From Acidobacteriota bacterium (GTDB taxonomy: Bacteria > Acidobacteriota > Terriglobia > Acidiferrales > UBA7541), in assembly GCA_003154775.1 (NCBI GenBank), contig PMES01000026.1, positions 62,001-126,000 of the forward strand: 64,000 bases of DNA, read 5' to 3'. This document shows, piece by piece, positions 1 to 64,000 of this stretch. The notes under the pieces are model-generated. The model searched no databases and had not been told where the DNA came from. It saw only the letters and a list, made by a program, of their open reading frames with translations. The translations under genes and the position numbers were made by a program. Numbering within the stretch: the first letter of the stretch is position 1; the number at the start of each line of letters is the position of its first letter.

Positions 1-2
1 CG

Positions 3-578
3 CTCAAGAAAACGCCGCCGGACCTACTGCTGCTGGACTTGATGCTGCCAAAGATTTCAGGGCTGGAAATCTGCCGGGAAGTGCGCAAGGACGAATCGCT
101 GAACCGCTTACCCATACTGATGCTGACCGCGCGAGGCGACGAAGCCGACCGCGTGGTGGGATTGGAGATGGGCGCGGACGATTACGTCACCAAGCCCTTC
201 AGCCCGCGGGAATTGATTGCGCGGGTGAAGGCGCTTTTGCGGCGGGCCGAGCCGCCCGCGGAATCACCGCGGATCATTGAGGTTGGCAAGCTGGCGATCA
301 ATCCAGCATCGTACCGTGTCAGCCAATCCGGGAAGCCCGTACCGCTGAGCACGCTGGAATTCCGCTTGCTGTATTACCTGGCTTCGCGCCCCAATCGCGT
401 CTTTACTCGAGATCAGTTGCTCGATGCCGTCTGGGGCACGGATCGATTCGTCACCCCGCGCAGCGTGGATGTGTACGTGCGGCGGCTGCGGGAGAAAATC
501 GAACCCGATCCGGAGAACCCCCTGCACCTGAAAACGGTGCGCGGCGCGGGCTACTTATTCGAGACACGTGCAGCGTAA
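3..578 (+). CDS. phoB: Phosphate regulon response regulator PhoB (5' truncated by window edge)
   Basis: OmpR/PhoB-family response regulator that, when phosphorylated by its kinase, binds Pho boxes and activates phosphate-starvation genes. The reading frame is open to the window edge, so about 40 N-terminal residues are missing. The phospho-acceptor Asp lies in DLLLLDLMLP, and the receiver Lys in DDYVTKPF. The winged-helix domain follows (TRDQLLDAVWG, RSVDVYVRRLREKIE, KTVRGAGYLF). It overlaps phoR by 11 nt, and phoU, a porin and pst genes follow, which supports PhoB over other OmpR paralogues. Confidence 0.93.
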   Translation, partial: LKKTPPDLLLLDLMLPKISGLEICREVRKDESLNRLPILMLTARGDEADRVVGLEMGADDYVTKPFSPRELIARVKALLRRAEPPAESPRIIEVGKLAINPASYRVSQSGKPVPLSTLEFRLLYYLASRPNRVFTRDQLLDAVWGTDRFVTPRSVDVYVRRLREKIEPDPENPLHLKTVRGAGYLFETRAA

Positions 579-2424
579 ACTTTTTTGGAAACTCGCGCTG
601 ACTTTTCTGGCGCTTCTGCTGAGCGTATTGCTCGCGGTGGATTTCCTCGCCGAACGAGCCCTGCGAGGCAGCTACCAGAACGACGTATTTAACCAACTGA
701 AGGCCATTGCGCGGGTCCTACCGTTCGAGCAGTTGCATTTCTCGAGCTTTCCGCCGGAAACCCCGGAAGATCTTGCCGTGATGAAGCACTGGGTTGCCGA
801 CGCGGCCAAGAGCGGCGCGCGGATAAGCGTGATCACGGCGGATGGCCGTGTGATTGCGGACTCGCAATCCGAAACGCAGACAATGGAATCACACGCGGAC
901 CGCCCGGAGGTGCTGGAGGCGCTACGGAGTGGTGAGGGCAGGTCCACGCGGACGAGTGTTTCGGTGAAGCAGCCACTGCTGTACTACGCGGAGCGATACA
1001 ACCTTTCGGGAGGTGTGCCGGTGGTGGTGCGGCTGGCCCTGCCGCTGGAGGCGGTTGATGAGACGCTGGGAAATTTCCGGCGCAACCTCTGGCTGTGGTC
1101 GCTGGTGATCCTGATTCTTGCGGGGGCCATTTCCTTGCTGGTGTCGAGGTCGTTCACCGAACGCGTGGAGCGGTTGCGCGAATTCTCGCGGCGCGTGGCC
1201 GAAGGCGATTTCCGGCCGCTGGCTGCGGATGGGACAGGAGACACGCTGGAAGCGTTGGGGTACTCACTGAACCAGACGGCTGCGCGCATGGACCAGACGA
1301 TTCGCACCTTGACGGAGGAGCGCAATCTGTCTTCCGCGATTCTGGGTTCGATGGTGGAAGGAGTCGCGGTGGTGAACGGTGGCGAGCGCCTGGTGTTCGC
1401 GAATCCGGGATTTGCGTCGATTCTGGGTCTCGATGTGCCGCCCATGTCCGGAAGTTCGCTACTGGAGGTGGTGCGCCAGACGGAGCTGATCGAGGCGGTG
1501 CGCCGGGTGCACGCCGGAGAGCCACGCGTGGAAGCGGAAATCGTGACGGGGACACTGCGGCAGCACTTTTTTGCGGCGACTGTTGCGGCGGTGCGCGCGG
1601 GAGAGACCTCTGGCGCGGTGATCGTGCTGCACGACATCACGGCATTACGGAAATTGGAACGAATCCGGCGAGACTTCGTGGCCAACGTATCGCATGAGTT
1701 CCGCACGCCGCTGACGGCGATCCAGGGATTTGCGGAAACGCTGCTTGCGGGAGCCGTGAACGACCCGCAGAACCGCGACCGGTTTCTGGGGATCATCCTG
1801 GAGCATGCGCGGCGATTGGCGCGGCTGACGGAAGACCTGCTGAAATTGTCGCAGATGGATGCGGAGCGGCTGGAGCTGGAGCTGCGCCCGGTCAGCGTGG
1901 CGCAATTGGTGGAATCCTGCTACGAAACCGCGCGCCACCAAGCCGCAGAAAAGGAGCTAAATCTTTCCCTGGACCTGCCGGAAGGGCTGCCCGATGTTTC
2001 CGGCGACGCGCGGCGATTGCAGGAGGTGCTGCAAAACTTGCTGGACAATGCGATTCAGTACACCTTACCCGGCGGGAAGATTGTGCTGAGCGCCGAAGCC
2101 AAGAATGAAGAAGTGATCTTCACGGTGGCAGACACGGGCATCGGTATTCCGCAAGCCGACCAGCCACGGATCTTTGAGAGGTTTTACCGGGTGGACGTGG
2201 CGCGCTCCCGTGAAGCGGGCGGCACGGGACTCGGGCTGGCAATCGCAAAACATCTAACCGAGGGGCACGGCGGGCGCATCTGGGTGGAAAGCGAAGTGGG
2301 TGTGGGCTCGAAATTCCATGTGTCCGTGCCGGTGTTTGACGCGGAGCGCTCGGCAGCGCGAGCAGCAGCCTCAACGGCGGGCAGCGCACGAGCCAATCGC
2401 GGAAGCCTGCCGACAAGTTCGTAG
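568..2424 (+). CDS. phoR: Phosphate regulon sensor histidine kinase PhoR
   Basis: Membrane sensor kinase of 618 aa starting at a GTG inside the end of phoB, so the two are translationally coupled. Visible order: TM1 about residues 8-27, extracytoplasmic sensor region about 28-170, TM2 about 174-193, HAMP about 194-246, PAS about 250-360, HisKA with the phospho-accepting His near residue 376 (NVSHEFRTPL), then HATPase with N-box NLLDNAIQYT, DTGIGI and GTGLGLAI. The extracytoplasmic domain is larger than in the enteric PhoR, as in Gram-positive PhoR/ResE-type kinases. Its partner is the adjacent PhoB; the signal is probably relayed by PhoU and the Pst transporter, as in known systems. Confidence 0.93.
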   Translation: MQRKLFWKLALTFLALLLSVLLAVDFLAERALRGSYQNDVFNQLKAIARVLPFEQLHFSSFPPETPEDLAVMKHWVADAAKSGARISVITADGRVIADSQSETQTMESHADRPEVLEALRSGEGRSTRTSVSVKQPLLYYAERYNLSGGVPVVVRLALPLEAVDETLGNFRRNLWLWSLVILILAGAISLLVSRSFTERVERLREFSRRVAEGDFRPLAADGTGDTLEALGYSLNQTAARMDQTIRTLTEERNLSSAILGSMVEGVAVVNGGERLVFANPGFASILGLDVPPMSGSSLLEVVRQTELIEAVRRVHAGEPRVEAEIVTGTLRQHFFAATVAAVRAGETSGAVIVLHDITALRKLERIRRDFVANVSHEFRTPLTAIQGFAETLLAGAVNDPQNRDRFLGIILEHARRLARLTEDLLKLSQMDAERLELELRPVSVAQLVESCYETARHQAAEKELNLSLDLPEGLPDVSGDARRLQEVLQNLLDNAIQYTLPGGKIVLSAEAKNEEVIFTVADTGIGIPQADQPRIFERFYRVDVARSREAGGTGLGLAIAKHLTEGHGGRIWVESEVGVGSKFHVSVPVFDAERSAARAAASTAGSARANRGSLPTSS

Positions 2425-2541
2425 TACCTCCCTTTCCGCGCTATTCATATCCCTGTAAACAAAGCGTAACCTGCGCGGAGCACAATTCCTGAGAGCGTGC
2501 GGAAGTGTGCCGGACGATATGACTCCGCCGCGGAGGCAAGG

Positions 2542-3336
2542 ATGGCAACTGCAGCCGGACTGACCGAAGTGGTTCTGCACGACGCGCTGGTCAACTACCT
2601 GATTTCCATGGCGCGGGTCGTGGAAACGGCCATGAACCGCGCGCTGGATGCGATCGTAGGGTTTGACAACCAGCGGACGGCGGGACTTCCGGGTGAAGTA
2701 TTCCTTCTGGAACCGCGCATCAACGAGATGGAAATCATGATTGACGAGCACGCCATCCGGCTATTGCGGCGCGGCTCGTTTAACGATGACGAGATGCGCC
2801 TGATCGTGGCCGCGCTGAAGATTACCAACGACCTGGAACGCATCGGGGATATTGCGGTGAGTCTGGCGGAACGCGTGATGACTTTGCGCGAAATGCCGGG
2901 CGCGCAACCGCCGGAAGAACTGGGGCCGATGGTGGAAGCGGTGAGGTCGATGGTGAGCCGCAGCCTGGGCGCGCTGATCTTCCGGAACGCGGAAATGGCG
3001 GCGCAAGTTCTGGAGAGCGATGACGTGGTGGATCAATACCGGGACCGCATCTTCGAGAATCTGCTACAACACATGACCACGGATGTTGCGCTGGTGAGTC
3101 CCGGGATGCAATTCGTGCTGGCAACGCGCCACCTGGAGCGGATCGCGGATCATGCGACGAATATTGCCGAAGACATTATTTTCTGGGTGCACGGCCTGGA
3201 TGTGCGTCACGGGCGGGGGTTGGCGGCGAACCCGGAGCAAACAGAAACGAGCGGCGCTGGGGCCCAGGAGGTCACCAAGAATTCACATGGGCTTCATTTG
3301 GGCGTGACTCCAGGCTGCGAAACTCAGCGCGTTTGA
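2542..3336 (+). CDS. phoU: Phosphate signalling protein PhoU (first copy)
   Basis: PhoU represses the Pho response by linking Pst transporter state to PhoR. The 264-aa protein has the two repeated three-helix bundles; the metal-binding motifs are NDLERIGD near residue 95 and HLERIADHATNIAEDI near residue 200. The ATG at 2542 is preferred because GGAGG lies 5 nt upstream; a GTG at 2497 is also in frame. The C-terminus runs about 45 residues past the usual PhoU end with no recognisable domain. A second phoU closes the pst operon at 9856, so this cluster encodes two. Confidence 0.9.
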   Translation: MATAAGLTEVVLHDALVNYLISMARVVETAMNRALDAIVGFDNQRTAGLPGEVFLLEPRINEMEIMIDEHAIRLLRRGSFNDDEMRLIVAALKITNDLERIGDIAVSLAERVMTLREMPGAQPPEELGPMVEAVRSMVSRSLGALIFRNAEMAAQVLESDDVVDQYRDRIFENLLQHMTTDVALVSPGMQFVLATRHLERIADHATNIAEDIIFWVHGLDVRHGRGLAANPEQTETSGAGAQEVTKNSHGLHLGVTPGCETQRV

Positions 3337-3358
3337 TCTTCAATCTACGTCCTACCAC

Positions 3359-3389
3359 GGGGACCGGTGCACCCCTGGCTCCGGTCCCC
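3359..3389 (+). terminator. Possible terminator downstream of phoU
   Basis: Perfect 9-bp inverted repeat GGGGACCGG/CCGGTCCCC around a 13-nt loop, 23 nt after the phoU stop. The downstream tract TTCTCCTCTC is pyrimidine-rich but not a clean T-run, so intrinsic termination is only possible. Confidence 0.45.
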
Positions 3390-3647
3390 TTCTCCTCTCT
3401 CCCGCGAAAAAGAGCGGGCCACTCTGGCGCAAGCACAACCGAGAGAATGCCAAAGGGGTATTGGTGCTTGCGGAAGAGGAACAGATGACACAGGTAGGAG
3501 AGAGGTAATGCACCGAACGGTGAGGCGAGAAAGGTCACAGGCGTGCAGAAACATTCCGGCAGGGGACTAACAAGGGGGCAATGGAGGCCCGCCTAGTTTT
3601 GTCCCAAGGGATTGAAATAAATAGGGTTGCATAAGGGCGCCGATAGT

Positions 3648-3700
3648 TTGTTACAGATTATTCATGCCGAATTGACATGAGCGTAAGAGACGGCCACTAA
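3648..3700 (+). promoter_or_regulatory. Candidate porin promoter with weak Pho-box-like repeats
   Basis: TTGACA at 3672-3677, a 17-bp spacer and CACTAA at 3695-3700 make a sigma70-like promoter 70 bp before the porin ATG. Immediately upstream TTGTTACA (3648) and TATTCATG (3659) are 11 nt apart, the Pho-box period, but match the CTGTCATA half-site only partly. PhoB control is therefore tentative. Confidence 0.4.
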
Positions 3701-3769
3701 CTTCGGAACGCGGGGTGGCACTTTTCCCACGAGAAGACTTTGAAATCCGGAGAAACAAAGAGAGAGGCA

Positions 3770-5833
3770 ATGAAAAAACTGGCATCACTCACGTTGTCGC
3801 TGTTCCTACTTTCAGGACCGGCGTTCGCTGACTCACCGAAAGATACACCGAAGGATGCCGATGCGCAGCCGGCCAAGTCCGCTGCGGCGGCAAAACCCGC
3901 GACGGCCAAAACGAGCGCAGAGATCGCAGAGGAAGTAGAAGAGCTGCGTCAGGCGTTGCAGGCCCAGCAAGAGCAATTGCAGATGTTGAAGGAAGAGTTG
4001 GCCAAGCGCGACCGTCAGATCGAGGAAGCGCGGGAAGCGGCTGCGACGGCAAATTCGCGGGCGTCAGAAGCCAACGTGAAGGCGAACGAAGCGGCAGCGA
4101 CTTCGGCAGAAGTGAAGACGACAACTGCAGCGCTGAATTCTTCCGTGGCGAGCCTCGCGGCGAGCAACGCGGCGGCGGCGAATGCGGCGGTAGCCGCTAC
4201 GGGAGGACAAGGTGGTACAGAGAACAAAGGCCCGGCGACGATCCGGTTCAAGGGTGTAAACATCACTCCGGGCGGATTCATCGAAGCAGCAACGGTAAAC
4301 CGGCAGCGCGCCGAGAGTGCGGACATCAACACGGCATTCAACTCGATTCCATATAGCGGCAACTCTACGGGCAAGCTTTCGGAAATGAACCTGACAGCGC
4401 GCCAGTCGCGCCTTAGCCTTTTGTTTGACTCAAAAGTGGGCGACACGAAACTTTCCGGCTACTACGAAGCAGACTTCCTCGGCGCCGGGACGACCTCCAA
4501 CAACCGGCAGAGCAATTCCTACGTGTTCCGGCAGCGGCAGTTGTGGGCGCGCGCGGACTTTGCGAACGGCTGGGCGTTTTCGGCGGGGCAGATGTGGAGC
4601 CTGGCGACGGAGAACAAGAAGGGAATCGAAAACCGCCAGGAATGGTTCCCCTCGCAGATTGACCCACAGTACGTCGTGGGCTACACCTGGCAGCGTGCCT
4701 ACGGGGCCCGCATTGCGAAGAGCTTCGGCAATGTGTTCACACTGGCGGCTTCGGTGGAAGGTCCGCAGGCCACGGTTGGTGGGCGCGGATTCAGCACGTA
4801 CACCAGCACCACAGCCACCGGTGTCGTGACGACGAATCAGAACTTCTTCGAGTTCGCTCCGGGAAGTGGCGGCGGTCTGTACAATGCGTATGACAGCACA
4901 GGCTATTCCATAAACAAGACACCCGACTTCTTGGTGAAAGCAGCGTTGGACCCAGGATGGGGCCATTACGAAGTGTTCGGCATCGTTAGCACGTTCCGGA
5001 ACCGCGTTTATCCTTGCGCGGTGGTGGGAACCACGGCAGGCAATTACCCAACACCTGCCACGCCGACTGTTCTGGCATGTTCGAACGGCACAACCGCACC
5101 CAGCGTGACCGGAGCGTCCAACGATTCCCGCACCGGCGGAGGCGGGGGGGCCAGCCTTCGTGTGCCCGTGTTCGCGAAGAAGCTGGAGGTCGGCTTGAAG
5201 GCGTTCTATGGCGATGGCACTGGCCGCTTTGGATCTGCGCAGCTGGCGGACGCGACGGCGCGTCCGGATGGCACACTTGCGCTGATTCGTGGAGGGCACT
5301 GGCTGGGCTCGCTGGATTGGCACGTGAGACCGAAGTTTGACCTGTACGGCTACGTGGGCGGAGAATACGCCGCTCGCGCAGCCTACGTGGGATATGACTC
5401 GGTCAAGATCACCATCACGGCCGCCATTCCAGGTTGTGGCGCCGCAGGGCAGCAGCCGTGCGCTGGTGGAGGAGTACAGCCAGCCTACCCGGCGTTGACG
5501 ACAACCTCCATTGCGACCAACGGTATCGGCGGATACGGCTCACCGTATGCCAACAACTCGGGCTGCTCGACCGAGACACTCCCGAGTGCCACGGGCACAC
5601 CGGGAGGCGGAGGCACGTGCGCAGGTGATACCCGGTACATCGGAGAAGGTACCCTTGGCTTCTGGTACAAGTTCTACCAGGGCGAAAAGGGAAGAATGCA
5701 GTGGGGGATCCAATACTCCTACCTCTACCGGAATAGCTGGTCTGGGAGCAACGGACTGACGGGGACGACGAGTATCCAACCGCACGCGGTGGATAACATG
5801 ATGTGGACGTCGTTCCGCTACTACTTGCCGTAA
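3770..5833 (+). CDS. Outer-membrane porin, phosphate-selective (OprP/OprO-like) type
   Basis: 687-aa outer-membrane protein. A signal peptide (residues 1-20, ending PAFA/DS) is followed by an Ala/Glu/Lys-rich coiled-coil segment (about 45-130), probably trimerising or peptidoglycan-associated. The rest is a beta-barrel with alternating aromatic strands ending in FRYYLP, an aromatic-rich end typical of barrels. The ATG at 3770 follows GAGAGG and starts directly at the signal peptide; a TTG at 3740 is less likely. Its place between phoU and pstS suggests phosphate or phosphorylated-solute uptake across the outer membrane. Assignment to the phosphate-selective family is from architecture and context, not from a specific binding motif. 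Confidence 0.75.
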   Translation: MKKLASLTLSLFLLSGPAFADSPKDTPKDADAQPAKSAAAAKPATAKTSAEIAEEVEELRQALQAQQEQLQMLKEELAKRDRQIEEAREAAATANSRASEANVKANEAAATSAEVKTTTAALNSSVASLAASNAAAANAAVAATGGQGGTENKGPATIRFKGVNITPGGFIEAATVNRQRAESADINTAFNSIPYSGNSTGKLSEMNLTARQSRLSLLFDSKVGDTKLSGYYEADFLGAGTTSNNRQSNSYVFRQRQLWARADFANGWAFSAGQMWSLATENKKGIENRQEWFPSQIDPQYVVGYTWQRAYGARIAKSFGNVFTLAASVEGPQATVGGRGFSTYTSTTATGVVTTNQNFFEFAPGSGGGLYNAYDSTGYSINKTPDFLVKAALDPGWGHYEVFGIVSTFRNRVYPCAVVGTTAGNYPTPATPTVLACSNGTTAPSVTGASNDSRTGGGGGASLRVPVFAKKLEVGLKAFYGDGTGRFGSAQLADATARPDGTLALIRGGHWLGSLDWHVRPKFDLYGYVGGEYAARAAYVGYDSVKITITAAIPGCGAAGQQPCAGGGVQPAYPALTTTSIATNGIGGYGSPYANNSGCSTETLPSATGTPGGGGTCAGDTRYIGEGTLGFWYKFYQGEKGRMQWGIQYSYLYRNSWSGSNGLTGTTSIQPHAVDNMMWTSFRYYLP

Positions 5834-5875
5834 GCAGTCACAACTAACTTGGCGCGTCCTGGTGGAGAGGACGGC

Positions 5876-5910
5876 AAAAGGGCAGCTCTTCGCGGAGCTG
5901 CCCTTTTTTT
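5876..5910 (+). terminator. Intrinsic terminator after the porin gene
   Basis: GGGCAGCTC/GAGCTGCCC stem (5880-5903) with a 6-nt TTCGCG loop and seven T (5904-5910); AAAA upstream extends the pairing. It separates the porin transcript from pstS. Confidence 0.93.
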
Positions 5911-6003
5911 GCGTGGTGGCGCCTGCGGCGCAACTCCATGGAAAAGGAAGAGTTAAACCATTTAATCTAAACATTTCTGATTTTTAACAGACTCACGATG
6001 AGA

Positions 6004-6023
6004 TGTAACAATTCTGTAACAAT
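6004..6023 (+). promoter_or_regulatory. Pho box (PhoB binding site) upstream of pstS
   Basis: Direct repeat TGTAACAAT at 6004-6012 and 6015-6023, exactly 11 bp apart. This is the Pho-box geometry of two half-sites on one helix face, and CTGTAACA resembles CTGTCATA. It is 58 bp before the pstS ATG. No clear -10 follows, so the exact start point is uncertain. Confidence 0.7.
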
Positions 6024-6081
6024 AGGCGGTCAAGCTGAAGGGTACTTGGGCAAACTTAGAAACCGCAGGGAGATCAATCTC

Positions 6082-7110
6082 ATGAAGAGAGTTGCTGTGT
6101 TAGTGGTGGGTATTCTCGCTTTGGGGGCGATGGTGTGGGCGCAGAATCCGCTCCTGATCAATGGGGCCGGTGCAACGTTCCCGTATCCAATTTATTCGAA
6201 ATGGTTTGACGAATATCATCAGAAGAACACAAACACTGAGTTCAACTACCAGTCGGTAGGCTCCGGCGCCGGGATCAGACAGGTAACCGAAGGCACTGTT
6301 GACTTCGGCGCGACCGACGGCCCGATGAACGACGACCAGTTGAAGGCCTTCCAGGCCAAGAGAGGGTCGGGGATTCTGCACTTTCCGACCGTGCTCGGCG
6401 CGGCTGTTCCGACCTACAATGTGCCTGGAGTCAGCGGGGCGCTGAATTTCACTCCGGAGGCGCTGGCGGGCATTTTCCTTGGAAAAATCACGAAATGGAA
6501 CGATCCGGCGATCGCGGGCGCCAACAAGGGCGTGAATCTGCCGGCGAATGATATCGTGGTCGTACACCGCTCAGATGGCAGCGGGACGACGTACATCTGG
6601 ACCGATTACCTGTCAAAGGTGAGCGACGAATGGAAGAGCAAGGTCAGCAAGAACACTTCGGTGAACTGGCCCGTGGGGCTGGGCGGCAAAGGCAACGAGG
6701 GCGTGACGGGACTGATCAAGCAGACGCCCAATTCCATCGGCTACGTGGAGCTGATCTACGCGGCGCAGAACAACATTCCTTATGGCGCCGTCAAGAACTC
6801 CTCGGGGAATTTTGTGAAGGCAGACCTGGCGGGCGTAAGCGCAGCGGCAGCGGGTGCGGCGAAGGAAATCCCGGATGATTTCCGGGTTTCCATCACGAAT
6901 GCGCCGGGAAAGAACGCCTACCCGATCTCAAGCTTCACGTGGCTGCTGATTCCTCAAAAGTTTCAGGATGCGGGGAAGCGCGAGGCGGTGAAAGGCTTTC
7001 TGAAGTGGATGTTGACGGACGGCCAGAACTACGCCGAATCGCTATCCTATGCGAAGCTCCCGAAGGAAATCGTCGAGAAAGAGAAGAAGGCGATCAACAG
7101 CATCCAGTAG
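6082..7110 (+). CDS. pstS: Phosphate ABC transporter substrate-binding protein PstS
   Basis: Periplasmic phosphate-binding protein of 342 aa that delivers phosphate to PstCA. The signal peptide covers residues 1-21 (cleavage after VWA). Ligand loops are visible: GAGATFPYPIYSKW, SVGSGAGIRQV and HRSDGSGTTYIW, which supply the phosphate-contacting Ser, Asp and Arg of the family. The ATG at 6082 is used; an upstream in-frame ATG at 5998 would include the Pho box and is rejected. It is the first gene of pstSCAB-phoU. Confidence 0.96.
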   Translation: MKRVAVLVVGILALGAMVWAQNPLLINGAGATFPYPIYSKWFDEYHQKNTNTEFNYQSVGSGAGIRQVTEGTVDFGATDGPMNDDQLKAFQAKRGSGILHFPTVLGAAVPTYNVPGVSGALNFTPEALAGIFLGKITKWNDPAIAGANKGVNLPANDIVVVHRSDGSGTTYIWTDYLSKVSDEWKSKVSKNTSVNWPVGLGGKGNEGVTGLIKQTPNSIGYVELIYAAQNNIPYGAVKNSSGNFVKADLAGVSAAAAGAAKEIPDDFRVSITNAPGKNAYPISSFTWLLIPQKFQDAGKREAVKGFLKWMLTDGQNYAESLSYAKLPKEIVEKEKKAINSIQ

Positions 7111-7125
7111 CAACCAGCGAGGAAC

Positions 7126-8112
7126 GTGGCGACTTCAGGGACAACTCTGCCGAACGCGGGCCCGGTGACGGGCTCGCGTTCTTTTCTATCCCGCCTGCGG
7201 GACGGCGACGAAATCGCGCGGCTGATCACGATGGTGTTCGCGGCGACCGTCGTGCTGATCACGCTGCTGTTGGTGTACGAACTGTGGACCAACTCCGCGC
7301 TGGCACGAGCGAAATTTGGACTGCACTTTTTCGTGACGCAGGTTTGGGACCCGGTGATTGACCAGTATGGGGCGCTGCCGTTCATGTATGGAACGCTGGT
7401 CACTTCGGCGGTGGCCCTGTTCATTGCCGTGCCCTTGGGAATTGGAGCGGCAATTTTCCTCGCGGAGCTGGCGCCGCCGCGGATTTCGGACACGCTGCAA
7501 TTCTTCATTGATCTGCTGGCGGCGGTGCCGAGCGTGATCTATGGGTTGCTGGGAGTATTCATCGTCGTTCCTCTGATGCGGACGGTAATTTTCCCCGGGT
7601 TGAACAAGCCGCTGGGTTTTCTGCCGTTCTTTAAGGGCCCATCGTACGGCGTGGGATTTCTGACGGCGGGGATAGTCCTGGCGATCATGGTGATCCCGTA
7701 CATCATTTCGGTATCGCGGGAAGTACTGCTATCGGTACCACGGGACCAGCGGGAAGCGGCGCTGGCACTGGGCTCGACACGTTGGGAATCAACCTGGAAC
7801 GTGGTTGTGCCGTTCGCCAAGACAGGCATCCTGGGTTCGATCTTTCTGGCGCTGGCGCGTGCTCTGGGAGAAACGATGGCCGTGACCATGGTGATCGGGA
7901 ACGTGCCGACGATCAGCGCCTCTCTGTTTTCACCGGGAGATTCGATCGCTTCGGTGATCGCGAACCAGTTTACGGAAGCTACCGGCGACCTGTATTTGCA
8001 GTCCCTCGTCGCATTAGGACTGGTGCTGTTTCTGATGACGTTCATCCTGAACGGGCTGGCACGCCTGCTGATTGTGGTGACGACGCAAAGAGGCAGCGGG
8101 GTACCCACCTGA
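7126..8112 (+). CDS. pstC: Phosphate ABC transporter permease PstC
   Basis: Inner-membrane permease of 328 aa with about six transmembrane segments. It forms the phosphate channel with PstA. The permease signature near the C-terminus reads ALARALGETMAVTMVIGN, diagnostic of PstC. The GTG start has GCGAGGA upstream, 15 nt after pstS. The stop overlaps the pstA ATG by 1 nt (TGATG), indicating coupled translation. Confidence 0.95.
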   Translation: MATSGTTLPNAGPVTGSRSFLSRLRDGDEIARLITMVFAATVVLITLLLVYELWTNSALARAKFGLHFFVTQVWDPVIDQYGALPFMYGTLVTSAVALFIAVPLGIGAAIFLAELAPPRISDTLQFFIDLLAAVPSVIYGLLGVFIVVPLMRTVIFPGLNKPLGFLPFFKGPSYGVGFLTAGIVLAIMVIPYIISVSREVLLSVPRDQREAALALGSTRWESTWNVVVPFAKTGILGSIFLALARALGETMAVTMVIGNVPTISASLFSPGDSIASVIANQFTEATGDLYLQSLVALGLVLFLMTFILNGLARLLIVVTTQRGSGVPT

Positions 8113-8963
8113 TGAGTGCACGGGTCAAGTGGCGGCGGTTTGTTAGCAACTTCATGCTGACTCTGACAGGTCTGTGCGCGCTCGTCTGTGTGAGCGTGCT
8201 ATTTCTTATTCTGGGGTATTTGGTTTTCAATGGCGGCACGTCCATCAATTGGGCCTTCTTTACGCAACTTCCCAAGCCGGTAGGCGAAGCCGGCGGAGGA
8301 ATGGCGAACGCCATCGTGGGAAGCGCGAAATTGCTGCTGGCAGCCTCGCTGTTCGGCGTGCCGATCGGGTTCCTCGGGGGGATTTATCTGGCGGAGTTCA
8401 GCGGGGGCGCCGTGGCTTCGGTGGTGCGGTACGCAGCGGACCTGCTGAATGGCGTGCCATCCATTGTGATCGGGATTTTCGCATACAGTATGGTGGTTTT
8501 GCCGTTCAGGCACTTTTCGACGTTTGCGGGTGCATTTGCCCTGGGATTAATGATGATCCCCATCACGCTGCGAAGCACCGAAGAGTTTCTGAACGGAGTG
8601 CCCCGATATTTGCGGGAAGGGGCCATGGCGCTGGGGGCAAGCAAATGGAAGACAATAGCGAGCGTGGTCGTGCCGGCAGCTTACCGGGGAATCCTGACGG
8701 CAATACTGCTGGCGTTGGCGCGGGTGGCGGGGGAGACCGCACCGCTGCTGTTTACGGCATTCGGGAACCGCTACTGGAGCCAGGGGTGGGGACAGCCAAC
8801 GGCGTCGCTGCCCGTGATGATCTTTACTTACGCGGTGTCACCGTACGAGGATTGGCACAGACAGGCGTGGGCGGCGGGGTTGGTGTTACTGGGATTGATC
8901 CTGATCATCAATATTCTGGCCCGGACGATATTGTCGCGCGGGATAGCGGTGCCGAGGTCATGA
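8112..8963 (+). CDS. pstA: Phosphate ABC transporter permease PstA
   Basis: Second permease subunit, 283 aa, about six transmembrane helices. The signature [19 protein letters not shown] is characteristic of PstA. The start at 8112 is fixed by its 1-nt overlap with pstC and the hydrophobic first helix about residues 17-40. The 3' end overlaps pstB by 4 nt (ATGA). Confidence 0.95.
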
Positions 8964-9790
8964 ACATGCAGGCGTCATCAAAGCCGGGGCTTTCGGTGAA
9001 TATCGTAACCAACACGGGATCAGTGATACACGGCGAGGCCGCAGCGCTGGCGATGCGGATGACGATATCCAAGGTCAATTTCTACTACGGCAGCAAGCAG
9101 ATCCTGTTCGACATCAACTTGGGCATTGCCGACAAAAGGGTGACGGCGCTGATCGGCCCATCGGGGTGCGGCAAATCGACGCTGCTGAGAGCGCTGAACC
9201 GCATGCACGAGACGGTACACACGTCGCGCCTGGAAGGTGAGATCCATCTGGATGGGCAGAACATTCTGGCGCAGGACGTGACAACGCTACGGCGGCGAGT
9301 GGGCATGGTGTTCCAGCGGCCGAATCCGTTTCCAAAGTCGATTTTCGATAACGTAGCGTACGGCCTGCGGATTAACGGTATAAAAGGCTCGACCTCCGAG
9401 ATGGTGGAAAAAAGTTTGCGGCGAGCGGCGTTGTGGGAAGAGGTGAAGGATCACCTGCACAAGTCGGCGTACGAGCTTTCCGGCGGGCAACAGCAGCGGC
9501 TGTGCATCGCGCGGGCGCTAGCAGTCGAGCCGGAAGTACTGCTGCTGGATGAACCGTGTTCGGCGCTGGATCCAATCAGCACGGCGAAGATCGAGGAGCT
9601 GCTGGTCGAGCTGAAAAACCTGACGACGATCGCGATCGTGACGCATAACATGCAGCAAGCAGCGCGTGTGAGCGATTTCACGGCATTCGTGCTGACGGGG
9701 CAGATGATTGAGTTCAGCGCGACGCCGCAATTGTTCACGACGCCGAGCGATCCGCGAACGGAAGCGTACATCACGGGGCGTTTCGGATGA
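8960..9790 (+). CDS. pstB: Phosphate ABC transporter ATP-binding protein PstB
   Basis: Cytoplasmic ATPase of 276 aa that powers PstCA. Walker A is GPSGCGKST, the signature [15 protein letters not shown], Walker [13 protein letters not shown], and the switch His is in THNMQQA. The Q-loop stretch [12 protein letters not shown] is typical of PstB. The N-terminus is about 30 residues longer than in E. coli PstB; an internal ATG (MRMTISKV) would give the standard length. Confidence 0.96.
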
Positions 9791-9855
9791 GGAGTCGGAT
9801 GATTTTGGTTTTTGCGGCTTCGGGAAGCAGATAAGATGCCGATGGGAAGGGCGCA

Positions 9856-10521
9856 ATGGAACGTCACTTTGAAAAGGACTTGAACGAACTGAAAGAGCGG
9901 CTGCTGTGGATGGGCAGCCTGGCGGAGCGCGCCGTACACCAATCCGTGCACGCGGTGCTGGATACCGATGAGCAACTGGCCAAGCGGGTGCTGGACGAAG
10001 AAGATGCCATCAACGAGCTGCAACTGGAGGTTGACGACCGGGTCGTGCAACTGCTGGCGCTGCACCAATTGATGGCGGCGGACCTGCGCTTTGTGCTGGC
10101 AGTTTCACGGATCAACAACGACCTGGAACGCATCGGCGATCAGGCCGTGAACATCGCACAAGGCGCGTTGCGGATTCTGCGGCATCCCCGGGTGAAGCCC
10201 TACGTGGATTTGCCGCGGATGACGGAGTTGGTGGAAGAACAGGTGAGGAACGCTTTGAACGCGGTGGTGCGGCGCGATGTGGAGCTGGCGCAGAAGGTGA
10301 TGGCGACGGACGACCAGGTGGATCATTACCGGGACCAGATTTTCCGCGAACTGCTCACTTATATGATGGGCGATTCGAGCGTGGTCTTTCCCGCGTTTGA
10401 GTTGATTCTGGTGGCGAAAAATCTGGAGCGGATTGGCGACCACGCTACGAATATCGCGGAAGACGTGATCTACATCGTGCAGGGGCAGGATATCCGGCAT
10501 CCGTCGGTGGACCGGCGGTAA
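9856..10521 (+). CDS. phoU: Phosphate signalling protein PhoU (second copy)
   Basis: Standard-length PhoU of 221 aa with two metal-binding bundles (NNDLERIGDQAVNIAQ near residue 90, NLERIGDHATNIAEDVIY near 195). It lies 65 bp after pstB, the classical position, so it is the canonical PhoU. The copy at 2542 is clearly a paralogue: its motifs are conserved but the rest of the protein differs. Confidence 0.95.
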   Translation: MERHFEKDLNELKERLLWMGSLAERAVHQSVHAVLDTDEQLAKRVLDEEDAINELQLEVDDRVVQLLALHQLMAADLRFVLAVSRINNDLERIGDQAVNIAQGALRILRHPRVKPYVDLPRMTELVEEQVRNALNAVVRRDVELAQKVMATDDQVDHYRDQIFRELLTYMMGDSSVVFPAFELILVAKNLERIGDHATNIAEDVIYIVQGQDIRHPSVDRR

Positions 10522-10548
10522 AGCGGCAGCTCGCGAAGAGCGTGAAGG

Positions 10549-12267
10549 TCAGGCTCTTGCGGAGCCGCGATTCCGGGCAACGAGCAGCAAGACGACCGTC
10601 AGCAAGATACTCAACAGCGAAATTAGAAGGCCCAAGGTGCGATCCGGAGTGCGTGCAAAGCGCACGTGGATTGTGGAACTCCCCGCAGCGATGGGGATGA
10701 CCATCTGATCGCAGTTGTCCAGGCGGCCGGGGACGATGGGCGCGCCGTTTACCTCGACTCGCCATGCGGGATAGTTGAGCAGGCGCAGGGCCAGGCGCGC
10801 AGGCGCCGGGGAATCGACGCGTAGAGATTTATCCTCCGTGGTCCATTTCTCAATTTGAACGTGGGCGTCCGGGGCGCGCGCATTTTCGGGCTCGGCAGGA
10901 AGAATCTTTGTTGTCGGGGCATCGAGTGGAAGGTCCAGGTGGTCATCACCGAGGGGATCATATTCGTCCGTGCCATCAAAGCCCGTTTCATCCGTGATAG
11001 CCGCCTGGAGAGTGGGTATTTCATCGGGATCCCACCAGGTGTTGTTCACCAGAAAATGGGCCAGGGGGACGGAAAGAAGCAGAAGAAGAATGAGCCAGGC
11101 CCATCCGCGGCGCTTCTGGAGGGCGCCGGCGAGAAAACAGGCGCCGACGAGGGCGAGAATGGACATCCAGCGCCAGGGAAACTGAACGAAGCGAAGTTTA
11201 GGCAAGAAGTTCCACAGTGGGGTAGTGAAGCGGAGCATGAGAAGGGTGGCCGCAGAAGCAAGAACCAGAAGCGCGAGCCAGGCTTTCCGGCGAGGGTCGC
11301 CAGAATTGGCGAAGGAGGCAAAGCGACGGGAGATCAGGGGCGCAACAGCGCAAAGCAGAAAGAGGAGGATTGCGCAGAAGGAAGCGATCCAGTTGAACCA
11401 AGTGTGCTCCGGATCGGCGATGTAGGTGAAGAGGAAATTCTGGAAGGGCAGAAGGCCGCTGGCGAGGGCTTGGCCGATGTTGACCCAACGCTGTTCGTAG
11501 GCTGCAGGAATCAGATAAAAGGAGGTCAGGCCAAAACCCAGCAGGAGCCCGCAAACAGTGCGAAAAGCCATCTTCCACGAGCGCTGAGTGATCGCCGCCC
11601 AAGCGAATACAAGAGCCAGGGAATAGCTGGCGATGACACCGGCGGGGGCGTTGGTGAGCCAAACAGCCGCAAACGGAATAGCGAAGGAGGCAAGCGGAGA
11701 AGATTTGGGTGAAGGTGGGTCGAGGAGATTGGCGAGGCGGAGGGCGGCCAGAAGCAAAAGGGGGAAGATGGCGCAGGCGAGCTGCTCGGCAAAGTCGCTG
11801 CGGATGTAAGTAAGCAGGAGCGCATTGGGATTTATGACGTAGCAGGCGGCGCCGAGGATGGCCGCGCGTTCGCTGGCGAGCCGGCGGAGTAGCAAGAATG
11901 CCGAGAAGCCCGCGAAGGTCTGCACCAGAACGATAAACACAAGAGGGATCCACATCCCGGGAAGGACCAGGCTGAGGGCGGCGCCGAGAATCCAGGAAAG
12001 CGGCGGATAAAAGATGAAGCGCGGTTCGCCGAAGCCGTGGTTCATCCAGGCAGTCCAGCGCGGATAGACAATGCCTTGCTTCCACTGAAAGGCGGTGTCC
12101 AGCCAGGAAGAGGCATGGAATTCAAAATCGTGGCCAGAGGCGCTGCCCAGCCAAAAGAATGGCAAGACGATGGCTACGGAAAGGAAAAAGAAAATGGCGG
12201 CGGCGATGGCCCAGGCTGGAATTCGAGGCTTCGCGTGAAGGGGCGGAGATGGAAGAGGACTTGTCAT
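10549..12267 (-). CDS. Large membrane protein, PTPS-related/GT-C-like family
   Basis: 572-aa protein with about 11 hydrophobic helices from residue 18 to about 440, then a soluble C-terminal segment and a final helix near residues 545-568. The first loop has the pattern GHDFEFHASSW and GIVYPRWTAWMNHGFGEP, resembling the membrane family called 6-pyruvoyl-tetrahydropterin-synthase-related, whose layout is like GT-C glycosyltransferases and YfhO. The likely role is lipid-linked sugar transfer in the envelope; the substrate is unknown. It is convergent with phoU and not part of the pho operon. Confidence 0.6.
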   Translation of the reverse strand: MTSPLPSPPLHAKPRIPAWAIAAAIFFFLSVAIVLPFFWLGSASGHDFEFHASSWLDTAFQWKQGIVYPRWTAWMNHGFGEPRFIFYPPLSWILGAALSLVLPGMWIPLVFIVLVQTFAGFSAFLLLRRLASERAAILGAACYVINPNALLLTYIRSDFAEQLACAIFPLLLLAALRLANLLDPPSPKSSPLASFAIPFAAVWLTNAPAGVIASYSLALVFAWAAITQRSWKMAFRTVCGLLLGFGLTSFYLIPAAYEQRWVNIGQALASGLLPFQNFLFTYIADPEHTWFNWIASFCAILLFLLCAVAPLISRRFASFANSGDPRRKAWLALLVLASAATLLMLRFTTPLWNFLPKLRFVQFPWRWMSILALVGACFLAGALQKRRGWAWLILLLLLSVPLAHFLVNNTWWDPDEIPTLQAAITDETGFDGTDEYDPLGDDHLDLPLDAPTTKILPAEPENARAPDAHVQIEKWTTEDKSLRVDSPAPARLALRLLNYPAWRVEVNGAPIVPGRLDNCDQMVIPIAAGSSTIHVRFARTPDRTLGLLISLLSILLTVVLLLVARNRGSARA

Positions 12268-12365
12268 CGAGGATTCATGGAATTGTAACCGGAGATGGGG
12301 TTGCGCGGCGACCCTGGGCGAAGCGGGTGCTGGCAGGTTCGAATTGAGAGCTAATACACGCGATT

Positions 12366-12467
12366 ATGAGCAGCGTAAGCACAGGTGTTGAGCCCATCAT
12401 TGAGGCGCGCAAGCTGGGAAAATTCTATCCACAACCGGATGGCGGACGCATCCAGGTGATCGCGCCG
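12366..12467 (+). pseudogene. 5' remnant of an ABC transporter ATP-binding gene
   Basis: An ATG at 12366 opens 34 codons reading as the extreme N-terminus of an ABC ATPase (IEARKLGKFYPQPDGGRIQVIAP), just where families of the nitrate/sulfonate or LolD type begin. Walker A and everything after are missing: at about 12467 the sequence switches into an inverted amidohydrolase gene and the frame stops at 12494. Confidence 0.65.
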
Positions 12468-13108
12468 TATTTGTGGTCGAGGCGAACAGCATAGCGCGCT
12501 TCGTCCGGGCCGTTGATTACGCCCTCGAGCGGACCGGACTCGTGGCCAAAGAGGCCCTGGCGAAAACCATCCTGAAAATCGCAGTGTCCTCCGGTGGAGC
12601 CCAAGGCATGCACGGTGACGAGCATGCGGGGTCCCGGCACAACGCCGTCGCGAATGGCGTTGCGCAGGCCAACATCGAAGTAATCGGTGGAGCCGACGTC
12701 GCGAACGGTGGTGAAGCCGGCCATCAAGGTGACGCGGGCGTTGACACTGGCGTCCAAGGCCTGTTCCGCGACCGTTTTTTCCAGTCGATTCAATTCCGCC
12801 TGGCGGAAATCGTCGGAAAAGGGCATGGTGAGATGGGTATGCGCGTCGATGAAGCCAGGCAGAAGGGTGGCATCGCCGGAATCGATCACTTCTGCACCCG
12901 CGGGGATATTTGCGGAGGCGCCTACAGCGACGATTTTCCCGTCAGCGATCACGACGAGGCCGGGAGTAACCAGGGCATTGCTCTTGCCATCAAAAAGACG
13001 AGCAGCCTTCAAGACGTAGGTTCTGTTGGTTGGCTGTTGTCCCTGTCCATAACCCGGCGCCCAGAAAAAGAAGAGCAAGAGAAGGACGCGCAGAAGTGTG
13101 TTTCGCAT
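12462..13108 (-). pseudogene. Amidohydrolase, 3' truncated
   Basis: Metal-dependent amidohydrolase (imidazolonepropionase/prolidase-like, exported). It has a signal peptide (1-23) and the zinc motif DAHTH in PGFIDAHTHL near residue 88. Members are usually about 400-430 aa, but this frame ends at 227 aa. The homology-like sequence stops after HKYGA, where the family continues toward further metal ligands; the last 14 or so residues (ITWMRPPSGCG) are out-of-context readthrough of the ABC remnant's opposite strand. The remaining metal ligands are lost, so the product is unlikely to be active. Confidence 0.75.
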
Positions 13109-13286
13109 GGTCTGCTCTCCAGAAAATCCGTCCGTCGAGACGGCAGGGAGACTGTACCGTGACCGCCAAGAATGTCAAGAAGCATCGGCGGTGAAACGGG
13201 AAACACGCGAAACTCGGGACACTGCCGCGCGAGAAGCAGAAACGCTGGTGGACCACCTTTGCCAATAGGTAGAATCGGAGAGCCGA

Positions 13287-13697
13287 ATGGAAGCGGTCCC
13301 TGTGAAATTCAAAGTAGAAAGAACGCGCAATACTGTGGACAGTTGGCGAACGGGCGTGATTTTCGTTTTTCTGGGACTTGCCCTCATCTCTTCATCTGGC
13401 GCATGCTCCGCGAAAGCACAAAACAAGAAAAATGACTGCGGGCACCCGCCAAAGATTCTTTCCCAGCCAAGATTTTACGACGAGGACCGAGCGAAGTGGA
13501 AAGGTAAACCCGTAACGGGCGAAATCGCGATAGTCATAAGCGAGGCAGGTGACGTCATTGAGGCACGAGTATCAGCCGCTTCCCCAAAGGAAGCGACGGA
13601 AGCTCTGCTCAACGCTGCAAAGCGGATGAAATTCGAGCCTCGGCACGGATGCGGCGAGTTGAAGACAGAAATCCACTTTAGCCCCGGCGAAAAATAA
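13287..13697 (+). CDS. TonB C-terminal-domain-like protein
   Basis: 136-aa protein. One hydrophobic segment (residues 23-43) acts as signal or anchor, followed by a TonB-C-like fold: GEIAIVISEAGDVIEARVSA and AAKRMKFEPRHGCGE match the pattern in which strands end with a W/K-F-x-P element. A Cys pair (C49, and C in HGCGE) may form a disulfide. The lack of a Pro-rich linker argues against a full TonB energy transducer; it is more likely one of the stand-alone periplasmic TonB-C proteins common in Acidobacteriota. Confidence 0.55.
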   Translation: MEAVPVKFKVERTRNTVDSWRTGVIFVFLGLALISSSGACSAKAQNKKNDCGHPPKILSQPRFYDEDRAKWKGKPVTGEIAIVISEAGDVIEARVSAASPKEATEALLNAAKRMKFEPRHGCGELKTEIHFSPGEK

Positions 13698-13796
13698 GGA
13701 ATGTTCCGGAAAAGCGGAACACCATCTATTGAGAAACCCGTCACTCTAGGGGCAGGTTAGGGCAGCGGTAGAAGACGAAGGAAAGGAGTTCTTGCG

Positions 13797-14126
13797 ATGG
13801 GGAACCACGTTTGTCCGTTGTGCTTTGCGAAGGTGCCGCGAACGCTGATCCTGACGAAAACGCTGGAGGTGAATTGCCCGGCGTGCCACGCAGAGCTGGA
13901 GGTTTCCCGCGGCAGCCGAGTGCTGGCCTCGTTCGTGGGAATCCTGGCAGCATTCGTGGCGGTGCACCTGGGTGGGCAGGCAAGTGGAACAGCCGGATGG
14001 ACTTTGCCGATTGTGGCGGCGGTTGTGTCTTTTGGAGTTTGCTCCGCCTTGGTCCTGATTCTGTTCTCCGAGTTGGCGGTGCGTCCAAAGATTTCTCCCA
14101 CTGCTTTTCCACATATTCACGCGTAA
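13797..14126 (+). CDS. Small zinc-ribbon membrane protein
   Basis: 109 aa. The N-terminal CPLC (residues 6-9) and CPAC (28-31) pairs form a zinc ribbon, followed by two transmembrane helices (about 43-63 and 70-93). I do not recognise a specific family. It stands in a run of small rightward genes; function unknown. Confidence 0.6.
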   Translation: MGNHVCPLCFAKVPRTLILTKTLEVNCPACHAELEVSRGSRVLASFVGILAAFVAVHLGGQASGTAGWTLPIVAAVVSFGVCSALVLILFSELAVRPKISPTAFPHIHA

Positions 14127-14178
14127 CAGCCCTTCCGTACTATTGACCCTGCGGTGCCCCCCTCGGAGACTGCTTAGG

Positions 14179-14517
14179 ATGGCCTCCTATTCGCATTTTC
14201 TGGGGCGCAAGGTCACCGTGCAATACCGCGCGGGCGATATTCTTGTGCCTGCTTCCGGGACATTTGTGGCGGATTCCGGGCGGTCCATATTCCTGGAACA
14301 GCACATCGAGCAGCGCGGGAAGCGCAGCTATTTTCGCTGGGAGATTCCTTACGGCTACATTCACCGCATCGAGGAAGTGAGCGAACCCCAGCCGGATGCC
14401 GCTGCAGAGCCAGCGCCCGAGCTTCCCGATCGTCTGGCCGCGGCGGCTGGCGCTGCACAAGCGCCCCCGGAGACGCCTTCGATCCTGCGATTGCCGCGAC
14501 GCCCCAAAACCGCCTGA
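14179..14517 (+). CDS. Conserved hypothetical protein
   Basis: 112-aa soluble protein. The first 70 residues (VTVQYRAGDILVPASG, RSIFLEQHI, IPYGYIHRIEEV) look like a small beta-barrel; the C-terminal 40 residues are Pro/Ala-rich and probably disordered. The ATG at 14179 has AGGA-like sequence close upstream. No known family recognised. Confidence 0.5.
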   Translation: MASYSHFLGRKVTVQYRAGDILVPASGTFVADSGRSIFLEQHIEQRGKRSYFRWEIPYGYIHRIEEVSEPQPDAAAEPAPELPDRLAAAAGAAQAPPETPSILRLPRRPKTA

Positions 14518-14615
14518 ACTGCTGAGCTTTCCTACACCACAACGAAGAATCGGCTACAATCTGTTGGCATTCGCGCGCTAGCTGAACAAATGCACGGAGC
14601 GCCAGGAGGGTTTCT

Positions 14616-15509
14616 GTGAGTAATTCTGCGACCCCACGAAGAATAGGCTTGATTGGACTTGGGTTGATGGGCCGGCCGATGGGCATGAACCTGCTGAAAG
14701 CGGGGCACAAGTTGACAGTGTGGAACCGCACGGCGTCGCGAGCTCAGGAATTGGTAGCGGCGGGTGCGAGTCTGGCGAAGACGCCGCGAGAGGCAGCGGC
14801 CGGGGCGGAAATTCTGCTGACGATGGTGAGCGATCCGCCGGCGCTCGAGGAGGTGCTCTGGGGCCACGAAGGGAGGAACGACGGAGCGCTTGGCGGGTTA
14901 CGAGCCGGGAGCATTTACATTGATTCGAGCACCGTCTCTCCAGCGCTGGTGCGGAAAATTGCGGCCGCGTGCGCGGAGCGGCGGGTGCGGTTTCTGGATG
15001 CGCCGGTGACGGGCGGGGATTGGGGTGCGCGCGAAGGGAATCTGGTGTTCATGATCGGCGGAGACGCGGCGACGTTGAAGGAAGTGGAGCCGATCCTTGG
15101 AGTGATGGGCAAGAAGTGGTTTCACCTGGGGCCGAATGGCGCGGGTCAAACCATTAAGCTGGCGATGAACGGGATCCTGGCGCTGCAGGTTGGGGCAATG
15201 GCCGAAGCGCTGGCGCTGGTCACGCGAGCGGGGTTGCAGGGAGAGCAACTTATCGAGGTGATGCAGGCGAGCATGGCGCGTTCCGGCGTGCTGGATGTGA
15301 AATCACCGTTGATGGTCAAGGGCGATTTCAAGCCGAGCTTTCCATTGCGGCTGATGCACAAGGATCTTGGACTGATGCTGGATTTGGCAAATCAACTTGG
15401 AGTGGCGTTGCCGGCTACGGCGGCGGCGCGTGAAGTGTACAGCTACGTCAAAGGAGAAGCGAAGGAAGACGTGGATTATTCGGCGGTGATGCGATTTTGG
15501 AAGAGGTAG
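14616..15509 (+). CDS. NAD(P)-dependent beta-hydroxyacid dehydrogenase (3-hydroxyisobutyrate dehydrogenase family)
   Basis: 297-aa oxidoreductase. The Rossmann motif GLIGLGLMGRPM is at residues 10-21, the substrate-loop motif DAPVTGGDWGA near 128, and the catalytic Lys is in GAGQTIKLAMN near 183. The variant TGGDWGA differs from the usual SGG and, with NLLKAGH, resembles glyoxylate/succinic-semialdehyde reductase-like members. The GTG start has AGGAGGG 5 nt upstream. The substrate cannot be fixed from sequence. Confidence 0.85.
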   Translation: MSNSATPRRIGLIGLGLMGRPMGMNLLKAGHKLTVWNRTASRAQELVAAGASLAKTPREAAAGAEILLTMVSDPPALEEVLWGHEGRNDGALGGLRAGSIYIDSSTVSPALVRKIAAACAERRVRFLDAPVTGGDWGAREGNLVFMIGGDAATLKEVEPILGVMGKKWFHLGPNGAGQTIKLAMNGILALQVGAMAEALALVTRAGLQGEQLIEVMQASMARSGVLDVKSPLMVKGDFKPSFPLRLMHKDLGLMLDLANQLGVALPATAAAREVYSYVKGEAKEDVDYSAVMRFWKR

Positions 15510-15631
15510 TTTCGGCGGCTATTAAAGCAGCGAAACGTCACGTATGTTGATTTAAAAATGCACGAAATAAAAGCGGGGCAGATTGTGCCTGCTCCACTTC
15601 ATTTTTCAAAGTGCGGCGTGAACGGACGAAG

Positions 15632-16645
15632 CTACTTGAGCGGCCTCGGCGAGAAAAAGCCGATGGCAAGGTCGCGCGAGGTGCGCAGGCCGGAGGGCGC
15701 TTCAAGAATCGCCGGGATGGAGTTGACGGCCACAGAGGCTGTGGCGATGTCCCCCTGGGAGCCGCCTGGAATGACCAGGCTGATATTCGGGTGACCCTTG
15801 AGTTCGATGGTGTCGGCGGGATCCTTCGCGCCCACGTACATTTGAAGCTCCATGTAGATGAGTTCCTTGCCGGCAGAAAGCCCGCGGGCAATTTGGTGGA
15901 CGCCGGCGGCTTGCCCGGCTTCGATGGTGAGGAATTCCGTCTTTATGTGCTCGGTTGCGACTTTAGGTTCAATCGTTTCGATGATTTCGTCGACGGGCAG
16001 ACCCAGGCTGTCCGCGACCATCGCAACGGATTCAGGCAGGCCGACGTGCTTGATGACGCCTTCCTTCACCTTGGCGCGAAACTCTTCCACGGTCATGCCG
16101 GCGCCGATCTTCTTTTGCAAAGGCAATCGGCGCTTCGAAGCATCAACGATGCGCAGCGCTTTAGCGTGCTCGATGCGCTGGGAAACAGCCGCCAGGGTCA
16201 CGACCAGCTTATCCATGACGAAGCCGGGATTCACTCCGGTACCGACCAACGCGACGCCCGCATCCTTGGCCGCTTTGTCTAGTTTTTCGGCCAACTCAGG
16301 ATAGGTGCGATAGGGATAGGAGAGCTCTTCGCAGGTGGAAACGACACAGGAGCCAACGTCCAAACAGGCAAGAAGCTGATCCATGACCTTTGGCAGAGAC
16401 GACGAAGTTGTGTGCATGACGACATCCGCCGACTGCTCCAAAACGCCCCGGGCGTCGCCCGAAACCCGGATGCCCCACGGGGCATCAGCGGCGCCAACCA
16501 CCTCCCCGAGATCTTTACCTACTTTGGAGGGGTCCGTATCGATGGCGCCGACCAGGGTGATCGCTTCTTTCTCGCGAAGCAGCTTCACGATGGACGCCCC
16601 AATGGGGCCGATTCCGTACTGGATGGCGCGAATTTTCTTTTTCAC
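15632..16645 (-). CDS. DapB-like dehydrogenase (2,4-diaminopentanoate dehydrogenase type)
   Basis: 337-aa protein with an N-terminal Rossmann fold (YGIGPIGASIVKLL, residues 10-23) and a dihydrodipicolinate-reductase-type C-terminal half. It is longer than true DapB (about 270 aa) and lacks its KKAPSGTA motif, so lysine biosynthesis is unlikely. The architecture fits amine dehydrogenases such as 2,4-diaminopentanoate dehydrogenase. No ornithine-fermentation genes are nearby. Convergent with the preceding dehydrogenase. Confidence 0.65.
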   Translation of the reverse strand: MKKKIRAIQYGIGPIGASIVKLLREKEAITLVGAIDTDPSKVGKDLGEVVGAADAPWGIRVSGDARGVLEQSADVVMHTTSSSLPKVMDQLLACLDVGSCVVSTCEELSYPYRTYPELAEKLDKAAKDAGVALVGTGVNPGFVMDKLVVTLAAVSQRIEHAKALRIVDASKRRLPLQKKIGAGMTVEEFRAKVKEGVIKHVGLPESVAMVADSLGLPVDEIIETIEPKVATEHIKTEFLTIEAGQAAGVHQIARGLSAGKELIYMELQMYVGAKDPADTIELKGHPNISLVIPGGSQGDIATASVAVNSIPAILEAPSGLRTSRDLAIGFFSPRPLK

Positions 16646-16822
16646 GGTCGTCTCCGATTCCTTCCTAACTGAGAACGCACAGAGCGGAATTTCGCTGAGA
16701 GCGAACCTTCAAGGATAGTGGAATTCGCCGGGCCATTCAATCGGGGCACGTTTCTTGCCGACCGCGGGGAGCCAACGCATAATGGTGGCAACGGCGGCCC
16801 GGGTCACAGGAGGAATATGACC

Positions 16823-17113
16823 ATGAAGGCACAGAAGTTGAGCGATAGCGAAATCCAAAGCCAACTGAAAAAGACAGAAGGATGGGGCCTGGTGAATGGG
16901 AAATTGCACCGCGCGTTCGAGTGCAAGGATTTTGCGGCCGCCTTTGGGAAAATGACGCAGGTGGCGCTGGCTGCGGAGTCCATGAATCACCATCCGGAAT
17001 GGTTTAACGTGTGGAACAAGGTGGTGATCGACCTGAACACGCACAGCGTCCAGGGGATCAGCAATCTGGATTTCGAGCTGGCGGGGAAAATCAATGAGAT
17101 ATTCGGCAGCTAA
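16823..17113 (+). CDS. 4a-hydroxytetrahydrobiopterin dehydratase (pterin-4-alpha-carbinolamine dehydratase)
   Basis: PCD/DCoH-family enzyme of 96 aa that dehydrates 4a-hydroxytetrahydropterin during cofactor recycling. The active-site motif MNHHPEWFNVWNKV and the downstream THSVQGISNLD are diagnostic. The start at 16823 gives 9 nt to AGGAGG (16808-16813); the ATG at 16817 would leave only 3 nt. No phenylalanine hydroxylase is in the window, so the partner enzyme lies elsewhere or the protein serves molybdopterin-type chemistry. Confidence 0.92.
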   Translation: MKAQKLSDSEIQSQLKKTEGWGLVNGKLHRAFECKDFAAAFGKMTQVALAAESMNHHPEWFNVWNKVVIDLNTHSVQGISNLDFELAGKINEIFGS

Positions 17114-17131
17114 ATTCTTTCTGACGCTCGC

Positions 17132-18112
17132 ATGATCGGCGCCCATCAACCCGAAAAGCGCCGGCGCGGGCGGCTACTCATCACCGCACGATGGCTGGCG
17201 GCGATGGTGGTTCTTGGGATACTGCTGCATTTTCTGCCGTTGCACCTGCTCAGTGAAGCGATTCAGCGCGTACCGCTGACGCGATTTATCATCATCCTGA
17301 TCGGCTACCTGCTGGCGCACGTCGTTGGGGTGGCGAAATGGCGCATGGTGGTCAACGCGGCCGGCGCGCAGCTCGATTACCGAACCAGTGCTCAGTGTTA
17401 TGCCGGTGGCCTGTTCGCGACGTTGTTTCTGCCCTCGATCATTGGCGGAGACATGGTGCGTTTGGCGGTCGGCCTGCGCCGCAGTCCGAATCCTGCGGCC
17501 GTGCTTGCCGGAAATGTGGCCGATCGTTTTCTGGATATGAGCGCGCAAGCAGGCCTGGTGCTGCTGGGGATTCTGCTTCTGCCGGGTAGCGTTCCGATGG
17601 CGTTGCGGAATCAAGCGCGGCATGTGGTGTACGTCTTTGCGGGAGTCGCCGCAATCGCGATTGTGCTGCTGGGCCTATCGTACCGGGCATTGCTGCGGGG
17701 ACGTTCCGTAAGGTTTCGGCGACGGCTCGCGCGACTGCGTTTTGCGCTACGCAGCGTCTCCCGGCGCCCCCATGTTTTGTTCTTCGGATGGATTCTGGGG
17801 ACAGCGATACAAACCACGTTTCTCACACTGACTGCGCTGCTGGCCATTTCCTGCGGGCTGTTCCTTCCACTGCGGGATTGGTTTTTTGCGTGGCCGCTGG
17901 CAAAGCTTGCGGCGCTTCTGCCGCTGACCCAAGGTGGGATTGGAGTAAGAGAAGCGGCGCTGGTGGGGCTGCTGTCTCCTTTTGGTGCAGCTCCCCATCT
18001 CATACTTGCCGCAGGACTTGTCTGGGAAGGAGTGGTCATTCTGGGGGGTATTGTGGCGGGCATTACAGCCTTTCTTCTTGGCCGCAGGGAAGCTACGCCG
18101 GAAAGGCTTTAA
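17132..18112 (+). CDS. Flippase-like membrane protein (lysylphosphatidylglycerol synthase TM family)
   Basis: 326 aa with about eight transmembrane helices, belonging to the LPG_synthase_TM/UPF0104 group. The conserved features seen are the LPSIIGGDMVRLAV stretch near residue 100 (GGD motif) and the C-terminal PLTQGGIGVREAALVGLL. Members move or modify lipids or polyprenyl-linked sugars. No soluble aminoacyl-transferase domain is attached, so it is not a full MprF. Confidence 0.75.
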   Translation: MIGAHQPEKRRRGRLLITARWLAAMVVLGILLHFLPLHLLSEAIQRVPLTRFIIILIGYLLAHVVGVAKWRMVVNAAGAQLDYRTSAQCYAGGLFATLFLPSIIGGDMVRLAVGLRRSPNPAAVLAGNVADRFLDMSAQAGLVLLGILLLPGSVPMALRNQARHVVYVFAGVAAIAIVLLGLSYRALLRGRSVRFRRRLARLRFALRSVSRRPHVLFFGWILGTAIQTTFLTLTALLAISCGLFLPLRDWFFAWPLAKLAALLPLTQGGIGVREAALVGLLSPFGAAPHLILAAGLVWEGVVILGGIVAGITAFLLGRREATPERL

Positions 18113-18137
18113 TTTTTCTAAGATTCGCGAATAGTTC

Positions 18138-18166
18138 TTGACACTCCCATAACAGACTCCGACAAT
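18138..18166 (+). promoter_or_regulatory. Sigma70-like promoter for the pseudo-receiver gene
   Basis: TTGACA (18138-18143), 17-bp spacer, GACAAT (18161-18166), 110 bp before the ATG at 18276. The consensus -35 and ideal spacing make it a good candidate; the two signalling genes downstream would share this transcript. Confidence 0.55.
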
Positions 18167-18275
18167 AGCATTCCCCTCCTCAAGTATCCCCTTCTTGTAT
18201 GTTGACGCAGTCGTTAACTTGGCCGGCTGCCGCCAGACTCATGTAGCTTTCATTGCTGATGAAAGGGATGGGGCC

Positions 18276-19151
18276 ATGAATGATCCCCCCTTGAAAGTTC
18301 TCCTGGCAGAAGGTGGAGCGAGTGAAGCCAGCGTCAGTCTGCGAACATTTTCAACGACGACAAACCGATGCGACCAAATGGGTTTGGTGTCGAGGTCGAC
18401 GAGTTTATTGGAAGCGCTTCAGAAACACCGTCCCGATGTAGCACTCCTCCAGATGTTGGTGCTCCAGCCTGACCCAGCCGCCACCGTGAGTCACCTGCAC
18501 GAGTGTGCTCCTGAGGTCGCGCTCATCATTTGGGCGGAACCTGCCGATAAGGAGATTGCTGCGCAGTGCATTCAGGCGGGGGCAAAAGATTACATGCTGG
18601 AAGGATTTGTAGATGCACGGACATTGGATCGAACCTTGCGAACGGCGATCGCGGCGAAGGCAGTGGTACGCGCCCCCGAAGATGCGCAAGAATCCAGCGC
18701 GAATGCTGCGAACCGATCTGTTCCTACTGGCAAGGGTGGCCCGGTAGAGCGGCCGGGATTGGCCGGCAGCGCGGTGAGAATGTGCATCGAAGTGCAGAAC
18801 TTCAGAATGCTTCGTGAGCGGAATGGAAGGTTTGCGGCAGAAGAACTCATGCCGAGGATTGCGCAGACGCTGAGGAAAAGCGTACGAGCCTCGGATTCGG
18901 TGTCGTCGAATCGCGCAGGCCAGTTTGTCGTCGCATTGCAGGATACCGAGGCGTCTTCCCTTCCCGCTGTTCGGCGGCGAATTGCGGCGCGCCTGCTTCC
19001 TTTTCAACAATCCAACGGGATGCGCACGATATTGATTTTTTGCATTGACGGCAAGGTGATCCCGGGCAAAGTGCTTGCACGCTCCGGCGCGTATCGAGAA
19101 GCGGCAACTTTGCCGGAATCTCGTGAACCTCGCACTCTTGCCAGGCTGTGA
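18276..19151 (+). CDS. Pseudo-receiver protein with degenerate GGDEF-like C-terminus
   Basis: 291 aa. Residues 6-125 fold like a response-regulator receiver (AGAKDYMLEGF keeps the conserved Lys region) but the phospho-acceptor position reads DVALLQM, with Gln in place of Asp. Residues about 165-270 resemble a GGDEF domain (EELMPRIAQTLRKSVRASDSV, then NRAGQFVVAL where GGDEF would stand), so diguanylate cyclase activity is unlikely. The protein is probably a non-phosphorylated partner of the kinase encoded next. The ATG at 18276 follows AAGGGATGGGG. Confidence 0.65.
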   Translation: MNDPPLKVLLAEGGASEASVSLRTFSTTTNRCDQMGLVSRSTSLLEALQKHRPDVALLQMLVLQPDPAATVSHLHECAPEVALIIWAEPADKEIAAQCIQAGAKDYMLEGFVDARTLDRTLRTAIAAKAVVRAPEDAQESSANAANRSVPTGKGGPVERPGLAGSAVRMCIEVQNFRMLRERNGRFAAEELMPRIAQTLRKSVRASDSVSSNRAGQFVVALQDTEASSLPAVRRRIAARLLPFQQSNGMRTILIFCIDGKVIPGKVLARSGAYREAATLPESREPRTLARL

Positions 19152-19170
19152 GTACTTAACCGTGAAGGCG

Positions 19171-21135
19171 ATGGCCCACAAAAAATCGGCACCCTGCACG
19201 ACTGCGGAATCCTTGTGTATTCTCCTGCTCGAAAAATCCCCACATGACGTTGAGGCCATTCTTGAGGAACTTCGGAATGCGGGTCTGGCGATCGAATGCA
19301 CGGTTGTAGCGGACCGCAGCGGGTTTGAGGAGGCGCTGGGTTCGGGCGAATTTGCCGCGGTGCTCGCGGCGGATTGTTTGCCCGACTGGAATGGTATCGA
19401 GGCGTTGCATATCCTGCGCGAATCCGGAAAAGACATTCCCTTTCTTCTTTTGACAAGCTCTTTGGGAGAAGAAGCCGCCGCGGAGTTCATCCGGCAGGGG
19501 TTCAACGACTACGTATGGAAGGACCGGCTAACGCGGCTGCCGGTGGCGCTGAAGCGGGCGCTGGAGGAAAAACAGTTGCGCGACGCCAATGTGCGCGCCC
19601 AGGCCGCTTTGGCCGAAAGTGAAGCCAGGAACCGCGAACTGGTGGAACACTCGAGTTACGGGATCTTCCGGGTATCCCTTGCGGGAGAGTTTCTTAGCGC
19701 GAACGCGAGCCTGCTGCAGTTGCTGGCGTGCAAGAACCTCGAAGATTTGAAGGTGCTGAATCTTTCGACGGACGTATTTCGTTTTCCGGAGGAGTTCGGG
19801 CAATTCATGATCACCTGCCGGCAAATCGGATTTGTGCACAGCGCGGAGACGGAGTTGCGGCGAAAGGACGGCGGTTTGATCGTAGTGCGTCTGCACCTGC
19901 GCTATCTATCATTACCGGGCCCTGCGGATGCGTTGGAAGGCGTCGTGGAAGACGTAACCGAACTTCGAGCGCTGGAGCGGCAATTGCTCCAGGCACAGAA
20001 GTTTGAAACGATCGGGCAGCTTGCCGGGGGCATTGCGCACGATTTCAACAACGTCATCGGGGCCATCCTCGGCTGGGCGGAGCTGGGTCAAGAGCAGAGC
20101 CGCAGCTATCCGGAAATTGCGGAGCGTTTTGCGCGCATTCGTGAACAGGCGAATCGCGCGGCGGCGCTGACCCAGGAACTCCTGGCCTTCGCACGGCGCC
20201 AGGCGCTGCAGCCACGCCCCGTGGATTTGAACGGGATCATGCAAGGTTTGGCGAGCCTCCTCGACAAGGTCATCGACAAGAGCATTGAGATCAAAGTAGT
20301 GCCGGGTTGCCTGCCGCCGGTGAAAGCGGATCCGTCGCAGATTGAGCAAGTGGCGATGAATCTCTGCCTGAACGCGCGGGATGCCATGCCGCAGGGAGGC
20401 CATTTGACGATCGAAACGGAGTTGGTACAACTGGATGAATCCTATTGCCGGTTCTATCCCTATGTGCTGCCCGGCTGCTATGCAGTGCTCTCCGTTTCCG
20501 ATACGGGTGTGGGCATGGACGAGGAAACGCGGGAACGTATCTTTGAGCCATTCTTCACGACGAAGGAGCGCGGCAAAGGCACGGGGATGGGTCTAGCAAC
20601 GGTCTATGGAATCGTGAAGCAACATGGGGGATTCATTCACGTTTACAGTGAGCTGGGTCATGGCAGTCTTTTCCGCGTGTATCTCCCCGCCATGGAGGGC
20701 GCGGTCACCGAAGGCGCATTGCAGGCAGCGGACTTCCCCAAGGCCATGAATCTGCGGGGCACGGAGACGATTTTGCTGGCGGAGGACCACGATTCGATCC
20801 GAGAGATGGCAAGGCAGACGCTGGTGAACTTTGGCTATCGCGTGCTGGCCGCAAACGACGGCGAACAGGCCGTGCGACTGTGTGACAAGGAGAGACCTTC
20901 GCTGGCCATTCTGGATGTGGTCATGCCGCATCTGGGAGGACCGGCGGCAGCTGCCCAACTGCTTGCACGATTCCCGGATCTGCCGATCCTGTTCACCAGC
21001 GGCTATTCGGAGTATCCGCGTCCTGCGGTCTCGCAGGCACCTGCCTCACGGTATCTCCAGAAGCCGTATAGCCCAACTTCATTGGGGAGAGCCATTCGCG
21101 AGATCCTGGGCAATCCGCAAACGCACGTGTCTTGA
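19171..21135 (+). CDS. Hybrid sensor histidine kinase, REC-PAS-HisKA-HATPase-REC
   Basis: Cytoplasmic kinase of 654 aa with no transmembrane segment. The N-terminal receiver (Asp in [12 protein letters not shown], Lys in YVWKD) spans about 15-130, PAS about 150-260, HisKA with H in [12 protein letters not shown], HATPase ([26 protein letters not shown]), and a C-terminal receiver with Asp in LAILDVVMP. The GxAHDFNN signature puts it among NtrB/soluble hybrid kinases. The start at 19171 is 19 nt after the upstream gene; a GTG at 19162 is also possible. No output regulator is adjacent. Confidence 0.88.
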
Positions 21136-21470
21136 GCGGTTTGCAGGAAGCGAGCGCGAATCAGTGCGCCATTCTGAAGACTCCGAGTCGGGCAGGGTAC
21201 GATGAAGTCAGGCGACGCGCAAATAAGCCAGACGCCGGGATAGTACTATTACCCCCCAAAAGCGGCGGCGGGAGTGTTTCGAGGTCCTGAGCATGGTGCA
21301 AAGCCCGTTGAAGCCCATCCGTGGGACATGCGCGGTCCGATACCCCCACTTTCCGCAGAATGAAGATCCCGTGAAATTGCGAAAAACTCCCGTGATTAAC
21401 CGGTTTATCCGGTATTACGTAGCGATTTTTTTCGATTGACATGCGTTCTACCGAGTGTTAGAAAACATCA
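21136..21470. other. Intergenic region before the RNA unit
   Basis: No gene. Near its right end is the dyad ACCGGTTTATCCGGT (21399-21413), 22 bp upstream of a consensus -35, a plausible operator or activator site for the RNA promoter. Confidence 0.5.
21436..21464 (+). promoter_or_regulatory. Sigma70-type promoter of the structured RNA
   Basis: TTGACA (21436-21441), 17-bp spacer, TAGAAA (21459-21464). The expected start is near 21471, just before a self-complementary segment that ends in an intrinsic terminator. Confidence 0.7.
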
Positions 21471-21641
21471 AAGGCAAGCCCTCGGGTGGTGAGTCTCCTT
21501 TCGGTTTAGAAGGCTACAATCCGCGAGCGAGGCCGCAATCCTGCCTGGCAGGGCAGAGGATGCTGCGCCACAAAAGGGCTTGAATGTAACACCCACCCCA
21601 CCCCGGGAGGCGAAAGCTACGTGTTTTCGCCTCCTTTTTTT
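21471..21641 (+). ncRNA. Candidate structured RNA or leader, family unknown
   Basis: About 170 nt bounded by a good promoter and an intrinsic terminator. CAAGCCC (21475-21481) pairs perfectly with GGGCTTG (21576-21582), closing a domain with an internal hairpin around TGCC TGGCAG GGCA flanked by ATCC/GGAT (about 21539-21562). Length, one long closed domain and terminator would fit a 6S-type RNA, but I cannot find a diagnostic motif. It could instead be an attenuating leader for the ABC ATPase that begins 55 nt after the terminator. TPP, cobalamin, SAM, FMN, glycine and c-di-GMP signatures are absent. Confidence 0.5.
21606..21641 (+). terminator. Intrinsic terminator of the structured RNA
   Basis: GGAGGCGAAA/TTTCGCCTCC (21606-21615 and 21625-21634) with a 9-nt loop, followed by seven T (21635-21641). 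Confidence 0.92.
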
Positions 21642-21695
21642 GTGCCTGCTTCCTTGTCCGGATTTCCCTGCCTTACGTGAGAAAATCATTTCCTT

Positions 21696-22487
21696 ATGAG
21701 CAACGAAACGACTCCCTTGCTGGACTTGCGAAACGTCACCGTCATGCGCGGGAACAATGTGGCGCTGGACGGTTTGACCTTGCAAATTGCAGCCGGTGAA
21801 CACGTCTGCATATTGGGCCCGAATGGATGTGGCAAGTCCACGCTGATCAAGACGATCACGCGGGAATGCTATCCCGTGCAACGGGATGACAGCGCGATGT
21901 CCATTCTGGGGCGCAGCGTGTGGAACATTTTTGAACTGCGGCCTTTGCTGGGCATTGTTTCGCCGGACCAACTGGCGGCTTGCACGACGGACGCGACCGG
22001 CATGGATGCGGTTCTCTCCGGATTCTTCAGCAGCACGCGGATCTTTCCGAATCACCGTCCAGCGGCGGAGCATCGTGAGCGGGCGGAAGCCGCGCTGGGG
22101 CGTTTGCACATTGCCCACCTGGCGGAGCGACCGGTAGTGGAAATGTCTTCGGGCGAGGCGAAACGCACGTTGATCGCGCGGGCCTTGGTGCATGAACCGA
22201 AGACACTGCTGTTGGATGAGCCGGGAAACGCGCTGGACATCGGCGGTCAGCTGGAATTACGGGCAACGCTGAGCGAATTGGCGAATGCCGGATTGGGCAT
22301 CGTGCTTGTTACGCATCACGTGCCGGAGATAATTCCGGAAATCAAGCGCGTGGTGCTGTTGCAGAGCGGGCGCGTGTTGGCCGATGGACCAAAGGAAAAA
22401 GAGCTGACGAACGAGCAGCTATCGGCGCTCTTCGGCGCACACGTACGGGTGTTCCGGGAAGACGGTTACTTTCACGTGCACGCGTGA
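21696..22487 (+). CDS. ABC transporter ATP-binding protein (ModF/iron-type, stand-alone)
   Basis: 263-aa ATPase. Walker A is GPNGCGKST, the signature MSSGEAKR instead of LSGGQ, Walker B LLLDEPGNALD instead of DEPTxGLD, switch His in VTHHVPEI. The insertion after Walker A (SILGRSVWNIFELR) and the HVPEI motif match the ModF/PhrA-like molybdenum or iron-siderophore ATPases. No permease or binding protein is adjacent, so it may act alone or with a distant partner. Confidence 0.8.
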   Translation: MSNETTPLLDLRNVTVMRGNNVALDGLTLQIAAGEHVCILGPNGCGKSTLIKTITRECYPVQRDDSAMSILGRSVWNIFELRPLLGIVSPDQLAACTTDATGMDAVLSGFFSSTRIFPNHRPAAEHRERAEAALGRLHIAHLAERPVVEMSSGEAKRTLIARALVHEPKTLLLDEPGNALDIGGQLELRATLSELANAGLGIVLVTHHVPEIIPEIKRVVLLQSGRVLADGPKEKELTNEQLSALFGAHVRVFREDGYFHVHA

Positions 22488-22499
22488 GAAGCTGAGTTG

Positions 22500-22955
22500 T
22501 CAGTTCTTCGCGAGGCCGTCGGCGATATCCGCGGCGATGGGCACGCGGAAGGTTTCGTGCTGATAGGCTTTAAACATCAGGATTATCCAGAGGATAAATG
22601 CCACGAGCCCCACGACCGATTCCAAGAGCCCGGCAAGGCCAAAGCCGATGAGGCCGTGAATCAAGGCAGCCATGAAGGACAGGCCGATCTGGATGACGAA
22701 CAGACCACCAAAAACGACGATCGATTGGGCTGCATGGAATTTCACAAAGGGACGTTTGTCGATAAGGAAAAAGACGATGCCGGTGACAAAGCCGACGGCG
22801 TAGCACAACAATCCGGCTACGTTTTCGGCGAGGCCTTCCGTCGGATTCGCTGCCGGGGCAGCGGACGGAGCGACCGCGGACGATTGGTTGGCACCGCACT
22901 TGGGGCAAAAAGTGGCAGTTCCGATTTCCTGACCACACGCTTTGCAGAAGGCCAT
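22500..22955 (-). CDS. DUF4870-type membrane protein with zinc ribbon
   Basis: 151 aa. The N-terminal CKAC and CPKC pairs (residues 4-7 and 17-20) form a zinc ribbon, followed by three or four helices (about 48-68, 75-115, 120-138) with the DUF4870/Tic20-like pattern KFHAAQSIVV and a C-terminal FKAYQHETFRVP. The start at 22955 is set by the ribbon and GGAGGG 8 nt upstream. Function unknown. Confidence 0.75.
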   Translation of the reverse strand: MAFCKACGQEIGTATFCPKCGANQSSAVAPSAAPAANPTEGLAENVAGLLCYAVGFVTGIVFFLIDKRPFVKFHAAQSIVVFGGLFVIQIGLSFMAALIHGLIGFGLAGLLESVVGLVAFILWIILMFKAYQHETFRVPIAADIADGLAKN

Positions 22956-23282
22956 GAGGGGGTCCCTCCAGAGGACCAATTTGGATTGGAGCGTAACAAA
23001 GCAGCAGGCTGCACGCAATGAAATTTCAGAGTTTGGGCCAGCCAGCGAATGCCCATCCATCTCCATCTTGATATTCCTGGTACCGGCCGCGCGCGCATTA
23101 ACACGATGGGAGAGGGAATGAGAGTCAGGAGCTGAGGTTGTCCCCGAGGGACTGGAGATCCGAGAGGGCGCGAATCCGATGAGGAAAAATGGAAGGCGGG
23201 ATGGTAGATTGCAGAGCAGGCCGAGAGACAGGTCCTGGGTATTTTTGCTGGCCAGCACGTCAGGAGATAAGGTGAACAGTTG
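22956..23282. other. Divergent intergenic region
   Basis: Nothing gene-like seen. On the minus strand TTGCGT and TACGCT, 17 bp apart (about 22995-23020), could be a weak promoter for the zinc-ribbon protein. No clear promoter is visible for the rightward gene. Confidence 0.4.
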
Positions 23283-24392
23283 ATGGGGACACGAAGACAT
23301 AGACGCGACACGAGTGCGAAGGAAATGCACGAAGGCTTCTTCCAGGAACAACTAAAAGGGGAAGAAGCACTCTCCCGGACGACGGCGGAGCAACTGTACG
23401 CCGAGACCACAAACTTCATGGAGGAGAAGCCGTGGGAATTTTTGGCGGATGAGGAACTGATCCTGGTGGATGACCCGGAGAGCGGAGAGCGCTGCTACTG
23501 CTGCGTAATGGGAGCCGCCGGCGAATGGATCGGAATGCATGTTTATCAAGGAGAGGAAAGCTACCGGATGTACAGGAAACTGGCCAGCGGTCAGAAGCCT
23601 GATCCTTATAGTTTCTACGAGAAGCAGAAGGGCGTAAGTCTGGAAGTCGTAAGGGCATCGGATTTGGAGGCAGCCGACCGGGTGCTGTTGAAACACTTGG
23701 ATCATCCGCTAAAGAAAGGGATGTTGGCGCCGCAATTCCGAGCTGTAAGGCCCGGCTATCTACCGTGGCATGTTACGGAGGCGGAAGGCAGGCTGCTCCG
23801 GTATTGCCTGTGCGCGGTGAATATGTTTTGCAGCACGGTAACAGATGAAGAGCTCGAGAAGTTTTGGCGGACGAAAGACGTGTTTCCGCTGGTTGTTCCG
23901 GAGAACAAGGAACAGGAATACAAAGTGCGCCTTGTGACCGCGCCTGCCCCTGGGCCCGCCCCCATCGAAGTGGCCGATCTGGACGAAGAAAGGATTCGAC
24001 GGATCGCGGCAGAGTGTAAGAAATCGGAAACCATTCTGGAAGCGGAGCATTTCTTCGCACCAGGAATCATCGGCCAGAAGAATGAGCGGAAAATGTGCAT
24101 GCATCCCACGATCATTGCGGATGCGAACAGTGGATTTCTTTATCACAGCGAATTCGGAATGCCGGGAGAATCCCGTGCCGCATTCGTGAGCCGCGCCCTG
24201 CTGGCTGCCATGGAATCTGCGCATTTGGTTCCCGCGGAAGTACGTGTAAAGGAAACGGGGTTGGGAACTGGCTTGGCAGGACTGGGAAGCGCACTAGGGT
24301 TTGAAGTCCGAACAGTGAAGAATCTGCCGGCCGTGCAAGAAGCAAAAAAATTCCTCATTGAGACAATTTCCAAAGGGGGGCTGGGCGTCTGA
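23283..24392 (+). CDS. Hypothetical protein, 369 aa
   Basis: Soluble protein with no signal peptide or membrane segment. It contains a Cys pair RCYCCVMG near residue 70 and a C-terminal domain (about 255-369) with HPTIIADANSGFLYHSEF and FEVRTVKNLPAVQEAKKFL. This resembles the uncharacterised DUF6930/DUF7309-like proteins of bacteria, but I cannot assign it firmly. The start is uncertain: ATG 23283, or ATG 23325 which has GAAGGA immediately before it. Confidence 0.55.
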   Translation: MGTRRHRRDTSAKEMHEGFFQEQLKGEEALSRTTAEQLYAETTNFMEEKPWEFLADEELILVDDPESGERCYCCVMGAAGEWIGMHVYQGEESYRMYRKLASGQKPDPYSFYEKQKGVSLEVVRASDLEAADRVLLKHLDHPLKKGMLAPQFRAVRPGYLPWHVTEAEGRLLRYCLCAVNMFCSTVTDEELEKFWRTKDVFPLVVPENKEQEYKVRLVTAPAPGPAPIEVADLDEERIRRIAAECKKSETILEAEHFFAPGIIGQKNERKMCMHPTIIADANSGFLYHSEFGMPGESRAAFVSRALLAAMESAHLVPAEVRVKETGLGTGLAGLGSALGFEVRTVKNLPAVQEAKKFLIETISKGGLGV

Positions 24393-24443
24393 ACTTAATG
24401 AGCTACTCTTTGGAGTGCCGACCCTGCGGAGATACTTGGAAGC

Positions 24444-26999
24444 TCAGGGATTGGGTGTGGTGGCGAAGGCCAAGGTGATGAGCGTTTTTTGCTCGAGGTC
24501 ATGGGCTTTGGCGGAGCCGGTGGCGGGGCTGGCGCTGGCAGAGCGCTTGACGGAGCGGACGCGGAGATTCTTTGCCTGGGCAATGCGTTCGAGACGCGGC
24601 AGCACGTAGAACAACGCGCCCATATTGGCGGGCTCTTCCTGGACCCAGACGATTTCGCGGGCGTTGGGATGCGCGTCGATGGCGGCGGCGATTTCGGTTT
24701 TGGGCAGAGGATAGAGCTGATCCAGGAAAAAGACGGCGGTGGCGGTGTCCTTGCGGCGGCGGCGCTCGGCGCGAAGTTCGTGGCCGACCTTGCCGCTGGC
24801 GATGAGGATGCTTTGCGCATCGGTGACTTCGCGATCGGGAACCAGCGTCAGGAACCGCGGGCGGGAAAACTCCTCGAGAGTGGAAGACGCATCGGGATGG
24901 CGGAGCATGCTTTTGGGCGTGAAGACGATGAGCGGCTTGCGCCACAGGCGCCGCGCCTGGCGGCGCAGGAGATGAAAATACTGCGCGGCGGTGGAAGGCT
25001 GGCAGATGTTCATGTTGCCTTCGGCGGCCAACTGCATGAATCGCTCGATGCGCGCGCTGGAATGCTCGGGGCCCTGGCCTTCGTAACCATGGGGAAGTAG
25101 GAGGACGAGTCCCGTGGGCAAGCCCCACTTGTCTTCGCTGGCGCTGATGAACTGGTCGATGATGACCTGCGCGCCGTTCACGAAATCGCCGAATTGCGCT
25201 TCCCACAAGACGAGGCCTTCGGGATAGTCGCGAGAGAAGCCGTACTCGAAGCCGAGGCAGGCCGCTTCGGAGAGCGAGGAATTATGAATTTCGCAAAAGG
25301 CTTGCGTGGGTGAAAGGTGCGCGAGCGGGAGGAACTCCTGCTCGGTTTGCGTGTCAATCAGAACGGCGTGGCGCTGGCTGAAGGTGCCGCGCTGCGAGTC
25401 CTGACCCGTGAGGCGGACAGGACTGCCCTCAAGGACCAGGGAGCCAAAGGCGAGCAACTCGGCGAAGCCGAAGTCGATGGGACGCTTGCCGCGGCCCATT
25501 TCCGCGCGCTGCTCCAGGAGTTTCACGATTTTGGGATGGACGTGAAAACCCGGTGGCACACGCACTAGTCCATCGGTAATTTTCGCGAGGCGTTCGGCGG
25601 ACAGGCCGGTATCGACTTCAAAGGCAGGATTGTATTTGCCGTAGTTGTACGGTGACCAGTAATCGGGCAGCTTGCGAAGCTGGGGAATCTTGGTGAGCTT
25701 GCCGGCCTTGCGCTGCTCTTCTTCGAATTCCTTCTTGACGGCCACGGCGATGGACTCGGCGTTGATGCCAGTGTGTTTCGCGTAGATTTTCCAAAGCGGC
25801 GGATGGCTTTTGATGCGTGCATAGAGGAGCGGCTGGGTGATGGTGGGATCGTCCACTTCGCTGTGGCCGTGGCGGCGGTAACCGATGAGGTCGATGACCA
25901 CGTCGGAATTGAATTCGGCGCGGTATTCGGCGGCGAGCCGGCCAATGCGCACGACGGCATCGGGATCTTCGGCGTTGACGTGGAAGATGGGAACACTTTG
26001 GCGGCGGGCGATGCTCGAAGCGTAGCGCGAAGAGTGCTCCTGCGCGGGGCGTGTCGTGAAACCGATCAAGTTGTTGACGATGATGTGGAGGGTGCCGCCG
26101 ACGGAATAGGCCGCGAGGTCAGCAAGATTCAAGGTTTCCGCCCAAATGCCCTGGCCGGCGAAGGCCGCGTCGCCGTGCATCACGATGGCCCAGACTTTGT
26201 TGAGCGTTTCTCGGGAGCGATCAATTTGCGCGCCGTGCACGCCGTGGCGCGTTAATTTCGCGCGGGCGCGGCCCATGGCGACGGGATCAACCGCTTCCAG
26301 GTGGCTGGGATTCGAGACCAAGTGGATGTTGAGCGATTTTCCGGAAGATGTCGTGTAAATGCCGGTGGCGCCGACGTGGTATTTGACGTCACCCGCGCCG
26401 AGCACGCTGCGGGGATCGACGTCCTCAAATCCCGCGACAACCTGGTGCATGGGCTTGCAGGCGATGTGAGTCATGACGTTGAGGCGGCCGCGGTGGCTCA
26501 TGGCCATGATGGAATCGACACCGCCAACATCGCCAGCGACATTTAGGATGGAATCGAGAAGAGGGATGAGCGAGGTATTGCCTTCGAGAGAAAAGCGCTT
26601 GCTGCCGAGATAGCGGCTTTGGAGCATCTGTTCAAAGAGATCGGCGCGAACCAGGCGGTCCAGGATGGCGGCCTGGTTGACCTCGAACTCGGGGCCTTCC
26701 ATGCGCTCGGCAATCCAGCGGCGGCGGTCGAGTTCGGGAATGTGCAGGAATTCCACGCCGATGTTGCCGCAATAACAGCGGCGCGCCTCCTCGGCGTATT
26801 CGCCGGAGAGGCCTTCAAGATCCGGGCACTTGAGCGGCGTGAAGAAGCCGAGGGGATCGAGAGTGGCTTCATAAAAGCCCCAGCGGCGGAAGAGATAGAA
26901 GATGCGCTCGCGCTCGGCGTGTCCGGCGCCATTGGGCGCAGGGGATTTCTTCGCGGATTTGGCGGGCTTTGTGGGAACGAGGGTCACAGGGTTGGCCAT
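24444..26999 (-). CDS. sucA: 2-oxoglutarate dehydrogenase E1 component
   Basis: 851-aa thiamine-diphosphate enzyme that decarboxylates 2-oxoglutarate and passes succinyl to the E2 lipoyl domain in the TCA cycle. Signatures: SHRGRLNV, VSNPSHLEAVDP, MHGDAAFAGQG, the ThDP-binding region IGYRRHGHSEVDDP, and the C-terminal HGYEGQGPEHSSAR. It is shorter than the E. coli enzyme (933 aa). The N-terminal E2-binding segment is reduced and starts with a Lys/Ala-rich stretch. No E2 (sucB) or E3 is adjacent. Confidence 0.93.
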   Translation of the reverse strand: MANPVTLVPTKPAKSAKKSPAPNGAGHAERERIFYLFRRWGFYEATLDPLGFFTPLKCPDLEGLSGEYAEEARRCYCGNIGVEFLHIPELDRRRWIAERMEGPEFEVNQAAILDRLVRADLFEQMLQSRYLGSKRFSLEGNTSLIPLLDSILNVAGDVGGVDSIMAMSHRGRLNVMTHIACKPMHQVVAGFEDVDPRSVLGAGDVKYHVGATGIYTTSSGKSLNIHLVSNPSHLEAVDPVAMGRARAKLTRHGVHGAQIDRSRETLNKVWAIVMHGDAAFAGQGIWAETLNLADLAAYSVGGTLHIIVNNLIGFTTRPAQEHSSRYASSIARRQSVPIFHVNAEDPDAVVRIGRLAAEYRAEFNSDVVIDLIGYRRHGHSEVDDPTITQPLLYARIKSHPPLWKIYAKHTGINAESIAVAVKKEFEEEQRKAGKLTKIPQLRKLPDYWSPYNYGKYNPAFEVDTGLSAERLAKITDGLVRVPPGFHVHPKIVKLLEQRAEMGRGKRPIDFGFAELLAFGSLVLEGSPVRLTGQDSQRGTFSQRHAVLIDTQTEQEFLPLAHLSPTQAFCEIHNSSLSEAACLGFEYGFSRDYPEGLVLWEAQFGDFVNGAQVIIDQFISASEDKWGLPTGLVLLLPHGYEGQGPEHSSARIERFMQLAAEGNMNICQPSTAAQYFHLLRRQARRLWRKPLIVFTPKSMLRHPDASSTLEEFSRPRFLTLVPDREVTDAQSILIASGKVGHELRAERRRRKDTATAVFFLDQLYPLPKTEIAAAIDAHPNAREIVWVQEEPANMGALFYVLPRLERIAQAKNLRVRSVKRSASASPATGSAKAHDLEQKTLITLAFATTPNP

Positions 27000-27174
27000 G
27001 GTCTATTCTTTGGAGCTTCTATATTGCCACAAGACGCAGTTTGAGTTGAGGAGCCGGGGCCGGATAGGGACAATACGAGACAGGGAGAACAGAGTGGGGT
27101 GTTGAGGGCTACGGGCGGAAGTCCGAGGCGAGAATTTTGGATCTTGCCCAAATGGGGTCCAGCGTGCAAGACCC

Positions 27175-29865
27175 CTACAGGGAACGGACTAGGGATTGGA
27201 GTTGAGAGGCGATTTCGGCGGGGGGCGTTTCGGGCGGGAAAGTGACTGGGGCACCGATGTGTACGGTGAGTTCGCCGAAGTGGGCGAGGCGGCGGTGCTG
27301 CTGCTTCATTTGCCAGACGCCATCGAGGCGCAAGGGGACGATGGGGATGCGGAGATTTTGGGCGAGGAGGCCGATGCCGGGCTGGAAGGGGACCATGTCG
27401 GGGGTATCGCGATCGTTGACGAAGCCTTCGGGGAAGACGAGCAGGCTGAAGCCACGGTCTGCGGATTCGCCGGCGAAGCGAAAACTTTCGCGGAAGCCAG
27501 AAAGCTGCGGGAGCGGGAAAACATTGAACAGCGAGACCACCAGGAAATAGCTGAGCTGCCAGAGCCAGCGTTTGGCGAAGAACCAGTCGCGGGGCGGATG
27601 GCGGTACTCGCGCAGGGTTTCGCCGCTCATGGCGGTGGCGAGGCGATGGCGGAATCGTGCAGGAAGCGAATAAAGGATGAGGCCGATATCGGCGCGGCGC
27701 GTGGTGTGGTTGGCGACAAAGAGCACCGGGCCTTTCAGATTGGCGAGAAATTCGCGTCCACGAACACGGGGGTGGGCGAGGAAAAGAGTGGCGGGCCAGG
27801 TGAGCGCGTAGTAGATGAAAAGCCGCAGTAGGCGCACAGGGGCGCGTTGCGTCCAGCGCGGATAGACATAGTCCGAACGGCGGGCGGAGGGTTGCGCGAG
27901 AAGTTTCTGAATATCGGCGAGGGATTGTGCGTTGGCGAATTGCGTTTCGTTGAGTTCGACGTTGTAGCGGTGCTCGAGGGTGGAGAGGAGTTCGACACGA
28001 TCAAGAGAAGACAGGTCATTGAGCGAGGCGGGCAGGGAGGCAAAGGAAGTAGAGGAGGTAAAGGAGGTAGAGGATTTGGAAGCAGGGGTGGCGGGTGCAC
28101 CGAGGAGTTCTGCGGCACAGGAGGCGATTACTGCGAGGCGTGGCTTGCCGGTGGGCGTGCGAGGGAAGTCCAGATCGGGCCAGACGAGCCAACGGCGGAT
28201 GCGCTGGTAATCGGCGAGGGAGGAGTTGGCGGCGTCGATCGTAGCGCGGGCGATGGAGATGGAGGGATCGGTGATGGAAGATTCCATCGACGGAGATGAG
28301 GTTTCAATCTTGCCGGGGTCCCTCGACTCCGCGCCGGCAAACGGCGCTGGCGCTACGCTCGGGATGACAGGGGAAGTGGCCGGACTCGATCCCGGTGCTA
28401 CCGCGGCGAGGAGGAGGACAGCGCAGGGTTCGGCGTTGCCACCGATTTGGAAGGGGATGACGACGGCGTCGCGAATACCAGGCTGGCGGCGGAGAGCAGC
28501 CTCGAGATCCTCGGGATAGATATTCAGGCCGGCGGGGGTGACGATGACGCTTTTCTTGCGGCCGCGGAAGCGGAGATTGCCTTGGGTGTCGAGTTCGCCA
28601 AGATCGCCGGTGCGCAGCCAGCCCCCGTATTCCTGGGTGCCGTCCCGCAGCGCGCCTTTTTCCCAATAGCCAGAAGAGACATTTTCGCCGCGGACGAGGA
28701 TTTCTCCATCATCCGCGAGACGGAACTCGCGCCCAGGCAGGATTTTGCCGACGGAACCCTGCGCGGCGCGGAATGGATGATTGAGGCTGATTAGGGAAGC
28801 GGTTTCGGTCATGCCGTAGCCTTGCACGACGGCGTACCCGATGCGTTTGAAGAATTCCTCGGTTTCGGGAGAAAGCGCCGCGCCGCCGGAGATGAACGCC
28901 CAGAACTTCCAACCGAGGCGCCGGTGGATAAAGCGAAACATCCAAGCACGACGAAGAAATTTGCGCGTGGCGGCTGAGATGAAAATGTGACCAAACCAAT
29001 GGGCGCGGCCTGGCGGAGCAAATTCATGGAGGAGGCTGCTCCGCAGCGCGTCAAGCATGCGAGGAACGGCGATAAGGGCGGTGGCGTGTTCGCGTTTGAT
29101 GGTGCGGAGAATTTCCGAGGGTTGCGGGGAATTTTCGAAGACGACCGTGGCGCCGATGAGCGGAGGCACGAAGAGCGCCATGAACTGGCCGAAGACATGG
29201 CTCAGCGGAACGACGGAGACAAAGCGCAGCGGATGAAACCAGCGCTCGTATCTTTGGTACTCGGCGATGCCCTTTTCCAGCGGTTCGAGATTCGCGAGGA
29301 AATTGCCGTGAGTCAGCACAACGCCCCGCGGCTCGCTGGTTGTGCCGGAGGTGAAGAGGATTTGCGCGACATGGCTGCGGGTGATGGGCTGATCGGAGAG
29401 AACGGAAATTGCGGTGTGCAGGCCGACTATTGCGTTTCCATGACCGGCCGACTCATTCAACTCTTCGGGGATGCCGGGGAAATCCTCCAGGAAGAAGGTC
29501 GGGGCGGCGGGAGTGAAGGGAGGTTTCGAGCGGGAAACGAAAGCGAATTTGATACCAGCATCGGCGGCAACGCGGGAGGCAAAATCGAGCGTCGAGGAAT
29601 CATCGAGGGGAACAGCGACAGCGCCGCGCAGGAGGCAGCCCCAGAAGGCGGCGACCCATTCTGCGGAGTTAGTGCCCCAGAGGAGAACGCGGTCGCCGGT
29701 TTGAACGCCGCGTTCCTTCAACTGGAAAGCGCGGAGGACGGCAGCGCTGGCGAGCTTTTGGTAGGTCCAGGCTTCGCGGCGATAACCGCGCTGCTGGACA
29801 ATGGCGACGCCACTAGAGAAGCGTGCAAATTCATCGAAGAGAGAGAGAAGGCTGGAGCGGGGCAT
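27175..29865 (-). CDS. Acyl-ACP/CoA ligase - acyl carrier - acyltransferase fusion
   Basis: 896-aa fusion. Residues 1-480 are an AMP-forming ligase (FTSGTTSEPRG P-loop near 170, GYGMTE near 350, and the hinge TGDLGELDTQG). An inserted Ser/Thr-rich low-complexity linker (about 585-610) precedes an acyl-carrier-like helix bundle (LSSLDRVELLSTLE, Ser as possible phosphopantetheine site, about 615-660). Residues 690-896 are a PlsC-type acyltransferase (NHTTRRAD, LLVFPEGF, PIVPLRLDG). It probably activates a fatty acid and transfers it to a lysophospholipid, like Aas. The acyltransferase motif here is NH-x5-D rather than NH-x4-D. Confidence 0.85.
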   Translation of the reverse strand: MPRSSLLSLFDEFARFSSGVAIVQQRGYRREAWTYQKLASAAVLRAFQLKERGVQTGDRVLLWGTNSAEWVAAFWGCLLRGAVAVPLDDSSTLDFASRVAADAGIKFAFVSRSKPPFTPAAPTFFLEDFPGIPEELNESAGHGNAIVGLHTAISVLSDQPITRSHVAQILFTSGTTSEPRGVVLTHGNFLANLEPLEKGIAEYQRYERWFHPLRFVSVVPLSHVFGQFMALFVPPLIGATVVFENSPQPSEILRTIKREHATALIAVPRMLDALRSSLLHEFAPPGRAHWFGHIFISAATRKFLRRAWMFRFIHRRLGWKFWAFISGGAALSPETEEFFKRIGYAVVQGYGMTETASLISLNHPFRAAQGSVGKILPGREFRLADDGEILVRGENVSSGYWEKGALRDGTQEYGGWLRTGDLGELDTQGNLRFRGRKKSVIVTPAGLNIYPEDLEAALRRQPGIRDAVVIPFQIGGNAEPCAVLLLAAVAPGSSPATSPVIPSVAPAPFAGAESRDPGKIETSSPSMESSITDPSISIARATIDAANSSLADYQRIRRWLVWPDLDFPRTPTGKPRLAVIASCAAELLGAPATPASKSSTSFTSSTSFASLPASLNDLSSLDRVELLSTLEHRYNVELNETQFANAQSLADIQKLLAQPSARRSDYVYPRWTQRAPVRLLRLFIYYALTWPATLFLAHPRVRGREFLANLKGPVLFVANHTTRRADIGLILYSLPARFRHRLATAMSGETLREYRHPPRDWFFAKRWLWQLSYFLVVSLFNVFPLPQLSGFRESFRFAGESADRGFSLLVFPEGFVNDRDTPDMVPFQPGIGLLAQNLRIPIVPLRLDGVWQMKQQHRRLAHFGELTVHIGAPVTFPPETPPAEIASQLQSLVRSL

Positions 29866-30300
29866 AGTTCAGACGCACTCCATGGAGTGTGAGTTCATCA
29901 TACGCCGGATGGGACGTTCAAACGGGCTGCGGGTAAACATCGGAAATAGCCTCTTCAGGGGCTAAAGCCCAGTTGTCTTAGCGGCTTTACGCCGGGGCTC
30001 AAGCCCCGGCCTCCTAAAGAGAAAGACTTCTCCGCAGCCTACAGAGTCTATGCCATTCAGGGGGAGGGGAGCACGTCGGGTGCCACCTAAGCACCTTACG
30101 GTGCATCGAAATAGAGGATTCGGGAGAAGGCCCGTAGAATCTAGAGGTGTCCGGGAAGGGGGCTTCTCGGGTAAAATAAAAGATTCGGGGCCGGGGGATG
30201 CACGCAAGCCTGGCGAATCTCGCCTTCGAGGCTCAAGCCCTATCAGTCGGCAGGACATGTGGCACGAATGAAATCGTGCCTTGAAACAACTGGGGAGCGA
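29866..30300. other. Intergenic region upstream of hpnH
   Basis: No gene supported. It contains a REP-like palindromic element at 29948-30016, a further partial GGCTCAAGCCC motif near 30231, and the A/T-rich stretch GTAAAATAAAAG near 30170 that could include a -10. Confidence 0.5.
29948..30016. repeat. REP-like palindromic element
   Basis: Two successive short dyads: GGGGCTAAAGCCC (29969-29981 region) and GCCGGGGCT-CA-AGCCCCGGC (29991-30010), joined by TTGTCTTAGCGGCTTTAC. The pattern 'ggggctaaagcccc ... gcggctttac ... ggggctgaagcccc' is a form of interspersed repeat I associate with acidobacterial genomes. Only one full copy is in the window. Confidence 0.55.
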
Positions 30301-31428
30301 ATGCCTGTACCTATATCCCAAGCATGGACGGTGGCAAGTTACGTCCTGAAGCAGAAATTCAAGGGACGCAGACAGTATCCACTTGTGCTGATGCTGGAAC
30401 CGCTTTACCGTTGCAATTTGGCTTGCGCGGGCTGCGGCAAGATCCAATATCCCGCGCACGTGCTGAAGCGCGAGCTTTCGCCGGAGGAATGCTTTAAGGC
30501 GGTGGACGAGTGCGGCGCGCCGATGGTGTCCATCCCCGGCGGCGAACCGCTGATGCATTCGCAGATCCAAAAGATCGTGGAAGGACTGGTGGCGCGCAAG
30601 AAGTACATCTACCTGTGCACGAATGCCCTGCTGCTTAAGGAAAAACTGCATCTTTTCAAGCCCAGCAAATACCTGACGTTTTCGGTGCATCTGGACGGGC
30701 AAAAAGAACACCACGATTTTTCGGTGTGCCGCGAAGGCGGGTATGAGCAGGCCGTCGAAGGCATTAAGGCGGCCCTGGCGCGCGGATTCCGCGTGACCAC
30801 GAACACAACGCTTTTTGACGGTGCCGATCCCAACAGCGTACGCGCTTTCTTCGATGAGATGATGGAACTGGGCGTGGAAGGCATGATGCTTTCGCCCGGC
30901 TATAACTACGATAAGGCGCCGGATCAGAAGCACTTCCTGGGACGCGCCAGGACGCGGCGGTTGTTCCGCGCCATGCTCTCGAACCGTAAGCCGGCGTGGC
31001 GTTTTAACCAGTCCATGCTGTTCCTGGAATTCCTGATGGGCAAGCGCGATTTCCGCTGCACGCCCTGGGGTATGCCGACCTACTCGATCTTTGGATGGCA
31101 GAAGCCCTGCTACTTGCTGCAGGACGGGTACGCAGACACATTTGATGAATTAATGGCGACAACCGAATGGGCGAATTACGGCACGGAGTCGGGCAATCCG
31201 CAGTGCGCCAACTGCATGGTACACAGCGGGTACGAAGCGTCTGGCGTTGATTACACGTTTAGCTCGCTGAAGGGCTTGCTGGCGACGGCAAAGGCAACTC
31301 TGTTTACGAAAAACACGGACGAGGAAGCACTACTCCTGTTGAACGAGACGGTGAAACCGGTGCACGCCTATAATCCCCTAGTGCAAATCGAAGGGAATCC
31401 CGAAAAACTTGAGGAGACGCGGGCATGA
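30301..31428 (+). CDS. hpnH: Adenosyl-hopene transferase HpnH (hopanoid radical SAM)
   Basis: Radical-SAM enzyme of 375 aa that adds an adenosyl group to diploptene, the first step of extended (C35) hopanoid synthesis. The cluster-binding motif is CNLACAGC near residue 40. The C-terminal region with CTPWG and CANCMVHSGYEASGV matches the HpnH family's accessory cysteines. The ATG at 30301 follows GGGGAG; upstream ATG 30259 adds 14 residues without homology-like features. The 3' end overlaps the next gene by 4 nt. No squalene-hopene cyclase is in the window. Confidence 0.92.
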   Translation: MPVPISQAWTVASYVLKQKFKGRRQYPLVLMLEPLYRCNLACAGCGKIQYPAHVLKRELSPEECFKAVDECGAPMVSIPGGEPLMHSQIQKIVEGLVARKKYIYLCTNALLLKEKLHLFKPSKYLTFSVHLDGQKEHHDFSVCREGGYEQAVEGIKAALARGFRVTTNTTLFDGADPNSVRAFFDEMMELGVEGMMLSPGYNYDKAPDQKHFLGRARTRRLFRAMLSNRKPAWRFNQSMLFLEFLMGKRDFRCTPWGMPTYSIFGWQKPCYLLQDGYADTFDELMATTEWANYGTESGNPQCANCMVHSGYEASGVDYTFSSLKGLLATAKATLFTKNTDEEALLLLNETVKPVHAYNPLVQIEGNPEKLEETRA

Positions 31429-31865
31429 CCGGTCCGCGGCATGCGGAACGTCCCGCACATACGGCGAATCCCGACGAACTGGAAGTGGCGCCGGGATTTC
31501 AGCACGAAGGCCTGCAAGGCTGGGTGCCGGAGCTTGCGAATGAGGAAGAATTGCGCGAGGCCCTGGAAAAAGCGTTTGATTATCGCGGGGACGTGACCAT
31601 CACGCGCAAGGACGGCACGAAACTCGAAGGCTATGTCTTTGATCGGACAAGTGGGAAGAACCTGGAGAGCTCTTTCGTGCGATTGCTGCCCAAAGATTCC
31701 AACCAGCGGGTGAAAATCAGCTATGGGGAAATTGCCGCACTGGCCTTTTCCGGGCGGGATACCGCGGCAGGGAAAAGCTGGGAGGCCTGGGTAAAGAAGT
31801 ATTGGGAAAAGAAAGCTTCCGGTGGGGAAAACCTGAGCCTGCAGCCCGAATCGTTGGAAGAGTAG
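31425..31865 (+). CDS. Hypothetical protein coupled to hpnH
   Basis: 146-aa soluble protein, highly charged, overlapping hpnH by ATGA. A central segment (VTITRKDGTKLEGYVFDRT, then VKISYGEIAALAFSG) resembles a small SH3/Sm-like beta-barrel; the C-terminus (SWEAWVKKYWEKK) is helical. The family is not recognised. Translational coupling suggests a role with HpnH or in the same pathway. Confidence 0.7.
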   Translation: MTGPRHAERPAHTANPDELEVAPGFQHEGLQGWVPELANEEELREALEKAFDYRGDVTITRKDGTKLEGYVFDRTSGKNLESSFVRLLPKDSNQRVKISYGEIAALAFSGRDTAAGKSWEAWVKKYWEKKASGGENLSLQPESLEE

Positions 31866-31941
31866 AAGAAGGGCTCGGAAACGGGCTGGAATTCGATAAA
31901 TTTCTGATTTTAAATCACTTACAATTTTTGGAAGATGAGGG

Positions 31942-31977
31942 AAGGGCCCCACAGTGCTGTGGACAATAAGCCCTTTC
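31942..31977 (+). other. Two-tier stem-loop downstream of the hpnH operon
   Basis: Inner stem CCACAG/CTGTGG with a 2-nt loop, enclosed by an outer stem AAGGGC/GCCCTT. It sits 77 nt after the hpnH-operon stop and 60 nt before the csp leader terminator. There is no T-run, so it may be an mRNA 3'-end structure or the 5' part of a csp leader. Confidence 0.45.
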
Positions 31978-32037
31978 TTGTGATAGCGTTACATATAGCG
32001 TTTGTTGCTCTTGTATTACCTTTTGACTCGTTCAGGG

Positions 32038-32068
32038 GGCTGCGAGAACAAACTCGCAGCCTTTTTTT
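32038..32068 (+). terminator. Intrinsic terminator in the csp leader
   Basis: GGCTGCGAG/CTCGCAGCC (9 bp), loop AACAAA, seven T at 32062-32068. It lies 84 nt before the cold-shock gene and 173 nt after the preceding stop, so it either ends the hpnH transcript or acts as an attenuator of the csp message. Confidence 0.88.
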
Positions 32069-32151
32069 CGGGCTGGAGGCAGTCGCGGAGCTTGGGAAAC
32101 CATCTGCCGGGACCAAGAGAGGCAAAGCAATTTCAATATCGAGGTTTAGCA

Positions 32152-32355
32152 GTGAAGGAACAAGGAACAGTGAAGTGGTTCAATGCTTCGAAGGGCTACG
32201 GGTTCATCCAGCGCCAAACCGGTGAAGATGTATTCGTACACTTCTCCGCGATTCAGATGGACGGTTACAAGTCCCTGAACGAAGGTCAGGCGGTGGAGTT
32301 TGAAGTGAAGAAGGGCCCGAAGGGCCTTCAGGCTGAGAACGTCACAAGCCTCTAG
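32152..32355 (+). CDS. Cold-shock domain protein (CspA family)
   Basis: 67-aa single-strand nucleic-acid-binding protein. RNP1 (KGYGFIQ) and RNP2 (DVFVHFSAI) are both present, starting from QGTVKWFN. The start is GTG at 32152 with GAGG 7 nt upstream, fixed by family length. The long, structured leader is usual for csp genes, whose expression responds to temperature through mRNA structure. Confidence 0.94.
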
Positions 32356-32362
32356 CCTGTAG

Positions 32363-32401
32363 ATTGGGGAGGTCCCCGAGGGGTCGGGGACCTCGCCCAA
32401 T
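32363..32401 (+). terminator. Strong hairpin after csp
   Basis: ATTGGG/CCCAAT outer stem and GGTCCCCGA/TCGGGGACC inner stem (9 bp) around GGGG. There is no T-run afterwards, so it may stabilise the csp mRNA 3' end rather than terminate on its own. Confidence 0.6.
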
Positions 32402-32451
32402 AGCGAGTGGGAAAAGCAGGAATCCAGGAAGGTGAGGCCAAGGAGGAAGTT

Positions 32452-32697
32452 GTGCAAGTGATGCAGGAAGGGCAGACCATCAAGCACGGGATATACGGCC
32501 TGGGCATTGTCACAGCCTCGGATCTGGAACGCACGGCCATAGATTTTGATGACCATGGACCGAAACTTTTTGTGACCAGCATCTTCTCGGCTGAAATCAT
32601 CGGCGAAGCGCCCGCCACCCCGCCCAAGACGAAGCGCCGGCGTAAGGCCTCCACGGCAGCGAAAGCCAGCAAGAAAGCCGCGGCAGCCGCGAAGTAA
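32452..32697 (+). CDS. Small Tudor-like (PcrA/UvrD C-terminal-type) protein
   Basis: 81 aa. Residues 6-52 (GQTIKHGIYGLGIVTA, TAIDFDDHGPKLFV) match the Tudor-like module found at the C-terminus of PcrA/UvrD helicases, which binds RNA polymerase, with the pattern G-x-x-V-x-H-x-x-F/Y-G-x-G. The tail is a Lys/Ala-rich basic stretch (KTKRRRKAS...) suited to nucleic acid binding. GTG 32452 is chosen for AGGAGG 5 nt upstream; GTG 32407 is an alternative. Stand-alone function unknown. Confidence 0.65.
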   Translation: MQVMQEGQTIKHGIYGLGIVTASDLERTAIDFDDHGPKLFVTSIFSAEIIGEAPATPPKTKRRRKASTAAKASKKAAAAAK

Positions 32698-32875
32698 AGC
32701 AAGAAAGTCCCGCCTGAAGTAACCCCGAAAGATGCGCCAGAAATGGCGCAGGGGTGTGTCCGGACAATTCCCGAGCATGGTCAACGAAACCGTGGAATTC
32801 ATTTCCATTTTATTTTGCAGTGAAGCCGCCAAAACTATGCGAAGGAACAGCCAGACTGAGAACGCGAGGAGAACT

Positions 32876-33796
32876 TTAACGGATGGCGGATTCGGCCTGG
32901 TCGAAGGCGTGGTAGGAGGAGCGCACGAGGGGTCCGGATTCGACGTGCTTGAAACCCATCTGTTCGCCGAGGCGCCTGTATTCGGCAAACTCGTCAGGAT
33001 GGATGAAACGGATCACCGGGAGATGTTCGCGCGTGGGCTGGAGGTACTGACCCAGGGTGAGAATGTCCGTGCCCTGGGTGGCGAGATCGCGCATCGTCTC
33101 CAGGACTTCTTCCTTCCCCTCACCTAATCCAAGCATCATGCCGGTTTTCGTGGGCACGTCGGGATGCGTTTGTTTCGCGCGGCGCAGTAACTCCAGAGAG
33201 CGCTCATAGAGAGCACCCTTGCGCACCTGGCGATACAGGCGCGGCACAGTTTCCGTGTTGTGGTTGAGGATGTCGGGCTTCATAGCGAGGACTGTGTTGA
33301 GGGCGTTCCAGTCGCCGCGAAAATCGGGGATGAGAACTTCGACCTTGCAGCCGGGGACGCGGTTGCGAATTTCCTGAATGGTGCGGGCAAAGATGCGGGC
33401 GCCGCCGTCGGGCTGATCGTCGCGATTGACGCTGGTGACGACGGCATAACGCAGGCCCATGCGCGCGACAGCTTCGGCGACACGCAAGGGCTCATCTTCA
33501 TCGGGCGGGCCAGCGGGTTTGCCTGAAGGCACGGCACAGAAGCCACAGGCGCGGGTACAAATGTCGCCGAGAATCATGAAGGTGGCGGTGCCATGTTCCC
33601 AGCATTCGCCCATGTTGGGGCAGCGGGCAGATTCGCAAACGGTATGAAGGTCGAGGCTGCGCATAACGCGCTTGAGGTTGTGGTAGCGATCGCCGCCAAA
33701 GAATTTTACGCGCAGCCAGTCCGGCCGCGGATGGACGTCAGGGTTCAGCGGGAGCGACGGATTGCTGTTGGCAATGATGTTGAAGGGCGAGGCCAT
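32876..33796 (-). CDS. lipA: Lipoyl synthase
   Basis: Radical-SAM enzyme of 306 aa that inserts two sulfurs into octanoyl groups on E2 and H proteins. The auxiliary cluster motif [12 protein letters not shown] and the radical-SAM motif CTRACGFC are intact, and the C-terminal RSSYHA motif supplies the Ser ligand of the auxiliary cluster. It stands near sucA, whose partner E2 needs lipoate, but is transcribed separately. lipB is not in the window. Confidence 0.96.
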
Positions 33797-33873
33797 GATT
33801 CCCAGCGACTCTGGATAAATCTATTTTACGCAGGAAAGCGAAGTTCGACAAACGAGGCCAGAAATGGCCGGGG

Positions 33874-34149
33874 TTACAGCGGCTGGCGGGAGGAGCGGAC
33901 GAAATCGCGGAGTACGGTGACGTTGGGGCCGTAGGCGCCGATGCGGCCAGCATCCACGGGCAGGCCGAGGTGCTCGGCAAGTTCGAGATCGACACCGGCA
34001 TCATCGAGTTCCGAGAGGCTGAAACCCGCTGCGGGGAGCAGGCGGTTGAGACCCGTAGGATAAACGGGGCGTGGCGGCCGATGGCGCTGCCAAGGACGGC
34101 GCGCCAGCTCGTAGAACTGCTTCCAATCGCGTTTGTGCCAGGTATTCAT
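33874..34149 (-). CDS. L13e-like small protein
   Basis: 91 aa. Residues 45-88 (GFSLSELDDAGVDLELAEHLGL, then VDAGRIGAYGPNVTVLRDFV) resemble the helical core of eukaryotic/archaeal ribosomal protein L13e, which has the same GFSLEEL...AG...A...GI.VD.RR pattern. The N-terminal half is basic and Trp/Arg-rich (KQFYELARRPWQRHRPPRP). It is unlikely to be a core ribosomal protein in a bacterium; a helix-hairpin nucleic-acid or ribosome-associated role is a guess. The start at 34149 is the only ATG that fits the domain. Confidence 0.6.
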   Translation of the reverse strand: MNTWHKRDWKQFYELARRPWQRHRPPRPVYPTGLNRLLPAAGFSLSELDDAGVDLELAEHLGLPVDAGRIGAYGPNVTVLRDFVRSSRQPL

Positions 34150-34561
34150 CTCAACCCTTAGACCCCGTGCCCTTCGTTGGATGCGAACAATGGCGGGAAG
34201 GTTCGCTCCTCCTCTGAACGGCCACGAAAACAATCCTTGCACGAAAAACAAAGCGCAAGTCGTTCAACTCATATACCCCAAGCAATCAGGAGCGAAAGAA
34301 AATCTTCGCCTGGTGTATCAAACACGTAACCCCACGTGAAGTTTCGGTCACAGGATTTGAGCGGTGAGCGCTGCACCGAAACGCATAAACCTTGGCGGGA
34401 AGGACCTCCCACAGGGAGGCCGCCGATTCAAACGCGGCGATAGTACATTGTAGAAAGGGAGATGGCTAGAAAAAAGTAGCGACGACTGTGAATAAAGAAA
34501 GCGGAGCCAAACGGTCTGCAGGTCAAAGCCTGACGGGAGTGTGGAGAAGGCGCAGGAACAG
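34150..34561. other. Intergenic region between the L13e-like and RRM genes
   Basis: About 410 nt without a supported gene. It contains a bulged stem-loop at 34394-34424 (GGCGG...CCTCCC-ACA-GGGAGG-CCGCC). No family is recognised and no T-run follows on either strand. Confidence 0.5.
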
Positions 34562-34597
34562 AAAAAGACGCTTCGGACGCGAGTCCGCGCCCGAAGC
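34562..34597 (-). terminator. Intrinsic terminator of the RRM gene
   Basis: On the minus strand a GCTTCGG/CCGAAGC stem continued by CGCG/CGCG around a 4-nt loop, followed by CTTTTTC. It lies about 30 nt after the stop of the RRM gene. Confidence 0.8.
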
Positions 34598-34627
34598 CCT
34601 CAGCGAAGATTAGGAGAGAAGGAGAAA

Positions 34628-35014
34628 CTACCAGCGGTTGCCGCGGTCGCCGCGATCACCACCCCGGCCACCACCCCGGCCACCGCGATCGCCACCCCGG
34701 CCGCCACCACCACCACCACCACCACCGCCATAGCCGCCACGCCCACCACCGCCACCAGAGCGCTCCGTCTGCGGCCGCGCTTCGTTGACGACAAGGTTCC
34801 GGCCCCCGAAGTTCTGACCGTTCAGGCTGGTCACGGCGCGGTCGGCGTCTTCATCGTTGGCGATTTCGATGAAGGCAAAACCTCGCGACTGTCCCGTGAA
34901 GCGATCCCGAATCAAGCTGATCGCGGAGGGATTCACACCCACTTGACCGAACCATTCCTGCAACTGCTCTTCCGAAGCGTTGAACGGAAGATTACCCACG
35001 TAAAGCTTCTTCAC
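34628..35014 (-). CDS. RRM RNA-binding protein with Gly/Arg-rich tail
   Basis: 128 aa. A single RNA-recognition motif covers residues 1-82: RNP2 KLYVGNL and RNP1 SRGFAFIEI are both intact. The tail (about 88-128) is an RGG-type Gly/Arg/Asp repeat. This is the layout of cyanobacterial and bacterial glycine-rich Rbp proteins, often cold-inducible RNA chaperones. The tail DNA is a simple CCACCN-type repeat, so its length may vary between strains. Confidence 0.93.
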   Translation of the reverse strand: MKKLYVGNLPFNASEEQLQEWFGQVGVNPSAISLIRDRFTGQSRGFAFIEIANDEDADRAVTSLNGQNFGGRNLVVNEARPQTERSGGGGGRGGYGGGGGGGGGGRGGDRGGRGGGRGGDRGDRGNRW

Positions 35015-35296
35015 CAGCGGACTCCTTCTGTCCGGAACCTAACCACGATTGCGGAGCGCACCGAAGAATCAAGAACCGCCGACGAGGCAAACCGGAGGGC
35101 ATGCCGCGGTGGGCGGGAGGGACTCTTAAGTGGTCCCGTGCATGGTCTCGAAAATTGACTGTTTTTGCAACCATAAATCGTTGGAAAGAGGGTGCCGGGG
35201 GGTACTGGGTCTGGACTTGGCACCAAAATGGCACGGCGGATACCGGGGTGCTCTAAAGGGCCCCGTGAAACCCGCGCAACCGGCGTGATGCTGCTT
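35015..35296. other. RRM gene leader and arg operon 3' flank
   Basis: About 280 nt between argJ and the RRM gene, both leftward. The minus strand carries the RRM gene's leader; a weak promoter-like pair (TTGCAA, GACCAT, 17 bp apart) is near 35150-35180. No terminator is seen after argJ, so read-through is possible. Confidence 0.4.
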
Positions 35297-36511
35297 TTAG
35301 GTGCGATAGGAAGCGTTGATGCGCACATATTCCGCGGTGAAATCACAGGTCCAGAAGCGCGTGGACTCGCGTCCTGCGTGGAGATCGACGACCACCTGAA
35401 CTTGTTTTTCCAGCAGGCGGTTACTGGCCGCGCGCTCGTTGAAGTCAAGCGGCTGACCGCGGTGCAGCACCGGTATTCCCGCCAGGTGGATGTCCACGCG
35501 GTGGGGATCAAACTTGACGCCGGAGCGCCCTGCCGCAGCAAAGATGCGGCCCCAGTTCGGATCGCCGCCAGCAAAGGCGGTCTTGACCAGTGGCGAGGTT
35601 GCGATGGTCTGGGCGATGCGGCGCGCGTCGGCCTCTGTTCTGGCGCGACGCACTTCGATTTCGATGACGCGCTGCGCTCCTTCGCCGTCGGCAACGATCT
35701 GCAAGGCCAGCGAGTGGCAAACTTCTTCGAGAGCTTTGGCGAAGGCGCGGTGCGCAGAGGTTCCCGCTTTGATGGCAGGTGCACCGGCCTGACCGTTGGC
35801 CAGAACCAGCAGCGTGTCGTTGGTGGAGGTATCGCCATCGATGCTGATGGAGTTGAAGGTTCGCGAGGCAACGTCACGCAATGTTTTCTGAAGGAGTGAG
35901 GGAGAAATGGCGGCATCGGTGGCGACAAACGCGAGGGTGGTGGCGAGATTTGGATGAATCATCCCGGCACCTTTAGCGCAGCCAACGAGATGAATGCGCT
36001 TGCCCGCCATCTTGAAGAACGTCGTGGCGGTCTTGGGGCGCGTGTCCGTGGTGCAGATGGCGAGAGAGAACTCGGCAAAAGAGCGCGCGGACGGACGGCG
36101 GTTCCGGGCGATGCCGTTGAGGGCACGGAGAATTTTCTCGAGTGGCAGCGGCACGCCAATGACGCCCGTGGAACAGACCAGAACTTCGTGGGGATGGCAG
36201 GCGAGGCGGCGCGCCGTTTCTTCCACGGTTTTCAGCGAGGCGGCACGGCCTGCGGGACCCGTGGCGCAATTGGCGTTGCCGGCATTGACGATGACGGCCC
36301 GCATGCGGCCCCTGGACGCGCGCAAATTCTCCTTGGAAACCACAACCGGCGGAGCAACAACGAGGTTCTGCGTGAAGACGGCGGCGGCCGAAGCCGGAAC
36401 GTCACTGGAGAGCAGCGCCAGGTCCAGCGCGCCAGTCTTCTTCAGGCCACAAGCCGTGGCCGAGAAACGGAATCCGCGAGGCAGAGCGGCTTCGGAGAGG
36501 GCGTACTTCAT
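35297..36511 (-). CDS. argJ: Bifunctional ornithine/glutamate N-acetyltransferase ArgJ
   Basis: 404-aa enzyme that moves the acetyl group from N-acetylornithine to glutamate, closing the cyclic arginine pathway. It is made as a precursor and self-cleaves before a Thr; the site is visible in [16 protein letters not shown] (second Thr of ATT takes the usual position of ATM/L). The usual SG in KGSGM is AG here. Last gene of the arg operon, 100 nt after argH. Confidence 0.94.
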
Positions 36512-36613
36512 GGGATGAGTGTCCGTGAGGCGGGTGTGACGCTCACGGAAGCGACCTCCGATCCTCCGCGCGGTGCGTTGCGGCTTCGAAAATACTGAAA
36601 GCAGAACTGAGGC

Positions 36614-38023
36614 TCATGGCTTGTTCTCCAGTGATTTGAGTTTTTGTTCGAGCTGCGAAATCGCGGCACGAACAGAATTTTCGGCAGTGCCTCCGGGAAC
36701 GTTTTTGGACTGGAGGGCTGCGGCAAGTTGCAGCGCGTTGGCGACATCGGCGTCAAACGCCGGTGAAATCCGACGGAAGTCCTCGAGCGACAATTGCGTC
36801 CAGGGTTTTGCCTGGCGCTCCGCCTCCCGCAGGAGATTTCCGACAAGATCGTGGGCCTGGCGGAAGGGAATACCCTTTTTGACGAGGTAGTCGGCGGCTT
36901 CGGTAGCAAGTAGAGCGGGATTCGCAGAGGCCGCAGCCAGCTTGCCTTCGTTGAAGCGCATGGCAGAAACAGCCCCAGCGGCGACATGGACCATCGAGGC
37001 AAGCTGGTCGTGAGCAGCGAAGAGGGCTTCCTTGTCTTCCTGGAGGTCACGTTGGTAACTGGAAGGCAGGCCTTTCAGCGTTGTGAAAAGGCTGAAAAGA
37101 GCGCCGGTGATGCGCCCAGTCTTGCCGCGCAGAAGTTCCCAGGCATCGGGATTTTTCTTTTGCGGCATCAGGCTGCTGCCGGTGGAATATTCGTCCGGGA
37201 GGATGGCGTAGGAGAATTCCTGGGAGGCGAATAGAACGAAATCTTCGGCGAGGCGCGAGAGGTGCGTGGCAATGCCAGCGAGGGCGAAGAGATAGTCAAG
37301 CGCGAAGTCGCGATCGCTGACGGCATCGAGGCTGTTGGCAGTGATGCGGGAGAAGCCGAGTTCGCGCGCGATGACTTCGCGATCGATGGCAAACGAACAT
37401 CCCGCGAGGGCGCCGGAGCCCATGGGGCAGGCATCGGCGCTGGCGGCGGCGTTGTGCAAGCGGGTGAGGTCACGCGCAAAGGCCTCCGCGTGGGCCATCA
37501 GGAAATGGGACAAGAGTATGGGCTGGGCATGCTGGAGATGGGTCATGCCGGCCATAGGAACCTTGAGGCGGGCTTTGGCTTGATCCAGGAAAGCGCGGAT
37601 GAGGGCAACCAGGCCTGAGTGAATTTCAGCCACGGCATCGCGGACAAAAAGGCGAAAGTCGGTGGCAACGAGTTCGTTTCGGCTGCGCCCGGTGTGCAGT
37701 TTCCAACCCAGCGGGCCGAGCAACTCGGCCAAGGCCTTTTCGACGAAGTGATGGACGTCTTCGGCGGTTGAAGAATCGAGCCAGGCGAGATCGGTCTTGG
37801 CGCGTTCTGCGATTTTGTCCAGGGCATCGAGAGTTTGAGGAACTTCCGCTTCGTTGAGAATGCCGGCACGCTGCAAAGCCCTGGCCCAGGCGCGGTCAAC
37901 GGCAAGTTCATAGGGGAGAAGGCGGCGGTCGAACGCAAAAGAGCGCTGAAACGCGTCGAACTCTTCGTTCGGCGGGCGATCGAAGCGGCCGCCCCATAGG
38001 CGATCGTCTTTGCGTTCGGTCAT
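36614..38023 (-). CDS. argH: Argininosuccinate lyase
   Basis: Final arginine step: argininosuccinate to arginine and fumarate. 469 aa. Signatures WGGRF near the N-terminus, HTGRSRNE and the flexible catalytic loop GSSLMPQKKNPD are all present. The start at 38023 matches the family N-terminus; an upstream frame extension to 38110 has no family resemblance. Confidence 0.96.
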   Translation of the reverse strand: MTERKDDRLWGGRFDRPPNEEFDAFQRSFAFDRRLLPYELAVDRAWARALQRAGILNEAEVPQTLDALDKIAERAKTDLAWLDSSTAEDVHHFVEKALAELLGPLGWKLHTGRSRNELVATDFRLFVRDAVAEIHSGLVALIRAFLDQAKARLKVPMAGMTHLQHAQPILLSHFLMAHAEAFARDLTRLHNAAASADACPMGSGALAGCSFAIDREVIARELGFSRITANSLDAVSDRDFALDYLFALAGIATHLSRLAEDFVLFASQEFSYAILPDEYSTGSSLMPQKKNPDAWELLRGKTGRITGALFSLFTTLKGLPSSYQRDLQEDKEALFAAHDQLASMVHVAAGAVSAMRFNEGKLAAASANPALLATEAADYLVKKGIPFRQAHDLVGNLLREAERQAKPWTQLSLEDFRRISPAFDADVANALQLAAALQSKNVPGGTAENSVRAAISQLEQKLKSLENKP

Positions 38024-38136
38024 AGGAATCCAAGGTCGTGCGTGAGCTGCAACACCGAGAAAAAGGGCCCCAAATTCCGCACAGCGCTTAGCGGAGGCAA
38101 CGTGCACCACAAGCTATAGCAAATCCCGCAATGGAA

Positions 38137-38184
38137 TGGGGCGCGGCCGCCAGAAACTCTCCCGAGACGGAGCCGCGCCCCGGC
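38137..38184. repeat. Long inverted repeat between argG and argH
   Basis: GGGGCGCGGC and GCCGCGCCCC (10 bp, perfect) separated by 24 nt in the 170-nt argG-argH gap. No T-run follows on the minus strand, so it may be a processing or stability structure within the operon mRNA. Confidence 0.55.
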
Positions 38185-38192
38185 GAAAATTC

Positions 38193-39440
38193 TCAAGAAT
38201 GCTGACTTTCGGCTTTAGCCATGGGACGCACTGTGACCGGCAGAGCGAAAAGATTGATAAAACCCTCGGCGTCCTTGGGATTGTAACGGCCCATGGAAAA
38301 ACTGGCGAGGTCGGCGCGGTACAGAGAGAAAGGCGAGAGACGCTTGGTGACATTGAGCGTGCCCTTCCAAAGTCTCAGGCCGACAGAGCCGGTGACGCGC
38401 TGCTGCGCAACATTGAAGAAGCCATCGAGAGATTCGCGCAGCGGCGAAAACCACAAGCCGTAATAGACGAGTTCGGCGTACCGCCCCGAGAGGGCCTGTT
38501 GGAAGTGGGAGGTTTCCCGGTCGAGAGTAAGCCGCTCCAGTTCGCGGTGTGCGGTGACGAGCAGGGTTCCGCCCGGGGTTTCATAGGCGCCGCGCGATTT
38601 CATTCCCACTAAACGATTCTCGACGAGATCGGTGCGGCCAACGCCATGTGTTGCGGCAATGTCGTTTAATGCATTGAGAAGCGCGACGGGTCCGAGCTTC
38701 TTGCCGTTCACCGAAATAGGCGTCCCCGCTTCAAAGCCAATCTCCACCTCCTCCGGTTTGTCAGGAGCCTTTTCTGGCGATGCAATCCACTGCCACATCG
38801 ATTCGCGGGGCTCATTGGCGAGATCTTCGAGATCTCCGCCCTCGTGACTCAGGTGCCAGATATTGCGATCTCGGCTATAGATGTTGGCACGGCTCTGTTC
38901 CACTGGAACTTTGTGTTTTTGCGCGTAGGCAATGGCGTCCTCACGCGAGTCGATGGCCCACTCACGCCAGGGGGCGATGATGGGGAGGTGTGGCGCGATG
39001 GCTTTGTAGGCCAGCTCAAAGCGGACCTGGTCATTTCCCTTCCCGGTGCAACCATGGGAGAGGCCATCGGCGCCCAGTTGCAGGGCGAGTTCGGCCTGAC
39101 GCTTGGCCAGGACGGGACGAGCCATAGAGGTGCCAAGCAGGTAGGTGTGCTCGTAGACAGCGCCGGCGCGGAGCGTGGGCCAGATGTAGTCGCGGACAAA
39201 TTCTTCGCGCAGATCTTCGATGTAGGCGGTCGACGCGCCGGTGGCAAGCGCCTTTTTGCGGGCGGCCTCGAGATCTTCCTGTTGGCCAACGTCTCCGATC
39301 ATGGCAATCACTTCACAGCCATAATTCTCGCGGAGCCACGGAATAATGATGGACGTATCCAAGCCGCCGGAATAGGCAAGTACGACTTTCTTTGGTTTGT
39401 GGACTTGCGGGGTCACTGGGTTTTCTCCTAAGGATGCCAA
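38193..39440 (-). CDS. argG: Argininosuccinate synthase
   Basis: ATP-dependent joining of citrulline and aspartate. 415 aa. The PP-loop is AYSGGLDTS near residue 22; further signatures are [13 protein letters not shown] and the C-terminal [15 protein letters not shown]. Only 6 nt separate it from argF. Confidence 0.97.
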
Positions 39441-39446
39441 AAGGAA

Positions 39447-40391
39447 TCAGGAATACAGCGCGTGCAGGATGGCCTTTTGCACGTACATGCGGTTTTCGGA
39501 CTGTTTGAGCACAATGGACGTCGGGCCGTCGAGAACTTCGTCGGTCACTTCCGCGCCGCGGTGCGCCGGAAGACAATGCATAAAGAAGGCGCCGGGTGCG
39601 GCCTGCTCCATGAGCTTGCGATTGACCTGGTAGGCCTTGAAGACATTGCGGCGTACCTTTTCTTCGGCCTCGAAGCCCATGCTGGTCCAGGAGTCGGTGT
39701 AGACGGCTTGCGCGCCGACGACGGCTTCCGCTGGGTTGGTGAACAACTCGATGCGCGCGCGGGTTTCCCTGGCGACACGCTTGGCGTCCGAGAGGACGTC
39801 CGGCGCGGGAGCGTAATTTGCCGGCGCGGCGATTCGGAGATTCACGCCCAAGCGCGCAGCGAGGATTAAGAGCGAGTGGCAGACATTGTTGCCGTCGCCG
39901 ACATAGGCGATCTTCAAGCCCTTCAAGTTGCCGAACTTTTCCTCGAGTGTGAAATAGTCAGCGAGCGCCTGGCAGGGATGGAATTTGTCGGAAAGCGCGT
40001 TGACCACGGGGATGTTGATGCTGGCCGCCATCTCTTCCAGGACGCGTTGCTCGTAGACACGCGCGACGATTCCCTGCACCCAGCACTCGAGGTTGCGGGC
40101 CACATCGGGAATGGATTCGCGCTCGCCCAGCCGTGCCTGGGTGTGATCGAGGAAAACCACATCGCCACCCATGCTCTGGATGCCAACCTCAAACGTGACG
40201 CGCGTGCGCAGTGATGGCTTCTCAAAGATGAGAGCAATGTGCTTACCGCGCAGCACGGAGGCGAAACGCGACGGGCGTGCCTTGATGTCCGCGGTGCGCT
40301 GCAGAAGCTCGCGCGTGTCCGCGGGCGACCATTCGGCGCCCGTGAGGAGGTCCTTGGCGATGGATACGGGGATCGTCAGTGATGCGGTCAT
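39447..40391 (-). CDS. argF: Ornithine carbamoyltransferase
   Basis: Forms citrulline from ornithine and carbamoyl phosphate. 314 aa. The carbamoyl-phosphate loop reads KPSLRTRVTFEV (Leu where STRTR is usual), followed by HPCQALAD and the ornithine motifs TDSWTSMG and HCLPAHRG. HCLPA with Leu marks ornithine rather than N-acetylornithine transcarbamylase, in keeping with argJ in the operon. Confidence 0.95.
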   Translation of the reverse strand: MTASLTIPVSIAKDLLTGAEWSPADTRELLQRTADIKARPSRFASVLRGKHIALIFEKPSLRTRVTFEVGIQSMGGDVVFLDHTQARLGERESIPDVARNLECWVQGIVARVYEQRVLEEMAASINIPVVNALSDKFHPCQALADYFTLEEKFGNLKGLKIAYVGDGNNVCHSLLILAARLGVNLRIAAPANYAPAPDVLSDAKRVARETRARIELFTNPAEAVVGAQAVYTDSWTSMGFEAEEKVRRNVFKAYQVNRKLMEQAAPGAFFMHCLPAHRGAEVTDEVLDGPTSIVLKQSENRMYVQKAILHALYS

Positions 40392-40418
40392 TCGTTATTC
40401 TCCACAGGGACAAGAGTG

Positions 40419-41270
40419 TCAGACAGTTGCTCCGGCCGAGTGTTCCGCGGAAGAGAAACCGCGCAGAACACGGGTACCGGGAACAGCGGAAAAGGCCGCG
40501 CGGCCCGAAACGGGCGAAAACAAGGCGGGGGCCAGCGCTGCCGCGGCCGAATGGCCGCCTACAATGTGAACTTCGCGAACGCCACCCTCGAGGGCGCGCT
40601 TGGCGGCTTCCAGCTTCAAAATCATGCCGCCGGAGACAACGCGCGAGTGCACAAGATGGTCGATCTGTTCGCAGGAAATGGCGGAGAGAACTTTGTCGCC
40701 ATCGAGGACGCCGGGGACATCGGTGAGGTACACGAGATGGTCTGCTTCGATGAATTCGGCGCAGGCCGCGGCCATGTGATCGGCGTTGATGTTGTAGAGT
40801 TCGCCGTCCGCGCCCAGCCCGAGGCAAGGGGCAACTGGAATTAGCTTCTCCCGCCAGAGCGATTCGAGAAAAAGCACATTGATGCTCGTCAGATAGCCCA
40901 CATAGCCGAGGCTGCCCTCGATGTCGTTATGCACGAGGGGTGCAGCGGAGAAACAAGCCGCATCCGCCGCGGAGATGCCGACGGCGGGCTGGCCTTCCGC
41001 GGAAATCGCGGCGGCAAGGCGTTTATTCAGCAGCCCCGCAAAAACCATTACAGCGACATCGCGGGTTTCGCCATCGGTGACGCGCAATCCAGAGACGAAT
41101 TTGCTCTCGATCCCAAGACGCTTCAAGGTGGCGGTGAAGAGGCGGCCGCCGCCGTGAACCACCAGGATTTCGTGGCCATGCCGTGCGAGCGTGGCGACGT
41201 GGTGAGAGAGTTGTTGCACGGTGGCGGCATCTTCGAGCAAAGCACCCGCAAATTTGATGACAATTCTCAT
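40419..41270 (-). CDS. argB: Acetylglutamate kinase
   Basis: Phosphorylates N-acetylglutamate. 283 aa of the amino-acid-kinase fold. The motifs VVHGGG, YNINADHMAAACAE and LTDVPGVL are typical. The second residue of the usual KxGG motif differs (VIKFAGALL, Ala for Gly). The N-terminus is compact, without the arginine-sensing helix seen in long feedback-inhibited kinases. Confidence 0.94.
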   Translation of the reverse strand: MRIVIKFAGALLEDAATVQQLSHHVATLARHGHEILVVHGGGRLFTATLKRLGIESKFVSGLRVTDGETRDVAVMVFAGLLNKRLAAAISAEGQPAVGISAADAACFSAAPLVHNDIEGSLGYVGYLTSINVLFLESLWREKLIPVAPCLGLGADGELYNINADHMAAACAEFIEADHLVYLTDVPGVLDGDKVLSAISCEQIDHLVHSRVVSGGMILKLEAAKRALEGGVREVHIVGGHSAAAALAPALFSPVSGRAAFSAVPGTRVLRGFSSAEHSAGATV

Positions 41271-42298
41271 AAAAGTCCGGTCTGCTCCTCAAGTCCAAGC
41301 GTGAGATTCATGTTTTGCACGGCTTGCCCGGCTGCGCCCTTCCCCAGGTTGTCCAGGCACGAAACGATGATCAGGCGTTTCCCGTCGGTGTCCAGAACGA
41401 AGCCGATGTCGCAAAAATTTGTTTTCGTGACGTGCTGCAATTCAGGCGTGGAACCCGCGGGGGAGATGCGCACCATGGGGCGGCCCGCATAAAACTTCTT
41501 ATACAGGTCTTCGATGGCTTGCGGTGTTTGCGGCAGGGCCAGTGTCACGTAGATCGTGGACAGGATGCCGCGGGCAACGGGAAGCAGGTGGGTTGAAAAA
41601 ACCACCTGCGATTCCCGCAGGCCGGTGTGCTCGACAATTTCCGGCGTGTGACGATGCGAGAAAAGATTGTAAGCGCGGAAATTTTCGCCTACTTCGACGA
41701 AATGGAGATCGCGCCGCGGCTCCTTGCCCGCGCCGCTAGCGCCGGATTTACAGTCGCAGATGACGTTTTGCGTCGGCGAAACGAGGCCGGCCTGCGTCAA
41801 CGGGCGCAGCGCGAGAATCACGCTGGTCGCATAGCAGCCGGGATTGGCGACGAGTTTCGCTCCCGGGATGATGTCCGCATAAAGCTCTGGCAGGCCGTAC
41901 ACGGCGTCGCCCAGATGCGCTTGGTGCGGTGCGGGCAGCTTGTACCAGGAAGAGAACGTCTCCGCCGAAGAGAAGCGGAATGCACCGCTCAGATCGATCA
42001 CCCGCAAACCCGCATCGAGCAACTTTGGCCCAATCTCTGCCGAGACTTCGTGGGGCGTGGCGAGAAAAGCCGTACCTGCGGAATTTGCCGTGACCGCCTC
42101 GATGGAAAAAGGCTTCAAAGGCGCCTCGCCCCAACTGCGCAACTGAGGAAAAAGCTCAGAGAGGCACTGTGCGCCCTTGGTATCGCGAACGTAAAAGGTA
42201 GGCCGGGAAATCACGGGATGGCGCAAAAGGAGAGTCGCCAGCTCATAACCCGTGTAGCCGGTGACACCAATGACAGCAATGTGCCGGGGATCCCTCAT
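41267..42298 (-). CDS. argC: N-acetyl-gamma-glutamyl-phosphate reductase
   Basis: NADPH-dependent reductase of 343 aa, third step of arginine synthesis. The Rossmann motif is GVTGYTGYEL, the active-site Cys is in NPGCYAT near residue 155, and HRHTPEI supplies the substrate-site His. It overlaps argR and argB by 4 nt each. Confidence 0.96.
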   Translation of the reverse strand: MRDPRHIAVIGVTGYTGYELATLLLRHPVISRPTFYVRDTKGAQCLSELFPQLRSWGEAPLKPFSIEAVTANSAGTAFLATPHEVSAEIGPKLLDAGLRVIDLSGAFRFSSAETFSSWYKLPAPHQAHLGDAVYGLPELYADIIPGAKLVANPGCYATSVILALRPLTQAGLVSPTQNVICDCKSGASGAGKEPRRDLHFVEVGENFRAYNLFSHRHTPEIVEHTGLRESQVVFSTHLLPVARGILSTIYVTLALPQTPQAIEDLYKKFYAGRPMVRISPAGSTPELQHVTKTNFCDIGFVLDTDGKRLIIVSCLDNLGKGAAGQAVQNMNLTLGLEEQTGLL

Positions 42299-42744
42299 TT
42301 CACCTGTGCTTCGATTTTTTTCTGGAGAGATTCCCGGCTTTTGCGGCTGGGGGTAACGATGAGAACGGTGTCGTCGCCGGCAATGGTACCGGCAATTTCG
42401 GGGAATTTTGCGCCGTCGACGGCAGCAGCCAAGGGCTGCGCGCCACTAGGAGGCGTTTTGAGGACCAGCAGATTTTGCGCGGGCCGGATGTCCAGCAGGA
42501 ATTCGCGGAGTGCGCGGATAAGCGGGGGAACGGTGGCGGCTTCTTCCGGCAGACCGGAGCCAGACCTGTAGCCCTCGTTTGTTTTGACGAGCTTCAATTC
42601 CTGCAAATCGCGGGAAAGCGTGGCCTGGGTCACGCGCAACTTTTGCTTGGCGAGGCGGTGACGGAGTTCTTCCTGATTGGCGATGTGTTCGCCGGAAACC
42701 AGGCGGAGAATCTGTCCGTGGCGAAATGTCTTTGTCGCGCTCAT
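42295..42744 (-). CDS. argR: Arginine repressor ArgR
   Basis: 149-aa arginine-responsive repressor. The N-terminal winged helix includes TQATLSRDLQEL (recognition helix). The C-terminal oligomerisation/arginine-binding domain contains GTIAGDDTVLIV (the GT-AGDDT motif whose Asp binds arginine). It is the first gene of the operon, and an ARG-box palindrome covers its promoter, so it represses itself and the operon. The ATG at 42744 is preferred to a TTG at 42762. Confidence 0.94.
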   Translation of the reverse strand: MSATKTFRHGQILRLVSGEHIANQEELRHRLAKQKLRVTQATLSRDLQELKLVKTNEGYRSGSGLPEEAATVPPLIRALREFLLDIRPAQNLLVLKTPPSGAQPLAAAVDGAKFPEIAGTIAGDDTVLIVTPSRKSRESLQKKIEAQVK

Positions 42745-42765
42745 CGAGAATGCCTTATGCAACGT

Positions 42766-42783
42766 ACTGTATATTTATACAGT
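42766..42783. promoter_or_regulatory. ARG box (ArgR operator)
   Basis: ACTGTATA-TT-TATACAGT, a perfect 8+8 bp palindrome with AT-rich centre, as for ARG boxes. It covers the -10 and start site of the arg operon promoter, so bound ArgR would block RNA polymerase. Confidence 0.85.
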
Positions 42784-42802
42784 TCTCGGGCCAGAGTGTC
42801 AA
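42774..42802 (-). promoter_or_regulatory. Sigma70 promoter of the arg operon
   Basis: On the minus strand TTGACA (42797-42802), 17-bp spacer, TATAAA (42774-42779). The start is expected near 42767, giving a leader of about 23 nt before argR. Confidence 0.85.
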
Positions 42803-42955
42803 CTCAATTGCCCCGGCTTCTTGTGCTTTCTTGCGCCCCACGCGTCACCTTCCGGTCAACGGCATTTGGACTATGATGGGGTTCTGCACGAAGTTGCTCT
42901 CCCGCAAGCCGCGTTGCACCGGCTGCGCGGGGCCCTGCCGGAATAGGAGCCAGCC

Positions 42956-44266
42956 ATGACGAATGAACGCAAACCGAAAAAACCGCGCGAGCAATACCGC
43001 CTGCGCACGCGGCTGATCCACGGAAGCTTTGCCACCGGCCGCTGGGATTACGATCATCATGTGGTGCCGCCGCAATCGAGTTCCGCCACGTACCGGCTGT
43101 CTTCGGTGCACCGTGGGGCGCAGGGATTCATCGAGTTTGCAACGCCGGAATCGCGCCGCGCGCCCATCTACATCTATGACCGGTTAGACGAGCCGACCCG
43201 CGGGATGTTGGAGGAGAATCTGGCGGTGGCGGAGGGTGGAGAGGTTGCCGTCACCTTTGCCACGGGCATGGCGGCGATAAGTGGCGCTCTGGGAATTCTG
43301 ACGGCCAGCGGCGACCAGATCGTTGCGCACCAAGTCCTATATGGCTGTACTCACAGCCTGATGACAAGCTGGCTGCCGCGCTACAAAATCCACACGGATT
43401 TCTGTGATCTGTGCAACCCGGAAACACTTGCGAGGGTGGTTACAAAACAGTGCCGCGTGGTCTATTTCGAGACGCCCGTCAATCCGACGATGGAACTGAT
43501 TGATCTGCAGGCGGTGCGTCGCGTGGTTGACCGGCTAAACGCGGGAAGGACGGATGTGGAAAAAATCCGGATCGTGGTGGATAACACGTTTTCCACGCCA
43601 TATTGCCAGAGGCCTCTGGAGCATGGCGTCGACCTGGTAGTGCACAGCTTGACCAAGGACATCGGCGGGTTTGGCACGGAAATGGGCGGGGCGGTGATCG
43701 GCGCGAATGAGTACTTCAATCTTCTCATGCTCTACCGCAAGGATTTTGGCGGCGTCCTTTCGCCCAAGAATGCGTGGCCCATCCTAGTGTATGGTTTGCC
43801 GACGCTGGCGACACGCATGGTGAACCAGCAGAAGAGCGCCATGCAGGTAGCGGAGTTCTTGCAGCGCCAAGCGAAGGTGGCGCGGGTGCTGTATCCGGGG
43901 CTGCCCAACTTTCCGCAGCGCGAACTGGCGCGGCGGCAGATGACCACGCCGGACGGAGCATTCGCGCCGGGCTGCATGTTGTACTTCGAGCTGAAAGGAA
44001 GAGATGGCACCGGTAATAGCGCGGCGGAGGCGGCCGAGCGATTTGTCGACTACGTCGCGGAGAAGTCCTACACAGTGACCCTGGCGGTCAGCCTGGGGCA
44101 GATCAAGACGCTGATCGAGAATCCGTTCTCCATGACGCACGCGGCGATCCCGGACGAAGAGAAAATCCGCTGCGGGTTGCAGCCCGGAGGCATCCGCCTT
44201 TCTCTGGGGCTGGAGGACTGGCACGACATCATCGCCGACCTGGAAGACGCCCTGGAAGTGGTCTGA
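42956..44266 (+). CDS. PLP-dependent Cys/Met metabolism enzyme (gamma-lyase/gamma-synthase family)
   Basis: 436-aa trans-sulfuration-family enzyme. The PLP Lys is in HSLTKDIGG near residue 223, the PLP-phosphate site in ATGMAAISG, and VVDNTFSTPYCQRP is the family signature. The C-terminal GGIRLSLGLEDWHDIIAD is conserved. The closest types are methionine gamma-lyase, cystathionine gamma-lyase or O-acetylhomoserine sulfhydrylase; sequence alone does not decide. The N-terminus has an extra stretch (THGS replaced by IHGSFATGRWDYDHHVVPP), as in a subgroup of these enzymes. Confidence 0.85.
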   Translation: MTNERKPKKPREQYRLRTRLIHGSFATGRWDYDHHVVPPQSSSATYRLSSVHRGAQGFIEFATPESRRAPIYIYDRLDEPTRGMLEENLAVAEGGEVAVTFATGMAAISGALGILTASGDQIVAHQVLYGCTHSLMTSWLPRYKIHTDFCDLCNPETLARVVTKQCRVVYFETPVNPTMELIDLQAVRRVVDRLNAGRTDVEKIRIVVDNTFSTPYCQRPLEHGVDLVVHSLTKDIGGFGTEMGGAVIGANEYFNLLMLYRKDFGGVLSPKNAWPILVYGLPTLATRMVNQQKSAMQVAEFLQRQAKVARVLYPGLPNFPQRELARRQMTTPDGAFAPGCMLYFELKGRDGTGNSAAEAAERFVDYVAEKSYTVTLAVSLGQIKTLIENPFSMTHAAIPDEEKIRCGLQPGGIRLSLGLEDWHDIIADLEDALEVV

Positions 44267-44373
44267 CCGGAAGGACAGGTAGGGATGGCTGCACGATTCG
44301 CCGCATCCCGCAGATGACTGCTGGATTTTTTGCGCCAGGAATGTTACGAATCGGTCATCGCCTTTTTGCGCCG

Positions 44374-44721
44374 ATGACCGAACTGTGCCATATCGGGGGA
44401 TGCAAGCACGACGTGCCGGCCGCCCTGGCCGACGACAAGCTGTGCATCCTCCATTTCACGCTGTCGCTGGAAGCGAGCTGCGCGGAGAAGCGACGCGAGA
44501 CGGCCCTTGGGAACACGCCGCACGAACGGCAGCGCGAAATCATGCGGTTCATCACAGAAAACGGGGAGCGCCTGGCCAGGGTCGCGACCAGCGGCCTGCA
44601 CATGACGGACGATTTGAAAGCGCGCGTGCTGAGCACCTTCCTCACGCTGATGAATCTTCGCGAGAATCTGGATCGCGCGGCCATGCGCACACCGACCGGC
44701 CGCGGCGGATTTTCCCGCTAG
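44374..44721 (+). CDS. Hypothetical Cys-containing protein
   Basis: 115 aa. The N-terminus CHIGGCKHDVPAALADDKLCILH has Cys and His spaced for a small metal site; the rest is helical. The start is uncertain (ATG 44374, or 44314 which adds 20 residues). No family recognised; 107 nt after the PLP enzyme and possibly cotranscribed. Confidence 0.5.
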   Translation: MTELCHIGGCKHDVPAALADDKLCILHFTLSLEASCAEKRRETALGNTPHERQREIMRFITENGERLARVATSGLHMTDDLKARVLSTFLTLMNLRENLDRAAMRTPTGRGGFSR

Positions 44722-45016
44722 CCCCCACAAACTGAGCTCCCATGTACTTGTGGAATAAAGCGAGCGCGCCGCTGGGGGATCAGTCGCACTTTTCAGGATG
44801 CCGCGGGCGCTGCTGAGAACCGCCATTTCGCTTGACGCAGGAGCCCACAGGACGCGCCTGCCCCTTTGCGCCAATGCCTTCCAGGAACATCTTCCGGGAG
44901 CATTTCTCATGGAGCGGGTGGCTCGCGTAAGATAGAGTTCCAGCCTTGGAAATTCCGCTCATGATTGCTCCAATGGAATCCGTGGAGGCAACGCCTCTGT
45001 GCTAGGCTTCGTCTGA

Positions 45017-48000
45017 GTGAAGAAACACATGAAAGTATGCCGGGTCAACAGGTTGCGAGGTCTAGCGCTCCTGCTCCTGCTTCTGGGAGGAGGGTCCGCG
45101 TGCGCCCAGGCACCGGAAAAAGCTACCGGCGAAAATGCGCCCGCCTCAAACGTAATTGCCGTGCGGGTTGTGCGCGAGGATGGCAGTGTCCTGGCTGCAA
45201 ACGCTGGCAGCCTTGCCGTGGAAATCGGGAAGCCCCTGCAGCGCGACCAAGTGGCTGCGAGCATACGGAAACTCTATCAAACCGGCGATTACGCAGATTT
45301 GCGGGCGGTCGTTACGCGCGAGGCGGGGGGAGTGCGGCTGGATTTCGTTGTGCGGGAAAACCTGTTCATCAATCAATTGGTCATCGAAGGACTGAAAGCG
45401 CCGCCCTCGGAAGCCTCCGCGGCCGCGGCGATGCAGTTGTCGCTAGGGCAGACGTACCGTACAACAGATATTGATGACGCGATCAAGCGGTTGACGGAAG
45501 CGTTGCGCGAGGAAGGCCTGTATCAGGCGAGAGTGATGGCGGAGCGTCAGCCTCATCCAGAAACGCACCAAATGGATGTGATCATGCACGTGGAGTCCGG
45601 GCCGCGGGTGCGCCTGAGGAATGTCGAACTGCTCAACAACACGCACTATCCGGACGCCCAGCTACTGAAACTTTTCAAGCTCAAGCCTGGGAGAGAACTG
45701 ACCATCGCCCGAGCGCAGCAGGGCACCGAACGCATCCGGAAATACCTGGAAAAGCGGGGGCACTTGAGCGCGCGCGTTTCGGTACGGCGGGGTGAGTATA
45801 CCGCGCAGGTAAACACGCTGCCTTTAACTCTGGAAGTGACGGAAGGGCCGCGTGTCCTGGTGGAGGTGGTTGGCGCGAAGTTTTCCAAACGCACATTGAA
45901 GAAACTCGTTCCTGTGTACCAGGAAGGCTCGGTGGATGCCGACCTGCTCGAGGAAGGAAAGCGGAATTTGCGGGAACGATTGGAGCGCGAGGGGTATTTC
46001 GACGCGACGGTAGATTATGCGGCGGCGGAGCGCGAGGTCGACGGGAAGAAGTCGGACTGGAAAGGGTCCGAGGAGGTGATCACCTACAAGGTGAATCGGG
46101 GCGACCGGCACAAGTTGCTGCGCATCGAGTTCGTCGGGAACCGCTATTTCAGCACGTCCCTGCTGCGCAGCCGGCTGAACATCGCGCCCAGCTCATTCGA
46201 GATTCGAGCGCGATTCAGCCGTCGGTTGCTGGATTCGGATGTGTTGTCGATGAAGAGTCTATACGCCGCCAACGGATTTCTATCTACCAATGTGGAAGGG
46301 AAGATACAGGACGACTTCCAGGGGAAGCGGGGCGACCTAGTGATCCGGTTTGTCATTCAAGAAGGCAAGCAGACACTGGTCTCGAGCCTGGCCGTTGAGG
46401 GCATGAAAGCCATACCGGAACAGGAGATTCGCGGTGTTATCGGCTCTCTGCCGGGCCAGCCCTATTCCGACATTAACGTGGCAACGGACCGCGACAATAT
46501 TCTGGCCCTCTACTTCAACCAGGGCTTCCCTAATGCCCAATTCTCCTGGACCGTAGAGCCTGACCACGCGCCGCGGGATGAAGGACAAGCTGCAAAGATA
46601 AATTCGGCCAACGGGGAATCCGAAGCGGCGCAAGCCAACAAACAGGAGTACCACATCGAGCGCGCGGAGCCCATGCGCCTGGTCTACAGGATCGAGGAAG
46701 GTTCGCAGATTCGCGTGCGCCGCGTGCTCCTGACAGGATACAGGCGCACGCGTTCCCGGGTGATCGGCCGCGAGGTAAAGGTAAAACCGGATCAGCCGCT
46801 TCGCGAGGGAGAAGTGGTGGAGTCCCAGCAGAAACTCTACAACCTGGGAATTTTCAACCGGGTGATCGTCGAGCCGCAGAACGCCGGGGGTACGGACCCC
46901 GAGAAGGATGTCGTTGTCCTAGTGGAAGAGGCCAAACGTTACACCATCGCGTATGGCGGGGGTTTCGAAGTGCAGCGCCTGGCAAGCTCGACCAATCCGA
47001 CGGGAGGAGAGTTGGAGGCAGCACCGCGCGGGATTTTTGAGATTTCCAAGCAAAATTTGACGGGCCGCGCCGATTCTCTCACTTTGAAATTGCGGGGCAG
47101 CACGATTCAGGGGCGGGCGTTGCTGGCATATTCCGTGCCGAATACGTTCAACAATCCCAAATTAAGCTTGCAGGCGACGGCATACGCAGAGAAATCGCAG
47201 GATATAAACACTTTTTCGCAAACACGCTATGAAGGAAACCTGCAGCTCACGGAGCAGATTTCCTCGCGGGCTTCCATACTGTATCGCTACGCGTTCCGCG
47301 AAGTGAAGGTGAGCAATCTGAACATCCCGTCCGACGAGATCCCATTGTTTAACCAGCCAACGCTGGTATCGCAATTCGGCGTGACATGGTTCCGCGACAC
47401 GCGGGATAATCCGGCGGATGCGACAAAAGGAAGCTTCAACAGTGCGGACGCGAGTATTTCGGACACCAAGATCGGATCCAGCGCCAGCTTCGCCCGGTTC
47501 TTCTTTCAGAATTCGACCTATACGCCAATCAAACGAGGATGGAGCTTTGCACGGTCAACCCGTATTGGCATCCTGCAACCGTATCGCAATACCGTCTCCT
47601 TAAACTTTCCTGCGCCGACTACGCCGCCGCTCCCAGAGGTCATCCCCTTGCCGGAGCGCTTCTTTGCGGGCGGCGGAACCTCATTGCGAGGCATTGCGTT
47701 GAATCAGGCGGGGCCCCGCGATGCGGACACAGGCTTTCCGGTTGGGGGCCAGGCGGTCATGATCTTCAATCAGGAATTGCGGTTTCCGCTCAAACTGCCC
47801 TACGTGGGCACGGGCCTCGGTGGCACGCTCTTCTACGACGGAGGCAACACATATAGCCGGCTGACGCGCATGACCTTCCGCTGGTCGCCGCCCGATCCAG
47901 TCTTCAAGGCGGCGTATCCGGGGTACCCCCCGGGGCGATTCAATCCCACGCAATGCGTGGAGAACTGCAGCAATGAGCTGAACTATTTTTCGCACACCAT

Positions 48001-48172
48001 CGGTGTGGGATTGCGCTACGCAACGCCGGTCGGGCCAATCCGCGTTGATGTCGGCTATGAACTGAACCGGCCGCAATTCGTCATCCCTTGCAAGAATGGG
48101 GCGGTACTTTGCCAGGAGGGGACACGCTTGCCGAAGATCCAGTTCTTCTTCAATTTGGGGTCGAGCTTCTAA
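45017..48172 (+). CDS. BamA/TamA-family outer-membrane protein with multiple POTRA domains
   Basis: 1051 aa. Signal peptide about 1-30; then about 600 residues of successive POTRA-like units (for example IAVRVVREDGS, LFINQLVIEGLKA, VRLRNVELLNN, LLRIEFVGNRYFS, VSSLAVEGMKAI, IRVRRVLLTGYRRT). That is about six or seven units, more than the five of BamA or three of TamA. The Omp85 barrel (about 650-1051) keeps the L6 motif GGTSLRGIAL and ends in Phe. With a SurA-like gene and tamB following with 1- and 4-nt overlaps, it most likely forms a TAM-like complex. Start GTG 45017 or ATG 45029. Confidence 0.88.
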   Translation: MKKHMKVCRVNRLRGLALLLLLLGGGSACAQAPEKATGENAPASNVIAVRVVREDGSVLAANAGSLAVEIGKPLQRDQVAASIRKLYQTGDYADLRAVVTREAGGVRLDFVVRENLFINQLVIEGLKAPPSEASAAAAMQLSLGQTYRTTDIDDAIKRLTEALREEGLYQARVMAERQPHPETHQMDVIMHVESGPRVRLRNVELLNNTHYPDAQLLKLFKLKPGRELTIARAQQGTERIRKYLEKRGHLSARVSVRRGEYTAQVNTLPLTLEVTEGPRVLVEVVGAKFSKRTLKKLVPVYQEGSVDADLLEEGKRNLRERLEREGYFDATVDYAAAEREVDGKKSDWKGSEEVITYKVNRGDRHKLLRIEFVGNRYFSTSLLRSRLNIAPSSFEIRARFSRRLLDSDVLSMKSLYAANGFLSTNVEGKIQDDFQGKRGDLVIRFVIQEGKQTLVSSLAVEGMKAIPEQEIRGVIGSLPGQPYSDINVATDRDNILALYFNQGFPNAQFSWTVEPDHAPRDEGQAAKINSANGESEAAQANKQEYHIERAEPMRLVYRIEEGSQIRVRRVLLTGYRRTRSRVIGREVKVKPDQPLREGEVVESQQKLYNLGIFNRVIVEPQNAGGTDPEKDVVVLVEEAKRYTIAYGGGFEVQRLASSTNPTGGELEAAPRGIFEISKQNLTGRADSLTLKLRGSTIQGRALLAYSVPNTFNNPKLSLQATAYAEKSQDINTFSQTRYEGNLQLTEQISSRASILYRYAFREVKVSNLNIPSDEIPLFNQPTLVSQFGVTWFRDTRDNPADATKGSFNSADASISDTKIGSSASFARFFFQNSTYTPIKRGWSFARSTRIGILQPYRNTVSLNFPAPTTPPLPEVIPLPERFFAGGGTSLRGIALNQAGPRDADTGFPVGGQAVMIFNQELRFPLKLPYVGTGLGGTLFYDGGNTYSRLTRMTFRWSPPDPVFKAAYPGYPPGRFNPTQCVENCSNELNYFSHTIGVGLRYATPVGPIRVDVGYELNRPQFVIPCKNGAVLCQEGTRLPKIQFFFNLGSSF

Positions 48173-48819
48173 TGCGGCGCCCTGTCTTAAATCTGAGCTT
48201 AATTCTGGCCGTGTTGATGGTCGGCAAAGCCGTGCTGCCGCAGGAGGTCATTGACCGAGTCGCGGCGCGCGTGGAGAACGACATCATTCTCGTCAGCGAT
48301 GTCCGTGCGCTGGGACGCTACCAACTGTTCATCGACGGCAAATCAGAAAGCGACGCGCAGATTTTGGATCGGCTGATCGATCAGTGGATCGTGCGCAATG
48401 AGGCCAACGCCGCCCGGTACCCGCAACTATCAGATGAAGAAGTGCAGCGTAGCCTGGCGCGCCTCAAGCGGTCATTCTCTTCACCCGCCGAGTTTGAGGA
48501 TCGCAGGCGCCAGAGCGGGCTAAGCAGCGAAGAGCTACAGGCGATGGTGAAGTCGCAGCTCTACCTGAGCAATTACCTGGACACAAGGTTTCGGCCCTCA
48601 ATCCAGGTCGAAGAAAAAGATGTGGAAGAGTTTTACAAAGAGCGGGTGGTGCCGAGGGCGGAAGAGCGAAGCCAGACACCACCAACACTTGAAGCCGCGC
48701 GTGATTTCATTCAGGAAGCGCTGGTACAGTGGGCGATCAATGAGCAAGCCGACCGTTGGCTGAAAGAAAGCAGGGCGCGGATTCGCGTGGAGAATATGTT
48801 GACCGAGAGCAAGCCATGA
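48172..48819 (+). CDS. SurA N-terminal-like periplasmic chaperone without PPIase domain
   Basis: 215 aa. After a signal peptide (1-23) comes the SurA/PpiC chaperone fold: VIDRVAARVENDIILVSDV, LDRLIDQWIVRNEA, and a C-terminal helix WAINEQADRWLKESRARIRV that in SurA packs on the N-domain. The parvulin domains are absent, so it holds rather than isomerises clients. It overlaps the barrel gene by 1 nt and tamB by 4 nt, so the three are coupled. Confidence 0.8.
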   Translation: MRRPVLNLSLILAVLMVGKAVLPQEVIDRVAARVENDIILVSDVRALGRYQLFIDGKSESDAQILDRLIDQWIVRNEANAARYPQLSDEEVQRSLARLKRSFSSPAEFEDRRRQSGLSSEELQAMVKSQLYLSNYLDTRFRPSIQVEEKDVEEFYKERVVPRAEERSQTPPTLEAARDFIQEALVQWAINEQADRWLKESRARIRVENMLTESKP

Positions 48820-51800
48820 CCAAAAAGTCGCGCTGGCGGAAAATTCTTTGGCTGGAGCACGTCCTTTGGGTGCTGGGGACGTGGACCCTGCTGGGAATCG
48901 CGCTGGTGATCATCGCCGTGGGCAGCGGATTGGCAAATCCGCTCCTGCGCCGTGTCCTGATACACCGGATGGAGACGCTGACCGGAGCGCGCGTCGAAAT
49001 CCGCACGGTCTCCGTGGGCTGGTTTTCACTGAGCGCCACGGTGAATGGGCTGGTGGTGCATGGCAAAGAGCCGGCGGGCACGGAGCCGTTGTTTAGCGTG
49101 GAGCAGGCCCGCGTCGGACTGCGCATTGATTCGTTCTGGGGACGGCGGGTTGGGCTGAATGAACTGGTGTTGCGATCGCCGCGGCTGCACCTTCGCGTGG
49201 AAAAGGACGGGAACAACAATCTGCCAACCTTAAAACGCACGAGTGCGGCACGGAAGACGCCGCAGGAAATGCTTCTGGAACTGCACGTGCAGCGCGTGGA
49301 AATCAAGGATGGCTGGCTGCTCTACAACGACATAAAAAAACTAGTCGCGGTGGAAGGCGGCGACTTGCAGTTCCAGTTGACGCGGGGCGGTCAGCCGGAG
49401 CGTGCCCTCTATATCGGCACAGTGCAGTGGGAGTCCGTTGAATTGGCCCGGCGTCGCGACGTGCCGGTACCGGCGAATCTGTCCGCGAAATTCTCGCTGG
49501 GTCCGCAGGGGTTGGCGCTGGAACAGGGCATTCTCGACCTCGGCCGCTCTCATGTGGACATGCAAGCGGAGGCAAAGGATCTGAGCGCGAGAGACTGGAC
49601 CTATCGCTACCGTGGGTGGCTGGACCTGCTCGACCTGCGTGAAACTCTCCGCACGCCAGAAATTCCACTGGGGCGCGTTGATCTGCGAGGCGAAGGGAGT
49701 CTTGAGGCTGGCAGACTGACGGGCAAAGGCAACTATGCCGCGGACAACATCAAACTGAGTTACGAGGATTTCCATTCCGCGAATTTGACCAGCCGGTCGA
49801 GCTACGTTCTGGATCCGCAAGGAGTGGTTCTGCCGGACTTCGCGGCCTACGCGCTGGGGGGAAGCGTGAAAGGGCGCGTCACCATGCGTTTCGATGGGCT
49901 GAAGTTCCGCGCGGAGACGAGGCTGCAGGATATCCGCCTTTGTCTTGTTGCGCCGGCGATTGATCACGTGGGATTTCCTGTCGACAAATTGCACTGGGAT
50001 GCGGTGATTTCGGCGGACAGCGTGGAAACCTGGCACGACAATTTTCACGATTTCGACATCAACGCGCGGATGCATTGGGACGAACCGGAGGAGCTTGCCG
50101 CGGGGCACGTTCCCGTCGCGGGCGACTGGAAACTGCGCTATCGCTACGAGCCAGACATTCTCGACCTGGAGCAATTGGAATTTGAGACGCCGACTTCCCG
50201 CGGCTCGATTACCGGCGTGCTGCATCCTAAGAATTCGGCGCTTGATGTGCGGCTGAATGTGGGCTCGCTGGACCCTTGGAACGATTTCATCCATGCGATT
50301 GCGGGGGACAAACCCGATACGCCGGAAGCAGCGGTGCGGATTGGCGGGTCGTTGCAATGGATCGGGAAAATCACGGGTCCCGCCACGGGGCCGGAGTTTC
50401 AGGGCCACTTCCGTGGGGAACACATGCGTTATGAGGATGTTGCGCTGGATTCACTGGACGGCGAGCTGACGTATTCGCCGAACCAACTGGTGATTAACAA
50501 AGGGCGCGCACGCCGGGGCGTGATGGAAGCGGAAATCGACGGGCGGATGCAGCTGAGCGATTGGGATTTTCTGGCGGACAACGAGTGGAGCAGCGATATC
50601 AACCTGGAAAAGGTGCCGATGGAAGGATTGGAGCAGTTGGCGGGCTGGAAATATCCAGTAAAAGGATTGGTGACGGGGCAATTCCATGGGCACGGCACGC
50701 GCGCGGAGCCTGCGCTGACCGGCTTGCTCGATGTGGCCGATGGAGAAGCATACGGCGTTACGTTTAATCGCTTGCGCGGGCAACTGAGCGTCATGCCGGA
50801 CGAAGTCCGCCTGGCCAACGCGGAGTTGCGGTTCTTTGAGCCGGGCACCGAAAAGACCGGGGGAGCGGGAATCGTGACGGGCACGGCCGCGTACCGATTT
50901 GCCGACCGTTCTTTGACGACAGATCTAGTGGGGGCCTCGCTGCCGCTCGCGAATTTCGGGAAAATTCAGTCGGACAGTCTTCCTCTGGGAGGACAAATCA
51001 CTTTTCGTCTGAAATCGAGCGGCCCGATAAGGCAACCCGTTGCGGAAGGCTCTTTTCGCGTGGTGAATTTGCAGATCGGCACGGAAGTGATCGGGAGTTT
51101 GGAAGGGGAACTGCATTCCGATGGAAAAGAAGCGAGTTTGAAACTTGCATCCGCAATGAACGAAGGAGCGATTACGGGCGGGATCAAGCTGGGCTTGGCC
51201 GACCCGCTGCCTCTGGATGGGAAGATCACGATCCAAAACATAAACCTCGACCCCTACCTCCTCTCTGCGCTGCACCTGAAAAAATTCACCGGCCACGGCA
51301 CCGCGGACGGCGACATTACGGTAAGCGGGGAACTTCAGCATCCGGAGAGCCTGGTGGTGGATAGCAATTTCACCCGGCTGTTGCTGACCTATGGCGGCGT
51401 GCAACTGGAAAATTCCGGCCCGATCCACCTGACTTCGACACGGGACAGCCTGAAGATTGTGAGCGCTGCGCTGAAAGGAACGGATACGAACGCCGAATTG
51501 AGCGGCTCGATTCAGTTCAGCGGCCGGCGGGCACTGGCGATGAAAATGAACGGTTCGGTTGACCTGCGGCTACTGAGCGCCTCCATTCCGGACGCCGATG
51601 TGGCCGGCCATGCCGATATCAACGCATCGATTGAAGGTACGGTGGACCGGCCGAGGATCATTGGGCGCGTGAAGCTCAATAATGCCTCGGCGCGCTCCGC
51701 GGACTTACCGACGGGGCTGAGCAACGTGAAAGGCGATCTGGTGTTCGATGCGAACCGGCTGTTTTTTGAGAATGTCACCGGCGAAGCAGGTGGAGGCATC

Positions 51801-52820
51801 CTGGCCCTTTCCGGCAGCGTGAATTACTCGGAGAAGCCGCTGCGATACGATATCTCCGCGAAAACCGACCGCATTCGGATTCGCTACCCGGAAGGGCTCA
51901 GCTGGCTGGCTGGGGGATCGCTGCGGCTCTCGGGCACGTTGGACGGGGGTCTACTCTCCGGGAAAGTAGTTGTTCAGCGGGTGAACCTGAGTGAGGGGTT
52001 GGAATCGGCGGGCATCCTGGTATCCAGCACGGGTGGAAGCAGCTCCGGCAGCTCGAGTTTCTTGCGCAATTTGCAATTCGACGTGGAGGCAAGTTCCACG
52101 CCCGATGCACGGATGGAATGGCCGGGGGCGCAACTGGAAGCGGACGCCAACCTGCGCGTTCGGGGCACTGCGGAGCATCCGATTTTGCTCGGGCACATCC
52201 ACGTGCTCTCCGGGGATTTGTATTTCCGGGACAGCCACTATCACGTGGCGCGAGGGGATTTGAATTTTGCCAACCCGTTCCGGCTGAATCCGGTGATCAA
52301 TGTCGAAGCAACGACGACAATTCAGCAATATGAAATCACGCTGAATTTCACGGGGGAGGCGAGCAAGCTGAGTTTGTCCTACCGGTCCGATCCGCCACTG
52401 CCCGCGAACGATATCATCACATTGCTGGCGTTAGGGCAGACCAGCTCGGAATCGACGTTGCGCACGGGCGGCACGACGCAGAGCGGCACTTCCGGTGCCT
52501 CGGCACTGCTCTCGGAAGCGATTTCGAGCCAGTTGGGGGGGCGCGTGGAGCGGCTGTTCGGCATTACGCGATTCCGCGTTGATCCCGGGCTCACCAGCGT
52601 GGGAGCAAGCAGCTCCGGCCAGAACGCAGCGGCGCGCGTGACTGTCGAGCAGCAGGTGACGCCCAACTTGACGGTACTCTATGAGACGAACGTGACTTCC
52701 ACGCAGCAGCAGGTGATCCAGATCGAGTACAACCTGAACCGGAATATTTCCGTGGTTGGCTTGCGGGATCAGAACGGCACGTTCGGTGTGGACATCAAGT
52801 TTAAGAAACGCCTGCCGTAA
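48816..52820 (+). CDS. tamB: Translocation and assembly module protein TamB
   Basis: 1334-aa AsmA-like/DUF490 protein anchored in the inner membrane by one helix (about 17-39) and spanning the periplasm as a long beta-rich groove that passes lipids or assists barrel assembly. The C-terminal DUF490 end is clear: LSYRSDPPLPANDIITLLAL, then NLTVLYETNVTSTQQQVIQI and a final GVDIKFKKRLP. The start at 48816 overlaps the SurA-like gene. It pairs with the Omp85 protein two genes upstream. Confidence 0.93.
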   Translation: MTKKSRWRKILWLEHVLWVLGTWTLLGIALVIIAVGSGLANPLLRRVLIHRMETLTGARVEIRTVSVGWFSLSATVNGLVVHGKEPAGTEPLFSVEQARVGLRIDSFWGRRVGLNELVLRSPRLHLRVEKDGNNNLPTLKRTSAARKTPQEMLLELHVQRVEIKDGWLLYNDIKKLVAVEGGDLQFQLTRGGQPERALYIGTVQWESVELARRRDVPVPANLSAKFSLGPQGLALEQGILDLGRSHVDMQAEAKDLSARDWTYRYRGWLDLLDLRETLRTPEIPLGRVDLRGEGSLEAGRLTGKGNYAADNIKLSYEDFHSANLTSRSSYVLDPQGVVLPDFAAYALGGSVKGRVTMRFDGLKFRAETRLQDIRLCLVAPAIDHVGFPVDKLHWDAVISADSVETWHDNFHDFDINARMHWDEPEELAAGHVPVAGDWKLRYRYEPDILDLEQLEFETPTSRGSITGVLHPKNSALDVRLNVGSLDPWNDFIHAIAGDKPDTPEAAVRIGGSLQWIGKITGPATGPEFQGHFRGEHMRYEDVALDSLDGELTYSPNQLVINKGRARRGVMEAEIDGRMQLSDWDFLADNEWSSDINLEKVPMEGLEQLAGWKYPVKGLVTGQFHGHGTRAEPALTGLLDVADGEAYGVTFNRLRGQLSVMPDEVRLANAELRFFEPGTEKTGGAGIVTGTAAYRFADRSLTTDLVGASLPLANFGKIQSDSLPLGGQITFRLKSSGPIRQPVAEGSFRVVNLQIGTEVIGSLEGELHSDGKEASLKLASAMNEGAITGGIKLGLADPLPLDGKITIQNINLDPYLLSALHLKKFTGHGTADGDITVSGELQHPESLVVDSNFTRLLLTYGGVQLENSGPIHLTSTRDSLKIVSAALKGTDTNAELSGSIQFSGRRALAMKMNGSVDLRLLSASIPDADVAGHADINASIEGTVDRPRIIGRVKLNNASARSADLPTGLSNVKGDLVFDANRLFFENVTGEAGGGILALSGSVNYSEKPLRYDISAKTDRIRIRYPEGLSWLAGGSLRLSGTLDGGLLSGKVVVQRVNLSEGLESAGILVSSTGGSSSGSSSFLRNLQFDVEASSTPDARMEWPGAQLEADANLRVRGTAEHPILLGHIHVLSGDLYFRDSHYHVARGDLNFANPFRLNPVINVEATTTIQQYEITLNFTGEASKLSLSYRSDPPLPANDIITLLALGQTSSESTLRTGGTTQSGTSGASALLSEAISSQLGGRVERLFGITRFRVDPGLTSVGASSSGQNAAARVTVEQQVTPNLTVLYETNVTSTQQQVIQIEYNLNRNISVVGLRDQNGTFGVDIKFKKRLP

Positions 52821-52871
52821 GAATGGCGCGCGACCCAAACCATCGAGCTGTCATTGCAGTGTAATTGGAAC

Positions 52872-53519
52872 TCAGGGTTGAGACTGCTGTGCGGCCTGCT
52901 GAGGCGCTTCCTGCTGGGGGCGATGCTGTGGCTGCCAGCGGCGCTGCGGAGGAATGTACAGCCGGGCATTCTGTCCGGTGACGGGATCCTGCTCCTTGGC
53001 TGCTTGCAGAGCGTCCTTGACGGCCTTGAAAGCCGCGGCACGCGTGGCTTCCTGGACTTCACGGGAGATTTTCGGGCTTTCGGCCGCTACCTTTTGTCCG
53101 AGGGGCGAACCGTAGAACTGAAGCAGACCCTTGATCTCGTCGTCGGTGTAATGCTTGTCGTAAGCCGCGACCATCTGCTCGGTCACCTGGTCCACATCGA
53201 AATTCTTTTCGTAGCCTGAAATCACGTTGTTGATGAATGCCTGGCCCTTCGCATTATTTGGCACGGAGGCGAGAAGTTTTTCGCGGTATTGATCGGCGAT
53301 CAGATTGATGGATTCCTGGAACTGATCCCGGGTACCGATCAGCTCCAGAAGCGCGCGGATGTCGGCGTCTTTTGCAGGATCGATGGAAGCGGCAGGTGAA
53401 GAGCTGGGCTTGTTAGCGGCGGATTGCGAGGCCGCTTGAACCGCCGTGGAGGAGCCACCTTGAATGGCAACGAGAAACGTTCCCACATAAATCAGAATTA
53501 ATGCAATTGCCGCTTTCAT
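52872..53519 (-). CDS. DUF2059 domain protein, exported
   Basis: 215 aa. Signal peptide about 1-30, a Ser/Ala linker, the DUF2059 helical domain (about 95-160: AAYDKHYTDDEIKGLLQFYGSPLGQKV, typical), and a Gln/Pro-rich tail (QPQHRPQQEAPQQAAQQ). The start at 53519 has GGAGG 5 nt upstream. Function unknown; members are periplasmic. Confidence 0.85.
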   Translation of the reverse strand: MKAAIALILIYVGTFLVAIQGGSSTAVQAASQSAANKPSSSPAASIDPAKDADIRALLELIGTRDQFQESINLIADQYREKLLASVPNNAKGQAFINNVISGYEKNFDVDQVTEQMVAAYDKHYTDDEIKGLLQFYGSPLGQKVAAESPKISREVQEATRAAAFKAVKDALQAAKEQDPVTGQNARLYIPPQRRWQPQHRPQQEAPQQAAQQSQP

Positions 53520-53792
53520 CGCATCCTCCACACTCTATGGTCCTGCCTTAGGATTGATTGTAGGGAAGCGCGAAAACGGGCGCGCCTGCGCTGGGGTGCA
53601 GGTTTGCCTCGCGGATACTGGCCGGAGGTGCAGGGGGTACGTGGCGCCCAACTTTGGAGGGCGCTCCGGGCCGGACTGCGCCTGAACCTTCTCTTACGGG
53701 AGAAGCGCCAGTAGATTATGCTTGGGCTAAAGCAGATCCTGACTTCCCTGCGAGCCGGAAAAGAGAGACGCACGGGAGAGAAGTTGGCGGGA

Positions 53793-54479
53793 ATGCATTC
53801 CATGAGCACAGCCAAAACCTTGACCGAAGAGGGCTACACGGAGTTGCGCGATGCCATGGTAGAAACGCAAATCCGAAAGCGCGGCATCGCGGATGAACGA
53901 GTGCTGCGGGCCATGAGGAGCGTGCCGCGGCATGAATTCGTTGAATCCCACTGGAAGAATGTGGCGTACACCGATGAGCCGCTGCCGATCGGCGGCGGGC
54001 AGACCATCTCGCAGCCCTACATTGTTGCCGTCATGTGCGCCGCAGTCCATCTGGAAAGCATGGAAAAAGTGTTGGAAATCGGCACGGGTTGTGGGTATCA
54101 GGCTGCGGTTCTTTCCTGCCTGGCCCGGGAGGTACACACGGTCGAATACCGGGAGGAGCTTGCAAGTGGGGCGCGTGAGCGGCTGCAACGGCTGGGGTAC
54201 GGAAACATCCATGTTTACTGCGGCGACGGATCGCTGGGCCTGGCGGCGTTCGCGCCCTATGATGGCATCGTCGTGGCCGCGGCGGCACCCCACGTGCCGG
54301 AACCTCTGGCGCAGCAACTGACGGAAGGCGGGCGGATGATCGTGCCCGTGGGCGGGGAAGAGCATCAGGTACTGCTGCTGCTGACCAAGCACGGCGGAAA
54401 ATTCAGTTCAGAACGAAAAGAACCCTGCCGGTTCGTGCCCCTCCTGGGTCGCCACGGCTGGAAGGACGTGTGGATTTGA
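53793..54479 (+). CDS. pcm: Protein-L-isoaspartate O-methyltransferase
   Basis: SAM-dependent repair methyltransferase for damaged Asp/Asn residues, 228 aa. The SAM motif is VLEIGTGCGYQAAVLS, the substrate loop GGGQTISQPYIVA, and GGRMIVPVG is post-motif III. The start is uncertain: 53793, 53802 (GGCGGGA 9 nt upstream), or 53718. The stop overlaps the next gene by 1 nt. Confidence 0.93.
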   Translation: MHSMSTAKTLTEEGYTELRDAMVETQIRKRGIADERVLRAMRSVPRHEFVESHWKNVAYTDEPLPIGGGQTISQPYIVAVMCAAVHLESMEKVLEIGTGCGYQAAVLSCLAREVHTVEYREELASGARERLQRLGYGNIHVYCGDGSLGLAAFAPYDGIVVAAAAPHVPEPLAQQLTEGGRMIVPVGGEEHQVLLLLTKHGGKFSSERKEPCRFVPLLGRHGWKDVWI

Positions 54480-55219
54480 TGAGCGATTCCGTCCCCGAGT
54501 TGTCGATTATCATACCGTCGTTTAACGAAGAGTTGCGGCTACCCGCCACGCTGGAAAAGATCGCGCGGTACATCGCGGGGGAGAAAAAGAATGCCGAAGT
54601 TATCGTGGTGGACGACGGATCCACGGATCGCACTGCCGAAGTGGCCAAGTCTTTTCAAAGGGAAATCGCGCATTTGCGGGTGCTGGCGAACGGCACGAAT
54701 CGGGGCAAGGGCTATAGCGTGCGCCACGGTTCGCTGGAGGCACGCGGCGAGATAGTTCTGTTCACCGACGCGGACCTCTCCTCGCCGATTGAAGAAGCAG
54801 GAAAACTTTTCGCGGCCTTGAAGGATCATGATGTGGCCATCGGCTCGCGCGCGATGGATCGCCGCTTGATCGAAGTGCGCGAATCGGCTTTTCGGGAATT
54901 TGCGGGCATCGTCTTCAACAAAATTGTCCGAATCGTATTGCGGTTGCCATTTGTGGACACTCAGTGCGGGTTCAAAGCTTTCCGTCGAGTGCGGTGCCGG
55001 GTGATCTTCGAGCGACAGACGATCGAGCGATTTGGCTTCGATCCGGAGTTGCTGTACCTGGCGCGGCACCACGGCCTGTCCACGGTGGAGGTGCCGGTGC
55101 GCTGGGCGCATTCCCCGGCCACCAAAGTGAGCATGCTGAGGGACAGCGTGCAGATGTTCCTGGACGTGGTGATCATCCGGTGGAACGCGTTGCGAGGCAG
55201 ATACCGCAAGGAGCGGTGA
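54479..55219 (+). CDS. GT2 glycosyltransferase, dolichyl/polyprenyl-phosphate glucosyltransferase type
   Basis: 246 aa. Nucleotide-sugar motif VVDDGSTDRT, the DxD in FTDADLSSP, and the acceptor region DTQCGFKAFRR put it with ALG5/DPG-synthase-like GT2 enzymes. No transmembrane tail is attached, so it would act at the inner face of the membrane and make a polyprenyl-phosphate sugar. Coupled to pcm by TGATG. Confidence 0.87.
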   Translation: MSDSVPELSIIIPSFNEELRLPATLEKIARYIAGEKKNAEVIVVDDGSTDRTAEVAKSFQREIAHLRVLANGTNRGKGYSVRHGSLEARGEIVLFTDADLSSPIEEAGKLFAALKDHDVAIGSRAMDRRLIEVRESAFREFAGIVFNKIVRIVLRLPFVDTQCGFKAFRRVRCRVIFERQTIERFGFDPELLYLARHHGLSTVEVPVRWAHSPATKVSMLRDSVQMFLDVVIIRWNALRGRYRKER

Positions 55220-55225
55220 GCTTCG

Positions 55226-55240
55226 CTTTATGTAATAAAG
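55226..55240. promoter_or_regulatory. Palindromic operator, site 1
   Basis: CTTTAT-GTA-ATAAAG, followed by TAC and then the -35 at 55244. It aligns with site 2 (56317-56333) at 14 of 18 positions over CTTTnTnTnAnAAAGTAC. Its place just upstream of the -35 fits regulation by the winged-helix protein encoded at 55919. Confidence 0.65.
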
Positions 55241-55243
55241 TAC

Positions 55244-55272
55244 TTGACAGTGCTTCCCCCCAGCGCTATTCT
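55244..55272 (+). promoter_or_regulatory. Sigma70 promoter giving a possibly leaderless mRNA
   Basis: TTGACA (55244-55249), 17-bp spacer, TATTCT (55267-55272). The expected start, about 7 nt on, falls on the GTG at 55279, which has no Shine-Dalgarno before it. Confidence 0.72.
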
Positions 55273-55278
55273 TGGTGT

Positions 55279-55893
55279 GTGCCCACGACCAGCCCAATGC
55301 GCACTCCTTCCCGCGAGCCGATTCCGATTGACGCCCGCGCCGCGGATCACCTCCGCTATATCCGTGAAACCATGGAACGGGCCGCTGAATTCACGGCAGT
55401 GCCCGGTTGGGGCGGCGTGGCCATGGGCATCACGGCTTTGGCGGCGGCACTGTGGGCCTCGCGCCAGGGCACACCACGAGGCTGGGTCACGGTATGGTTG
55501 GCAGAGGCTTTTGTAGCGATGGCGATCGCGGCACCGTCGGCAGCGACCAAAGCGCGGCGCGCCAATTCCTCATTGTTTAGCGGGCCGGGGCGCAAGTTTG
55601 TGCTGAGCTTCGCGCCGCCGATTGTCGTGGGCGGGTTATTGACGGTGGCACTCTTACAATTGGGCAATTTCTCTGCCGTGCCTGGGGTGTGGCTGTTGCT
55701 GTATGGAACGGCGATTGTCACGGGGGGAGCGTTTTCGGTGCGTGCCGTGCCGATCATGGGGCTCTGTTTGATGGGACTTGGCGCGGCGGCATTGTTCGCC
55801 CCGGCGCATTGGGGAAATCTATTCATGGCTGCGGGTTTCGGATTGGTGCAGATCGGCTTCGGTTTGTGGATCGCTTTGCGGCACGGCGGTTGA
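55279..55893 (+). CDS. Six-helix membrane protein of the operator-bounded module
   Basis: 204 aa. A charged amphipathic N-terminus (ARAADHLRYIRETMERA, about 16-32) precedes about six hydrophobic helices (starting near residues 42, 63, 100, 128, 145 and 178). No catalytic motif or known family recognised. It is followed 25 nt later by the winged-helix regulator; the ArsR/MarR-like regulator and this protein probably act together. Start GTG 55279 or ATG 55297. Confidence 0.65.
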   Translation: MPTTSPMRTPSREPIPIDARAADHLRYIRETMERAAEFTAVPGWGGVAMGITALAAALWASRQGTPRGWVTVWLAEAFVAMAIAAPSAATKARRANSSLFSGPGRKFVLSFAPPIVVGGLLTVALLQLGNFSAVPGVWLLLYGTAIVTGGAFSVRAVPIMGLCLMGLGAAALFAPAHWGNLFMAAGFGLVQIGFGLWIALRHGG

Positions 55894-55918
55894 GCGGATT
55901 TTGGAGAACGGAAGAGTT

Positions 55919-56299
55919 ATGGCGAGATCATCGACAGTCCGGCAGGTGCGCCTGCAAAAAGAGGAGGCCCCCTCCGCGGTCCCGAGCCAGAAGCGCGAGG
56001 CTGTGCCGGCGAATCTGGACCGGTTGATTCACGAGCGCATCCGGCTGGGCATTGTGAGCGCGTTAGCCGTGAACCGTTCGCTGACCTTCAACGAATTGAA
56101 GGCCCTGCTGAAGACCACGGATGGAAACCTAAGCGTGCACGCGAGGAAGCTGGAGGAGGCGGACTACATCGTGTGCACGAAATCGTTTGACGGGCGGCTG
56201 CCCAAAACGGAATACCGGCTGGCCGCTGGCGGGCGCCGGGCGCTGGAGCGCTACCTGAATCATATGGAAGCGCTGATCCGGGCGACGCGGGAGGGCTAA
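55919..56299 (+). CDS. Winged-helix transcriptional regulator (HTH_34/MarR-like)
   Basis: 126 aa. A basic N-terminal arm (about 1-35) precedes a winged helix: LIHERIRLGIVSALAVNRSLTFNELK, recognition-helix region TDGNLSVHARKLEEADYI, and a wing KSFDGRLPKTEYRLA. This is the DUF/HTH_34 type with no effector domain. Its gene lies between two similar palindromes, the likely binding sites, so autoregulation is expected. Confidence 0.85.
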   Translation: MARSSTVRQVRLQKEEAPSAVPSQKREAVPANLDRLIHERIRLGIVSALAVNRSLTFNELKALLKTTDGNLSVHARKLEEADYIVCTKSFDGRLPKTEYRLAAGGRRALERYLNHMEALIRATREG

Positions 56300-56316
56300 A
56301 AAAAATTTGTCGGTTC

Positions 56317-56333
56317 ACTTTGTATTACAAAGT
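56317..56333. promoter_or_regulatory. Palindromic operator, site 2
   Basis: ACTTTGTA-T-TACAAAGT, a perfect 17-nt dyad 32 bp before the cis-prenyltransferase ATG and 17 bp after the regulator stop. Shares CTTTnT...AAAGTAC with site 1. No clear -10/-35 is seen around it. Confidence 0.7.
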
Positions 56334-56365
56334 ACATTGTAAGAGTTGGCGGCGGAGGAAGCAGC

Positions 56366-57118
56366 ATGCTCATGGAAAACACGATTGTGGATCGCGCACA
56401 CCTGGTGGCGGCCGATACGGCCGTCAAGGTACATGTTGCGCTCATTTGCGATGGCAACGGCCGCTGGGCCACTGCGCGGGGTCTGTCACGCTCGGAGGGT
56501 CACCGCGCGGGGTCAGAAGCGGCACGGCGCATTATCCGGTGCGCGCCGCACCTGGGCATTCACACACTGACGTTGTTCGCGCTTTCCTCCGCGAACTGGC
56601 AGCGCCCACCCGCGGAGGTGGATGCCATTCTGGGGATACTGGAGGAATACCTCCAGGCGGAGACTTCACACTGCCTCGAAGAAGGCGTTCGCCTGAGCAT
56701 CATCGGGCGGCGCGATCGCTTGCCCGCGGGCTTGCGAGCAGCGATTGCCGACGCCGAAGCGCTGACCGCGAAGGGCAAGGCGCTGCACCTGCGATTGGCG
56801 ATCGACTATTCGGCGCGACAAACGATCTACCAGGCGGCAAGCAAGTTTTACAAAGTAACCAACCTTTCCAGCGAGGCGTTCGGCGACCTACTTGCCGAAG
56901 TGCAACGCGGCGGCTCGACTGAAGTGGACCTGCTGATTCGCACGGGCGGAGAACAGCGGCTTTCGGATTTCCTGCTCTGGGAATGCGCCTTCGCGGAATT
57001 CGTTTTTTTGCCGAAGCGCTGGCCGGACTTTATGCCGGTGGACCTGCGGAATGCTGTTCAGGAATTCGAGCGGCGAGAACGGACGCGGGGCTGCCTGCCC
57101 CGGGAGTGCACGGTCTAG
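56366..57118 (+). CDS. Cis-prenyltransferase (UppS family), atypical
   Basis: 250-aa isoprenyl transferase that condenses isopentenyl diphosphate in cis. The catalytic Asp is in HVALICDGNGRWA and the C-terminal RTGGEQRLSDFLLWE plus FLPKRWPDF are family hallmarks. Two usually conserved acidic positions differ: SSANW where UppS has SSENW, and IIGRRDR where it has IGDxSR. The gene is not beside cdsA/frr as housekeeping uppS is, and is preceded by a regulator-type palindrome, so it may make a specialised polyprenol or a shorter product. Confidence 0.85.
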   Translation: MLMENTIVDRAHLVAADTAVKVHVALICDGNGRWATARGLSRSEGHRAGSEAARRIIRCAPHLGIHTLTLFALSSANWQRPPAEVDAILGILEEYLQAETSHCLEEGVRLSIIGRRDRLPAGLRAAIADAEALTAKGKALHLRLAIDYSARQTIYQAASKFYKVTNLSSEAFGDLLAEVQRGGSTEVDLLIRTGGEQRLSDFLLWECAFAEFVFLPKRWPDFMPVDLRNAVQEFERRERTRGCLPRECTV

Positions 57119-57138
57119 CGCGATGGAATCCAGGTGGT

Positions 57139-57597
57139 TCAGTAACGTTCGCGGCGCATGGCGAACGCCTTGCGCAGGATGCGTGTGGCTGTTTCCGTGA
57201 GCTGATACAAAGGCAGTTCGTCTTCCCCGGCGTAGACGAGATCCGTCACATCGCTACCCGCGCGGGCTTCCCCGGCGACACGCTCACAAAGGTAATCGAT
57301 GATCACATAGTGGAAGCGCGGGCGATCCGGCGAGCCTCCCCCTCCCTCCTCCTGATCGATGTAGATGTGATCGAAGGCCTCGATCATCTCCAGGACGCGC
57401 ACCTGCAAGCTGGTCTCTTCCAGTAACTCGCGTGCGACACCTTCCTGTAACGACTCACCAAGTTCAAGGGTCCCTCCGGGGATGGACCAGTGTCCGCGGA
57501 GCGGCTCGCTGCCGCGGCGGATCAGGAGTACGCGCCCGTTCTCGATGACAACGCCACCGACGCCGACGACGGGCCGCTCTGGATATTCACGCGCCAA
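57139..57597 (-). CDS. NUDIX hydrolase
   Basis: 152 aa. The complete Nudix box is GGTLELGESLQEGVARELLEET, of which the key residues are G, E, R-E-L, E-E. The N-terminal VGVGGVVIENGRVLLIRRG and the SIPGG stretch match ADP-ribose/dinucleotide pyrophosphatase-like members. Substrate unknown. Confidence 0.9.
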   Translation of the reverse strand: MAREYPERPVVGVGGVVIENGRVLLIRRGSEPLRGHWSIPGGTLELGESLQEGVARELLEETSLQVRVLEMIEAFDHIYIDQEEGGGGSPDRPRFHYVIIDYLCERVAGEARAGSDVTDLVYAGEDELPLYQLTETATRILRKAFAMRRERY

Positions 57598-57660
57598 GAC
57601 AGGCTTTTCTTTCGTCCGGACTGTTGAGTTACACTGAAACGTGGCGGAAGGGTCCTAGAA

Positions 57661-57689
57661 TTGACATCCCCCGCTGGGGTATATAATAC
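57661..57689 (+). promoter_or_regulatory. Sigma70 promoter of the LysW-like gene
   Basis: TTGACA (57661-57666) with TATAAT at 57682-57687 (15-bp spacer) or TAATAC at 57684-57689 (17 bp). The spacer holds the dyad CCCC-GCT-GGGG. The GTG of the gene follows 60 nt later with GGAGG at 57737. Confidence 0.75.
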
Positions 57690-57749
57690 GCCGGAGGGTG
57701 AAGGCCGCGCTCGCGGCATCGCCAGAAGATCAACACGGAGGATGGAGAC

Positions 57750-58013
57750 GTGCTCCGCTGCCCAGAATGTAGCGCAGAAATTGATGTGGACGAAGACGAA
57801 GTGGAAGAGGGAGAAATCCTGAGCTGCGCGGAGTGTGAGTGCGAGCTCGAGGTATCGCAGACCCACCCGGTCGTGCTGAATCCCATCTCCGACGATCTTG
57901 ACGAAGAAGACGAGGAGGATGAGGAGGACATCGAAGAGGACGAGCCTGACGAAAATGGAGACCTCCCGGATGACGACGAGGATGACGAAGAGGATGATGA
58001 TGAGGATGAGTAG
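57750..58013 (+). CDS. LysW-like zinc-ribbon protein with hyperacidic tail
   Basis: 87 aa. The first 50 residues match the LysW/ArgW amino-group carrier ribbon: CPECSAEIDVDEDEVEEGEI, then CAECECELEV. In LysW a C-terminal EDWGE Glu carries the substrate. Here the end is instead about 38 residues that are almost all Asp/Glu, still finishing in Glu (DDDEDE). The arginine operon in this window is the acetylated type, so this is probably not an arginine carrier. Start GTG 57750 with GGAGG 8 nt upstream. Confidence 0.75.
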   Translation: MLRCPECSAEIDVDEDEVEEGEILSCAECECELEVSQTHPVVLNPISDDLDEEDEEDEEDIEEDEPDENGDLPDDDEDDEEDDDEDE

Positions 58014-58101
58014 CGGCTTCCTCGGGAGCGGCAGGGCATCCTGGGGCCCTGTGAGCATCGTCTAATAGAAAGTGACCCCATTGCCAGGCAAAGTGTCTCC
58101 C

Positions 58102-58566
58102 ATGCGAAAACCGACCTCCTTCTACCTGGGGCTTCTCCTGTTTTTGGCGCACCCTGCTGTAGGTCAACAGCCGACCGAGACCGCACCGGCTGCGTCGCCG
58201 TCGCAACCCCCGGCGACCCCTCCGGACGCATCACGCGCAAGTTCATCTTCAAAGGGAAAGAAGAAGCCGCTTCCCATTTACTTGATCACTGGCACGGTCT
58301 TTAATGAAAAGGTGCTTTCGTTTCCGGATGCAAAGGTTCGCATTCGGCGGACCAGCGAGAAGAAATTCCGGTGGGAGGCGCACACGAATTCCCGCGGGGA
58401 GTTCGCCGTGCGGGTACCGGAAGGCAGCGAATACGAAGTGCGGGTGCAGGTAAAAAACTTCAAGGAACAATCGCAGACGGTGAAGGCGGACGCCGGCTCT
58501 GTTCAGCAGCAGCTATCGTTCCGGCTGGAACCAGCGACGCCGGGAAAGGCGGGAGACAAGAAATGA
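58102..58566 (+). CDS. Exported carboxypeptidase-regulatory-like protein
   Basis: 154 aa. Signal peptide (1-21), a Pro/Ser/Ala linker (22-55), then a beta-sandwich: ITGTVFNEKVLSFPDAKVRI, HTNSRGEFAVRVPEGSEYEV, typical of carboxypeptidase-regulatory-like domains that bind surface ligands. The stop overlaps the next gene by 4 nt. Confidence 0.8.
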   Translation: MRKPTSFYLGLLLFLAHPAVGQQPTETAPAASPSQPPATPPDASRASSSSKGKKKPLPIYLITGTVFNEKVLSFPDAKVRIRRTSEKKFRWEAHTNSRGEFAVRVPEGSEYEVRVQVKNFKEQSQTVKADAGSVQQQLSFRLEPATPGKAGDKK

Positions 58567-58925
58567 AGGCACATCGCAAGATCGCCTACTTCTGGGTGGT
58601 TATGCTCGTATTCGCATGGATCGCCGGCGCGCAGGACTCCAAGAAAGAGTCGCAATTGCGGACCGTGCGCGGGATCGTCACCGACAAATCGGAAACGCCC
58701 CTTCCCAACAGCGTCGTGTTCCTGAAAAACCTGCGGACAAACGCAGTACGCAGCAGCTTCGCGGATTCGGATGGCAACTACCGGTTCAGCGGGCTGGATC
58801 CCAACGTGGATTACGAGGTGCATGCGGAACTTGAAGGGGCGAAATCCCAGGTCAAGACGGTGTCGTCGTTTGACAGCCGCAAGGAAATCACACTCAATCT
58901 GAAGATTGACCGGAAGAAAACTTAG
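58563..58925 (+). CDS. Exported carboxypeptidase-regulatory-like protein, second copy
   Basis: 120 aa. Signal peptide (1-23) and one CarboxypepD_reg-like domain: VRGIVTDKSETPLPNSVVFL, SSFADSDGNYRFSGL, YEVHAELEGAKS. Translationally coupled to the preceding related gene, so the two probably act as a pair in the periplasm or on the surface. Confidence 0.83.
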   Translation: MKAHRKIAYFWVVMLVFAWIAGAQDSKKESQLRTVRGIVTDKSETPLPNSVVFLKNLRTNAVRSSFADSDGNYRFSGLDPNVDYEVHAELEGAKSQVKTVSSFDSRKEITLNLKIDRKKT

Positions 58926-59057
58926 AGACTCCAGGCTTCGTCGCGGGGGCAATTGGCCCGCGATAGTTGGGGAATATGAGGCAAATCGAGTAAGCCGAAA
59001 TCTTCCCGCGATTCACTTGTTTGAGCGGATCTTAGGGGAGCAAAGGCATGGAGGACG

Positions 59058-59900
59058 ATGGTCTGCTGCAGAGTGCATTTTTTCTTCGGGGCAGCCCTGT
59101 GTGCGCTGGCCCTATCCGGGGTGTCTCTGTTCGGGCAAGCAAAGCCGGACAGCCCTGAGCCCAAGATTCCGTCATCCTCGCAAGACGCTGCGTCATCGCC
59201 AGCTTCCCAAACAGCCACTCAAGCTGATCAGAAAGACCACGAAGCCCAGGATGAAGTGCCGAAGCGGATTTTCTGGATCATTCCTAATTTCATGACGACC
59301 AACGACCAACCGGAAAACCAAGGACCGCTCACGCCGGCCCAGAAGTACAACATCGCGTGGCATCAGTTCTTTGATGAGAGCGCGCATTTCGGGAATCTCT
59401 TGCAGGCGGGGATTTCACAGGCGGCAGACGGGATTCCTCACTACGGACAAGGCTGGGGTGCATTCGGAGAAAGATTCGCGGCCCAAGAAGGCGATCAGTT
59501 CACGGGAAGTTTTCTGATTTACGGGATATTGCCAACTATGCTGCACCAGGATCCGCGTTATTTTCGGCGGGGGCGGGGCTCTGCATTGTCTCGCATCGGC
59601 TATGCGGCATCGCGTGTGCTCATCGCGCGCACGGATTCGGGCAAGACCACGTTCAATGCTTCGCAGGTTTTCGGTCAGTTGGGGCAGGCCGGCATCTCAT
59701 TGTCGTATTACGCCAAGCAGGATCGCGATGTGCATGGATTGCTCGTGGGATGGGCGGTCAACCAGGCCTACAACATCGGCTGGAATCAACTGAAAGAGTT
59801 TACGCCGGACCTCAATGCGCTCATCCGGCGGCACTCCAAGAAAAAGCACCAGGCGCCAGCGGACCCCCACGCGGCTCAAGCAGTCACAGGCACAAATTAG
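59058..59900 (+). CDS. Conserved exported hypothetical protein
   Basis: 280 aa. Signal peptide (1-27), a Ser/Ala/Gln-rich linker (28-65), then a helical domain with IPNFMTTNDQPENQGPLTP and YGILPTMLHQDPRYFRRG. The pattern is one I associate with acidobacterial secreted proteins of unknown function. Its 3' end overlaps the convergent lipid kinase by 4 nt. Confidence 0.65.
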   Translation: MVCCRVHFFFGAALCALALSGVSLFGQAKPDSPEPKIPSSSQDAASSPASQTATQADQKDHEAQDEVPKRIFWIIPNFMTTNDQPENQGPLTPAQKYNIAWHQFFDESAHFGNLLQAGISQAADGIPHYGQGWGAFGERFAAQEGDQFTGSFLIYGILPTMLHQDPRYFRRGRGSALSRIGYAASRVLIARTDSGKTTFNASQVFGQLGQAGISLSYYAKQDRDVHGLLVGWAVNQAYNIGWNQLKEFTPDLNALIRRHSKKKHQAPADPHAAQAVTGTN

Positions 59901-60850
59901 CGAGCTGAACGTGGATTGCGAGGGCAGAGTATACGAACGGCGCTGGGTACGACGGTGACCTCCACAGGAGTATTTCCCAGGATCTCGCCATCTCCGTGAA
60001 ATGAACACGGTCTGTCGGTCTCTATACGCACACGGTCCACGCGAAAACGCTGGACGCGCGCGGTTCGCAGTTCGCCGCGACGAGCCAGAGACGGAATTAG
60101 CGCGAGGACTTCCAGAAAGCTCAGATCCTCCAGCAACACCAGGTCGAGTCTCCCATCGTCCGTCTGCGCATCAGGGGCGAGACGCAGACCCGCGCCGTAA
60201 CTGGGTGTGTTGAGCACGCCCAGAAGAAGCGCATTGGCGTTGATCTCCACTTGTTGGCCGCCGGTCCCGATGAGCGCGCGCAGACGAAGAGAGTGGAAGC
60301 CCATCAAGGCACGTACCGCGGAAAGAAGATAGCGCGGGCGGCCGCGCAAATTGCGATAGACACCGCCAGCGTAACGGGCGGCTTCGGCATCCAAGCCCAC
60401 TCCGCCCCCGCCGGTGTAGAGCCTCTCCTTACCGTCGGCAGTGCGAGCCAGAGCGGCATCAAGAAAAGCGGGCTGGCCATCCAGAAGAAGGTCGGCAGCA
60501 AGGAGGGGGTCCTGGGGCAGACCGATGGCGGCGGCCAGGTCATTTCCAGCGCCAGCCGGAATCACGCCCAAAACAACGCCAGAAGCCCCTGCAAGCGCGT
60601 TTAGAAGCACCTGGAAAGTTCCATCGCCGCCGAGCACAAAGATCCGTTTGTGTCCCTCCGCAGCCCCTCTGCGCGCTTCCACAGCGAGGTTCTCAGGACT
60701 TTGGGTGGAACGAAACTCGACCAGCCAGCCGCGGCGACCGGCAAAGTTCTTGAGCGAAGGGAGAACATCTTGAGCCAACCCTCCGCCCGCAACGGGGTTC
60801 ACAAGAACCAGGTCCGGAATGCCATGCGGGGGCGCGGCGAGGTTAGGCAC
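59897..60850 (-). CDS. Diacylglycerol kinase-family lipid kinase (YegS/BmrU type)
   Basis: 317 aa. The nucleotide-binding motif GGDGTFQ and the GAGNDLA motif near residue 100 are diagnostic, with VNPVAGGGLA at the N-terminus (NPxxG). The C-terminal domain has the FHGDGE motif (D-G-E) that binds lipid head groups. Phosphorylates diacylglycerol or a related lipid or a sphingoid base. Confidence 0.9.
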   Translation of the reverse strand: MPNLAAPPHGIPDLVLVNPVAGGGLAQDVLPSLKNFAGRRGWLVEFRSTQSPENLAVEARRGAAEGHKRIFVLGGDGTFQVLLNALAGASGVVLGVIPAGAGNDLAAAIGLPQDPLLAADLLLDGQPAFLDAALARTADGKERLYTGGGGVGLDAEAARYAGGVYRNLRGRPRYLLSAVRALMGFHSLRLRALIGTGGQQVEINANALLLGVLNTPSYGAGLRLAPDAQTDDGRLDLVLLEDLSFLEVLALIPSLARRGELRTARVQRFRVDRVRIETDRPCSFHGDGEILGNTPVEVTVVPSAVRILCPRNPRSAR

Positions 60851-60913
60851 AGGTTGATTCTGCTGGCAGAGGCACTATTCGATTGTCAATCATTCCCGGG
60901 AATCTGCACGAAC

Positions 60914-60988
60914 TGGTGCCGGCGGGGGGAATCGAACCCACGGCCTAGGGATTATGAGACCCTCGCTCTACCACTGAGCTACGCCGGC
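60914..60988 (-). tRNA. tRNA with CAU anticodon (elongator tRNA-Met type)
   Basis: On the minus strand acceptor GCCGGCG/CGCCGGC (7 bp), D-arm GCTC/GAGC, anticodon loop CTCATAA (anticodon CAT), T-loop TTCGATT, discriminator A and encoded CCA. The loop CTCATAA equals that of E. coli elongator tRNA-Met. The last anticodon-stem pair (T-T) and one T-stem pair are mismatched. A tRNA-Ile2 with modified C34 cannot be excluded. Confidence 0.9.
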
Positions 60989-61003
60989 GTGGAGCAATTC
61001 TTC

Positions 61004-61033
61004 ATGCTACGAAGTAATCGCGGGGAGTGTCAA
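61004..61033 (-). promoter_or_regulatory. tRNA promoter
   Basis: On the minus strand TTGACA (61028-61033), 18-bp spacer, TAGCAT (61004-61009), ending 15 nt before the mature tRNA 5' end. Confidence 0.75.
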
Positions 61034-61283
61034 GCGTGTGCGAGTTGCGAAAAAGTGAGAGAACCGGACAGATCCTCTGTACGAACGAACAGAATTGTGG
61101 CCAGCCTGATGGTACTAGCGTACCAGTGCTTCTGGGACTCCGGTACCGTTGCGGCTCGACGGGGTGTGCCGGTAAGATGCACGAAGCGGGAAGGGGTCTA
61201 TCCTGGCGCCATACGAATAAATGGCGAAAGGGCGAGGCCACTTGCCCGTAACGCTTATCTAACATAGGCGTGGTGTGCCCTAC

Positions 61284-61311
61284 TTGACACTATTCCACTA
61301 AGGGATAGAGT
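61284..61311 (+). promoter_or_regulatory. Promoter with overlapping dyad for the 46-residue gene
   Basis: TTGACA (61284-61289), 16-bp spacer, TAGAGT (61306-61311). GACACT and AGTGTC form an imperfect dyad (about 61286-61313) spanning spacer and -10, a possible repressor site. Confidence 0.6.
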
Positions 61312-61343
61312 GTCTCCGTAAGTCCAAGTACCACGGAGGCACC

Positions 61344-61484
61344 ATGTCACGCAAATTGGGGGCACTTGTTCTCGCCATGGGTATACTGGTGGGAGCGATG
61401 GGTATCAAGACCGTTCTCTCCAGCAACTCGAAGGGGACGGTGGTGATAGCAAACGGTCCGGCACCAATGCCGATTCCGCGCTAA
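61344..61484 (+). CDS. Small secreted or membrane peptide, 46 aa
   Basis: An ATG with GGAGG four nt upstream, behind a promoter with TTGACA, opens 46 codons: MSRKLGALVLAMGILVGAMG as a hydrophobic helix or signal peptide, then IKTVLSS, and a Gly/Pro-rich tail ending PAPMPIPR. The clear start signals and the gene-free surroundings support it being real. Function unknown. Confidence 0.65.
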   Translation: MSRKLGALVLAMGILVGAMGIKTVLSSNSKGTVVIANGPAPMPIPR

Positions 61485-61549
61485 CTCTATCCAGGCTATT
61501 GGGCAGTTGCAAGCCGGTAGAGGGAATGGGCCGGGCCGATTAGGAGTCT

Positions 61550-62245
61550 ATGCCTGGCTCGATTGACCTGATTATTTGGTTTCTGGGAACAGCTTTTGAG
61601 CTGACGTTTGTGGTGTGTTCGCTCGCCCGCAAGTCCTTCCTTCGCTATTTTTTCCTAAATCTTTATCTGCTTCTGTCCATGACGGTGAGCATCGGACGTT
61701 TCTTTATCCTGTGGAGCTCCGGTCAGGGCTCCGACCAGTACATGTATTTTTACTTTTACAGCGATGCCCTGCTCACGGTGGCTCTGTTTGTCGCATTGAT
61801 CAGCCTGTATTCGCATGTGCTTGGCGAACTTCGCGCCGGCGAATACGTGAAATGGGGAGCGGTCTTCCTGCTGCTCGGAACGGCAGGGTTTTCTTACGCA
61901 GTGGTGGCGCAATCAGCGACTCGCCTTTCCACCAGTTTTGCCTATGAGCTCTCGCAAAACCTCTACTTTGTGGGCCTGGTGCTGACCTATATCCTGTGGG
62001 GCGCGGTGTTGAAGTTGCGCGAAACGCGCACACGACCGGTACAGATCATCCTGTCTCTGGGCCTGTATTTCAGTGGCTATGCGGCTAGCTATGCGTTGGC
62101 GAACTTCTCGGGGAAACACGGTATCATCCAATATATCTGTCCGGCGCTCGGATGCTTCCTGCCATTGTCGTGGTCGCTGACGATGCTGCGGTATACCGAG
62201 GAATCGCGGCTGGTGCCCGCGCAGCTTTTGGCGGTGCCGCGATGA
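61550..62245 (+). CDS. Seven-helix membrane protein
   Basis: 231 aa with about seven transmembrane helices and conserved aromatic residues (YMYFYFYSDALL, LSQNLYFVGLVLTYILWG). The layout resembles sensor-type 7TM proteins but no catalytic domain is attached and I do not recognise the family. It overlaps the next gene by 4 nt. Confidence 0.65.
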   Translation: MPGSIDLIIWFLGTAFELTFVVCSLARKSFLRYFFLNLYLLLSMTVSIGRFFILWSSGQGSDQYMYFYFYSDALLTVALFVALISLYSHVLGELRAGEYVKWGAVFLLLGTAGFSYAVVAQSATRLSTSFAYELSQNLYFVGLVLTYILWGAVLKLRETRTRPVQIILSLGLYFSGYAASYALANFSGKHGIIQYICPALGCFLPLSWSLTMLRYTEESRLVPAQLLAVPR

Positions 62246-62646
62246 TGATGGCCGCGCTGATCTTCGTGGCCTCGTTGGCCACACTCTGGATGTTCTTTGT
62301 CTCCTACTGCCGGTCGCTGATGGCTTCCTCTTCGCGGCATCCGTTGTCGGCTGAAGTGAGGGATGTGACCGGAATTCGCACGGTGGCGTCTGCGGGAGAT
62401 TACAGACGAGTTACGCAATTGCTCCAATTGTGCCCGGATCGTCAGGAAGACCGTACTGGACTCCAGGCGGTGAGCATCTATCATTCGTTTCTGACCGCGA
62501 CTCGGCAAATGTTCGCCTGGATTGTGCCGTCGCTGCGTTCCTGGGCCGAACATGAGCAGGCGGGTTGCGCGTACTTTGCCGCCGTGGCGTTGGACCGGCG
62601 AATTGCGCACAACCGTGAAATGCTCGCGCAACAAGACAATTTTTAG
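62242..62646 (+). CDS. Hypothetical membrane-anchored protein
   Basis: 134 aa, coupled to the 7-helix protein by ATGATGATG overlap. One N-terminal helix (about 2-22), then a soluble helical region (DYRRVTQLLQLCPDRQED... and YFAAVALDRRIAHNREML). Not recognised; probably a partner of the preceding membrane protein. Confidence 0.65.
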   Translation: MMMAALIFVASLATLWMFFVSYCRSLMASSSRHPLSAEVRDVTGIRTVASAGDYRRVTQLLQLCPDRQEDRTGLQAVSIYHSFLTATRQMFAWIVPSLRSWAEHEQAGCAYFAAVALDRRIAHNREMLAQQDNF

Positions 62647-62774
62647 CCCCGCCGGAACTACTGCTTCTTTGGCGGCTTCCCTTCACTCCTTGGTGCTTGA
62701 CTTCCCTCGAGCGTGGTAATCTGGAAAAGCTCCTCCTCACCGGAGTGAGAGCGTCCGCAGCGCAAAACGCACCG

Positions 62775-63701
62775 GTGAATAAAATCTGCTCGCAATGTGG
62801 CGCAGTGCTCTCCAAGGGCGTGCGCAGGTGTATTTTTTGTGATTCTCCGGAGTCCTATCCCGAGGGGGAGGACTCCCATTCCACACAAGGAAATCTGGCG
62901 CTCAACGCGAAGGCCAACGGGGAATGGCGTGGTGAATTGAACCAGCGCCTCCAGGCCTACCGCGCACGGCGGCGAAAAGTAGGTGCCGGAGAGGGGCAAA
63001 CTGAATTGCCCTTCGAGAGTGGCGCCTCAGCCGAGCCCGAAAACGTCGCGGTCGAGGAGTTTCCTCAGCCCGATGAGACGTTCACGAAACGCGACGACTT
63101 TGCGTTTACCGTGGCGATCGGACGACCTCCACGGAAACAGGAACCCGTGGAAACGCGACTCTTGATTGACGTGAGCCTGCCCCCGATACGAGAGGAAGCA
63201 CTCCCAGAACTGCCGGCCGAGAGCGTGACACGGGTCTACTCCGGGGTGTTTCCTGTGGCCTCGATCGAGGAGCGACGAGCAGCAGCAGTGGTGGATGCAG
63301 CATGTCTGGCGTTCGCGTACGGGGGATTCCTTGCGTTGTTCGGCTCGCTGGGAGGTCACTTCACGTTTAGCAAGTTAAGCGCCGCGGTGTGTTTTTTTGC
63401 GTTCGCGTTCGTCTATGTCCAGTACTTCGGGCTGTTCACCATTTTCGGAGGAACCACGCCGGGGATGATGGTGCGAGGCCTGCAGGTGGTCAGCTTTTCG
63501 GGAGAGAACCCGACGGCGAAGCAATACTTCCAGCGCGCGCTGGGCTACATGCTATCGGCTGGTACTCTATTTCTAGGATTTCTTTGGGCCATCTGGGACG
63601 AAGACGCTCTCACCTGGCATGACCGGCTCTCACGGACGTATCTCACCTCGCCCGAGACTCTTGCTGAGTCGGATGCCACGGACGCCGCCGCCGCTCGATA
63701 A
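62775..63701 (+). CDS. RDD-family membrane protein with zinc ribbon
   Basis: 308 aa. Zinc ribbon CSQCG...CIFC at the N-terminus (residues 4-22), a disordered acidic/Pro linker (about 23-150), then the RDD domain of three to four helices starting EERRAAAVVDAACLAF and ending DALTWHDRLSRTYL. The GTG 62775 puts the ribbon at the N-terminus; in-frame TTG 62697 and GTG 62745 are alternatives. RDD proteins are thought to be transporters or scaffolds. Confidence 0.75.
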   Translation: MNKICSQCGAVLSKGVRRCIFCDSPESYPEGEDSHSTQGNLALNAKANGEWRGELNQRLQAYRARRRKVGAGEGQTELPFESGASAEPENVAVEEFPQPDETFTKRDDFAFTVAIGRPPRKQEPVETRLLIDVSLPPIREEALPELPAESVTRVYSGVFPVASIEERRAAAVVDAACLAFAYGGFLALFGSLGGHFTFSKLSAAVCFFAFAFVYVQYFGLFTIFGGTTPGMMVRGLQVVSFSGENPTAKQYFQRALGYMLSAGTLFLGFLWAIWDEDALTWHDRLSRTYLTSPETLAESDATDAAAAR

Positions 63702-63766
63702 GGCCACGTCCACGCGAGTTGAGGCAATCGCAAGTAAATACAGCGGCTTCGACCGCACAATGCAGC

Positions 63767-64000
63767 TCAGTCGGTCTCGGCCTTTTTCTTAGCGACTTTT
63801 TCGTCGGAGAAGATCTTGCCGTCGCGAATGAAAATGACGCGGTGGGCGTGCTGCGCGATATCCATTTCGTGCGTAACCAATATGATGGTATTGCCCTGGC
63901 GGTGCAGATTCTCAAACAAGGCCATGATCTCTTCGCCCGTTTTGGAGTCGAGATTGCCCGTGGGCTCGTCGGCGAGCACGATAGAGGGATTGTTGACGAG
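63767..64000 (-). CDS. ABC transporter ATP-binding protein, LolD/MacB type (5' end outside window)
   Basis: C-terminal 77 residues of an ATPase. The reading frame is open to the window edge. Walker B is [18 protein letters not shown] and the switch His in [23 protein letters not shown] is the hallmark of LolD/MacB/FtsE-like ATPases for lipoproteins, macrolides or cell division. The Lys/Glu-rich C-terminus [10 protein letters not shown] is unusual. The partner permease would lie right of the window. Confidence 0.88.

Follow-up and report, generated by a model that had tools for sequence, protein, structure and literature searches.

LysW*, the LysW-like hyperacidic protein named in this analysis, is very probably derived from LysW and no longer an amino-acid carrier. 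Its gene lies in a 64,000-nucleotide stretch of DNA (the window) from a genome of 4.63 Mb that is 98% complete. The whole scenario comprises descent from lysW, retention of the old lysW locus, loss of carriage and a role as a non-covalent polyanion, and has a probability of about 0.45. In a phylum of major importance in soils, a carrier protein seems to have left its pathway and become a polyanion with a probable housekeeping role, and nearly all relatives keep it. Genes of this type score against the LysW ribbon domain, and an annotator could mistake them for a sign that lysine or arginine is made on an amino-group carrier.

The LysW* gene and its protein

The ribbon of LysW* matches PF21344 (Zn_ribbon_LysW) with 41.9 bits (E 7.7e-11, cut-off 27), and the protein has phmmer matches to LysW structures. 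An AlphaFold2 model from 58 related sequences has pLDDT values of 87-89 in the ribbon and 53-64 in the tail. The top matches of the modelled ribbon in the PDB are all LysW (Z 6.5-7.4, 30-40% identity), and Z drops to 3.7 in the rows that follow. The LysW-like ribbon recognised in the earlier note is thus borne out by both the domain and the PDB matches. According to the model, the ribbon probably still folds round zinc, and the tail is predicted to be disordered.

Table. Features of the LysW* locus and of the arginine cluster in the window.
Feature	Position	Strand	Remarks
argC-argB-argF-argG-argH-argJ cluster	35297-42298	-	acetyl route
NUDIX hydrolase	57139..57597	-	divergent neighbour kept across the order
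TTGACA	57661..57666	+	possible -35, 15 nt before TATAAT
GGTATATAATACGC	57678..57691	+	conserved -10-like promoter element
Ribosome-binding site GGAGG of LysW*	57737..57741	+	8 nt before the GTG start
LysW* (LysW-like hyperacidic protein)	57750..58013	+	87 aa, GTG start
LysW-type zinc ribbon, residues 1-47	57750..57890	+	CPEC-18 aa-CAEC; PF21344, AlphaFold2 model, PDB matches
Hyperacidic disordered tail (predicted), residues 48-87	57891..58010	+	composition, pLDDT
DENGDL	57948..57965	+	instance of the [ND]GD[LYM] motif; divides the tail into two acidic blocks
CBD1	58072..58566	+	predicted secreted, CarboxypepD_reg domain; conserved downstream neighbour
CBD2	58563..58925	+	second CarboxypepD_reg protein; start overlaps CBD1 stop (ATGA)

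The tail comprises 31 Asp or Glu residues in the last 38 positions and 33 in the last 41 (80%), and the net charge of the protein is about -46 with a pI of about 4.05. EDWGE is absent from the C-terminus, and together with the composition this confirms that a hyperacidic tail has replaced it. The protein ends in DDDEDE. The claim that the tail still ends in Glu therefore holds for the window protein, but it does not extend to the relatives, where the terminal residue is Glu in 53 of the 70 order loci and another residue in 17. A Glu that is still common at this position counts against a non-carrier scenario, but any Glu-rich tail would yield it. Trp is absent from all 70 order tails, and the tail of LysW* contains no additional Cys and few His. 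The motif [ND]GD[LYM] is found mid-tail in 28 of 32 genus sequences versus 0.5 expected in shuffled tails, a contrast that is inflated by kinship. About half of the tail replacements among close relatives exchange Asp and Glu.

The sequence evidence marks LysW* as a genuine gene that purifying selection maintains, and not a chance ORF: 85 of the 95 order genomes have an orthologue, and the codon changes that separate the ribbons of close relatives are nearly all synonymous (e.g., 20 vs 2). Of the 54 genomes that represent the class in the phylum sample, 51 have a LysW-type ribbon (counted by hand from lists, like the other class and family counts), and all 20 fetched class loci from outside the order have an acidic tail. 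Counts from separate collections overlap, as a few contigs appear under two names and so supply the same locus twice. Metagenome assemblies make up many of the sampled genomes, and the phylum label of at least one record is odd (L180, 'Bacillota'). The related contigs that bear the gene are labelled Acidobacteria, Terriglobia, and Candidatus Acidiferrales, which suggests that the window comes from an uncultured member of Terriglobia in this order. All 70 order loci examined have a GTG start, and their CxxC pairs are always 18 residues apart, compared with 16 or 17 in all 60 EDWG[EQ] proteins. The ribbon is strongly conserved across the order as CPEC..EIDVDEDEVEEGEILSCPEC..ELEV.Q.HPV.LN.

Further LysW-like ribbons were also observed. 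Genome G055 (C18, C19, C22) has three, two of which are divergent. In the window, a second one at 13797-14126 (+) includes MGNHVCPLCFAKVPRTLILTKTLEVNCPACHAELEV, scores 18.3 bits against PF21344, which is below the cut-off, and is fused to hydrophobic segments that are probably transmembrane. A long hydrophobic ORF on the strand opposite LysW* (57522-58058) was rejected as an antisense artefact of the Asp/Glu codons of the gene.

The element [GT]TATATAATACGC is present upstream of LysW* genes across genera of the order. Exact TATATAATA occurs in 61 of 70 order loci, and most of the others are one base off, masked, or cut by the contig end. The 14-mer GGTATATAATACGC has a single copy in the window genome with up to one mismatch allowed, and a regulon shared through it was rejected on this count. 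The element is an unproven candidate for a strong dedicated promoter, possibly common to the divergent NUDIX gene. Its conservation, its uniqueness in the genome, and the good ribosome-binding site suggest that LysW* is highly expressed and abundant. Where a TTGAC box is present in relatives, its spacing is 9 or 15 nt, not 17, and this variable spacing differs from a normal sigma-70 promoter. The TATAAT element of LysW* escaped a sigma-70 scan because the spacer is 15. Rfam has no match in 57000-59100, and a leader RNA or riboswitch before LysW* was discarded.

Covalent carriage and the lysW locus

LysW needs the motif EDWGE, which LysX recognises and whose terminal Glu serves as the site of attachment (PMC10433800). 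On the equivalog models, LysW* reaches 20.9 bits against a cut-off of 53.2 (TIGR01206) and 25.8 bits against 75 (NF041070). The window genome contains no PF08443 (RimK/LysX) protein, and 13 of 14 control genomes are positive for it. LysX (TIGR02144) is above its cut-off in none of the 95 order genomes (best 93 bits vs 275.6), and a threshold of E<=1e-20 yields no match to it in any of the 54 genomes of the class. In the neighbourhood table, lysX is within reach of EDWG[EQ] genes at 54 of 60 loci, and is near none of the acidic-tail genes among the loci tabulated. Both forms occur in genome G210, where the C119 copy adjoins lysX and the C151 copy has an acidic tail and is near larE. The arginine cluster of the window follows the acetyl route, as the earlier note had stated, since its ArgJ and ArgB score above the cut-offs of their equivalog models, and scores on the [LysW]-kinase models stay below the respective cut-offs.

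The lack of a ligase and of the attachment motif, together with an unconserved terminal Glu, strongly argues that the covalent carriage of amino acids has been lost. The earlier note had proposed a multi-site amino-group carrier or a substrate for glutamyl ligases such as RimK, and had named missing LysX-type enzymes and an unconserved terminal Glu as evidence against this; both are observed. The LysW fold and the Glu-rich end are in line with such a role. It is nevertheless very improbable given the absence of RimK and LysX from the window genome and of LysX from the order and class, the absence of EDWGE, the variable terminal residue, and the acetyl route. RimK-fold matches do occur in 29 of 95 order genomes, but they do not follow the presence of the gene. 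Of three that were viewed by eye, two resemble other ATP-grasp proteins and the third resembles the large subunit of carbamoyl phosphate synthase. The carrier or RimK-substrate reading was dropped because its enzyme is missing.

CBD1 and CBD2 are small proteins that are predicted to be secreted, and all 70 order loci have at least one match to them. Such a match is downstream and on the same strand in the tabulated order loci and, outside the order, in 19 of 20 class loci; the neighbourhood covers 1.5 kb on each side at the 30 genus loci nearest to the window gene. LysW* probably occupies the old lysW locus after the loss of lysX-argC, because a tandem CBD1-CBD2 also follows a true lysW-lysX-argC on four acidobacterial contigs (L202, L204, L217, and L231). 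On the simplest reading, the locus lost lysX and argC while lysW was retained and rebuilt, although the synteny comprises four contigs and small common domains. The C-termini outside the class form a graded series of EDWGE, EEDWTE, DEWEE, GWEE, NWDE, and ends with no Trp. This series illustrates a path from EDWGE to a Trp-less tail and is not proof of direction. A ribbon tree of 43 columns does not separate one origin of the acidic-tail forms from several, a point against the overall scenario. The apparent loss of lysX-argC could also have left a non-functional lysW relic drifting after the pathway disappeared. This has next to no probability given the near-universal retention in the order and class, the conserved promoter element, and the protein-level conservation of the ribbon, and purifying selection was taken to rule it out.

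LysW/ArgW carriers (TIGR01206, NF041070; Thermus LysW 3WWL, 5EIO) have the zinc ribbon fold and the acidic character in common with LysW*. Their ribbons are 30-40% identical to it, and the locus appears to be shared. In contrast, LysW* lacks EDWGE, LysX, and an AmCP operon, has a spacing of 18 rather than 16-17, and carries a 38-residue Asp/Glu-rich tail. Streptomyces AmCPs (Vzb22; vazabitide, s56-p1) are LysW-type carriers recruited outside lysine synthesis and are in this respect similar to LysW*. Unlike LysW*, they remain covalent carriers with a C-terminal Glu and a ligase (PMC9303977). In Vicinamibacteria-type Acidobacteriota, the acidic LysW-like proteins encoded next to larE resemble LysW* in their LysW ribbon, long acidic tail, and lack of lysX. 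Their tails often end in WDE, GWEE, or GWNE, and their neighbour is larE, whereas that of LysW* is CBD1-CBD2. RNA polymerase delta (RpoE) is a bacterial protein with a folded domain and an acidic disordered tail. It shares this plan of folded domain and polyanionic tail with LysW*, but the fold is unrelated and the likeness is an analogy only.

Candidate roles and the larE neighbourhood

As a tentative assignment at somewhat below even odds, LysW* would be a non-covalent polyanionic adaptor or buffer that is probably abundant. Its gene very probably derives from lysW, which encodes the carrier of amino groups in the synthesis of lysine and arginine. Comparison with the carriers shows that lysX, argC, and the EDWGE end are gone, that the spacing of the CxxC knuckles has grown by one or two residues, and that a long acidic tail has been gained. 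The strictly conserved acidic ribbon loop DVDEDEVEEGEI may dock a partner, and the disordered polyanion tail may bind or shield basic surfaces or cations. LysW* could then act as an adaptor, chaperone, or ion buffer, produced in quantity from a dedicated promoter. In such a role, the electrostatic docking between LysW and its enzymes would have been exapted. These enzymes recognise LysW electrostatically, by charge (PMC9303977), so the keeping and strengthening of the charged surface without the chemistry is a plausible step. On the other side, short disordered acidic tails can arise for many reasons.

Another candidate role concerns larE. Among 22 acidic-tail loci from outside the class, 12 have larE downstream in the same orientation, mostly as the direct neighbour, and the two genes often overlap or lie within 20 nt of each other. 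The larE neighbours score 314-330 bits against TIGR00268. The adjacency is found in at least eight families of the phylum by coordinate matching done by hand, with the acidic-tail gene directly upstream of larE at L142, L148, L153, L186, L191, L197, and L199-L201, among others. LarE and LarC are both encoded in the window genome. These observations suggest that LysW* might dock onto or feed LarE, the sulfur transferase in the route to the nickel-pincer cofactor, as a scaffold, a sulfur or metal relay, or a regulator. This is unlikely for the window gene. No larE was found beside LysW* in the window or among the class loci, genomes G159 and G201 have LysW* and neither LarE nor LarC, and eight class genomes with LysW* are missing LarC. 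The larE link cannot alone explain the window gene, because it is unseen in the class and two genomes have LysW* without LarE and LarC. Moreover, LarE of Thermotoga maritima is catalytic with only a cysteine desulfurase and cysteine supplied (PMC9283937).

A metal store, also proposed in the earlier note, or a Zn/Ca/Mn buffer, in which the ribbon and the polyanionic tail bind divalent cations, is slightly less likely again. The high negative charge, the conserved GD motif in the tail, and the high expression expected are consistent with it. The tail is without extra Cys and has few His, and no metal transporter or regulator is recognised among the conserved class neighbours, which argues against it. 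A far more speculative proposal, with very little chance of being correct, treats the acidic-tailed LysW proteins as a class of protein cofactor carriers or relays. The carboxylate-activating PP-loop LarE would work on or with the tail, e.g., in a sulfur relay through a tail thiocarboxylate, and in Terriglobia the protein would serve another thiolation or metal-delivery enzyme encoded elsewhere.

A link between acidic LysW and larE is unreported in the literature searched, in which a single paper contains both LysW and LarE and treats them separately. Searches on LysW in Acidobacteria, EDWGE, and the annotation name gave no paper on LysW* by title or abstract, with coverage that excludes subscription papers. 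The recurrent linkage offers a specific starting point for explaining how Acidobacteriota serve the route to the nickel-pincer cofactor. A CxxC motif and one further Cys are present in the two LarE proteins whose complete sequences were read, as in the [4Fe-4S] LarE of Thermotoga (PMC9283937).
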